From Hypomesus transpacificus (Eukaryota > Chordata > Actinopteri > Osmeriformes > Osmeridae): a stretch of 64,000 nt of DNA. Location: NCBI RefSeq assembly GCF_021917145.1, contig NC_061061.1:12324889-12388888 (forward strand), in the 5' to 3' direction. Shown piece by piece: positions 1 through 64,000 of this stretch. The position numbers were made by a program, and so were the translations under genes. The notes beneath the pieces were generated by a model. That model was not told the DNA's origin and made no database searches. It saw only the letters and a program-made list of their open reading frames with translations. The first letter of the stretch is position 1. Each line of letters begins with the position of its first letter.

Positions 1-910
1 CTCTCCTTCCCGGAACGCAGGCTGCTCACTCCCAGTTGTGGGAGCCAGTCGATGCTGGTAAGACTGGAGTTTAGTTCTGAAGACATTCCCTCTCTCTTTC
101 TCTGTCCCTCGGGGGGTTCTGAGTGTTTTTAAACAGTGAAAGACATGGTATGTTCATGTGGCACGCACTGTAAAACTGCAACAGGATTGCCTTCTGTAAC
201 GTAATACTGTAAAACCACACCACAGCTTGAGCTAGCATTGTTTACTTTTCCATAGTTCAAAGTTTTAAATAAATGATTGTCCGGAGTGTTGCAGTGGAAA
301 CACACCATCTTAGAAAGACACGACGTGAACACCGGTGTTTCTCGTGCCTCCGTTTGCTTTAGCTAGTTATTAGATTAAAGAAGAATTCAGACAGTGCTTA
401 CCTCTCTCTAGTCACTGCAGGCCCGAAGCCTCACACTGTTAATATTTGATGTTGTCATCAGATCTGCGTAGGAAACTTGCTCTCTTTCTCCTCCCTCACG
501 GTATCTCCTCTCTCTTTCTCCACACACAATCTGCAAACGCTTGCCGGACACCTTTTTTGTGTTCTCTCTTTTGGAAATGTTTATTTGGGGAAGAGAGAAG
601 AAGAAAAAAAAGTTTTCGTTTCCCTTTTCCTCCCTCTCTCTCTGCTTCCCCTCCCTTTCTGGCTTCTCCTGGATGATGTCACTCACTCCTCCCCCCCTCT
701 ATGACACCACCTGTTCTGCCCCCGCCCCCACAGAGTTCAGACACGCCCCCTTCTCTTCTCTGCTATACTTTAACGTTGTACTTGAGCACCAAGGCCAAGT
801 CCATCTCAGTCATATAAAGAAACACCGCAAATGATTTTTGTCAACGTTTTCCAATTGTCAACAAACAGCACCACCTATATGACAGCAGTCAGAAGTGTTA
901 ACTTGTTTGT
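1..910. other. Intergenic, no gene recognised
   Basis: No exon of a known gene was recognised in this stretch, which lies downstream of isoc2. It is AT/CT mixed, with a pyrimidine-rich region around 560-700. The short open frames overlap on both strands and look like chance. An unrecognised gene end at the left edge cannot be excluded. Confidence 0.5.
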
Positions 911-916
911 TTTATT
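911..916 (-). promoter_or_regulatory. Polyadenylation signal of isoc2
   Basis: The minus strand reads AATAAA here, about 110 bases past the isoc2 stop codon at 1026-1028. This is the expected position for the 3' end of that gene. Confidence 0.5.
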
Positions 917-1025
917 TCAGTATGTGGCCACACAGTGTCACAGTGCATTGCGCGAGGCCTCTGACAGCCTCGGAGACAGGGATGAGCGGGGCTCCTACAG
1001 GGATGAGCGGGGATGAGCGGGGCTC

Positions 1026-2893
1026 CTACAGGGAGCTGAAGAACGCCAGCAGGCCTGTGTCTGGCGAAGGGTGAACCAACAGCTTCTGGATCTGCAGATA
1101 CACACACACACACAGACACACAGACACACACACAGACACACAGACACACACACAGACACACACACACACACAGACACACACACACAGACACACACACACC
1201 ATCTCAATGGTCTTCTACAGGTCATATTCAGGTCATACATTATATCAACACTTGTAGGAGCGACTACACTGGAATACTTTGTCCTTATAGTATTGACCCT
1301 GTATAATCCTACCATTGGGGTACTCATTTCTATTGGACTCCTTTGTTAGAGAACGTGTTTAGCCATATGTTCTGATCTACGGCATCATTTGATGTCAGCT
1401 GGATGGTAAGTACCTCCTTAAAGCAGGGGTGTTTGGCATCTTGGACCAGCTGCAGCAGAACAGCTTCTGTGGTGGTGAGGAAGGCTCCACTCTGTCTCAG
1501 TCGAGACAGCGCAAACAACCTGTCTGTCTGACTGGAGAGAGAAAGAACAACCTGTCTGTCTGACTGGAGAGAGAGAGAACAACCTGTCTGTCTCACTAGT
1601 GAAAGAACAACCTGTCTGTCTGACTGGAGAGAGAGAGAACAACCTGTCTGTCTGACTGGAGAGAGAAAGAACAACCTGTCTGTCTCACTAGAGAGAGAAA
1701 GAACAACCTGTCTGACTGGAGAGAGAAAGAACAACCTGTCTGTCTGACTGGAGAGAGAAAGAACAACCTGTCTGTCTGACTGGAGAGAGAAAGAACAACC
1801 TGTCTGTCTGACTGGAGAGAGAAAGAACAACCTGTCTGTCTGACTGGAAAGAGAAAGAACAACCTGTCTGACTGACTGGAGAGAGAGAGAACAACCTGTC
1901 TGTCTGACTGGAGAGAGAAAGAACAACCCCGTCAGTCTGACTGGAAAAAGAAAGAACAACCTGTCTGTCTGACTGGAAAGAACAACCTGTCTGTCTGACT
2001 GGAAAGAGAAAGAACAACCTGTCTGTCTTCCTAGACAAACAAAGAACAACCTGTCTGTCTGTCTGTCTGTCTGACTGGAGGGAGGAACAAATATGATCCA
2101 GAAATCCAACATCAATCTGCAGCACCGAATTCACTGTACATACTGTAAACGGGCATTTTCAAACTGTCAGCTGATGATGTCGTGACACTGTGTGATACCT
2201 TCTAGAGGAGACGGCATCCGCCACAATGTGGACTTCTACGCCACTCTCCAGCAGGTCAAAGGTCGTGCACTGATGACAAGACAGACTGGATGAGTCAAAA
2301 GAACAGAATCCATTTGAAGGAACCGCTCGACTCCTCGTCCTCTGAGCATGACATCAAGTTAACGTGGGCCGCGTCCTCACCGCGATACAGGCCTGGGTCT
2401 CGATCCCACACAGGATGGCTTGCTTGGGGCTCCCCAGGGCCCGCAGCTCCTCCTTCACCTCCTCCGTCAGCATGGTGAACTTGGTCTTGTCGTAGGCCGG
2501 CAGGTCCCCGGCGCCCAGCTCTGGCACGGTGGGGCCCAGGCCCCTGGGGTACTGCTCGGTCACGATGGGGGGGATGCCCAGGACCCGGCTAGCCTGCAGG
2601 GACGGAGAGGGGAGGCAGTCAGTTTGGGGGGGGGGGGGGGGTTTGACCCCCCTAATTAAGACTTGGACTCCCCCAAAAGAGGTCAAACAACAGGTCAGGG
2701 GGGTCGATACATTATTAATATATCGTGCTTACCTGTAATCGTAAATATTACTTTACACCCTAGAGAAGAAGTTGACCCCCCGACTGTCATTGTATAACGT
2801 AATAGCACTCTGTAGGCAACACAGCTGTTGCATAAACTCAGACAATCTTTACTTCTCTGAACTGCCTGGGTTCATGTTAGCTGCACAAAGCTT

Positions 2894-2990
<97 letters not shown>

Positions 2991-3155
2991 TGTGTGCACT
3001 GTACAGGTGCTCGTGGGTGTGGTGTACCTGAAGCAGCCTGGCAGCATTGCTGACTATGTTGGTGAACTGGAAGATGTTGGGTCTGAACTTCTCTTGCATG
3101 TCACACAGAAGGAGCACGGAGCCCTCGGTGGAGAGTCTGCCGATACTACCCGACA
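1026..3155 (-). CDS. isoc2: Isochorismatase domain-containing protein 2 (Isoc2)
   Basis: Isochorismatase-fold (cysteine-hydrolase superfamily) protein; the substrate of the animal family is uncertain. Five coding exons on the minus strand: 3028-3155, 2381-2593, 2199-2269, 1414-1531, 1026-1091. All have GT-AG borders, and with an upstream A they give 198 aa (human about 205). Seen: [10 protein letters not shown] near the N-terminus (the Asp is the usual catalytic acid), [29 protein letters not shown] with the family's nucleophile Cys in the strand preceding this region, [29 protein letters not shown], and the ending [10 protein letters not shown]. The first exon opens with TG right after an acceptor AG, so the start codon appears split (A|TG) across an upstream 5' UTR intron; that exon was not located. 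A large 32-bp array lies in intron 3 and repeats the exon-4 acceptor. Assignment rests on strong remembered similarity to fish Isoc2. Confidence 0.93.
1098..1200. repeat. (CA)n/(ACAG)n microsatellite in isoc2 intron 4
   Basis: Imperfect CA/ACAGACA repeat directly beside the exon-5 acceptor. On the isoc2 sense strand it is a TG/TCTG tract abutting the 3' splice site. Confidence 0.9.
1514..2085. repeat. 32-bp minisatellite carrying copies of the isoc2 exon-4 splice acceptor
   Basis: About 18 head-to-tail copies of a 32-bp unit, a few shortened or diverged. Read on the isoc2 strand, each unit is a pyrimidine tract ending CTCTCCAG followed by TCAGACAGACAGGTTGTT. That is the end of intron 3 plus the first 18 bases of exon 4. 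The genuine exon 4 is the copy nearest 1531, which continues into TTTGCGCTGTCTCG. The array reads open in all three minus frames, which explains the long spurious ORFs here. Confidence 0.95.
2893..2997. repeat. (TG)n microsatellite, about 50 units
   Basis: Long, nearly pure TG run in isoc2 intron 1, about 30 bp from the first coding exon. Confidence 0.95.
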
Positions 3156-3256
3156 CTGAAAAAACAAGGATACCGATTAAAATCTAAAAAAAATAAAGTG
3201 CTATCTTTTGTACGGTGTCTCTGATGACAGTAACTTAGGTAGACCACAGTTGATAT

Positions 3257-3330
3257 TGGCCGGGTTTCCCAGATTCGTTAAGAAGTTCTTGGCGTTAAGA
3301 GCTTCTTAACGAATCTGGGAAACCCGGCCA
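3257..3330. mobile_element. Short fold-back (MITE-like) hairpin
   Basis: A 74-bp near-perfect inverted repeat. TGGCCGGGTTTCCCAGATTC at the left is mirrored by its reverse complement at the right, with only a short loop. It probably derives from a short non-autonomous DNA transposon. It lies in the isoc2-atg12 intergenic region. Confidence 0.7.
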
Positions 3331-4094
3331 TTGGCGTTGCTCAAACATAGTTGCAGGTAGCCTGAAGCACCAAAATGACCCGTACAATCTTCACATCAGC
3401 GTGCAGGTTAGTGGAGAGCAGTACTTGGCTGTTATGTCTGCACTGTCATGGCCAAATGGTGGTGTGTACAAAGGTCATATTCTCGAAAAGAACGGGCGCA
3501 TGCAAATCGTATAGCTATATCCAGATCATGCACGACAAAGCCTAGCTGTCTACTCTACATGCTAATATGATCGAGAAAGACGTTCTGTAATGGAAAGCTA
3601 AAAAAACAAGCTTACTGTTGTCAAGTATCCGTTGTGAGGAAAAGGGGGTGTCGTCAGGTGAAAGTCTATTGCTGTTGGATGTGTGACGCCCCCTGTAAGA
3701 TTTTAAAACGTTTTTTTTTTCCTCTTAACTACACTTCATATATGTCCTTCTGTGTGGTCAATACTGTAGTTGATTACAAGAAATTAATTCACCACCCAGG
3801 CCTACTCGATTTCAGAATCGTACATTTCAAATTACATAACATAAACTGTGTTAATATGATTACGGCAGTGGTATATTACAAGTGTCCAAAACATGGTCAA
3901 AATAACGTCAAAACAACTTAAACCGTTGAAATGTCTAAGGACAGGGGTCTCCTTATAGACCCTCTAAGACGGTGAACCAATCATATTGTACGTCAGGATA
4001 ATTGACATTTGGATTATCCAATGGCGTGCAACTTTTCCGGAAGTATCATAGATTGCGACAGCTCAGTTCTTCACACAGGAGAGAAAAGCAGAGG

Positions 4095-5745
4095 ATGTCT
4101 GATAATGCGGAGTCCCCCACGGAGGCGCCAAAAGATGAGCCTTCAGCTGTACAACAACCCGCAGAAGACTCGACGACAACAGACGAGAAGAAAAAAAGTA
4201 AACATTTGTGCAATTTGTGACTGTTTAAATTGGTGTACAGAGATCTCGTGCTCTCTGTTTTTTAGTCGCATAGAGAGGAATGTGGTAATAACTATTTCCG
4301 CGAATGTGACCCGGAAATCGTTGACAGACGGTCATTTCAGCCAATAAAATGAACGTAATTGTGTAACCAACCAATGGATTTACATAGTGTGGTAGGGGCG
4401 GGAGTTGTTTGGATGCATCGCTACTGTTTTATTGACAGTGGGCTATTCAGCTGTGATGTCTCTAATGTTCAACATAAACTGAACAGGATTTGATATGTTT
4501 GCTTCTTTAGAAGTGGACCAATAATTTGTCGCTGTCACGTGTTTGTGATAGCACCAGGTGATCATGTAGTCAGTGTTTGGCTATGTGGTTTTCTATTCCT
4601 TTGCGAATCTCGTTAAAAGGTTCCAGAGATGCATATAATGTTTTATGACATTAATGCTTCACGCCGTTATGGTAGACGTTTCAACGGTTACCTACACGAA
4701 GGTTGTGATTCATATGTTGACTATATCTGAGCTTATACCGCTATACCATATCATTTCTCCTTACCTTAGTTGACATCTTGTTGAAGGCAGTGGGTGACAC
4801 TCCCATAATGAAGACGAAGAAATGGTCAGTCGAGAAAGGCAGGACAGTGCAATCTCTCTCTCTGTTCATCGCCCGTTTCCTCAAGATGGATGCTAATGAA
4901 CAGCTGGTAAGACTGCATAAAAACCAAAATTATTGAGTGGTCCACAGATGAAAAACGCTAATGATAAAATTTCTCTTTTTTTATCACACTTATGAAATTG
5001 TTTTTCCTTTTCTTCTTTCAGTTTATCTATGTAAATCAGTCATTTTCACCCTCACCCGATCAAGAAGTAGGTGTCCTCTTTGAAGTAAGTAGCAATATTT
5101 CTGTCAAGTAAACCTTGGACAGTTTTCATGTGGTGAAGTTACCAGCAGGGGATGCTGTAGGTTACACAATTTTCTGCACGCAATGAGTGAACCTACACAC
5201 AGCATTTAGCTTTACGAATCTTACTCTGTTTCAAACAACGTGGCAGCGTTCCTTGATGTGTTGCCCCTCACTAAGGGAGAGGCCTCCCTGCATGTGTCAG
5301 AACTGTTTAATGACACTGTAGACCACACAAGTACTTTACTGTGCTCCACTCTGGTCCCCATTGGGATATCAGAATCAGAATCAGAATGGGATTTATTCGC
5401 CATGAAAGTTTACACTGACAAGGAATTTGCTTTGGCAGGAAGGTGCATACAATAAACATATATTATTGTTATATTATATATCCCTGCCTTGCCAAACTGA
5501 ACTGACCTATGTTGTAATGTAGCGGACGAAGGGATGAGGATATTTGAGAAAGTTCTGTGCAAACCAATTCCTTCAATTTTCCTTTTTTTTGTACTTGGAT
5601 CTAACCCAAAATGGGTTAACCGCAAGCAACCCTGCTTATACTCGTTCAAAAAGACTGACTTTCTCTCTGTCCCTCTGTCTTGCAGTGCTTTGGCAGTGAT
5701 GGGAAGTTGATTCTCCATTACTGTAAATCCCAAGCCTGGGGTTGA
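4095..5745 (+). CDS. atg12: Ubiquitin-like autophagy protein Atg12
   Basis: ATG12 is a ubiquitin-like modifier conjugated by ATG7 and ATG10 to ATG5; with ATG16L1 the conjugate promotes LC3 lipidation on the growing autophagosome. Four exons: 4095-4197, 4770-4906, 5022-5084, 5686-5745. They sum to 120 aa with consistent phases. The N-terminal about 34 residues are an acidic, low-complexity tail, as in the family. The ubiquitin fold follows ([55 protein letters not shown]). The protein ends in the essential C-terminal glycine, so no processing is needed. The start was chosen as the first ATG in frame with exon 2 after a 5' leader beginning near 4000. It is head-to-head with isoc2, so the roughly 0.9-kb spacer may hold promoters for both. 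Confidence 0.95.
5370..5458 (+). repeat. Dispersed repeat (CAGAATCAGAATCAGAAT head)
   Basis: Within atg12 intron 3: an AGAATC-repeat head followed by GGGATTTATTCGCC and AAGGAATTTGCTTTGG. Related copies lie at 14321 and, reversed, near 41250. It is an interspersed element fragment seen widely in fish genomes; I cannot assign its class securely. Confidence 0.55.
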
Positions 5746-7343
5746 GGAGTGGGTTGCAGTTGTTTCCCCCGCAGTAACTTCACACAAAAACGTTTTTACA
5801 ATTTTCCTTATAGACTAACGTTATCAAAATGGCACATTTCTCATTTCTATTATTCTGTATATAACAAAATGTAAATAAATTATTGTCACTGAACAAACCC
5901 ATGCTTCAAATCATTTGTAAATAATCATTTGTAAATGTTTTCTTAGTTGGCAGAACACAGGATTTGGTTTGGATGTGACCAGCTGGTTCTGGTTTGACGA
6001 GGTGAGAAAGCTAAGATTCCACCACTGCATTTAACAGCATGCTGAGGGAAGTGATTAAACACTACTAGCCGTTAACACACTCATTGATGACTTGGGAGCG
6101 CTGCCAGATAATGGTCTAATTAGGGCAGAGAGAGAGAGAGAGAGGGAGAGGGAGAGGGAGAGGGAGAGGGGTAGAGAGAGAGAGACTCTCTAAAGAAGTG
6201 AGGATGGAGGGAGGAGAGGAAGGGAGGGCGCTACAGTAACAGATGGACTTAGAGGGATTACATGGTTGAGGATAGGTCTGTGACACAAATTCCCAAGAAA
6301 GACAGAAAAAGGGGAAGGGAGTGGCAGGGAGGCGGGCACACACACACACACACACCCACCGGTCTGCTGGAGAGGAGGGTCAGGAGAGTCGGGCTGGAGA
6401 GGTAAGGGTCACTGCTGCTCAGTCTACAGGGGGATTGTGGGTACTGCCAGAGGCGGAAAAATGACATGAAGAAAAGATTGAGTTGTTGGGCACCGAGGAA
6501 AAAAAAAAAAAAAGGAGGCCTTAGGTGAGAGATGATCCGAACTACGCTGGAAGACAGACAGCAACCGAAGCTTAAAAGTGAACTGCTGTACTGAGGTATG
6601 CTTAGAGAGGATTTTGTCAAAAAAGATTTCTGTCTACAGTGAAAAGACTGCAATGGCAAGGCTTGAAGAATATTGAAAGATCGGCCACCGGTAGAAATAG
6701 TAATGTTAGCATATACTGTCATGAGATGATAGAGATTTCCAAAGTTTCGAGTATGTTCCTCGAGTTACAATGTTGTGTGACATGGCTGAAATACTTTAGG
6801 GTAGTATTGTACGGTTTACTGTTGGTTAATGCTGGTTTTGAATGAAGCACATTTGAATCAGTCTCTATCTTGAGTTTTCCTGATGCCAGTGTATGATGAA
6901 ACATGACACCATGGAGCATGTTCTGTCTGAGTAATCGTAGAACAAGAACATTACTCCATTCACCATGTTGATGGACTGAGAAGATTATCTTTAAAATCAC
7001 AAAAAAGCACATACATTTTACGGCAATTGGATTTCTCATCGAAAGCCTTGTAGTCCCTAATGGACTAGCCCACATTGGTCAAAGGGCTATATTATTGCAT
7101 AATGGTGGTCATACAGTATTTTGAATTTGTTGGCCTGCCTTGTTTCTGCTTCAGCCAAACTGCTTTAGTGATGAAATGATTCAAATTTGCCCAAACCGGC
7201 AAAACTTCCAAAAAGGTGATGGTTTTGAGAAGTAATAAAACAAAGAAGTTTAATACAAGAGAATGTAAATCTGAGTAGATAGCGCTAGTGACGAGAAAAC
7301 AGCTTAGGCCTTCATTGAATTTAAATGCTGAATATTTTAATAC

Positions 7344-7344
<1 letters not shown>

Positions 7345-7402
<58 letters not shown>
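7345..7402. repeat. (TA)n microsatellite
   Basis: About 29 uninterrupted TA units. Confidence 0.95.
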
Positions 7403-7406
<4 letters not shown>

Positions 7407-7602
7407 ATCGTACTTAAAAAGTACTTATACTTAACTGTCCTTAAAGGTTTAAGATTATTTACCATCTTTCAGATACCAAGCAACTTAGTATACATTAACT
7501 ATCATTTCATGCAGAGTAGGTTATCAAAGTTTAGAACACAGTTTTGCACCTGTACTAAAAAGGTTTCCAAGGATCTGTTCAAACATTGTGGTCTGTTGAT
7601 AG

Positions 7603-8027
7603 CAGGGCAGTTCACCAGCAGGGCTGTTTGTTCACCGCAGGGCTGTTCGCCAGCAGGGCTGTTCGTTCACCAGCAGGGTGTTCACCAGCAGGGCTGTTCG
7701 TTCACCAGCAGGGTGTTCACCAGCAGGGCTGTTCGCCAGCAGGGCTGTTCGTTCGCCAGCAGGGCTGTTCGTTCACCAGCAGGGCTGTTCACCAGCAGGG
7801 CTGTTCACCAGCAGGGCTGTTCGTTCACCAGCAGGGCTGTTCACCAGCAGGGCTGTTCACCAAGAGGGCTGTTCGCCAGCAGGGCTTTTCTCCAGCAGGG
7901 CTGTTCGCCAGCAGGGCTGTTCACCAGCAGGGTGTTCACCAGGAGGGCTGTTCACCAGCAGGGCTGTTCACCAGTAGGGCAGATCACCAGCAGGGCTGTT
8001 CACCAGCAGGGCTGTTCGCCAACAGTC
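7603..8027. repeat. 17-bp minisatellite
   Basis: About 25 copies of GCTGTTCACCAGCAGGG with a GTTCGTTC-extended variant. It keeps frames open on the plus strand (CSPAGLFTSRAVHQQG-like translation), but there is no other sign of coding. Confidence 0.95.
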
Positions 8028-9272
8028 CTTAAAGATTTGTTAGACCTCCATGGTGTGGAACCTTCTGGGATCTGTGTTCACACAAGCTAGTAGAGACAGA
8101 CAAGAGTTAAAGTTGGTTTCACACTCAAACACACCTGACACAAACAGATTAGAGTAGATTAACAGGGGGGATTACCAGCAACATTCGATTTAAATCAAAG
8201 GCTTAACCAATAATTTCATCCAAAAAGTAATCTGTTGACTACCGCCTCATCTTGACCTCAACTTCCAGGCCAAAGTAGGAGTAGATGATGAGCCAGCCAG
8301 CCTGCCAGAAGGTCTTAGTCAGGAAGACGGAAGACATAAACTCCCAGGAATGTATTAATTACTAATCCTCTTTAAAAAACTCCTGATAAACACAAACAAA
8401 CAACCGCAGGAGTTGTTTGCACCAGGGCAGATGTAATGTCCCCGGAGAGACATGCGATGCTGGTGGAGATGATATCTGCAGAGTAGAGTACGCCTCCTCG
8501 TGCCACCTGCCCTAGCGCTCCAGCTGTCAGGAGAAACATCTAGATCTAATCAAACACCAACTATTATATCAATCCAACACGCTAGTTTGCTGAGGGCTGG
8601 GCCTTTAACATATAAGCCCCCCATCCCCAGCCATAACTGCTTGCTATAGATTGATTCTAGGGAAGAGGTTTATGTGTATATGGCTCTGGATATTTATTGG
8701 AAATGCTGATTTATAACAGGATAACGCAAGCTGTCCGAAAAGGCATATGTCCTTAGATCCTACCGTTTTCTCCTGGTTTGAACCTATCTTCTTCTAAATC
8801 CTATTGCTCATTTGAGTATTCCATCTGCCCATTCACCCTCTTTTTTAACTTGACAGGTTCTTATCCAACTCTCCCTCTCTTATAATCCCCCTGATCTTTG
8901 TCCCTCTGTCTATCGTTTGTCATCTTTTCTCCCTGCGCCGTTACGTCATCGCCAGCTCTGCTTAGCGTTTCCTTCGTAGCCGGTCTTGTACTTCCTCTCT
9001 CTCATGCATGTGGTGTCTGTACTCTGGCCCTCCGCCGAGCAGGCGGACCTGCAGCTCCTCTCTGTCATCACCACCCAGCGCTCCCTTCTCTGTTCTCACT
9101 GCCAGACACTGACATCATAACCCCTCACACTCTCTCTTCACAAAAAAGACTTCTCCACGGGGCTGTCTCCCAACACTATCTCCCCCCCCCCCCTCCCCAC
9201 CACCTCCCTCCTCTCCTCCCCTCGTCCCCTTGAACTGTTTCGGCTCGGCTCGTCGTCCTCCTCACCGCCACC

Positions 9273-12363
<3,091 letters not shown>

Positions 12364-12549
12364 GTTGAGGATGAGGAGGGGTTGATGAAGGACACACACT
12401 GCTCTCTCTCTCTCTCCTGCTCTCTCGCTGAGAGACTGAAGCAGAGAAGAAAGCTGGACATGTGACTTGTGTTGAAGTACACGAGAAAAGGACTAATGTG
12501 CACAATGTAACACAATGAAATGTTATTCACCTGTGTACCTTCTGTCTCT

Positions 12550-12555
12550 AATAAA
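12550..12555 (+). promoter_or_regulatory. Polyadenylation signal of gsg1l2
   Basis: AATAAA about 190 bases after the stop codon. Confidence 0.55.
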
Positions 12556-12559
12556 CAGA

Positions 12560-13980
12560 ACCGTGCAGGCTAGAGGGTCTAAACACTGAAATACAAACAT
12601 GGACAGGTTGTACTTCAGGTTTATCTCATACAGTACACTTCTCATCAGTGAGAAATGGTAAGAAGCTGCAGTTAATATCTATATACTGATGTCTATCAAT
12701 GTGTTACGGTTAACAGATCACTTTTACTCCACCTTCAATTCCCCAGTTTTACCTCAAAAGGAAAACGGACAGACTGTAGGTCTGGTTTATGTCAAATTGC
12801 AGCATCTTCCCCCAGATGATCTCACTGTCCGATTAAGGAGGAGAGACTCGACGCGTTTCTACATCCGTCTCTTTGTGTTCTGTTCTTGTAGAAAAGGGCT
12901 TATGCAACAACAAAGACAAGCACCTAACAAAGTGATATTGTTTTCTTTTGATCAAGAGACAGAATCTAAATCAAAACAATCAGTCTGCACGCTCAGATGA
13001 CACAGACGTCGTGAACGATTAATTGAGAGAGATTGAGATCCACATACCGGTGTGTAGTCAGAGACAAGGACGAGCACAGCGATTTGGAGAAGTCTGCTTT
13101 TCGATGTCGAATTGAAGATTACGACGGTAATCCTGATTTGGATGGAAAGAAGGAGTGTGAAGAGGAGATGGAGGATGAAAGAAAGGGGGAGGGTCACGGA
13201 ACAGTCTGGAAAGAAATGCAGCGCACACTCACATACGCCCTCCACATAAGACGAAACCATCTGCTGACATACAGTAGACTGTCCAAGCGATAGGTTTCAA
13301 CTCTCCTGTGTCATGTGGTCCATTTAATCCTGGATTTTCTTAACATGAGTGAATAATAAAAACGTAAGACCCTCATCCTTTGTCAGTAAATGACAGATTT
13401 AAATGCATGTTTGTGTTGTAAGAGTATGTCAGACGGATTTGTTTTTACTACCAAATTATTAAACGCAGATGCCTTTCTGGGTCAGAAAATAATGTGAACA
13501 TCTATCTTACACATGAAGAAAGACACAATGGACTACATTTATGAGAAAATCTTTAATCCACAAGATATTGTGTATAGCTTTGGTCAAAAATAGTCAAGAC
13601 AAGGATACAAATCAAAAAAACCCTTAACCTGCAGAGAGAGAAAGGATTTGTGCCCCACTGCATCCATCCAGTGCTCCTAACCCAAACACTGTACTCTAAT
13701 CAAAGCTCTATCACACCTCAACATTTACTGGGCTTTTCACTGCATAAACAATCATATTTACAGCCTGTTACAACGATGGAAGTCAATCATGCTTAAGCCC
13801 CCAGAACAAACCCCTGTGGCTGTCACTATAAAAACGATATCTCAATCAATCTCTATTGTCACAAATTAGTTAGCTGTCCTGTCAAAATATCAATTCTGCA
13901 CTTGTAAATATTGTACTCTAGAATTATACTTTTAAATTTGGTAATATTCCACAATGTCATTGTGGCATGCTAACTGCCCC
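12560..13980. other. Spacer between convergent gsg1l2 and rcvrn
   Basis: No conserved exon recognised. An open frame at 13033-13293 is rich in Asp/Glu/Lys, but I recognise no family and see no splice signals that would join it to a gene. Rcvrn 3' UTR probably fills the right part. Confidence 0.45.
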
Positions 13981-13989
13981 CATCCACCC

Positions 13990-13995
13990 TTTATT
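13990..13995 (-). promoter_or_regulatory. Possible polyadenylation signal of rcvrn
   Basis: Minus-strand AATAAA about 190 bases past the recoverin stop; a second candidate lies near 14006. Confidence 0.4.
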
Positions 13996-14181
13996 ATAAT
14001 TATTTTTTATTGGGTCATAAAAATGTCTCAGTGCACATTATGAACGTACAAGCAGACTGATAGAGGAAGAGTTACTTTCCTTAGTGAAGATCAAGAGACT
14101 GCCATTCTCACAGGAACAGAAAGAGGGCGCCATTACGAAGACAGAAAACAGGAGAGAACAGGAGATCTAAGCAGCGAGTAT

Positions 14182-14967
14182 TTAAGGGGTTGGTTCGTAG
14201 TGGATCAGACGCATGGCGTTCTCGTTCTCTGTCACGCCCTGGATGAACTCTCCTTCCGCCAGTCGATCTGAAAGACAGACAAGATAGGGGTTGTTATGGT
14301 GACGTGTTGTCTTGGTGACATCAGAATCAGAATCAAATTTGAATCGCTAAGTAGTTTACACAATAAGGAATTTACTGTGGTGGGCAGGACATTGAAGTAT
14401 TGTGTGGTTTGTGTAGTTTGTGTGTGGCCCTCATTGTGTCTGTTGATATTGTTCTCTGCATCTCCGTCCCACACAGTACGTTTGTGACATTTGTGACATT
14501 TTTTGGTTTACAAAACTAATTTCTGCGTGGCTTATGTGTGGCCTGTGTACATCTCCTAAAGCCACACAGTAGCACCGTCAGTACAGCATGTCCAAATGCA
14601 ATCCACGGCTAAGTAACTCTCGAGACAGATGTCAAACAAACACAGTAATGACATCATCCTTCTGTCTTCTATATAATGGTTGCGTTTGACGATGTTATAA
14701 CCTCATGGAGAAAACTGTGCGTGTGTGGGTACTTGTGTGTTGGTTTGTACCAGTCTCTCCCTTCTCAAAGTAAGACCACAATTTATCAGCTCTCTTCTCT
14801 GGTGTGTTCTCATCCGCCGGCAGCTTGGGAATGTCCTCCTTAGGGATCAGCTTAAAGATGGCCTGGGGAAGAACGACATAGAGAGAGACAGAGAGGGAGA
14901 GAGAAAGAGAGAGAGATAGAGGGAGGGAGGGAGGGGGAAAGAGGGAGGGAGGGAGGGGGAGAGGGAA

Positions 14968-15020
<53 letters not shown>

Positions 15021-15095
15021 GAAAGAGAGAGAGAGATAGAGGAAGGGAGGGAGGGAGGGGGAAAGAGGGAGGGAGGTAGGGAGGGGGAGAGGGAA

Positions 15096-15141
<46 letters not shown>

Positions 15142-17354
15142 TTAGGATCAGATTCGATTTTTTAAATAGAAGTAAACGCAGCATACATTCATTCATTGTA
15201 CACAGCTGATAAATGATGCTTAATTCCTAACTCATGTAATGGCACCTGTCATCTTCACCAATTTCTGAACCTTCAAAAGGCCGACCCACCCTGAGATTCA
15301 TTTAATATGTAACAATATCAGATCATCTGCCCATAGTGTACTTTTTCAGATTACGCCAAACAGGAAAGCTGTGTGGGGACCCTAGAGACCAACAGATTGT
15401 GAGTGACTGTGCGTTCCACCGTTCTGCCTTACAGCACGTCCCCCCAACACACAGAGCCACTCATCCTCCACACTTCCAGATTAACGTGGATTAGAGACCC
15501 AGGCCTCTGTCCAAACACCAAGATGTCCTCCTCTCTTCTATCCCTCCCCAGATTTATACTTTACTACTATATGTTTTATTTCTGGTACAGGGAGGAATGG
15601 CCAGTGCCACTGGGCAACTGACAAACAGCCCTCCCTGAGTAACCAAGACAACATGGGGGGAGACTCACAAGGTAAAGCTGTCTTGGCACACCGCCCCAGA
15701 CCAGCAGAACATGTCTGCTCTCAAGGCACCAGAATGGAACATGACGTCGGGTGTTTACCTCCGCTAAGCTTGCCCCGATTCCCCCCCTCTCTCCCCCCTC
15801 TCTCCCCCCTCTCTCCCCCCTCTCTCCCCCAACTGCCATTTTAAGCATCCAGGGTAGATACAATTTCTCAGATTACTCTATTTAGGATTCTCTCTGCTGT
15901 GCACTCGGCTCCAATTGTCCCTTGAAACCCAACACGGTGTCCACAGGTCTGCTCAGTGTGTCTTTCAATCTGGGGAGACATGCCAGTACTGTCCATCTGG
16001 TCCTCAGTTAGAAGCTCTATTTTCGGGCTGCTCTGTGGTACCGATGCAGAGGGTTGCTCATCTCTCTAAATGAACATCAATTTGACACCACTTTCTGAAC
16101 ATCAATTGCCCCATTTAATCTGAGTACCTGTATTTAATCTGAGTACCTGTATTTAATCTGAGTACCTAAATTTCATCTGAGTACCTGTATTTAATCTGAG
16201 TACCTGTATTTCATCTGAGTACCTGTATTTCATCACAATAGGAAATCAAATCTTTGTAAATCTATCTATTGTTAGCTAGGAGTCGGCTTGTTGGTTATTA
16301 TGGGATGTGAGCCCTTGTCAAGAGACAGAAAGAAGCAGAGGGACACGTAAGTAACAAAGCTAACCGTCTAGCAGCTAAACCATTAATCTGAGGATTATCA
16401 GGATTGGGTGGTTTAAATGGCCAGTAGTTATTTCCCGGCTAATAGATGATTAAGACTGGGACCTACATACAGTACTATGGTATAGGCGGCCCCCTTATCC
16501 ATACAGAACTTATCCATGCATCAGAAATACACACTGGCCCATTTCTGATGCTTCTAGTCCGACCAACGGTCAATCCCATTCTGACCGAATCGAAAGGACA
16601 CGTGAGCAAGCAGCTGAAACTTGTCAGTGTAGGTCCCATCAACACAGAATCTCTCCATGGGATTGTTGAGTTGAGGGCAAACTATGACCGAACGTCTTTG
16701 TCATCAAAGAAACGTTCATGGTGGTATGGTACATCGTAAATCCTAGAGGAGAGATTTGCTACAAACCCATGGGAGTTTGTTACCTCTCCGGCACAATCCC
16801 TGCTGCCTTTGTATTTATTTTACGACTTATTAACTACTTAGTAAAAAATAAATCCTGATCACAATTTTTCTGCACATTAGGAAAACATTCATTATCAACA
16901 TCTCTAATATATTAGCCTTCGTCATCATCATCATCAGCAGAAGCATCATTCTCTCTTTCTCTCTTTCTCTTACCTGGCAAATCTCGGCCACCTCAGACTT
17001 TGTGATATATCCGTTCTTGTCAACGTCAAAAAGCGAGAAGGCCCATTCCAGTTTCCTGGTCGTCTTGCCCGTGGACGTCATGTGCAGTGCGATGATGTAC
17101 TCCTTGAAGTCGAGGGTCCCATCGTCGTTGGTGTCGAAGGAACGGAAAACGTGCTGGGCGTAGGTTTTAGCGTCGCTGTCTGGGAAGAAACGTTCGTAGA
17201 TCTTCTCAAAGTCATCTGGCGAGATGCGTCCGGTGGGACACTGCTTCTGGAAGTTCTCGTACCACTGAGACAGCTCGGTCTCTGAGAACTTGGTGTTCAT
17301 CTTCAAGTCTTCCAGGATCTCCTTGGACATTGCGCTGCTCTTGGCGTTTCCCAT
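14182..17354 (-). CDS. rcvrn: Recoverin, photoreceptor neuronal calcium sensor
   Basis: Recoverin is a Ca2+-myristoyl switch protein of photoreceptors that inhibits rhodopsin kinase. Three exons on the minus strand: 16974-17354, 14751-14862, 14182-14267. They give 192 aa (family about 200). Seen: N-terminal MGN with Gly2 for myristoylation; the degenerate first EF-hand with the CPTG motif (39-42); canonical EF2 loop DTNDDGTLDFKE (74-85); EF3 loop DVDKNGYITKSE (110-121). Exon 2 begins IFKLIPKEDIPKLPADEN and includes TPEKRADKLWSYF, and the C-terminus is RLIHYEPTP. The tail is shorter and less basic than mammalian recoverin. Intron 1 begins with a CT-rich (sense) tract reaching the exon-2 acceptor. 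Converges on gsg1l2. Confidence 0.94.
14321..14392 (+). repeat. Dispersed repeat, copy of the 5370 element
   Basis: Starts with TCAGAATCAGAATCA and contains AAGGAATTTACTGTGG, matching the element in atg12 intron 3. In rcvrn intron 2. Confidence 0.45.
14880..15136. repeat. (GA)n/(GGGA)n tract beside the rcvrn exon-2 acceptor
   Basis: About 255 bp of purine repeat. On the recoverin sense strand it is a CT/CCCT tract ending about 17 bp before exon 2. A roughly 170-bp higher-order duplication is visible inside it. Confidence 0.92.
15779..15833. repeat. CCCCCTCTCT 13-bp tandem repeat
   Basis: Four to five copies of a CCCCCCTCTCTCC-like unit in rcvrn intron 1. Confidence 0.8.
16112..16232. repeat. 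19-bp minisatellite
   Basis: About six copies of ATTTAATCTGAGTACCTGT (or a TTTCATC variant) in rcvrn intron 1. Confidence 0.9.
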
Positions 17355-18419
17355 GGCAGTGAACTATCGTACTGGGCTCTAGGCTCAGAGATGGGCTCTC
17401 TGTTTTGCAACGTATCCTGCAGGTGGTCTCAGGCCTGGTCGATCCCTCCGGTTTCCTGGCTGATCTCTGTCCGCTGAGGTCCTGGGACTCCTGGCTGTTA
17501 AAGTATCCTTCAAGCTGTCTCCAGACAAGTTGCCTTGAAAATAATTCAAACCAATGACGTTCACTGATACACGCGCAACACAAATATCGTGGACCACTGT
17601 ACCACAACAAAAGGCACACCTGAAACTCACAGAGGGAGAAGGAAGGAAGGAGACAGAATAGACCTACCTGTGCAAGCCGTAGAGAACAGATGAAGGTATG
17701 TCAGTCAGGGAAAGCCTATTGACTTTCTGACTGATGACGAAGGCATAGAGAGGGAGGGAGAGAGGGAGAAATGTGCCGGTAGGAAAGAGTTGAGACCAGG
17801 CGGCCACCACTGACGGCTGTATTAAGTCAGATAATGCAGGACTTAAGGTGGCTGAGCCTGTGACCTACATGACCCCTGGGGAGTGGCATCTTTTCTGTCC
17901 TCCTCTGGTCTCTCTCTGCGAATGTCATCTAAGGCCACCATGTTCCCCAATTCACACTCTATCCTCCAGCACTACCTGCTTGGATATGCTTAGATAAAAC
18001 AACATATGGATTTGTTTAGATGAGAACATTTATGGATGACATAGGATAGTTGCTTGAAACTAAAAAGTTAATATTTTAATGGATACATTCGCATTAAATG
18101 ATTAGCATTACCATTAGTTAATTATCAGTCTCAAAACCCGAGACCGAGTGAGTGGTAATTGATTTAAGTTCAGAAAGGCTCGATCTTCTATTCCACTAAT
18201 TGAATTTGACCAGAGGCTCCTAATGCTAAAACCGCCATCTGCGCGGGTGTTGCAAAGGCGTTGCTAAGGAAGTTGGCCTTCTTTTTGTCTGGCTTTGTCC
18301 CCATTCTCTTACTCCACTTCCTGTCTCCACCTCCTTAGGATTCATTTTTCATCAGCACCTTGTTTTTATTTTCTTTTTTTTCTTTCTTCTTCATTTCCAC
18401 TATGAGAATGGGGGTTGTT

Positions 18420-18460
18420 GACAGAGATAAAGAGAGAGAGACAGAGAGAGAGAGACACAT

Positions 18461-18520
<60 letters not shown>
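18420..18520. repeat. (GA)n microsatellite
   Basis: GAGAGA run with interspersed ACAGAG units. Confidence 0.92.
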
Positions 18521-18522
<2 letters not shown>

Positions 18523-18695
18523 CATGCACACAGTGTCACCCACATGCATACAGATCCACGAGCAGATCTTCCGCTCAAATCCACACCCCTCTATACTCCT
18601 ACCCTAATGTTGCAGTCGGCATCTTCACCAGATCCTTCTGGTCATTAAACCCAGAACAAGATGAAGATCTATGCTCAGCTTCATGGAAACAGAGG

Positions 18696-18817
18696 CCCTC
18701 TCTCCAACTCCTCACCCTCGCACTCATGTTGTTTTGTCTGGTTTGGCTGTACTTCACCCTCTCTCCAACTCCTCACCCTCGCACTCATGTTGTTTTGTCT
18801 GGTTTGGCTGTACTTCA
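18696..18817. repeat. 61-bp tandem duplication
   Basis: Two virtually identical copies starting CCCTCTCTCCAACTCCTCAC and ending GGCTGTACTTCA. The identity suggests a recent event. Confidence 0.9.
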
Positions 18818-19627
18818 CCACTCCCTCTCTCTTTCCTAAACATTGTTCTGTCTTCGGTAAAAACACCCCCACAGGAAAAATAATGTTGTCTTGTACAGTA
18901 TATCTCATACAGACGTGTTACTAAGGCACCTGGTTCTTACACATGCAGTAAATTGTTTGACATGTGTCCCCTTAATAAAGATATGTAGCTATTATTTAGT
19001 TCAACTTGAAACATCTGTTATGAAAACAAAGAATATTCATAGCTGATTCTTCAAGTATTTTGCTATAAGAAAACACAGCATGTTGACCACTAAAATCAGA
19101 TGTGAAGATCTCACAAGAATTCAACTGCTGTAGATATTGGTTCATGTTCACATTCTATGAAAAATTACAGGGCTAAGACCTTAAGCAAGGTAAAAAATAC
19201 ATCTCAATAAGACGGATTGATATTTAAGAGTTTGGACGGTGCGTATGTTGTCTCTGACCTTCTTGGCTGAAGGACTCTTATGCTGTAAGCCCCCCTGAGT
19301 CTAACCCAGTAATCCTCTGGGCCAAGCTCAGTTAGGGGATGCTTCTTGCTTCTCACGTATCAAGACACTGCTGTGTGTGGAAGATGAGAGCCAGGCCGGG
19401 AACCCACCATAGCATGCCGAACAACAGGAGGCTCCAGGTGTTTCCTACTGACTGATTCTTAAACACCTTGGAAGGGTAATCTCGGTTGACAGTCGGAGCT
19501 TATTGGAGTGAGGAATAGGGCGAAGAGTTGTCTTCTGTTGCCGATGATCGTATTTTATAAATGTGACTTGCCAATATCTGTCCTTACTCATAGCATCACA
19601 CATCCATGTTTCCCCCTTGTTCCACAT

Positions 19628-20260
19628 TCTACATGTATGATGTATGACTGTATGTTCAACATTCTACATGTATGATGTATGACTGTATGTTCCACATTCT
19701 ACATGTATGATGTATTACTGTATGTTCCACATTCTACATATATAACTGTATGTTCCACATTCTACATATACGATATATGACTGTATGTTCCACATTCTAC
19801 ATGTATAACTGTATGTTCCACATTCTACATGTATGATGTATGACTGTATGTTCCACATTCTACATGTATGATGTATTACTGTATGTTCCACATTCTACAT
19901 GTATAACTGTATGTTCCACATTCTACATGTATGATGTATTACTGTATGTTCCACATTCTACATGTTTAACTGTATGTTCCACATTCTACATGTACGATGT
20001 ATGACTGTATGTTCCACATTCTACATGTATGATGTATGACTGTATGTGCCACATTCTACATATACGATATATGACTGTATGTTCCACATTCTTCATGTAT
20101 GATGTATTACTGTATGTTCCACATTCTACATGTACGATGTATGACTGTATGTTCAACATTCTACATGTACGATGTATGACTGTATGTTCCACATTCTACA
20201 TGTACGATGTATGACTGTATGTTCAACATTCTACATGTACGATGTATAACTGTATGATTC
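19628..20260. repeat. About 35-bp minisatellite
   Basis: About 19 units built from ACTGTATGTTCCACATTCTA plus CATGTATGATGTATG, with shortened (about 25-bp) variants and point differences such as CGATATATG. No gene association seen. Confidence 0.92.
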
Positions 20261-20730
20261 TCGCCCGCTCTCCTCCAATCTGGATGTCCTCTTCTCTATA
20301 AATATACAAAGAGTTCATCTTCTGGATTATCCTCCACCCCGCCCTCTCCCCTCTGAGCCAATTACCATCAGCACCAACCCTTACCTCCCCCGCCAAAGAG
20401 CCTTACCCCTAACTTCCCCCCCTCCCCTCACACAAAAACAATCCCTGACCTTTAACCTAGTGTCTTCCACAGTGACATAAAGTAGCCTCTAGCAACATAC
20501 CTCAGAGCTCTGTGTTTTGGGAACAGAGCCGGATATTAACCACAAATTATGTCTATCTGTGCCTATTTGGCTGAATGGTTTTGGATGAAGGAAATCTCAC
20601 GCTGCAAAATATATCAGTCAGTAGATGTATCTCTTTTTTTCTACACATTTATTTTAGCTTAATTTAAATTTCTTGACAAAGTAAGATGAAACGTCAAAGA
20701 GGTCCAACTTACGTGGTGTACGAAAACATC

Positions 20731-21057
20731 GGTAACACTTTAGATGAGCTCACCAAATTCATAATTCATTAACCAATTTGTTACTTATTAGTCAACGGTT
20801 TGTTCACCATTAGTTATTTGTTGTTCATACAAAATGTATCATTAGTAAACCATTAGTAAAGCTAAACCCTAACCAAAACTTAAACCCTAAACCCTAGCCC
20901 TAAACCCGAACCTTGACCCTAACTGTGTGAACAAATGCTTTACTAATGATAAATTTTGTATAAACAATAAATAACTAATGGTGAACAAACCGTTAACTAA
21001 TAGGTAACTAATTGGTTAATAAATTATGAATTTGGTGAGCTCATCTAAAGTGTTACC
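20731..21057. mobile_element. 327-bp fold-back MITE, hAT-like
   Basis: Two inverted arms of about 118 bp (GGTAACACTTTAGATGAGCT at the left, mirrored at the right) flank a core of degenerate CCCTAA-like motifs. The 8-bp sequence AAAACATC occurs immediately on both sides (20723-20730 and 21058-21065), a target-site duplication of the length made by hAT transposases. No ORF, so it is non-autonomous. Confidence 0.85.
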
Positions 21058-22169
21058 AAAACATCAACAGGACTGTGACTGACATGTAGTTAGACAGTAA
21101 ACAGTCGCATTAGCAGCATCAAATAGGGAAGGAAACACCCAGTTACACAACCCCAAAGCCCCAGAGCGTCATTAGACTGGCTGAGGGCCACGTCATCACA
21201 GTCTGCAGTCACCTAAACCTGGCCTCGTCTGGGCCACAGCACAGACATGACCTCTCCATTAGTGCCATAACTACGGCCAGCTCCATGTTATCAGCCAAGC
21301 TTACACGGTCTTGTTTGTAAAAAGGGCTTCCAGTACACTAGTCTATTCTATTAAATAATCCTTTAGGACTGAATTAGATTCATTAAGCTTTTCTTAAAAT
21401 ATATCGAAACTTTATTTGTTTGGCGGCGCCATACGAGAGTACAGTCAACACTCACATTTTGAGAACTGTCGAGAGATACCGTTGAAAAAACAACATCTCT
21501 GGACTCTAAACAATGCCTTGGGGGGGAGGCCCAGTTTAAACCTTGAGGGAGGGAGAGAGGGAGAAGAGGAAGGGAGGGGGTCCTGGATAAATAGCAGTTA
21601 ATGGGTCATAATGGTGCTTAATGACAGACGAGACTTTCCTACTGAATACAAAGACCACCAGAAACAAACAAATGATAACAACAATCATAACAACCATGTC
21701 GCCATTTTTGAAGGCCCGAGGCTGTGGCAGAGCTGATAAAAGAGGGCCGACAGCGAGTGCTCTCTCCCCACATCTAGAGTGACCCAGCAGGGAGAGAGTC
21801 GACCTTTGGCATTCACTGAGACAGAAACAAAAAGCTTGTGCATGGAAGAATCACATGTTCAGGAATGTAAAGTATTTCAATCCGACTCCCATTTGGTGAG
21901 CCTGTACTCTTGGGTGCAGGTTGATGAGGCCTTTGAGGTGAGTCCAATTTATCTACGTTTTACTTGTAACAACAAAACAATTTCAACTCTCATGTTTTAA
22001 CCGGTTTTCAAATGTCATACTGTGACAGTTTTGGCTTTAGGGACATTCTGTTATCTGATTAGGGACAAAATAACTGATCTGATCAAGGTCACTCCAAGTC
22101 ATACTCATTGTGTTTGAGGAGCCTACTAACAGCAACACATATTCCTGATGGTTGTGTTGTACAGGACTA

Positions 22170-22670
22170 GAAGCTGGGAGAGAGAAAGGAGGAGAAGAGA
22201 TCTGTACTGAGTGTTTCTGAGACATATCACAGGAGGAGAAGAGATCTGTACTGAGTGTTTCTGAGACGTATCACAGGAGGAGAAGAGATCTGTACTGAGT
22301 GTTTCTGAGACGTATCACAGGAGGAGAAGAGATCTGTACTGAGTGTTTCTGAGACGTATCACAGGAGGAGAAGAGGTCTGTACTGAGTGTTTCTGAGACG
22401 TATCACAGGAGGAGAAGAGATCTGTACTGAGTGTTTCTGAGACGTATCACAGGAGGAGAAGAGATCTGTACTGAGTGTTTCTGAGACGTATCACAGGAGG
22501 AGAAGAGATCTGTACTGAGTGTTTCTGAGACGTATCACAGGAGGAGAAGAGGTCTGTACTGAGTGTTTCTGAGACGTATCACAGGAGGAGAAGAGATCTG
22601 TACTGAGTGTTTCTGAGACGTATCACAGGAGGAGAAGAGATCTGTACTGAGTGTTTCTGAGACGTATCAC
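22170..22670. repeat. 44-bp minisatellite directly upstream of the tmem100-like start codon
   Basis: About 11 nearly identical copies of a unit containing AGGAGGAGAAGAGATCTGTA and CTGAGTGTTTCTGAGACGTA. It ends 25 bp before the ATG at 22695. The unit contains no ATG, so transcription through it would add no upstream start codons. It may be 5' UTR or promoter. Confidence 0.95.
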
Positions 22671-22694
22671 ATCGGGAAGTAGACGACAACCGCC

Positions 22695-23123
22695 ATGGAG
22701 TCCCTCGATCCTTCTGCTCTCCCCGGCGCAACCACAGCTGTGACCTACGACCCTAAGTCAGAGACAGTCACCCTACCAGGAGGGATCGTGTCCGTGACGG
22801 GCCTCACCATGGTAACCGGTGGCGCTGAGCTCTCCTGTGGTTCCTGTATGCTGGCCTTTGGCATTTGGGGAACTTTCATTGGCGTAAGTGCGATGGCAGT
22901 TGGACTTTGGCACCAATCAATGATGTCTGTGGGCCGGAACTCGAACCTCCTGGAAATGGGATTGGTCATTCTGGCCATCAGTTGTGGGGTGGTCGGTAGT
23001 GTGGTGGCGCTTCGCTATCTGACGAGAAGACAGAGAGAGTTAAAAAGGGCGGAGAGGGAGGATGGGCGGGTGGTGCTGGTGGGGGACAGTGGGATAAGTG
23101 TTCTAAAGAAAGTGACTGTGTAG
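22695..23123 (+). CDS. tmem100: TMEM100-like two-pass membrane protein
   Basis: Single-exon coding sequence of 142 aa with start context CCGCCATGG. It matches the TMEM100 layout: a variable N-terminus, the conserved junction TGGAELSCGSC (about 41-51; TGGTELSC in mammals from memory), a first hydrophobic segment about 51-72, a second about 85-108, and a basic cytosolic stretch (RRQRELKRAERE). TMEM100 is a BMP/ALK1-dependent endothelial and sensory-neuron membrane protein that modulates TRPA1-TRPV1. Mammalian TMEM100 is 134 aa with an intronless CDS, as here. The N-terminal 40 residues diverge, so it could be a teleost paralogue (a or b) or a close relative. The 44-bp array abuts the 5' side. 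Confidence 0.75.
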   Translation: MESLDPSALPGATTAVTYDPKSETVTLPGGIVSVTGLTMVTGGAELSCGSCMLAFGIWGTFIGVSAMAVGLWHQSMMSVGRNSNLLEMGLVILAISCGVVGSVVALRYLTRRQRELKRAEREDGRVVLVGDSGISVLKKVTV

Positions 23124-23152
23124 GAGAGACACACAGTGATAGGGTGTAAGAT

Positions 23153-23358
23153 GGGAGTCAGATGGCTGAGCGGTGAGGGAGTCGGGCTAGTAATTAGAAG
23201 GTTACCGGATCGATTCCCCGCCGTGTCAAATGATGTTGTGTCCTTGGGCAAGGCACTTCACCCTACTTGCCTCGGGGGGAATGTCCCTGTACTGACTGTA
23301 AGTCGCTCTGGATAAGAGCGTCTGCTAAATGACTAAATGTAAATGTAATGTAAATGTA
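23153..23358 (+). mobile_element. tRNA-derived SINE, plus orientation
   Basis: A-box-like TGGCTGAGCGGTGAGG, B-box-like GGATCGATTCC, a middle region with TGTCCTTGGGCAAGGCACTT, and the tail CTGGATAAGAGCGTCTGCTA ending in a short AAATGTA repeat. Sits 30 bp after the tmem100-like stop, so it may be part of the 3' UTR. Confidence 0.9.
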
Positions 23359-23592
23359 AGAACTGGCACTGGCTGTAAGTCCACTGTAACACTGGACACG
23401 TGGCCAGATACCTTTGCTGTATGAGTGATAGTGAGAAAGCTGCCTCCATGCTGAGTTTTCTCACCACCATGAGCCAATGTGTGTGTGTCTCCCTCTGCTG
23501 GAGGAAATGTGTATGATCAGCCCAGAGGGTTCACTGACTAAATACTGACAGACTTCAAAAGATCTTGTATTAAACTGTATGTGCCAAAATGA

Positions 23593-23598
23593 AATAAA
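23593..23598 (+). promoter_or_regulatory. Possible polyadenylation signal of tmem100-like gene
   Basis: AATAAA about 470 bases after the stop codon, beyond the SINE. Confidence 0.4.
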
Positions 23599-23599
23599 T

Positions 23600-25110
23600 T
23601 GCCATCTAAACAATTACTTCTTTTTTTTTTACCAAAGGATTGCACATTTTTACTGTGAAATTTAATACAATATCTATCATCGTTTCTGAAAAAAATATAT
23701 GCGTGTTTGTATTGTATTAAAGTATTTGCAGCTGGCTCAAACTTATTTATTTTCTGTATGCCGATCTACAATATACATCAACCCACAAGTGTTACATTAA
23801 ACTTTTACCAACAACTAAACATTGTCTTAAAAGTCCCCAAATAAACTCCTCACCACATCTGGAGTCAGAGGGAGATATGTCTGGTGAAGTCCTTTGTTTT
23901 AGTAAATACTTTAGAGAACAGGGAACACATTTAGTACATCATTCTACCAGTGGTACACATCCATGAAGAGTAAGATGAGAATGAGTTCTGATAGACTGTC
24001 TGTGAGGCTCTTTACCCTGTGTTTAGGTCCCTGGGTTACAGGAGATGTTCACATGTCTAAGTGCAGCAGTGAAAGTGCTGGATCACCCACCCTGTATTCT
24101 TTCTGGAAGCAGAATTGAGTTGACATGGCAAGTTCTAGGCATGGGCGAAAATTCACACAAAGTGCTGAAAGTGCATTGTTAAAAGTTGAAGAGGTCAGTA
24201 CAGCCTGGGCCTTAGATCTGAAACATAGTATACATATACAGTAGACACAGCCAGCCTGCTCTTTCAAGATGGCGTCCCCGTTCATTTCTATCAAAAGTGC
24301 TCAGTGGTGCAGTGAGGCAAGTGAGAGCGATGAACGGATCGCGCCATCTTTCCAGTTCCAGGCGGCTCGTCCGGTCTTGTGCAGAACAGTGGCTCTCCAT
24401 GCTGCTTGCTCCGAAACTCGTACACGCTCGCAACTAACTGTACATGTCATATTCTGCGACAACCGGTCGTGAGAGTGAAAGCTAAGGCTTTGCAGTAGAT
24501 TCAGATAAAAGAATTGATTCTAAATTGTACCCCATTCAGAATGGTCCGTCAAGAAGCAGATACATCATGTGAACTTTATATTAAAATCAATACCATCAGT
24601 ACTGTATAGTATTCCTTTCACTTGGTTTTTAGAAATGTAGAACTATTCTAGATGAACCTCACCACATACGTTGTTCTTTTGGATTCGTGTTTTTAATATG
24701 ACTGCCTATGTATTATGTTGGATTAAATTAACTAAACTTGAATACCTGGTTCCATTATTGTTCTGGTTTGGCAAAGCAAGCTAAGTTTTTTGTTTTATAC
24801 TATTACTATACTATTATATAATACTATATAAATAAATATATACTGTATATGTTACTAGTATGATGATGATGAGTATTGCTTTATTATTACTAGCTTATTG
24901 TTATTGTTAATTCCATCATTGTGGTGTTAACTGAAACATTGCATAACCATGACAATATTATGGTTATCAGACATCATTTATAAATCTTAATCTTTGCTCC
25001 AAATAAACATGTCAACAATGCTGACAGCCCACACATTTATCACCATATCATCTCTCCACCAGTCTCGTGGTCACTTTTGAATTAATACAGGGGTCAAGGG
25101 TGGAATATCA
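23600..25110. other. Intergenic, includes 3' flank of C1q cluster copy 1
   Basis: No exon recognised. From about 24413 rightwards the sequence is homologous to 28716-29270 and 34140-34750, the downstream flanks of the other two C1q genes. Shared landmarks are GTGAAAGCTAAGGCTTTG and AAGAAGCAGATACATCATG. This marks the segmental duplication. Confidence 0.6.
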
Positions 25111-25112
25111 GC

Positions 25113-25118
25113 TTTATT
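25113..25118 (-). promoter_or_regulatory. Polyadenylation signal, C1q gene 1
   Basis: Minus-strand AATAAA 33 bases past the stop, at the same relative place as in the other two paralogues. Confidence 0.6.
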
Positions 25119-25150
25119 AAACTCTGGGTCATGAGCCTGGGCAGAGTGTT

Positions 25151-25792
25151 TTACATGGGGAAGAGAAGGAAACCACTGAAGGTGCTATAATTACTACTAT
25201 CATCATACAGGCGGTAGCCTGATGGAAGACGCATCATAATCCTATCTCCCTTAACCAGCTCTACAGTGACAGCATTTACCACAAATTTATGTTGGCCATC
25301 GGTATTGTAGACACCGTTGTGCATGATCTGGAGGTTGTTCTTGAACATGTTTACTCCTGCCACCGTTCTAGGACTACTGTACCCCAAAGCAGTAAACCTG
25401 AAGTAGTACACTTCTCTCACTGGAGCTGTGAACACACCTGAAGAGGGGCAGGAGCAAAAGGGAAAAAACAACATTTAGTTTGACTGTGATTGAAATGTTG
25501 ACTGATGAATGGAGACCCCCAGTGTTGGAGCTACTCTGATGTCAAGGTGTGTGCTCTAGGTGAGCATATCCAGAACTGTACCTGTTGCTGGGCTGTAGGC
25601 GTTGCCTATGTTGGTGAAGACTTTGCTATAGACCAGTGGTGTTTCAGTGTTGAAGGGCCCAACATGTCCTGAATTAGTTAGAGCCGTGTAGAATGCCACC
25701 TTTGGTCTGCCTGTTAATTACATGTAGAAATGCTAGTCTGGTTTCCAGGGCTACGCATACAACAGAAAGTACAATGTATGTCTTCATAAATA

Positions 25793-25835
<43 letters not shown>

Positions 25836-26225
25836 AAAAAGTACAATGCATATAAATTCATGTACAAAGACAGGATTACATGTTATTCTTAAAACCTTCT
25901 TCTTCTTGATTTATCATGACAAGTAGCCATTTTGTAATATTTAGTAATGCATTATACAGTAACGCAATCAAGGTCAAATATTACCTGCGTTGTCTTTTCT
26001 CATCTTTTCCATCTGTCTCTGGGTGACCGACAGCTGGACCCTCTGTTTCACCACCATGTCTCTCAGAGCCTTCAGTTCAGTCAGGATGGCATCATCGCTC
26101 ATGCAGCCTCCTGTTTGTGGTTTACCGAGATGGTTCTTGTTGTTGTTCTTTAGGCCCCCTGTGCCGTCTCCCTGGCCCCGTGTCACAGACAGACAGAGCA
26201 GCAGAACCACGTTAACAATCTTCAT
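25151..26225 (-). CDS. Secreted C1q-domain protein, cluster copy 1 (no coiled-coil exon)
   Basis: Three exons, minus strand: 25985-26225, 25582-25710, 25151-25437, summing to 218 aa. The signal peptide is [17 protein letters not shown]. The N-terminal segment contains a short heptad-like region ([19 protein letters not shown]), followed by a C1q/TNF-like jelly-roll domain ([69 protein letters not shown] at the C-terminus). Teleosts have many such C1q-like lectin-type genes, often immune-linked; function here is inferred only. Unlike copies 2 and 3 it has no coiled-coil exon. A piece of one (GCCCTGGAAACCAGACTAG, minus strand, near 25740) runs straight into the next intron end, so exon 1 must join the C1q exon directly; phases allow this. 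Confidence 0.88.
25795..25832. repeat. (TA)n microsatellite
   Basis: About 18 TA units in the first intron of C1q copy 1. Confidence 0.9.
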
Positions 26226-26270
26226 CCTGAAGGGTAGCAGAGTGTTGTCACCCTCAGTGTTCAGTCCCTG

Positions 26271-26278
26271 TTTTTATA
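26271..26278 (-). promoter_or_regulatory. TATA box of C1q copy 1
   Basis: Minus-strand TATAAAAA about 46 bp upstream of the ATG. It is conserved with flanking GGATGCA in all three paralogues (30588-30595 and 37011-37018), implying a very short 5' UTR. Confidence 0.7.
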
Positions 26279-26553
26279 TGCATCCAGGTTGGTCACGCAC
26301 GTGAGAACACAAACACCAGGAAATTTAAAGAAGAAAAGGAGATAAATATGAAATGGTGTTATTTCCCCCAGTCCTGTCATGTGTTCTGTGTTTGTTTTGT
26401 TTCGGTGTGACTTATCACTGACTCCCTCCTTCCTGGTATCATGTTCAGCTGATTTATGTTCCGATCATCCAATCCCATCATCTGTGCCACTGTTTTTGTG
26501 TGTTTGGTTGCTCCTTGTGAGGGTTTTGTTTTTGCAACATTTTGTGGAAGCTG

Positions 26554-27610
26554 AGGCCTGTTCCATAAAGCGAGTTTACCGAATAAGCCAGACTTAAGTC
26601 AGTTAGTCAGACTCATTTCTAGTTAATTCGGTTCCATAAAGCTAGCTCAACGTAGTTCGAACTCGGTTACTATGGCAACTTAGGCTGCAAAACTAGTCTG
26701 GTCAGGGTCAGACTAACTGTCAGGCTTAGCGTGACTTGGTGCTTAACCAGACGTCCCTGTAACACTGACCCAACGGGAAGACGATGATTTACCAAGTATA
26801 TTCTAATTTTCTAATTCTCATCAGTTCAATATGTTCAACATTGATAGAAAATCAACTTAAATAGCCTACATAGGTTACAACATTAGCCTATGCATTAAAT
26901 AATGATGAACATGCTTTGATAGGCTACACACCATAGCCGTTAATGAATGGATGTTAGTTTGTGATTTCAAATGTTTAGGCATCAGGCATAGGCCTATATC
27001 TCAATCTAAATTATCCAAGTATAATTATCATAGCAATATAATTGTTAACAGTAACCTACAATTGCAAAATGAACCTAAATCCGCCCTCCATGTCCCCGAC
27101 ACAAAAACCATGTTAAAAAGTTAGGCTACTGGATGTATTGATTAATAGTAGGCTATTTATTTTTAAACAATGTCAAAAAAGCCATTAGCCATATTATTTT
27201 TTAATCAACGAAGTAAAGGTCTAAAAAGGTACTCGACCTACGTAGCCTATCGTTCACAACCTCAATCATGGCGTGTCTTTTTTTTTTTGATTGAAGCGGG
27301 GGATGAGGGAGCTGTTATTGTACACGATTTAAAGGGAACGTTCTTTCTGGAAGAAGTCACGTGGCCGTGTGCATTGCTTTTGCCGTGGTGGATTGTATGA
27401 TCCATGTTTTACCTCTCGGGCTGCTTAAGAATAGGGTGCATGCGCAATTAGCTTGACTACTTAAATCTGACTTGAATTAGTAGGACTGCGTGAGCTGAAA
27501 TTGGCCTTTATGGAACCGCTTTAGCCCCGCTTGACTAATTAAACTTATTCAAGTCTGGTTTAGGACTTTAAGTCCAGCTTTTTTGAGCGGTCTTTATGGA
27601 ATAGGCCCCT
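26554..27610. mobile_element. Fold-back DNA-transposon-like element, about 1.06 kb
   Basis: The left end AGGCCTGTTCCATAAAGCGA is mirrored by the right end (AGGGGCCTATTCCATAAAGA on the minus strand). A second inner motif, GGTTCCATAAAG, is also mirrored, with scattered AGTCAGACT-like motifs between. No transposase frame is evident, so it looks non-autonomous. The superfamily is not determined. Confidence 0.65.
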
Positions 27611-28047
27611 GTTCATTGTGATTGTTCTGTGTTGTTATGTCGTGTTATGTCGTGTTATGCCAGGTTGCTTTCCGTTGTCTTGTCCCAACTAACACTGGTA
27701 GATTTAAAGGGGTGATTGCCCCTGAAGCACATGTATACAGAACTGAACTAAAACTACAACAATGTGCCAAACTTATACAATCATAACAATACCAACAAAC
27801 ATCATATCTGACTTGGCACTTTCTCCTGACGCACACATGACTACTCAAGGAAGTGTTCACAACTCTATTGCACTATTGTACTTCACTTGTCTTAGGTTAG
27901 TATAGGTTTATAAGGTTAGTATAGATATTATGTGTATTATATGTATTTAGAGGCTTAGTATACTGTATTGAATATGGTATATTATTGTATATTGGGAGGT
28001 TTACTATATTTGTGCTTATCATAGATGTAATCTATGTTCTGTGTACT

Positions 28048-28155
28048 TATATGTTATGCTAGGTTGCTTTGCATTGTCTTGTCCTAAGAATTTCAGTGCC
28101 CAGTCTGACCCTGTGTTGTTCTGTGCATCTAACAATAACATACTTGAACTTCATA
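28048..28155 (+). repeat. Dispersed repeat, pair with 32900-33012
   Basis: Shares TTGTCTTGTCC, GAATTTCAGTGCCCAGTCTG and TGTGTTGTTCTGTGCA with the copy at 32900; both end in an ACAATAA-type tail. It could be the 3' end of a LINE or a SINE; class uncertain. Confidence 0.6.
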
Positions 28156-28169
28156 TTCGTCTGCAGGGA

Positions 28170-28448
28170 GGAAGCCAGTCTCAACAGGTTAAGAGGATGG
28201 TTAGCCAGTCTCAACAGGTGAGGGGGATGGTTAGCCAGTCTCAACAGGTGAGGAGGATGGTTAACCAGTCTCAACAGGTGAGGAGGATGGTTAGCCAGTC
28301 TCAACAGGTGAGGAGGATGGTTAGCCAGTCTCAACAGGTGAGGAGGATGGTTAGCCAGTCTCAACAGGTGAGGAGGATGGTTAGCCAGTCTCAACAGGTG
28401 AGGAGGATGGCTAGCCAGTCTCAACAGGTGAGGAGGATGGTTAACCAG
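28170..28448. repeat. 30-bp minisatellite with donor-like motif
   Basis: About nine copies of a 30-bp unit, CCAGTCTCAACAGGTGAGGA plus GGATGGTTAG. Each copy contains CAGGTGAGG, a good match to a 5' splice-site consensus on the plus strand. Because 30 is a multiple of three, a frame stays open on both strands. Confidence 0.95.
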
Positions 28449-28699
28449 CTGGTGATCCAGTGCTGAGGAAAGAGGTGCATCTTGGGATGTGAGGAAGGAG
28501 GGGTACTACACATGAAGTCTTCAAACATGTACGGTTAAATAGTTCATTATATGTTGAAGATTTCCTGTTAACCACCTAGTTCCATCCATCGTTTTCTTGT
28601 TCTCATGTATGCTCCCTTAGCTTTTGATTGATAATATTTTGTAATTTCGTATATTCACATCTTTCCTCATTAGATAGAGACTCTTGTTGAGAAAGAAGC

Positions 28700-29270
28700 G
28701 CTAGCTGCCTAGCTCCGAGGCTCGTGCACGCTATCGACTAGCTGGACACGTCATACTTTAAGACAACCAGTCGCGAGCGTGAAAGCTAAGGCTTTGTAGT
28801 AGAATCAGAAAACTGGCAGAATGGGGCACAAGTCCCATCAAGAAGCAGATACATCATGTGACCTTTACAAAAATCTATGTTGTCAGTACTGTATAGTATT
28901 TCTTTCACTTGTTTTTTACAAAATGTAGAACTATGCTATGTGAAACTCACCATGTACGTTATTCTTTTTGCTTCGTGTTTTTAGTATGACTGTTTACGTA
29001 TTGTGTTGGATTAAATTAACTAAACTTGAATACCTGGTTCCGGCGTCGTTCTGGTTAGGTTTAATAAATGCATATACTGTATTTGTTGCTATTATGCTAA
29101 TGATGAGTATTGATTTATTATTAATAGACATCATTTATAAATTTTTGTCTTTGCTCCAGATAAACATGTCTACAATGCTGACAGCCCAACACATTTATCA
29201 CCATATCATCTCTCCACCAGTCTCATCTTCACTCTTGAACTAATACAGGGGTCAAGGGAGGAATGTCAGC
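28700..29270. repeat. Downstream flank of C1q copy 2, segmental duplicate
   Basis: Homologous to 24413-25100 and 34140-34750. The homology covers the 3' flanks of all three C1q genes and shows that they arose by tandem duplication of a multi-kilobase block rather than retroposition. Confidence 0.75.
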
Positions 29271-29276
29271 TTTATT
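29271..29276 (-). promoter_or_regulatory. Polyadenylation signal, C1q gene 2
   Basis: Minus-strand AATAAA 37 bases past the stop. Confidence 0.6.
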
Positions 29277-29312
29277 AAACTCTGGGTCACGAGCCTGGAC
29301 AGACAGCCTGTT

Positions 29313-30542
29313 TTACATGGGGAAGAGAAGGAAACCACTGAAGGTGTTGTAATTCCAAATGTCATCAAACAGGCCGAAGCCTGATGGAAGACGCATCATA
29401 ATCATATCTCCCTGCTCCAGTTCCAGAGTGACAGCATTTGACGCATAACTCCATAGACCGTTATTAAGGATATGGATGACCATGATCTTGTGGTCGTTCT
29501 TCAACATTTGAACTCCTGCCTTCGTTTTGGAACGACGGCCGTCCGCGGCAGTAAACCTGAAGTAGTACACTCCTCTCACTGGTGCTGTGAACGCACCTGA
29601 AGAGGGGCAGGAGCAAAACATTTAGTTTCACTGTGATTGAAATGTTGACTGATGAGTAGAGACCCCCAGTGTTGGAGCTACTCTGATGTCAAGGTGTGTG
29701 CTCTAGGTGAGCATATCCAGAACTGTACCTGTTACTGGGCTGTAGGCGTTGCCTATGTTGGTGAAGACTTTGCTATAGACCAGTGATGTGTCAGTGTTGA
29801 AGGGCCCAACATTTCCTGAATCAGTTAGACCCACGGAGAATGCCACCTTTGGTCTGCCTGTTAATAACATGTAGAGATGCTGAATATGATAGCCAGGTAG
29901 TGCAGCATTATATTGGTGTGGGAAGAACAGTCTGTATTTACCCTCATTCTCTGCCTTCAGTTCTTCCACGTGATGTTCACTGAGACTTAGTCTGGCTTCC
30001 AGGGCTACGCATACAGAATGAAGCATGAATAAATGTATGAGTCTACAACATTTATTTCCATTATTGTCTCAAAACTATGTTCACCATTACCTGAGTTCTC
30101 TGTTACAAACATGTAACAGAAAGTAAAATGTCAATAAATATATACATATGTATATAAAGAAAAGGTACAAGGCACATAAATCCTTATACAGGTTTAGATG
30201 TTTTTCTTAAAACCTTCTTGTTCTTGATTTATCATGACCAGTAGTGATTTTGTCATATCTAGTAACACATGATACAGTAACGCAATCAGGTCAAATATTA
30301 CCTGCGTTGTCTCTTCTCATCTCTTCCACCTGACTCTGGGTGACTCTCAGCTCAACCTTCTGTTCCACCACCATGTCTCTCAGAGCCCTCAGTTCAGTCA
30401 GGATGGCACAATCGCTCCCATGGCCTCCTGGTTGTGGTTCACCCAGACTGTTCATGGTGTCGTTCTCTTGGCCCCCTGTGCCGTCTCCCTGGGCCCGTGT
30501 CACAGACAGACAGAGCAGCAGAACCACAGTATCAATCTTCAT
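29313..30542 (-). CDS. Secreted C1q-domain protein, cluster copy 2 (one coiled-coil exon)
   Basis: Four exons, minus strand: 30302-30542, 29942-30004, 29729-29857, 29313-29596, giving 238 aa with consistent phase-1 junctions. Start chosen at [14 protein letters not shown] because it aligns with the other copies and gives a proper signal peptide; an in-frame ATG 30 nt upstream exists. The 63-bp second exon encodes a coiled-coil segment (ALEARLSLSEHHVEELKAEN), followed by an 84-bp intron and a C1q domain ([56 protein letters not shown]). In the first intron a broken remnant of the other coiled-coil exon (GAGTTCTCTG, near 30093) matches copy 3. Role inferred as a secreted trimeric C1q-like protein; nearest named relative not determined. 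Confidence 0.9.
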
Positions 30543-30587
30543 CCTGAAGGGTAGTAGAGTGTTGTCACCCACCGCGTTCAGTCCCTG

Positions 30588-30595
30588 TTTTTATA
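30588..30595 (-). promoter_or_regulatory. TATA box of C1q copy 2
   Basis: TATAAAAA on the minus strand 46 bp upstream of the chosen ATG. Confidence 0.7.
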
Positions 30596-30689
30596 TGCAT
30601 CCAGGTTGGTCACACACCTGAGAACCCAAACACCAGGAAATTAGAAGAAATAGGTAAAACCCAGGACCTTCAGAGGAGTTAAATATTAA

Positions 30690-31050
30690 ATGTGTTGCGG
30701 CTCAGGCCAAGACCCATGCAGACAGCAGAGGCAGGTATAACAGGTAACGGTATTTATTAATCCAAATCGACAGGCTGACTCAGGTGATAGACAGGCCAGG
30801 TTCAGTACACAGTGGAGTCTTGATAAGGCACAGACAGACTGCAGGCTGAATCAGGTGATGGACAGATAAGGTTCGGTACACGGATACAGATACTGAGAAC
30901 GCTGAGAGAAACCGGCTGAGACGACGCGGGAAACACACAAGATGAACTGGCAACCAGAACAGGGAGAGAGAGAGGTTAAATACACAAGGAAATCAGAACA
31001 ATAGGGAGCCTCTGGAGTGGGGGGGGGGGGGGGGCAGGTAGCACAGGTGA
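30690..31050. mobile_element. Possible interspersed repeat fragment (LTR-type?)
   Basis: Contains GGTAACGGTATTTATTAATC, repeated AGGCTGA(C/A)TCAGGTGAT motifs and a G homopolymer (31019-31035). The style recalls terminal regions of fish retroelements; the class is a guess and no coding part was seen. Confidence 0.3.
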
Positions 31051-31059
31051 AGGAGAATT

Positions 31060-32150
31060 GAGGGGAACTTCTACAGTCATGTCTGAGCTGTCATACAAGG
31101 TCAGCAATAGGCCTGTGTTAGGGGGATCTTCTTTGTGTAAAAAAAAACATGAGCCTCTTATTTTAATTAAAAGATACAGACTTTTAACACTACCGGTGTG
31201 TGGACACCCAACATGGGCCTGTACAAGTCCAAATGTACGTAAGGTCAAAGGTGCCAAAACAGTACAGTATTTGAAAACAGAAACCCCAGAACAATGAACC
31301 AATTGGATGATCAAGTGTAGAATCTGTCACCAACTGTAAGTGCCAATAGCAAAATATCACAATATAATGGTGAGAAAATGTATAAGGGAAATGTCCGGAG
31401 AAAACAGACCAGTCTGCTTCCGGGAACACACTCACACACATCAAACTCTGATTCGCCGTTTTTAGACTTAATAAAAATTCACCCTTCAAGACTTAGAATA
31501 ATTTCCGACTTTAATACTTACAATATTTAACACTACAGGAGAACTTACAAAGTTTTACCTGACAACACCACACATACATACATACACATCACACACTCCC
31601 CCCACACACTTACACACACATACACACGCACACCAAACACACATACAGAGCACGCACACACAGCAGATAGAGCCTATAACAAGTGATAATGAAATAACTC
31701 ATCCAGTATCACTAGTAAATGTGGGTGTGAATATGTCAATGTATGATGTCATGAACTCAAACTTCCTTGTAATGACATGAGGAAATGTCAAAATACCCTC
31801 TAACCCTCCTGCATCCACGCTTCTTTCTTTTTCTGTCTCTTTTCTACCTCTTACATTCTCTCGCTCTCAGCCCCACGCACCTCCACACCCCTCCAAGCCA
31901 CCCTGAGTTAACTGGCCCAGAGTCAGGACAAACTGCCCTGGACAACTGGAAGGAGGGAGAAAAGGAGGGAAATCATAAGAAGAGTGAAGAAAATACAAAA
32001 ACACACAAGCCAGAAAACAGAGGGGAAAGGTACAAACTCCAGACAATTTATATTTAAAAAAGACTTCATTGATTATTATTATTTTATTTAAAAAAAAATG
32101 TTTAACTGAGAATACAAAAAAATCACAACCATGATTCTATCCCGTGTTTC
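31060..32150. other. Spacer upstream of leng9-like exons
   Basis: Sequence at 31660-31790 is homologous to 37420-37550 (upstream flanks of C1q copies 2 and 3), extending the segmental duplication. A possible leng9 exon lies near 31900-32025 (Lys/Glu-rich frame ending at a GT), but its phase does not fit the next exon, so it is not called. Confidence 0.4.
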
Positions 32151-34003
32151 AAGGTCCAAGTAAAAAGCCTGGCATGCGCAAAGCAGAAGAGGTAATCTCC
32201 CGCATCCTGTGGACCCGATCTTAGAGGAGGTGGACTTTGTGGTGGGGTACATGTGTAGCCGGTGTGAACTGGTGAAACTCACTCCTCAGGTATGTAATGG
32301 GCCACCCGCGTCAATGAATAGCTAGCTTTTCTTTGGCGTAGCTGGTAGTGGTCGCACTTGGCAAGTCAGAGGTGGTGAGTTTGACTCCTGGTCGGTGCGG
32401 CCAGATACCTCTGACGGAGTTTACTTGCAAGACCACGTCCGTTACACATGGATCGCTTCCTAGGAGTCCTGGAGCGCCCCTTCTCCCAGTTCAACTGGGA
32501 CGCCGACCCATGTGACTGTGACTACACCACTGAGCTGGCCCTGCCCCAACACATGATACAGTACTTCACCCACAGAGGGCGCCGTGTCTGGGACCGCAAC
32601 ACCAGGACGGACAGAGTGTTCTGTTCTACTGGGAACCCTCTGGCGCCCCCCTTTGGAGGGGAGGAGGAAGTGACGGGTAAGAGTGTGGGTGAGGTTGTTA
32701 AAAAGCACTTTGAAACAATCAAAATTTTGTTTTCAAAAATCATCATTTGTAAGTAAACAATGTAGACATTATTTTTAGACTGCTTTGTCTGAGAGACATG
32801 GAGGTGTGTGGCAATGTATCATCGTGGAGGAGGAAGTTTATTATATTTCTGCTTATCATAGGTGTAATTTATGTTCTGTAATTTATGTTCCGAGTACTTA
32901 TATGTTATGTTATGCCAGGTTTCTTTGCGTTGTCTTGTCCCCCAGAATTTCAGTGCCCAGTCTGACTTTGTGTTGTTCTGTGCACCTGACAATAAAATAT
33001 TTGACGTTGAACTTGTCAGTGTATTGCTTGTTTTTTTGTGTTTTGGCCACTAGAGGTCCTCAAACCCGGCTTGCTCAGCTCTGATTTAGTAATTAGGTTC
33101 ACCTTGGCCTCGTTCTGTTAGGGGTATTTAGGGGACTCAGTCTAATGCCACCTTGCTTGTTGTTTAAGTTTTGCTGATGCCGGTTGCCTATGTCGTTCTA
33201 GGTTTTTGCTACTTTTGTTAATCTTACTTTTGCCAAGCCGATTAAAAGACCTTCAGCCTCTTCAGTTCCAAGTGCGTCTCACTTTTGGGTTCACCCTCCA
33301 CTCGTGGTTCCAGATCCAAGTTGAGGTCCGGCCCCGACAGAACTTGTGTATGTGCTTTACATGTCTCGGACTCCAGCCTGTCCCTCTGGAGCAGAGAGAA
33401 GAGAGGAGTGGGCGTCGACCCCCCCCCAAACGCAAGCCCACCCACTTCATCACCTTCAGAGCCAACACCCCCTCTATCCTCTCCTCCTTTCAACGCCTTC
33501 AGGAGGAGCTGGTGGCCCTCCTCCCCTCCTCCACCCCCTACTGGGTGCCCCCCTCCAGCCTCCACGTCACCCTGTGCCTCCTGGTGTTGCCCGGCCCGGC
33601 CGAGGTCACCGCTGCCGTGGAGATCCTCCGTCGGTTCGCCCACCTGGACCGCAACCCCCCCGTGGCTCTGACCTTCCCCCTGAAACTGAAGCACTTCAAT
33701 GGGAAGGTGCTCTACTTGAGCCCCCAGCCTCAGCTGCACCTCCAGCAGCTCAACAGCGGCCTGCAGGAGGCCTACATGGAGCGGGGCTGGCTGCACAGGG
33801 ACTCCTACAGCCCTCGCTACCACCTCACCCTGGCTAAGGTGAACTGGCCGGAGCGAGAGAGGCTGTTTGAAGGGGTGGGGGACCTGAGGGCTGGGAAGGG
33901 GTTGAGTTTTGGACGTTTGCCAGTGAACAGGCTGCACCTGTGTGGCATGGGCATGACCGAGGATGGGTTTTATGACACGGTGTGCACGGTCACTCTTCGC
34001 TGA
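32151..34003 (+). CDS. leng9: leng9-like gene with interrupted coding exon
   Basis: Similar to leukocyte receptor cluster member 9, a protein with an AKAP7-type 2H phosphoesterase (2'-5' RNA ligase-like) domain. The 5' exon (about 32151-32676) encodes KPGMRKAEEVISRILW and then, one frame over, a segment ending VDFVVGYM. A 193-bp insertion follows, then MDRFLGVLERPFSQFNWDAD to HRGRRVWDRNTRTDR. The 3' exon (about 33370-34003) encodes THFITFRANTPSI and both H-x-T motifs of the 2H fold (LHVTLCL, YHLTLAK), ending at a clean stop. The first part is out of frame by one missing G at TGTGGACCCG (about 32210), possibly a base-call error. N-terminal exons (CCCH finger in mammals) were not found. Probably a damaged or decaying copy, though the 2H exon is intact. 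Confidence 0.7.
32254..32446 (+). mobile_element. 193-bp element inserted in leng9 coding exon
   Basis: Starts TGTAGCCGGTGTGAACTGG and ends CGTCCGTTACA. CATG occurs on both sides (32250-32253 and 32447-32450), consistent with a 4-bp target duplication. TG...CA ends suggest a solo-LTR-like or TRIM-like fossil, while an internal tRNA-like stretch (TAGCTGGTAGTGG, GAGTTTGACTCC) suggests a SINE; the class is unresolved. Near-identical flanks suggest a fairly young insertion. Confidence 0.7.
32900..33012 (+). repeat. Dispersed repeat, copy of 28048 element
   Basis: Same CCCAGTCTGAC / TGTGTTGTTCTGTGCACC core, ending in GACAATAAAATATTTGA. In the leng9-like intron. Confidence 0.6.
33060..33345 (+). 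mobile_element. Possible LTR-retroelement fragment
   Basis: Text such as GTGCGTCTCACTTTTGGGTT and GGTCCGGCCCCGACAGAA recalls boundary regions of fish LTR elements. Fragmentary, with no coding part seen; low confidence. In the intron before the last leng9-like exon. Confidence 0.3.
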
Positions 34004-34139
34004 GGAACAGGTGGGTGGGTTTGTGTCGGCTTGTGTGTATGTCAGCTTTTGTGTGTGTCGGCTTGTGTGCGTGCATAGTGGGTGTTTGGCTCTATAATTC
34101 TTGTACTTTGCACAGACAAAATACACGTACGTCTCCATC

Positions 34140-34750
34140 CTCTCAACTAGCTGGACACGTCATACTTTAAGACAACTTGTCGCAAAAGTGAAAGCTAAGG
34201 CTTTGCAGTAGAATCAGAAAACTGGCAAAATGGGGTACAAGTCCCATCAAGAAGCAGATGATCATGGAAACTTAACAAAAATCAATCAGTACTGTATAGT
34301 ATTCCTTTCACTTGGCTTTTAGAAACTATTCTAGATGGAACTCACCACATACGTTGTTTTTTTGGCTCTGTGTTTTTAGTATGACTGCCTACGTATTGTT
34401 TTGGATTACAGTAAAAGAACTTTAAACTTGAATACCTGGTTCCATCATTGTTCTGGTTTGGCAAAGCAAGCTAAGTTTTATATATACATATATATGTTAT
34501 TATTATGATGATGAGTGTTGCTTTATTATTACTATCTTATTGTTAATGTTGATGCCATCATTGTGGTGTTAACTGACACGCTGCAGAACCATATATCAAT
34601 ATTGTGTTTATCAGACATCATTTATAAATCTTCGTCTTTGCTCCAGATAAACATGTCAACAATGCTGACAGCCCACAAATTTATCACCATATCATCTCTC
34701 CACCAGTCTTATCTTCACTCTTGAACTAATACCGGGGGCAAGGGAGGAAT
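34140..34750. repeat. Downstream flank of C1q copy 3, segmental duplicate
   Basis: Begins about 140 bp after the leng9-like stop with ACTAGCTGGACACGTCATAC, homologous to 28738 onward. Confidence 0.75.
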
Positions 34751-34756
34751 ATCAGC

Positions 34757-34762
34757 TTTATT
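34757..34762 (-). promoter_or_regulatory. Polyadenylation signal, C1q gene 3
   Basis: Minus-strand AATAAA 23 bases past the stop. Confidence 0.6.
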
Positions 34763-34784
34763 AAACTTGAGCCTGGGCAGTGTT

Positions 34785-36965
34785 TTACATGGGGAAGAGA
34801 AGGAAACCACTGAAGGTGTTGAGATTATTAGAATGATCATTCAGGCTGTAACCTGATGGAAGACGCATCATAATCATATCTCCCTGCTCCAGCTCTAGAG
34901 TAACAGCATTTCCCACATATTTCCGTTGATTGTCGTTGTAGGAGACATAATTGAACATGATATGGACGTCGTTCTTGTACATTTGAACTCCCAGTCTTCC
35001 AGAACTACGGTAGTCACTGGCAGTAAACCTGAAGTAGTACACTCCTCTCACTGGTGCTGTGAACATACCTGAAGAGGGGCAGGAAAAAAAGGAAAAAACA
35101 ACATTTAGTTTCACTGTGATTGAAATGTTGACTAATGAAGGTGAGCATATCCAGAACTGTACCTGTTACTGGGCTGTAGGCGTTGCCTATGTTGGTGAAG
35201 ACTTTGCTATAGACCAGTGATGTGTCAGTGTTGAAGGGCCCAGCATCTCCTGAATCAGTTAGACCCACGGAGAATGCCACCTTTGGTCTGCCTGTTAATA
35301 ACATGTAGAGATGCTGAATATGATAGTCAAGTAATGCAGCATTATATTGGTGTGGGAAGAACAGTCTGTATTTACCCTCATTCTCTGCCTTCAGTTCTTC
35401 CACGTGGTGTTCACTGAGACTTAGTCTAGCTTCCAGGGCTACTCATACAGAATGAAGCATGAATTAATGTACGATTCTACAACATTTATTTCCATTATCG
35501 TCAAAAAAAATATGTTCACCATTACCTGAGTTCTCTGTGTGTAGATCTTTGACCTCTCCTTCACTGGCTGCCAGCCTGGCCTTCAGGGTGACAAGATCTG
35601 CAACCTGGGCTTAAAGGTCAAACATGTAACAAAAAGTAGAATGTATATCTTCATAAATATACATAAAGAAAAGGTACAGTACATATAAATCCATGTACAA
35701 GAAGGTCAAAGATCATAAATATCATACATTTATATTTACATATATATAGAAATGTTGAATATGATAACCAGGTAGTGCAGCAGTATATTGGTGTGGGAAG
35801 AACAGTCTGTATTTACCCTCATTCTCTGCCTTCAGTTCTTCCACGTGGTGTTCACTGAGACTTACTCTGACTTCCAGGGCTATGCATACAAAATGAAGCA
35901 TGAATTACAGCCTTAAATAACAGTATCCTGATTCAAATAATGCTTTGAAATGCTGTAAGATTCATCCCATTATCGTCTCAAAACTATAGTCACCATTACC
36001 TGAGTTCTCTGTGTGTAGATCGTTGACCTCTCCTTCACTGGCCGCCAGCCTGGCCTTCAGGGTGACAAGATCTGCAGCCTGGGCTTAAAGGTCAAAGATC
36101 ATAATTTAAGAAATCAATAAATCATTTTTTGATGAAGAGGGTCAGTGTACATTCATGAACATTCATAGGGAGTCAGGTGGCTGAGTCAGGTGGCTGAGTC
36201 AGGTGGCTGAGTCAGGTGGCTGAGTCAGGTGGCTGAGTCAGGTGGCTGAGCATCGGGCTAGTAATCTGAAGGTTGCCAGTTCGATTCCCGTTCGATTCCA
36301 CATGACGTTGTGTCCTTGGGCAAGGCACTTCACCCTACTTGCCTCGGGGAGAATGTCCCTGTCCTTACTGTAAATCGCTCTGGACAAGAGCGTCTGCTAA
36401 ATGACTAAATGTATTTAATTTAACATTAAAATGTAAATGCACCCAATTATAGCCAAAAGGCTAGTTTCCATTGGCAGTCCCCCTGCCAGATTGAAAAAAG
36501 GCTATACAACCTAAAAGAAAGGCATAAAGTGAAAATGGTACAATGCATATGAATCCATGTACAAAGACAGGATTAACTCTTTTTAAAACCACCTTCTTCT
36601 TGATTTATCATGTCATAGCTAGTAATGCATGACACAGTAACGCAAACAGGTCAAATATTACCTGCGTTGTCTTTTCTCATCTCTTCCACGTGACTCTGGG
36701 TGACTGACAGCTGGTCCTTGTAGTCCGATAGCTGGTCCTTGTAGAACTGTAACTGAGTCTGGGTGACTCTCAGCTCAACCCTCTGTTCCACCACCATGTC
36801 TCTCAGAGCCCTCAGTTCAGTCAGGATGGCACCATTGCTCACGCTGCCTCCTGTTTGTGGTTCACCCAGACTGTTCTTGGTGTCGTTCTCTGGGCCCCCT
36901 GTGCGGTCTCCCTGGGCCCGTGTCACAGACAGACAGAGCAGCAGAACCACAGTATCTATCTTCAT
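34785..36965 (-). CDS. Secreted C1q-domain protein, cluster copy 3 (four coiled-coil exons)
   Basis: Seven exons, minus strand: 36662-36965, 36000-36083, 35817-35879, 35526-35609, 35376-35438, 35163-35291, 34785-35068. All internal junctions are phase 1 and sum to 336 aa. Signal peptide [17 protein letters not shown]. Exon 1 is 63 bp longer than in the other copies (adds a FYKDQLSDYKDQLSVTQ repeat). Two exon types alternate twice: 84 bp (AQAADLVTLKARLAASEGEV) and 63 bp (ALEVRVSLSEHHVEELKAEN). Both are heptad-rich, so the protein should have a long trimeric stalk before the C1q head ([40 protein letters not shown]). The 84-bp exons use an AAG acceptor with a poor pyrimidine tract, so their use may be variable. 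Confidence 0.88.
36168..36436 (+). mobile_element. tRNA-derived SINE with expanded A-box region
   Basis: Same family as 23153, but the head contains six tandem copies of a 14-bp unit GAGTCAGGTGGCTG spanning the A-box. The B-box side (CCAGTTCGATTCCC) and the tail (CTGGACAAGAGCGTCTGCTA) are intact. In intron 1 of C1q copy 3. Confidence 0.88.
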
Positions 36966-37010
36966 CCTGAAGGGTAGTAGAGTGTTGTCACTCTCCGTGT
37001 TCAGTTCCTG

Positions 37011-37018
37011 TTTTTATA
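37011..37018 (-). promoter_or_regulatory. TATA box of C1q copy 3
   Basis: TATAAAAA on the minus strand 46 bp upstream of the ATG. Confidence 0.7.
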
Positions 37019-37039
37019 TGCATCCAGGTTGGTCACACA

Positions 37040-38390
37040 CGTGAGAACCCAAACACCTGGAAATGAGAAGAAAAACCCAGGACCTTGAGAGGAGTTAAAT
37101 ATCAAATGGACATCATGGCCAAGAGAGAACCTGAATCAGCAGGAATCTATGATGTCTGATCACATTCTGTTCCTCCTGTCAGTCTTCTCATAATCTTTCC
37201 CTCCTGTTCCGCTCATTCTTCTTCTCATGTTGTTGATGTGCAGAGTGGAGACCCCAGGAGGAGGAGGGAGCGGGTGTGTGCCAGTTCTTCTTGAAGGGAA
37301 AGTGCAGTTTTGGACCGAAGTGTCTTAGTGGGAGAAAAAACATATGTTGGATTAGCCCCAACCTTACACACCACACACACACACACCCACATACATACAC
37401 ACCACACACTACACACACCACATACAGCAGACATAGCCTATAACAAGTGATAATGAATTAACTCATCCAGTATCACAAGTGAATGTGGGTGTGAATGTCA
37501 GATGGAAAATGTATGACGTCATGAACTCAAACTTACTTGTGCTGAATGACACAAAGAAAAAGCCAAATTCTCAACCGTGCTTAACAGTATTTTTTATAGA
37601 CTTTAATCTCTTGATAGAATCTCTTAATCTGCTACGAAATAAGAAAGCTTTATATACTATTCAATATTATAAGGCACTGTTTTCAAACGTCTCTGCTCTA
37701 ATTTGTATCCTATCTCTTTCTTTTTTTGACTGTGACATGATAGATAACATGATTGTTATCCACTGTACTTTAATCTTATTGTTATTACTTTTTTGTATTA
37801 TATGTTTTTCATTATTGTATTTGTAAACTGTATCTGTACTATGCTTCTGTATTTATGACCTGATTATTCATCAATAAAGTCGACCGTACTTGTCGCTACC
37901 AAATCGGAAATGCAATACCGCCAACATCCATCGAGGCCGTTGCCTCAAGCCGAGGGAGTAGGGGTGGGGGTCTGATCTGAGGTTTTCACATGTTAGTTAC
38001 GGGGACCTTAAGGTCTGCTAAGAAATTTGATACCTAGGCACAACTGGTTGTCTGACTTGTACATTTTGAAATACAACCGTTAGAATGTGTTCGCTTACAG
38101 GTACACTTCCGGTATGTGAAGAATTCAGAAAGGTATTCGATTGAGAGGGTATGTCTAGAGTCACCTGACGGTAATTAGACTTCGACGGTCACGTGTCTTT
38201 ATTCAAGTTTCAGGAAACTTTTTTTTTCATTTGGAAAACAAAACGACTCATATCCCGCCTCTGTTTCGTGTCTATTGGTTCTCTTCGACAACCTCTTACT
38301 TCCAATAGGCAGGAACATGTTTTCGATCAACTGTGTCAAAGTTAAACCACGCCCCCTGCTTAAAAGTCTAGTCTATGAATACCTTACTTT
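37040..38390. other. Intergenic, C1q cluster end to JIP-family gene
   Basis: 37420-37550 repeats 31660-31790 (duplication edge). The remainder shows no exon. The stretch 37880-38390 is probably upstream regulatory DNA of the JIP-family gene. Confidence 0.45.
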
Positions 38391-38399
38391 TGTTTAAAC

Positions 38400-39022
38400 C
38401 AAATATAACTCAAGAAAATACACGACCAACATTTTACACTATTGCGGAAATGTAAGGTAAGTCCTCTTTGTAGCTCGGGGTCAGCGAACGTCTGTCTTGT
38501 ACAGACTACAGCAGGCTTTGCGTTCTCGGAACAGGATCAAGGTGTCTGTTGTCAGTTGCTGTTATTTATTCATGACTGACGTTAGCAACCTAATATTATA
38601 TGTTCCTTTTCGAGTAAATAGTTTGATCGAGTTTCGAATGTTTGCGTTAGAATTTGCCTAACGTTGTACGAGCGTGTCGCTGTCATTCAATATCTTATAT
38701 GTGCGCGTGAGTGTATGTAGCCTACGTGAACGGTTATCTGTTCTGTGTATGGAATACTCGGTGGTCCAATCTGTAATCGTCAAGTTGGCTTGTCGTGTGC
38801 CTTTTTTGCAAACTAATGACAGTAGATGACGTAGGACTGAAGTGACATTTGTCAGAAACTAGTCCGTTACTGAAATAAAAAAAGATACCATTGTTTTTGT
38901 TGTGGTTAGTCCCCATTTCCTCCACAGAAGTGAGACATCTGAGTGTAATTTAGTGTGTTTCTTATTATTTTCAGAATGGACACCAAAACACCACCTGACA
39001 TCACTCTGATCACTCTGATCAG
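38400..39022 (+). other. Candidate 5' UTR exons of the JIP-family gene
   Basis: A donor AAATGTAAG|GTAAGT ends at 38456 and an acceptor TTATTTTCAG precedes 38975-39022, which ends CTGATCAG|GTAGAT. The second piece would carry a short upstream ORF starting MDTKTPP. The connection to the ATG exon at 39455 was not resolved, because it runs through a GA repeat. Confidence 0.35.
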
Positions 39023-39212
39023 GTAGATTATTGACAGAACAAATAGTGGAGAGACCATGGCTGGTAGGAGGATGGGTGCTGTGGGAGATGACACAACTGT
39101 GACAAGGTCTACAGAACTGAGTTGTATTATTCGGGTAGATATTTCTAGATAAGAGGAAGAGTCTGTAGTGGCAGAGTGACGCCACATCCTCTCATATCAA
39201 GTTGTGGCGAAG

Positions 39213-39256
39213 CAGCAGTAAAGAGAAAGAGAGGGAGAGAGAGAGAGGAAGAGAGG

Positions 39257-39342
<86 letters not shown>

Positions 39343-39388
39343 TGAGAGAGAGAGGGGGGGGGGGGTGAGAGAGAGAGGGGGGGAGAGA

Positions 39389-39428
<40 letters not shown>

Positions 39429-39454
39429 AGAGAGGGGGAGAGAGAGAGAGAGAG
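39213..39454. repeat. (GA)n microsatellite abutting the JIP-family start codon
   Basis: About 240 bp of GA with G-runs, ending in GAGAGATGGAG. The last GA unit touches the ATG. The reading frame also stays open upstream through the repeat as Arg-Glu. Confidence 0.95.
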
Positions 39455-42400
39455 ATGGAGTATAGAGAGGGCATCCTATGTGGGGCAGGGGAGCTGGAGT
39501 GGGACCCTGATATTGTCAGTGAAGAAGCAGGAAAGCTGTACTCAGAACTGCAGGTAAGTGTCCTTTAAACAAATAATCATAAAGTGATGATAACTAGTTT
39601 TACCAGACCTGTAAAGTACAAAAGCTCAAGTTACTATTAGTATTTCAACCAAACAGCTCCAGTGCTAGTTTGAATATGAGCTGTTCTCTGAGGTTGTCTG
39701 GCTGTGTGGGGGTTCCCCTTCCCTCCAGACGGTTGTGGGGACCCATGGGGCAGACGTGGTGGAGTCCCTGGTGCCCATCCTGGTGTGGGTCCTGGAGGGT
39801 CTGGCCAGCTCCAGAGCTCAGCTGAGGGAGAAGGGGGAGGAGGCAGAGAGAGAGAGGGGCGACCGAGAGGAGCTGATGGAGAGATACCAGCTGGAGAAAA
39901 CCCTGAGGAAGGAGAATCAGGAGGTGAGAGGGGTGGAGGGGAGGGGTGGATGTGTGGAGGTGTGGCGGGTTGAGGTGAGGGGTGTGGGGGATGGAGGTGA
40001 GGGGGGTTGAGGTGTGGTGAGAAAAATGAAAATGAATTGGCTGGACAGTGGGAATATGAGTTGTAAGAGGTGATTGGCATACAAGCAAGTTGATTTTATA
40101 TACAGTATATTTTTTGAGTGTTGAAAAAAACCTGATACAGATTATTTAAATGAAATAAAATATAGCAATGTTCTTGGTTCAGTCATTTTGAAGGAGCATT
40201 TCTACTGGACGATGTCTTGTCTAAGTTGATTGATTTCTCTCTCTGTCTTTTTAGCGATATTTAGAGCTGGATGATCAAATGGAACAGGAGAGGAGGACCA
40301 CGAGGGTGAGAGAGAAGGAGAGAGAGCGGAGAGAGAGAGACCTAGAGAAGAAAGCCAGAGAACTGGCTGACCAGGGTCAGTGACTTATTCAGTTACACCA
40401 AACTCTGTGACATTGTTACGTGGATTTGAGCTGTTTAAGACCCATTCATGGGTAAACATCAGACGTGTTGAATGACTGTGTTGTTGCCTTGTCATACTAA
40501 GTACTATACCAATTAGAACAGAAGTACGACTGCTGTATCAAAATTGTGAATCTAACATGCTCCAAATACTCCCTTATTATGCAAATGAGCCATTTTCACT
40601 TCTCGTTTACGTTTGTTGTTGTTAACAACTGAGCAGTTATGTAAATGGTAGATGCCTTTTGTCTAATGGGCCACAAGAAGGATGTTTCAGGATAACTGTA
40701 ATGGGTAACAGGAAGGATGTTTCAGGATAACTGTAATGGACCACAGGAAGGATGTTTCAGGATAACTGTAATGGGCCACAAGAAGGATGTTTCAGGATAA
40801 CTGTAATGGGCCACAGGAAGGATGTTTCAGGATAACTGTAATGGACCACAGGAAGGATGTTTCAGGATAACTGTAATGGGTAAAGTTTGATGGTTGCAGT
40901 GGTGGCCTTGGAGGAGCAGAGGTCTGCGCTGAGTAGAGACCTGAGCTCGCTGAGGAACACACACAACAAGGTCTGAGAACTCACACACACACACACACAC
41001 ACAGCAAAATACTTTGGGGGATTTGAAGACTGTTTCTGTATTTAGATTCGCTTCCTGCTCCACATCAGTGCACGCAAATCCTCTACATCTTACACCGATG
41101 CGAGTGTCCAGTTAAGACAGTCCAGTAGAAAACAAGACCATTAAACTGATCTTTGTAGCTGACGCTCGCTCGCGTCACATACAGTCAGGACACGGTGTCA
41201 GTCTCTTTCCTGAGACGGTCTTCTTCTCCTTACTTCATTTAAGATCCGTATATGTTTATTGTTTGCACCTTCCTGCCAGGGTAAATTTTGTGTTTGTTTA
41301 ACATACATGGCGAATAAACCAAATTCTGATTCTCTTGTTCTCCTTCTGTTCTTCTCCTTCTCTTGTTGTTCTTCTTCTCTTCTTCTCCTTCTCTTGTTCT
41401 CCTTCTCTTCTTTCTCCTTCTCTTGTTCTCTTTTTCTCCTTCTCTTCTTCTCCTTCTTTTGTTCTTCTTCTGCTTCTTATCTTGTTCTCCTTCTCTTCTT
41501 CTCCTTCTCTTGTTGTTCTTCTTCTTTTCTTCTCCTTCTTTTCTTCTCCTTCTCTTGTTCTCCTTCTCTCTCCATCACTCAGCTGATGCATACTTACCGG
41601 GACCTACTGGAGAAGAAGAAAGAGGCTGAAAGAGAGGGACAGTTATCTCTAAGGTTATCCTCCTCTGTTGCTGTGTTTGTCACATGCGTATCCTGATCTG
41701 CAATGATGTGTTTTCCAAATCACATCTGCCTTGTACTGATGACGTCATAATGACCCCATTTGTAGGAACCATGTGAGCCTTAAGAGTTCTGAAGCTTCAT
41801 GTGACCAGGCCATGGCACAGGACGCTTTTACACACCAGGTACACTTTGACCTTTCACGTTGACTTTCATCCTTCCGTGTACCGGTAGACATTTCTGTGGT
41901 TAAAACCATGCTGGTGATTGGCATGGCTGTCACTCTGGTTTCTAGCCATCTAGCCCGAGACCTGAATCACGCTCTGAGCCCTCCCCTTTGGAAGACCCGG
42001 TAACCAAGGACGACCGGGTGATTGACACAGATGTAATGCCTCCGAGCGATCCATCCTTCCTCCAGGACCTGATAAGCTCCACCCCCGAGCTGGCTCAGTT
42101 CCACGGCCTGCTGGGTGCCAGGTGAGCGCTGTGGGCCTGGTTACCTGGTTACCTGGTTACCTACTCCAGTCTTCCACTCAAGAAGCAGGAGTCTAGATTT
42201 ATGAGGATTCTACTTAGTGCAAACAAATGTATCCAACCAAACCTAATTTCCCATCCTTCCCAGTACACCAACCAGAGATCCAAGTGCTAAAGAAACCCAC
42301 CCAGCCAAGACCAGCCTGGAGGATGAGATGAGGAAGGCGGAGCAGAGGGGTGGAGAGGAGGGCGACAGACAGGAGGAGAAGGTGGAGGCTGTAGGGGAGA

Positions 42401-43052
42401 TGGGCGGAGAGCAGCAGAGGGAGGAGGATGGGGATCGGGACAGCCTGGACTGGGAGCTGAGGAACACAGAGTCGGTGTTCTCAGAGCTGTCGGAGCTGAG
42501 CCGTGACTACGTGGAGAGCGTGGACCAGGGGGCCAGCGTCCGAGGTCAGGTCTTCCCCAAGCACCGTATTTCTTTGTCGACGCCTTCAAATACACATTTC
42601 TGCGCGTAACACACGTGATGTTGGATGATGTCATCGTATGCCTGGCCGATGATGTCATCGTATGCCAGGCCCTGGTCTAAAACAACCCTAGACGGGTTGG
42701 GCCAGGAGCGGGTTGGGACGTGTGAACCAGTGTGGGTTTTAACTTGTGTGTGTGTTTATGTTTTTGTTCAGGTAGTGCCGACCAGTTTGAAGAGATTCTT
42801 TCTCAGTACGAGGAACTGAAACGCACCCAGTGAGTCCCATAATTATCACACAGTTGCGGCCAGCTGCCTCTGTCTACACCAGTGTTACTGGCTGCATGTG
42901 CACAAGGGTGTTTCCTTCTGAGGCTCTGAGGCACACAGTCTGCCTTGGAGGCTACATACACTGGGCTAATGGTTTGACTCACCCATTAACACAATCACTA
43001 ACTGAAGCTCTTGAATTCACTCCCAAGTACCTTCACCGTGCCTCTCCCTGCC

Positions 43053-43091
<39 letters not shown>

Positions 43092-46000
43092 CAGGGAGAT
43101 TGTGGATGCAGCTCGTAAAGCGCTGATCTCACGCGTGGAGGAACTGACTAGCGACAGGTCGGCTCTGAGGCTGGAGGTGAACTCCCTTCAGGAAATCACA
43201 ACCCGATTGGAGAGCCGCACAAAGGAGATGGAAGAGGATATAAAGAGGTAGAGAGTCCCCCCCCCCAAAAAAGTGCTCCTGACTTATCCAACAAGCATGT
43301 GTCTTCTCCAAGCACTTCTGCTGTATCTGGGTTTGCTGTGTGCCGTGTGATTCATTTCTCACATCTACTATCTCTTACAGGCTTCGCAAAGAACTGGAAG
43401 CATCTCAGTCTGAGGACGATGTAAGTGGCTGTTTACGTGACTCTAAACCCAGCGTCCATGTATTAATGCATATCAACGACAACCGACACACTACACCGAC
43501 CTACTACAGGTCAGTTAAAGCAGCTGCCGCTCAGTGTGATGTGATTAAAGCCATGTTCCGTTACCCGCCCCCTCCCAGGCCTCTGTGCCCATCTCTATGC
43601 GGCGGTTCTCTCGGTCGGAGATGGCGCGTGTTGTCATGGAGAAGAACCAGTACAAGGAGCGTCTGTTTGAGCTTCAGGAGGCGGTGAGACGCAGTCAGAT
43701 CCTCAGGTAACTCAACAACTACAACAAGTACTGCCATATTCGGCTGTGTGGATCTCACTTCCTGTCTGCTATGGATGTTTTGGTCATGTGACACTGCAGT
43801 GACGTTTAAAGTCTCCAGCCTTTTTCCTCTTTAACCCTCCACTCCTCAACCTGTTTACTGTAGGGCCACCAAAGAAGAAAAGATTACAGAGGAGAAAAGC
43901 AGTGTTTGGAGCAGGTATGGAACAGGAAACGGGAAATCATGTGTATGATTTATATGACCGTAAGTTCGACACATTTGATTTGGGGGGGGGGGGGGGGGGG
44001 TGGGGGGGAGGGGGGGTTGAGAAACAGTAACAGCAGAAGAATGAGTTGCTGGTTTTGTCATGAGCACACTTGCTGGTTTTGACCCTGGTTTCTCTGCTCC
44101 CTGGCTCAATAGCTGTTAATCTTTTCCTCAATGTAAACTGACCTGCTATAGGATCAGCACATGACCAGTGTAACATAGTGTTCACGTGAGGTTGGGATCC
44201 TCTGGCAAATCTCACTCATTCTGTGTTCTTTCAAGGTTTAACCGCTTGTTCGGCCTAAGCAAGGAACCGCTAATCCCGACCCCTGCTCTGGCAATTGCCA
44301 TGGCGACGTCGCCGTCCATCCATCGCTCGTCCCCTGGGCCTCTGCGACCGCTGGCGGTCAGTCAGACTCAGACAGAGTAAGGTCACATGACTCTCACAAG
44401 CATGGCGGCTCTTCAGTAAACTCTCTTTTTCCATGGCACACCGTGAATGTTTTCTATGGATTTATTAACTTGTTGGTAGACGTACAAACCACTCTCCCTC
44501 CTCCTTCCCTCCTCTCTTCACCCTCTCTCCACCCTCTCTCCCTCCTCTCTCCCTCCTCTCTCCCTCCTCCTTCCCTCCTCTTTCCCTCCTCTCTCCCTCC
44601 TTCCCTCCTCTCTCCACCCTCTCTCCACCCTCTCTCCCTCCTCTCTCCCTCCTCCTTCCCTCCTCTCTCCCTCCTCTCTCCCTCCTCCTTCCCTCCTCTC
44701 TAACTCTTCTCTCCCTCCTCTCTCCACCCTCTCTCCACCCTCTCTCCTCTCACTGTCTACCCAGAGGGTCACCCCCTGCGTCCGCTGCTCTCTCACCGCG
44801 CGTCAGGAGGAGGGAGCTCTACAGAGACGTCCGCTCACACGTGTGGAAAGCGCTGGGAAAACACCAGATCCACGGCTGGAGCCTGCCGCTGTCACACACA
44901 CAGGTTAGCGCGCTAAAGCTAACAGGCATGCCGCTGTCGCACACACAGGTTAGCGCGCTAAAGCTAACAGGCATGCTGCTGGCACACACACAGGTTAGCG
45001 AGCTAACGCTAACAGGCAGAGATGTGGAGTAACCAAGTACAAATGCTTCGTTACTGTTCTTAAGTGGATTTTTCTGGTTGAAGAAAAAGTTTCAGAAGGT
45101 TGAAAAAGGTTCGTTTTTTGGGGGGGAAAGTCTGATAAAATATTTTGGGGGAAAAAGTTTAACAATTTAAGTATAGATCCAAAAGTATAGTCAGCATTTC
45201 AACTTTCACCAGTCTTTGTAAACATGAGTATCTCTACGTCTACGACTGAAGAATGTGTGTAGTTTTGCCATTTCTGCTAACGGGTAATCCCATTCACTAA
45301 GACTGGTTGTAAACATGCATGGGATCATTCCAGGAATCCTCTGAACCTGTGCCTGAGCCCAAAGACGTACCTGTCCTCATCCAGCTCAGAATGCTGGACC
45401 AGAGAGATGCTACTGCCAAGGTAGGAATCCTCCTCCTCCACTGCTTCATGTCAACACTACACAGCAGGCACCAGAGATGCACTGCTTCATGTCAACACTA
45501 CACAGCAGGCACCAGAGATGCACTGCTTCATGTCAACTCTACACAGCAGGCACCAGAGATGCACTGCTTCATGTCAACACTACACAGCAGGCACCAAAGA
45601 TGCACTGCTTCATGTCAACACTACACAGCAGGCACCAGAGATGCACTGCTTCATGTCAGCTCTACACAGCAGGCACCAGAGATGCACTGCTTCATGTCAA
45701 CACTACACAGCAGGCACCAGAGACGCACTGCTTCATGTAAACACTACACAGCAGGCACCAAAGATGCACTGCTTCATGTCAACACTAAACAGCAGGCACC
45801 AGAGATGCACTGCTTCATGTCAACACTACACAGCAGGCACCAGAGATGCACTGCTTCATGTCAACACTACACAGCAGGCACCAGAGATGCACTGCTTCAT
45901 GTCAACACTACACAGCAGGCACCAGAGATGCACTGCTTCATGTCAACACTACACAGCAGGCACCAGAGACGCACTGCTTCATGTCAACACTACACAGCAG

Positions 46001-48792
46001 GCACCAGAGATGCACTGCTTCATGTCAACACTACACAGCGGGCACCAGAGACGTGTTCTGACCCTGTCTGTTGGTCTTTTCTCCGTAGCTGAGCTGTGCT
46101 CTGGCGGTCACCCCCGAGATCTCTGGAGATGCGACGGTAAGGTTGTCACTGTGTCTCAACAGCAGCCTCCGCTCCAACAGTAAACCACCACTCACAGCAT
46201 CATCCGTCAGTAACCACTACCATATAGGCACCTGTTGGGTTAGTGTCAATCATCCCTCCCCCCTCCCTCTGTCAGTGTGCTGTGTGGGCGGTGTCTGGCC
46301 CCGCCTCAGGAAGTGATGTCACAGTGATTGACCCGGCACGGTCCAATACGGTGCTGGAGCAGTTCAGCCTCCCGCCCACCTCACCCGCCCTCTGCATCTG
46401 TGCTGTGCCCCCCACTGGTCAGTGTCAGACCCCTCCCTCCCAGACCCCTCCCTCCCAGACCCCTCCCACACCTGACATCACTGCTCATTTAGTTACCATA
46501 ACTACCATCAAACAGTAGATCTATTAGGCCATGACACGACACCTTCCTGCTTTACCAGACTTCTTTCTAACTGACTCTCTCTTTCTTCCCCTCCTTCGTC
46601 AGGTGACACTTCAGGAACTGTGTGGATTGGAACTCAGGAGGGAAGGTCAGGACTTTTCCCACAACAACGTTTTTGATGCATGAATACACACATCGATTTA
46701 CAGAGATTAGGTTGGAAGGATTTCGAAAACCAAAACATAACGGGATTCTCATGTCTGTCTGTCTGTCTGCCTGTCTGTGTGATCAGTGTGATGATCCATT
46801 CAGCCACCATACCCAGGAGGCGCTGTCTACAGTCCATCTCTCTCTTAGAGGGAATCCACTCACTCACGTGAGTACTCCAGCTGAGCCACTCTCTGTACGC
46901 TCTCTGTACGTCTCCAGTGTGGTAACTCTACTGTGAACGTTCTCAGGTATTCCCAGGGTCGAGTCATCGCTGGGTTAGCCGATGGGACGCTGGCATTTTT
47001 TTCTCACACGTCAGGTAATTTGAAGGATATTTAACGAGGACGCGGTTATCGCCTCGCTCTGCTAGGCTTCATCCTCATTGGTCCACACACGGCCACCTCA
47101 ACAGCTCTGTGATTGACAGGTGGCTGGGATCTCCAAACACATCAGGTGCTCGCCATGGGATCCACTCCTCTGCAGCCTATTCGCTGTTGCCTAGCAAAGG
47201 GGGCGGGCTTATGGGTGGGCTACTGGAACCGGGTCCATGTGGTGGATATCCAGAATCAGAAAGTAGAGGTGAGCGGGGCGGGAAATTAAATTGCAAATGC
47301 TTTTTAGGTGGCAATGCGATTTTACCAAACTTTTACCAATCTCTCCCTGTCTCTCTCTCGTCTCTCTCTCTCTTCCTGTCTCTCTTGTCTCTCTCCCTCT
47401 TTCTCTCTCTCTGTCTCTCTCTCTCCCTGTCTCTTTCTCTGTCTCTCTCTCTCTCTGTCTCTCTCTCTGTCTCTCTCTCTCAGCAAACCTTTACAGTGTC
47501 AGAGCGCAGTGAGCAGCAGGTGCGTTTCCTGTGCGCGGCAGGAAGTGGTGTTTGGATTTCATGCCGGCTGGACTCCACCCTTCGTCTTTTTGATTGGTCC
47601 AGTGGTCGACCCCTGCAGGAAGTTGATTTGATTCCTCTGGTCACCAAAACACTGGGTAGGCACAAAGCTACTGACCTGCTCCTGGCATTCTTTCTTTTAT
47701 CCTTCTAATTTAAGAACATTTAAGATCCTGTTTTTGTCTTATACTTTCTCTCATTCTCTCTCTTATTCTCTGTCTTATTCTCTCTCTCTCTCTCTCTGCA
47801 GGTCCCGCCTTCCTAAATCTCTCCACTTTACAAATGTCTTCCCTGTCCATCATATCAGGACGGATGTGGGTGGGGACAGGAAGTGGAGCAATCTTCTCCA
47901 TCCCCTTGTCTCTCAGTAGGTCCTGACCTCTGACCCCTCACAGTGAAAACACAGATGATATCACACATATTGATAACTCTGTTTGGACATTGAAAGTGCA
48001 TCACTTGCCTCCTTCCTTGAAGCAGTCACTGATCTCATTAATTTTTATGGGTTCCAAGTACATCAAAACTCAATTAAGATTTCTCAGCAATTACTCTTAC
48101 TCGAGTTGTATTCAGTCAAAAGGCACTCACTCATCACTATGACGATGACCTCCACAGCCTCGGAGTCCGCCTCCATCCCATACTGCTCTCTAGCGACGGC
48201 CCAGCTGTGTTTCCATGGACACCGGCAAGCAGTTAAATTCATCATCGCTGCACACGGTAGGGAACTTTAATAGCGGCTGTGTAAAGTGAGAACTGCATGG
48301 CTTCTCCAATGGGATATCAGTGCTGTTGTGGCTAGCTGGTAATCAAACACCAAGTGATGTTGTGTGTGTTATGATGTGATGAACACACTTCAGAACGTGC
48401 TTGTGCCACCAGGTTGTGTGAGCAGCTCCCAGGGCAGCGCTCCTGTGTCCACCTCTCAGCTCGTCCTCAGTGGTGGAGAGGGCTACATCAACTTCCGCAT
48501 CGGTGAGGGTCACTTCCCCCCCCCCCTCCCACCCCCCCGGAGAGGCCAGGCTCACCCACCCACCATGACCACGAGCGTGGCTTTTCATGATTTCCCCTCG
48601 TGACGTTTATGATGTTTGTAAGCGGGCTGACGGATGCGTCTCTCCTCTGTTCTTCTTCTTCTTCTTCTCTACTTCTTCGCAGGAGACGACGCGAACGACG
48701 GAGCATCGGAAGGTACCCCTCTGCGCTCCGAACGCAGTCACATGATCATCTGGCAGAGCCCCGCCCCCTCCGTACCCAGCTCTGCCCTCTGA
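39455..48792 (+). CDS. JIP3/JIP4-family scaffold protein (SPAG9/MAPK8IP3-like), short form
   Basis: JIP3/JIP4 proteins link kinesin-1 and dynein to cargo and scaffold JNK/p38 MAPK modules. Twenty-seven exons from 39455-39553 to 48683-48792 sum to exactly 999 aa, against about 1300 for JIP3/JIP4. Seen: RH1-like N-terminus (exon 2, 39729-39923); long coiled coil over exons 3-6; hallmark block [20 protein letters not shown] (exon 10, 43095-43247); [20 protein letters not shown] (exon 12, 43579-43706); [11 protein letters not shown] (exon 14, 44236-44376). A beta-propeller C-terminus runs from exon 16 to 27, with [66 protein letters not shown] and the ending SHMIIWQ. Other exons: 40255-40375, 40900-40970, 41583-41653, 41766-41838, 41946-42121, 42264-42544, 42772-42829, 45334-45420, 46276-46417, 47120-47268, 47484-47655. 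The linkers are much shortened, suggesting a divergent teleost paralogue; SPAG9 or MAPK8IP3 origin is not decided. Confidence 0.9.
40672..40880. repeat. About 35-bp minisatellite in JIP intron 3
   Basis: Six copies of GGATGTTTCAGGATAACTGT flanked by AATGGGCCACAGGAA, ending about 20 bp before the exon-4 acceptor. Confidence 0.92.
41250..41332 (-). repeat. Dispersed repeat, reversed copy of the 5370 element
   Basis: Ends GGCGAATAAACCAAATTCTG ATTC on the plus strand, the reverse complement of the GAATCAGAAT...TTTATTCGCC head seen at 5370. Confidence 0.5.
41335..41575. repeat. (CTT/CTCCTT)n tract before JIP exon 5
   Basis: About 240 bp of TTCTCCTTCTCTTGTTCT-type pyrimidine repeat ending just before the exon-5 acceptor at 41582, an extreme polypyrimidine tract. 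Confidence 0.92.
43057..43090. repeat. C homopolymer before JIP exon 10
   Basis: Over 30 consecutive C followed by GCAG and exon 10; the exact length may be unreliable in the assembly. Confidence 0.85.
43981..44018. repeat. G-rich homopolymer in JIP intron 13
   Basis: About 20 G, then TGGGGGGGAGGGGGG; potential G-quadruplex. Confidence 0.85.
44495..44755. repeat. (CCCTCCTCTCT)n tract before JIP exon 15
   Basis: About 260 bp of CCTCTCTCCCTCC repeat running almost into the exon-15 acceptor at 44764. Confidence 0.93.
44886..45020 (+). repeat. 45-bp triplication carrying the exon-15 splice donor
   Basis: Three copies of a 45-bp unit: CCGCTGTCACACACACAG (end of exon 15), then the donor GTTAGC, then GCTAAAGCTAACAGGCATG. 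Donors lie at 44904, 44949 and 44994. The unit is a multiple of three and contains no stop in the exon-15 frame; a stop follows shortly after the third copy. Confidence 0.93.
45437..46058. repeat. 41-bp minisatellite in JIP intron 16
   Basis: About 15 copies of CACTGCTTCATGTCAACACT plus ACACAGCAGGCACCAGAGATG, starting 17 bp after the exon-16 donor and ending about 30 bp before exon 17. It fills the whole intron and makes three spurious long ORFs. Confidence 0.95.
47341..47483. repeat. (CT)n tract before JIP exon 23
   Basis: About 140 bp of CTCTCTGTCTCT running directly into CAG and exon 23; a shorter CT tract (47745-47798) likewise abuts exon 24. Confidence 0.93.
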
Positions 48793-50119
48793 CTGGCCGC
48801 ACCAGAACGCCATGGAGACAGCTGACCCTCAACGGCCCCCCCCCGTCCAGATCTGAACTCCTCTGATCTAAATCCTGCTCCTGGTTCCGGATGTGCTGAG
48901 TTCACGGCTGGTGTCTTAAGGCTGCAGGATTTACTATTTTTTCCTCCTCATCTCATTCTTGTAGTCTGTGTCTGAGCCGTCCTGTTTGGGGGGAAACTCA
49001 AGCCTGTTTTGGTTCAGCGTGTGTGCCTTCCAACTGATTTTACTGTTATTGCCGTGGAATTGGTCAGTGTATTGTACAAACTGTTTGGAAACACAGTTTC
49101 ATGATTTTTCTGTGTCTTGCTTTCACAATGTAACCTGATGGTGATTTAATCATTATGATCAATACACTAACAATGTGTTCTTCAGTCAGTCAGTCACCAC
49201 TTTATTATTTAATTATTTTCCTGGTTGTGTGTTTCTCCATTTTGATTTCACCTGATTTCACACATTTACATCTTCTTTCCGTTGTAATGACCCAGGGTTG
49301 TCTGATGATTCTAATGATCAGAGATGCTCACGTCAATGCTTACAGACGCAGTAATAACGCTGCAGCTGTCATGTGATGCGGGATTCTTAACGTCCATTGT
49401 AAAAAAAAAAAAAACTGGAACAGGCAGAAGTTGCCTCTAAACTCTTGACGAGCCGTTACTTGCCATAAGATCAGGGCTTAACTGATTGGGGGCTGGGGTC
49501 GTTTGTCCCAGATACCGGTGAAGTTCCACCTGGTTGACTCTAGATTGCCCTCTCTCTTCACACTGCATGCTGGATTACACTGAGCAGTGACAGCACTTTA
49601 TGATTGCCTACATCTGTACCGCAGTATAATGTATGAGTGTATGTGCTGTGCATATGTTTTCTCTGGATGGGTAATCGTCTTAAAATCTCTGTGTTTTTCC
49701 CTAAAAAATTAATGACCTTCAGACCTATCCTTTCATTAATGTGACTGGGTTGTTTAATTTCTTGATTTAATTTATGTTTTAAGTAGTAGTAGTTTGTAAT
49801 ATAAGGGAAGGTATATTATGACAAGGTCATTATGGTGCTTGTGTCGTGTCATGTCAGGAAGTGTCACTAGACTGTTCCTCTATGAGCTACATCCAACCTC
49901 TATGAGCTACATCCAACCTCTATGCAAAGACAATCTAACGAAAGCATATCACCAAGATTTTACTTTTGTAAATATCATTTTCATTAAAATCAGTTCATGT
50001 GAAAGTGGTACAAATGTCTTCATTTACAATGACAGCAACACACTATACAAGTCGTTTAGTAACCTGACTGTCATCACTCCAGCCTAGGCGGACCCCCCCA
50101 CATTCTGGAGCTCAGGTCT
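48793..50119. other. 3' flank of the JIP-family gene and spacer to tmem238
   Basis: Presumed 3' UTR, then unique AT-rich sequence. A 20-bp direct duplication (TATGAGCTACATCCAACCTC) occurs at 49881-49920. No exon recognised. Confidence 0.5.
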
Positions 50120-50446
50120 TCAGGCCACGCTGTGTGACCTGGGTACCCGTATCTTACGGCTCACTCTGCGGGCAAATCTGTCCATGGCTCCCCCCATGCC
50201 TCCACTCCACTCAGTCTTGGAGGTCAGGCCCTCGATGTTCCCACTGTACCAGATGACCCATCCCCCCATAGACATCAGTACCAGCAGGGCCCCAGAGTAC
50301 ACAAGCAGGTCCCCAAAGTCCTGTCCCTTGATCTCTAACGGGGCAAACACACCCAGTAACAGCACGACGACTCCGCACAGGTCCATCAGCACTGCGAACA
50401 CCAGTGCCAGTTTACAGTTGGACAGTCCGTCGCGCTGGTGGGACAT
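50120..50446 (-). CDS. tmem238: Transmembrane protein 238 family (Tmem238)
   Basis: Single-exon 108-aa protein. Two hydrophobic segments: about 12-36 (LALVFAVLMDLCGVVVLLLG) and about 46-68 (LLVYSGALLVLMSMGGWVIW). The family signature is clear: GVFAPLEIKGQDFGDLLVYS, then WVIWYSGNIE (GRDFGDLLIYSGALL and WYTGNIE in mammals, from memory). A basic tail follows (RFARRVSRKIRVPR). Function of the family is essentially unknown. The start is the first in-frame ATG after a stop, close to an acceptor-like region, so a 5' UTR intron is possible. It lies near ccdc106 and u2af2, as TMEM238 does on human 19q13.42. Confidence 0.85.
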   Translation of the reverse strand: MSHQRDGLSNCKLALVFAVLMDLCGVVVLLLGVFAPLEIKGQDFGDLLVYSGALLVLMSMGGWVIWYSGNIEGLTSKTEWSGGMGGAMDRFARRVSRKIRVPRSHSVA

Positions 50447-51492
50447 GGTGTGTTATATCTGACCCGGGTTGAAGGAGGAGGAAGGAGGTGGAGAAGAGTG
50501 GGTGACAGGAAGGAACAATCTGTGTGAAAAATAAGTGTATGTTTGCATAGAGTTTAGCTGAATCCTCACTGCTTGGAATCTTCTTCTTGGATTCTGCTAA
50601 CAGACATCCCTTTTTCTTCTTGTACAACTTCAGATAAGATAATCCTTTATTTGTCCCGCAACTTGTTTGCCTTCTGTGCTGTTATAATGAAGCTTCTTTA
50701 TGTAGTTAGAATTTTATATTGCTTTGTTAATCCTCCCCCAGCAATATTTGCAACAGCAAGAGTATTAAAAGTAGTCACAATACTGGTTTGATGACATTGT
50801 GGAAACAAGCATCCCTATGTCTTAATCATCTTCGTCTCTGGCTTACATGTTACCTTTCATTAATTTAAACAACTTGATTATTTGTTTATTTTAATCACAG
50901 ATAACTATAAATCATGCTTGCAGTAGGCTATACATTAGAATCAGTTGTCAACTTTAACCATAGAAAATTACATTTGGATTCACAGGCAAGAACAGGTGCA
51001 ATGGTGCTTCAAGGTTCCATAGGTTCCAATCTGCCACTAAATATATAAATAAAATTACTACCGTTTTGTAATTGAAATTAAAGTGTTTACTAACACACTT
51101 ACCGCCAGACTCTGTTGATTTTCTATGATGATGTAGTTATGTATAACTAGCCTTCTACATTTTATTGTCGTCTATCTCTGTGTTGATTTTGTGTTGATAA
51201 TCTCTTCATAAAGATTTCCCGATATGTTTCGGATTTTGTTAAGTCAAATGTTGACCGACGCCCTATTCTTTTCTTTTGTTCTTATCTTACCTCACCTACT
51301 CTGGAAATTAGGTCTGTAGAGAAACCTGTCAGACTAGATATTCTGGAGTTCATTTTACAACAGGATACTAAGTTATGTCCTAAAGCTGTTTCATACCTAT
51401 GAATTCAAATGAATGTAAACGATATAATTCTCAACAAAATATATATTTTTAAATTATATATATAAATATTTGTTTCTCCTTTTTGGGGGAAA

Positions 51493-51524
<32 letters not shown>

Positions 51525-51590
51525 GTGGAGGGGAGAGTGGAGGGGGGGGGGGGGGGCATTTTTTTGTCACATGACGTCTTGGTTTTTATT
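50447..51590. other. Spacer tmem238-ccdc106
   Basis: Divergent promoters must lie here. AT-rich; no exon seen. A G homopolymer (51493-51556) sits about 40 bp before the presumed ccdc106 leader. Confidence 0.5.
51493..51556. repeat. Poly-G/G4-prone tract upstream of ccdc106
   Basis: Two G runs (about 31 and 15) separated by GAGTGGAGGGGAGAGTGGAG. The homopolymer length is uncertain. Confidence 0.85.
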
Positions 51591-51753
51591 ATCACCGGAA
51601 ATTGCGTTGGGAGAAGTCCACACCGAAAGAAAAAACGCGATAATTGTTATTGTTAGTAAGCTAACCTGTGCCGATGGTTGAATGCTTAAGCCGCACAAAA
51701 TGACAGATAATTAACAGAGCATAACAAGTGCCTGTGTCCTTACGACGAAAACG
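51590..51753 (+). other. Presumed 5' UTR exon of ccdc106
   Basis: CACCGGAAATTGCG (an ETS-like core) is followed by a leader that ends at a good donor, AAACG|GTACGTG (GT at 51754). It contains no long ORF. Its link to the ATG exon at 52289 is inferred. Confidence 0.4.
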
Positions 51754-52288
51754 GTACGTGCACCATTGACTGTGCTCGAAAAAAATCGTGTGTTTTGAGT
51801 AAATAAAGTATTCGGTGTAATAATGTTAGATAGATAGCTTACTGAAAAGCAATGTTGTTCGCTAGCTACCCTGCTAACGTGTCCATTTTTAATTATAGGG
51901 CTATGCCACCTCTTGCATTTTCCTACAGCTTCGTAGCGTCAGCAAGCTATCTGGCTAAAGCTGTAACTTTCATCTGCCAAAATACCTAATAATTGCCTAC
52001 CACTCGGTGTCCATTCTTGACTTTAATTATGCACGACATTTATTATGACATGCAATTTATTGAGAGATGATCTTCCATAACAAAGTTAAGGATAAAGCTG
52101 CATACATTCTCAGCAGTTCATACTAGGCTCAATTTATTACAGTAAATAGAGGAAACGAGTCGCTCTGGTAATATATATGTTACCTAGGTTAAATCATAAC
52201 ATAGTTGCTAACTGGCTAGCGATCTAGTGTAGCTATAAATCAAGCTAAAATGTGTTCTTATTTTGGGTAGTAGGCTACAGATTGCGAG

Positions 52289-54459
<2,171 letters not shown>

Positions 54460-57290
54460 GAGAGCCTGCTCGGGGACTCGCTCTGAGACTAGAGGAGGGG
54501 GAGGGGCACGGTGCTTTTGCTGCAGCAGAGCGGCTGAGCTCCCAGGTGCACTGACCTGAGCCAGGTGGAGCTTTGTGGTTTCCATGGCGCCCGGGCATGA
54601 AGAGAAGCAGTTGCTGCAGCTGGAAACGGAGATCCCTACTCTGGAACAAGACCAGGACCTTTTTATCTCTTCCATTCCTTCCTGGGTTATGTGACATATC
54701 CACGAGATTGAGCAATGTTTGGAAGGTTACATGTGGTGGTCGACTATGTAACTAAGGGATGGGAACCCCTTTCCCTGGAAGTCCATGTTGATGTTAGGTT
54801 TTCCTTTTCACCCAGGTGATAATAAGAGTCCCTTCTGAATCAGTACCCAGATAGACGTTAAGACATAAAACAACAACAGCCAAGCTGCTATCAGCAGCTT
54901 GAATTTGAGTAGCTCTGGACATTTTGCTGAAAATCATTCAAAATCCAAAGGTCATGAACTGTGGCATTCCTTAGTTAACCAGAGTGAGTGAACTGAGTGA
55001 TTCTTAAACTAAGATGAAGCCTTGTTTTGGGAGTAGATTTGGAACTTACATGTAAACAGACCATGTGACTGTATGTATGTTTAATACTGCAGCATATTTA
55101 CATACAGTTCTCTTCATGAGTACCACATGACACATGGGATGGCAAGTTTTTATGCAGGAGGTTTCAAGGACTGGCCGTGGTGCAATGTTAATATAAATGC
55201 TATGAGATCAATTTTGGAAATGGTTGCTGTATATTTCGTGACATGGTACAAACGTTACCCTTTATGTCTTTGTGTCACAATAGTCTTTGACTTCACATAC
55301 TATAAAATTATGTTGATTTAAAAAAAAGTTGCCTAGCACCCTCCACAGTAAAAAATAAATAATAATATTCCAGTACTTTCATTTTGTTGAATTATCTTTT
55401 GGAAAAGCATCCGCCAGCTATTGGACACTTTCCAGAACACAAATCCTGATCCGATTGTGATACTCTAGTGTCTAGTCTGGGAGTCAGATGGCTGAGTGGT
55501 GAGGGAGTCGGGCTAGTAATCAGAAGGTTGCCGGATCGATTTCCCGCCGTGACAAAAGACGTTGTGTCCTTGGGCAAGGCACTTCACCCTACTTGCTTCG
55601 GGGGGAATGTCCCTGTACTTACTGTGTCGCTCTGGATAAAGAGCGTCTGCTAAATGACTAAATGTAAATGTAGTCAATTGCATTCTCTTTTTTCATTTCT
55701 TCGGGATAAGAAGGACAAGAATATTGCATATTTTAAAGAGGGAAACTGACTTTGACAGCAAACTGAACATAAGGGAGCATAACTCCACTGTTGTTTAAAT
55801 GCGATCAAATCGTTTTAACATTAACACTTGATCAGCTCATATGCAGGAAACTCTGGTAATCCTGTCAGATGTGCATCTGATCAATGCTATTGTGAGAACA
55901 GTGCTACTATAAGGCCTTCCTGTTTAGTTGGGATGCATCATTTTGTTGCTTCAGAATTTACATCATATCGCAGAGACGGTGTTTTATGTATCCTTTGTGC
56001 TGTACAAAAAGTTACAGTAAATATTTTATATTATTGGTATTGGTATGTTTTTTGTAAATTACACAATTTGGTCAGAACTTTAGTTTTCATACTCTTCTAT
56101 AATATATGAATCAGAACTAACACTATGTGTCTTTCATTTACAACGTTTATTTTTATCAACAGAAATGGTTTGAAAAATAACCAGATTTTAACCCTAGTTC
56201 TTATCAATTTCCCCTCCAAATGCAAGGCTTTTCTTTTGACTTTTTCTTCTTTTTATACAGACTTGGGTTTTGACTGAACTGTTATGTAAACTAATAGACT
56301 AACAACAGGACATTTGTTTATTGTCGTTTGTTATGTTAATATTATACTGGTACTGATAACTGGTGAGATCCCGTGACAATTGAAGCACAGGGCATGATGT
56401 GACAATATGCCTCTTCAGGTCTTCAGCCTTCTCACAGTAACATGCAGGGAAAAGTGTCAATATATACGATTCATAACTGGTTAACTCATGTTCAACATGT
56501 TTGATACGGGTCAGAGGTGTCTTTGTTTGCCTTTTTAGTATCCAATTAAACAAAAGCACTATAAATGTAAACACTGATGGAGAGATGTCTAGCCTGCACT
56601 TTTTAAAGAAAGGTTTCCAGTATTTAAGAGTCACAAGTAGTTGCCAATATATTGAGTAAGCTGTAAGTGTCACTGAGAAATAGTATCTTGTTATTACCAG
56701 TGTTACTGTAAAGACACAATGCAATTAAATAATTTGATTTCATACGAAAATAGCTTGGGTCTATTTGTTTTCTTTTTTTTCAAAAGGTTGCTCAAATTCG
56801 AACAGTAAAGTTCAGATCCCAAAAATCCAATGAAAAAATAATTCGAGATTCAGAAATTCTAATATAACTAAATTCAGGCTGCTCAAATTCAAATGTTGAA
56901 ATTTAGATCCCAAACATTCGAACCAATCAGAAATTAGGATGTATGGTAAACGACTTCAACCATAGCTGATAATAATTAAGAACCTGGCTGCATATCTACA
57001 GTAGTTTTGATGGAGACAATTCACTAACTTGAAGTCTTTCCCTGCAAACAAATGTAAAATAGTATCCATCTCTCACGTAAACGCCCGATTTACTGAAGTA
57101 TGTCTTCCGTTCATTGGAGAACGAAAAGGTCACGAGTGCAACAACTTCCTGTGTCACAGGGTGCCTGGGAGAAGGGAGAGCAAGAAGCGGGCATACCAAA
57201 TCTATCGTTGACGTTATCAAATTTTTTACTGTAAACGTAACTTTTGGGTTTCTCAAGACACCAACGGCTTGCAGTGGATCACTGTAGTGA
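54460..57290. other. Spacer ccdc106-u2af2
   Basis: Ccdc106 3' UTR, with a candidate AATAAA at 55354-55359, then a SINE (55479-55672), then unique AT-rich DNA without recognisable exons. A minus-strand open frame at 56299-56724 has no recognisable family and low-complexity composition; not called. From about 57290 the sequence becomes u2af2 promoter/leader-like. Confidence 0.5.
55479..55672 (+). mobile_element. tRNA-derived SINE, plus orientation
   Basis: GGGAGTCAGATGGCTGAGTG head, CCGGATCGATTTCCC B-box, TGTCCTTGGGCAAGGCACTT middle and AGAGCGTCTGCTAAATGACT tail. Closest to the 23153 copy, with which it shares nearly every segment. Confidence 0.9.
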
Positions 57291-57709
57291 CCTTTTGATG
57301 CATATTTAGCTCACCTATCTTTTTATTCGACTTACCTACCCAGTTAACGTACACGACTCCTGCAAGAGCAGGCCCGTTCTCCAGGACGTTGCTTTATCTG
57401 GTTAGCAAGCTAGCACACCCGAACACGTTTTCTTCCTCAATGTTTTTGTCCGTTTACTTCGTATTTTGAGACCATATTGCTGTAGCTAACCCCGAGTTTT
57501 GTAATTTTTATAAGGAGTAGCACGTTTATTCTGTTTATACGTAGTTGAATGAATACTTTGCTAGCTAGCTACGTTTTTAGCTAAATTAGTGTGCCGCTCG
57601 CCGTATTTTTGCTAGCTTGCTAGCCAACGCGCTACCTTCCCGTCCAGTGAACGCAGATATAGGCTTGCATTTGCGGATTTGCAAGTGAGCTAACACATTA
57701 GCCACGAAA

Positions 57710-62492
<4,783 letters not shown>

Positions 62493-64000
62493 AGGAGGCT
62501 GGAAGAGAAGGGGGTGAGGGGCGGAAAGGAAGGAGGAAGGGATGGAGGGAGGGATGGATGTCCCAGGTTTTAGTTGACCTCCAGCCTGTATCTTTAGGCA
62601 CTCGTGCAGGGATGTGAACACCAAAGGCTTTTGGTGTCAAAGCTTCCTAGCTTTTCCAAAGGCACCTCTTTTTTACGCTGTATTTGTTCCATACCTGCAG
62701 GACATGTCTAAAGGTGGGGGCTCCGGGGCAGTTAGGCGCTGCGGAGACGACTGCAGGGGGAGGGTTTCTATTCAACTAAACGGGAGGGGCTTGGGGGGGG
62801 GAGAGATTTTGAGAATTGTGTGTAGAAACAGGTAAGCGAGGGGCTTAAACGATTTTTATACTTTGTGAGAAAGGGATGTCATCATTGGGGGGGGGGGGGG
62901 GGTGCCACACAATGAGGTTTGTATTTAAGTGAAGAGGGGTAGCCTGTTTCAGTCCTTTCGAGGACAGGAGGGCGGGTGGCTAGGTGGTTTTAGGAGGAGT
63001 TACAGGCAGTGAGGGTTGACAGTTGGAAGTTCCACCCACTGATGCAGAACATCTCGAGGGAGGTTGGGGGAGTACAGTGCAGTGGGGAGTGATTGATAAG
63101 TAGGCCCCTTATTTCATCAACAATTTTTCAGGTTTGAACTCATTTTGTTTCTTCATCTGGCTACACTCATCCTTCCATACGTGTGTGTGTGTGGCTGTCA
63201 TTAGGGGAAGCTTTAACTGTGTTCATGTAAGACTGTAAAGATCTGAATGTCAACGTTCATCTGTTCAATACTGTAATTGACTAGATACGCTGATCTGACT
63301 TGCGACATCTTAAATTGCAGTTTCTGAGGGTGAATTGGAAGTATGGTGTTTGAACAGTGCCCACATGTGTTTTGGTGTTTTTGTTTGATATTTGGTTTAA
63401 AAAACAAAAAAGAAGAAAAAATAACAAAAAAGTATCCACCATCTTGTCAATGTCACCATCTCCATTATTAGCAGGTGACCTTTCACCTTCACCTTCACCC
63501 TGCAGAGGAGCTAGAGAGAGTCACATGTTAATGAACAGGGAAAAAACGTTGTTGTTTTGTTTATTTTTATTAGCTCTTGATTTTTAAGAAGCATAAATCA
63601 AATAGGTAATGAGGAGGGATCTGTCTAGCTCTGAATAAAAGCCTTAATGTTACGTTTTCATGTCAAGGTCTGATAAGGTAGAAAATAGGTTACTCCTCGA
63701 TCTGTCTTTGAATATGTCTATACATGTCAGCATTTCATGGCTTCAAATTGTTTAATTTGGCAAATACCTAAGTAACTAACGCATCGCTTTGTAAGATTCT
63801 TCTGTTTTTTTTTTGCCTCCTATTTCAAACTGATCTTTGTGGGATGGAAGCTAGAAATGTCTTGGACCTGGTTGTTTTAGTATGTGCCACATCTGACCCC
63901 TCTCACCAGACAAAATAAACATAAATATGAATACCAATGGCTCATGTTTATAACTTGCCTATTGAAGGTAGTTTAAGGACTCTTCTTGGCATGTTATTAC
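62493..64000 (+). other. 3' UTR of u2af2 and downstream
   Basis: G-rich tracts (62520-62560 and the G run at 62887-62902) are followed by AT-rich sequence. AATAAA occurs at 63634-63639 and 63914-63919, so the transcript may end at either. No further gene is seen before the window edge. Confidence 0.55.

Follow-up and report, generated by a model that had tools for sequence, protein, structure and literature searches.

A 32-bp minisatellite spanning the intron 3/exon 4 junction of an isoc2-like gene in Hypomesus transpacificus

The isoc2-like gene and its junction array

We analyzed a 64,000-nucleotide stretch of the Hypomesus transpacificus genome (hereafter the window), which carries on its minus strand an isoc2-like gene whose five joined exons (3155-3028, 2593-2381, 2269-2199, 1531-1414 and 1091-1026) give a 197-residue open frame, the gene start not being included. 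The joined protein matches the Pfam Isochorismatase family at 4.1e-30 and PDB 2b34 (MAR1) at 9.2e-56. Exon 3 (2199..2269, 71 nt), which ends in ...TCTAGAAG, and exon 4 (1414..1531, 118 nt), which starts with TCAGACAGACAGGTTGTT, were placed using the joined frame together with the 2b34 alignment, and the sequence shows one GT donor for intron 3, at 2197..2198 (AAG|GTATC). With the acceptor at 1531, the 2b34 alignment runs ungapped across the exon 3/4 junction and through SSR|SQTDR, supporting donor 2198 and acceptor 1531 as the pair that gives the conserved protein; based on this continuity, we place the pyrimidine tract and AG of the presumptive working acceptor at 1532..1551. The isoc1-like gene on contig 128 has a continuous coding sequence over the corresponding SSRS..DR stretch, with no intron there. 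We also searched the genome for a retrocopy of the isoc2 mRNA, as a possible record of the acceptor used, and found none among the eight matches, which were the five exons of the isoc2 gene itself and three matches in the isoc1-like gene.

The end of intron 3 (minus strand, 2074-1514) is a 32-bp minisatellite, reported by TRF at 1514-2065 with a period of 32, 17.7 copies, 88% matches and a score of 850. Its consensus unit joins 14 nt of intron end (CTTTCTCTCTCCAG, a pyrimidine tract plus CAG) to an exact copy of the first 18 nt of exon 4, and the unit thus spans the intron-exon boundary. A scan for the motif [C/T]AG|T[C/G]AG recognized 17 acceptors, 15 with CAG and 2 with TAG (2074, 1998, 1972, 1940, 1907, 1875, 1843, 1811, 1779, 1747, 1715, 1687, 1655, 1623, 1595, 1563 and 1531), to which inspection added a decayed one at 2030 (TAG|GAAG), bringing the number of acceptors in the array to 18. 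The splice signal is therefore kept in 17 of 18 units, partly by construction as those 17 were defined by the motif. Taken together, TRF, the motif listing and the unit alignment delimit an array of 18 units at 1514..2074, the last of which is exon 4's own first 18 nt. These results bear out the anatomy given in an earlier note on this DNA, which had described a minisatellite of about 18 copies of the exon-4 acceptor, each made of a pyrimidine tract, CAG and the first 18 bases of the exon, behind one donor at 2198.

That note had also called the acceptors near-equivalent, and six upstream sites (1907, 1811, 1779, 1747, 1715 and 1655) indeed share every letter with the 1531 site between -20 and +3. 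No scoring confined to that stretch could tell them apart, and if 1531 were used exclusively, local strength would not be the reason. The donor-side acceptor at 2074 has its own pyrimidine tract (at 2075..2094, AG included) and, between -20 and +3, departs from the 1531 site at 6 of 23 positions; its unit shares 57-66% identity with the other 16 compared. Relative to the consensus, the 17 full units carry 20 substitutions, with indels in five, and units 1843-1747 are four successive identical 32-mers. The identical inner 32-mers and the strongly divergent first unit look like minisatellite turnover, although the edge-versus-interior pattern is not clean: the exon-side edge is consensus-like, and the deletion-bearing inner units 1998, 1715 and 1623 score below 2030. 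None of the 20 substitutions falls on a unit's final AG (about 1.25 expected by chance), a count that is uninformative on conservation because the units were themselves defined by their AG.

Two further repeats were observed within the same gene. In intron 4, 8 nt separate the end of a CA/CAGA array (1100-1199) from the exon-5 acceptor at 1091, making this the second isoc2 acceptor to lean on a tandem repeat, and the stop-codon region (979-1033) is a short tandem duplication (GGGATGAGCGGGGCTCCTACA-type).

Origin of the array and repeat content of the genome

Searching the 437-Mb genome with a 29-nt probe of the unit (at most 2 mismatches), we obtained 12 matches, all 12 inside the isoc2 array, which indicates that the repeat grew from this junction and is local rather than dispersed. 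Simple sequence flanks the junction on both sides, as a TC-rich tract and as a (CAGA)n run at the exon 4 start, and could plausibly have seeded slippage. Slippage or unequal exchange would then have copied 14 nt of intron and 18 nt of exon about 17 times toward the donor. The original intron end may survive in the donor-side copy at 2074, in which case the intron before expansion would have measured about 124 nt, ending GTTCCTCCCTCCAG|TCAGACAGACAGG; a candidate branch-point A at 2112 (TTGAT), located upstream of the array by a yTnAy scan, may belong to this older intron.

We additionally calculated how much of the surrounding genome consists of such arrays, counting those with a unit of 14-120 bp present in 4 or more copies. 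Arrays cover 7% of the window and 13% of a 200-kb sample made up of twenty 10-kb stretches from C2 (0.1 to 3.34 Mb), a sample that comes from a single contig, is not a random draw and is perhaps subtelomeric. The 12 introns of isoc2 and of a second gene in the window, u2af2, hold 10 TRF arrays (score at least 50, dinucleotide repeats included), one of which crosses a splice junction. In a genome this rich in arrays, a junction-spanning one is unsurprising and needs no special explanation. Within the sampled stretches (L017-L036), minisatellites reach 37% of a single 10-kb piece (L027) and are sparser in L029-L036, a fall in density that perhaps reflects a subtelomeric gradient.

Across 264 kb, 7 of 92 arrays are acceptor-bearing in having at least 12 pyrimidines among the 14 nt before an AG, one of these being the isoc2 array. 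By eye, no exon directly adjoins the arrays at L017:1838, L018:5985, L019:2841 and L021:8130; the one at L021:1 runs off its sampled piece, and the one at window position 60020 scores on the minus strand within the plus-strand u2af2.

The u2af2 gene itself (plus strand, 59607-62486), which we named by inspecting its translation, is separated from isoc2 by about 57 kb, and we take its product to be U2AF65, the reader of acceptor pyrimidine tracts. Its 8 introns contain 7 tandem arrays, 4 of which begin 4-12 nt past a donor (60020, 60454, 61445 and 62136). Under random placement within introns, such donor proximity has P = 0.001 with a 12-nt limit, 0.008 with 20, 0.03 with 30, 0.06 with 8 and 0.2 with 4, the limit having been picked after viewing the data. 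Elsewhere in the window, a plus-strand array at 28173-28448 (30-bp unit, 9.2 copies) carries a donor-like motif, CAACAG|GTGAGG, in each consensus unit and gave no Pfam match in the two frames tried, and three similar minus-strand open frames (26001-26270, 30318-30587 and 36678-37010) perhaps represent, judging by eye, a small cluster of secreted C1q-like genes.

Reading frame and choice of acceptor

As the earlier note had it, the exon-4 frame stays open across the whole array, and we find it open from 2130 onward; the three frames contain 0, 4 and 2 stops across the array, the exon-4 frame being the one without any. Where that note had counted two in-frame upstream acceptors (1747 and 1843), we find five among the 16 recognizable ones, adding 1687, 1972 and 2074, so that its interpretation holds for the anatomy and fails on this count. 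In the order 1687, 1747, 1843, 1972 and 2074, these sites lie 156, 216, 312, 441 and 543 nt from 1531 and would add 52, 72, 104, 147 and 181 residues. The other 11 of the 16 lead to early stops, and the decayed site at 2030, 499 nt from 1531, is out of frame. Transcripts with early stops are subject to decay under the 50-nt rule, by which 9 of the 11 frameshifted forms should decay; the forms from 1655 and 1595, whose stop at 1420 adjoins the last junction, might escape.

To gauge the open frame, we kept the observed indels and scattered the 20 substitutions randomly over the array, and the exon-4 frame remained open in 0.19 of 20,000 trials (any frame in 0.37). At such a chance rate the open frame is not evidence of use or function, and we rejected it as evidence of selection; the simulation gave no sign that selection has kept the array open, as would be expected of a regulated switch, and the earlier note's idea of a hypervariable splicing switch finds no support in the present analysis. 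The translated array gave weak Pfam matches to DUF4116 and Ncstrn_small, which look like repeat artefacts.

We consider it probable that the isoc2 array is a passive mirage-type minisatellite, with splicing mainly from 2198 to 1531, and it has no demonstrated function. This reading draws on the observed anatomy and position of the array, the uniqueness of the probe and the continuity of the protein, as well as on the array-rich genome, the published mirages and the human CBS junction, and from these we infer the choice of splice site. The copies would stay intronic, with donor 2198 still joined mainly to 1531, the copy attached to the remainder of exon 4. Exon definition would favor the short 118-nt exon with real downstream sequence, as at the human CBS junction, where the distal copy is spliced. 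Occasional use of upstream copies would amount to splicing noise, with 11 of the 16 recognizable sites yielding early stops, nine of them positioned for decay, and with the five in-frame sites inserting 52-181 residues into a conserved fold. Leakage to upstream acceptors, or use of the in-frame 2074 site, is less likely.

A stronger form of such leakage, in which many acceptors are used appreciably and the mRNA is spread over a range of mostly frameshifted and decayed forms, would let copy number tune the amount of functional enzyme. The six exact copies of the 1531 site and the early stops that follow most upstream sites both fit this account, but the closest published cases are described as splicing regularly (PMC3087553, PMC3902484, PMC2630376), and we regard it as fairly unlikely. 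We regard as unlikely, too, the proposal that about 18 near-equal acceptors behind one donor yield proteins with 0, 52, 72, 104, 147 or 181 extra residues alongside decaying frameshift forms, in a ratio varying with repeat number between individuals, a series made possible by the branch-point match and the frame of the first site.

The same first site would be central if the array were itself exonic, the candidate branch point at 2112 driving splicing to 2074 to give an exon 4 of 661 nt with a 181-residue in-frame insertion. The A at 2112 fits the branch-point consensus at a distance of 37 nt from the AG of 2074, no other AG intervening, and the 543 nt from 2074 to 1531 are in frame and free of stops. 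The first AG after a branch point is generally the one used, a rule that would favor 2074, and the closest yTnAy match to 1531 is 68 nt off (A at 1600), with AGs between. The lack of a near match at 1531, set against the match and the frame at 2074, is however weak counter-evidence to the use of 1531, as real branch points often depart from consensus. The insertion would moreover fall inside a stretch that aligns ungapped to distant homologues, the open frame is unsurprising in light of the simulation, and the inserted peptide mixes all three unit frames, making an exonic array very unlikely in our view. Finally, although tandem arrays are prone to mis-sizing in assemblies and this assembly shows a single haplotype for the unit, misassembly of the array or of its copy number is extremely improbable given the substitutions and indels that distinguish the units and the continuation of both array edges into intact gene sequence.

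The locus constitutes a natural competing-splice-site experiment, in which many acceptors, several of them letter-identical, vary in how far they lie from the branch point and from the true exon. Its junction reads would tell which of these two distances decides the choice of site. The locus is also an example of how an intron might grow through a minisatellite while the protein stays visibly unaltered.

Comparison with known systems

The isoc2 array is not new in kind, as mirage-type, acceptor-side repeats have already been published, and it is notable among mirages for its many short, near-identical acceptors. The lancelet "mirages" are described as minisatellites repeating an intron end plus an exon start that leave regular splicing undisturbed (PMC3087553, PMC3902484), and of the Adh and TnC mirages it is stated that they 'do not generate aberrant mRNAs' (PMC3902484). 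Like the isoc2 array, these cases (BflGb6/BflGb9 and Adh3, PMC3087553; PGBD5 and TnC, PMC3902484) are presented as tandem repeats over an intron-exon boundary, with splice signals kept in many units, and the BflGb6 unit as reported combines the 3' end of an intron with the 5' part of exon 2 (PMC3087553). Homogenized units inside the cluster are also described for the mirages, a pattern that the isoc2 array shows less cleanly. They differ in scale, BflGb6 being given units of 150-160 bp in 6 or 3 copies in two haplotypes (PMC3087553), against 32 bp and 18 units in isoc2, while the stated sizes are 10-72 bp for Adh3 units (PMC3087553) and 60 and 108 bp for the PGBD5 repeats (PMC3902484). They differ also in that RT-PCR and length variation are reported for lancelet, and in that the isoc2 array lies in an isochorismatase gene of another genome.

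In rainbow trout irak3, the start of an exon is reported to be repeated four times upstream of that exon in intron 4 (PMC6763605), compared with 17 extra copies in isoc2, and the description of those repeats leaves unstated whether each has an acceptor or is used. Human CBS offers two parallels, as outlined in PMC2630376. The 844ins68 allele duplicates the intron 7/exon 8 junction and thereby sets up competing sites, the distal one being strongly favored and giving normal mRNA, but it is a single 68-bp duplication, and the source speaks of donors, although the sites at such a junction are acceptors. The 31-bp CBS VNTR, c.1444_1467+7(16_21), resembles the isoc2 array in its roughly 30-bp unit, its 16-21 copies and its coordinates over an exon end and intron start, yet lies on the donor (exon-end) side and is polymorphic in people (PMC2630376), whereas the isoc2 array is on the acceptor side. 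The suggestion of the earlier note that splicing may tolerate competing acceptors fits both the lancelet mirages and CBS 844ins68.

Human segmental duplications are likewise reported to contain tandem repeats at the exon-intron boundaries of paralogues, with 27 intron modifications (PMC2812944). Those repeats share with isoc2 a mean unit of about 30 bp at exon-intron boundaries and an altered gene structure, and differ, according to that account, in averaging about 4 units and in coming from recent paralogues with transcript evidence (PMC2812944). To the few examples so far described, namely the lancelet mirages, the four-copy trout irak3 repeat and human CBS, the isoc2 locus adds one with many copies.
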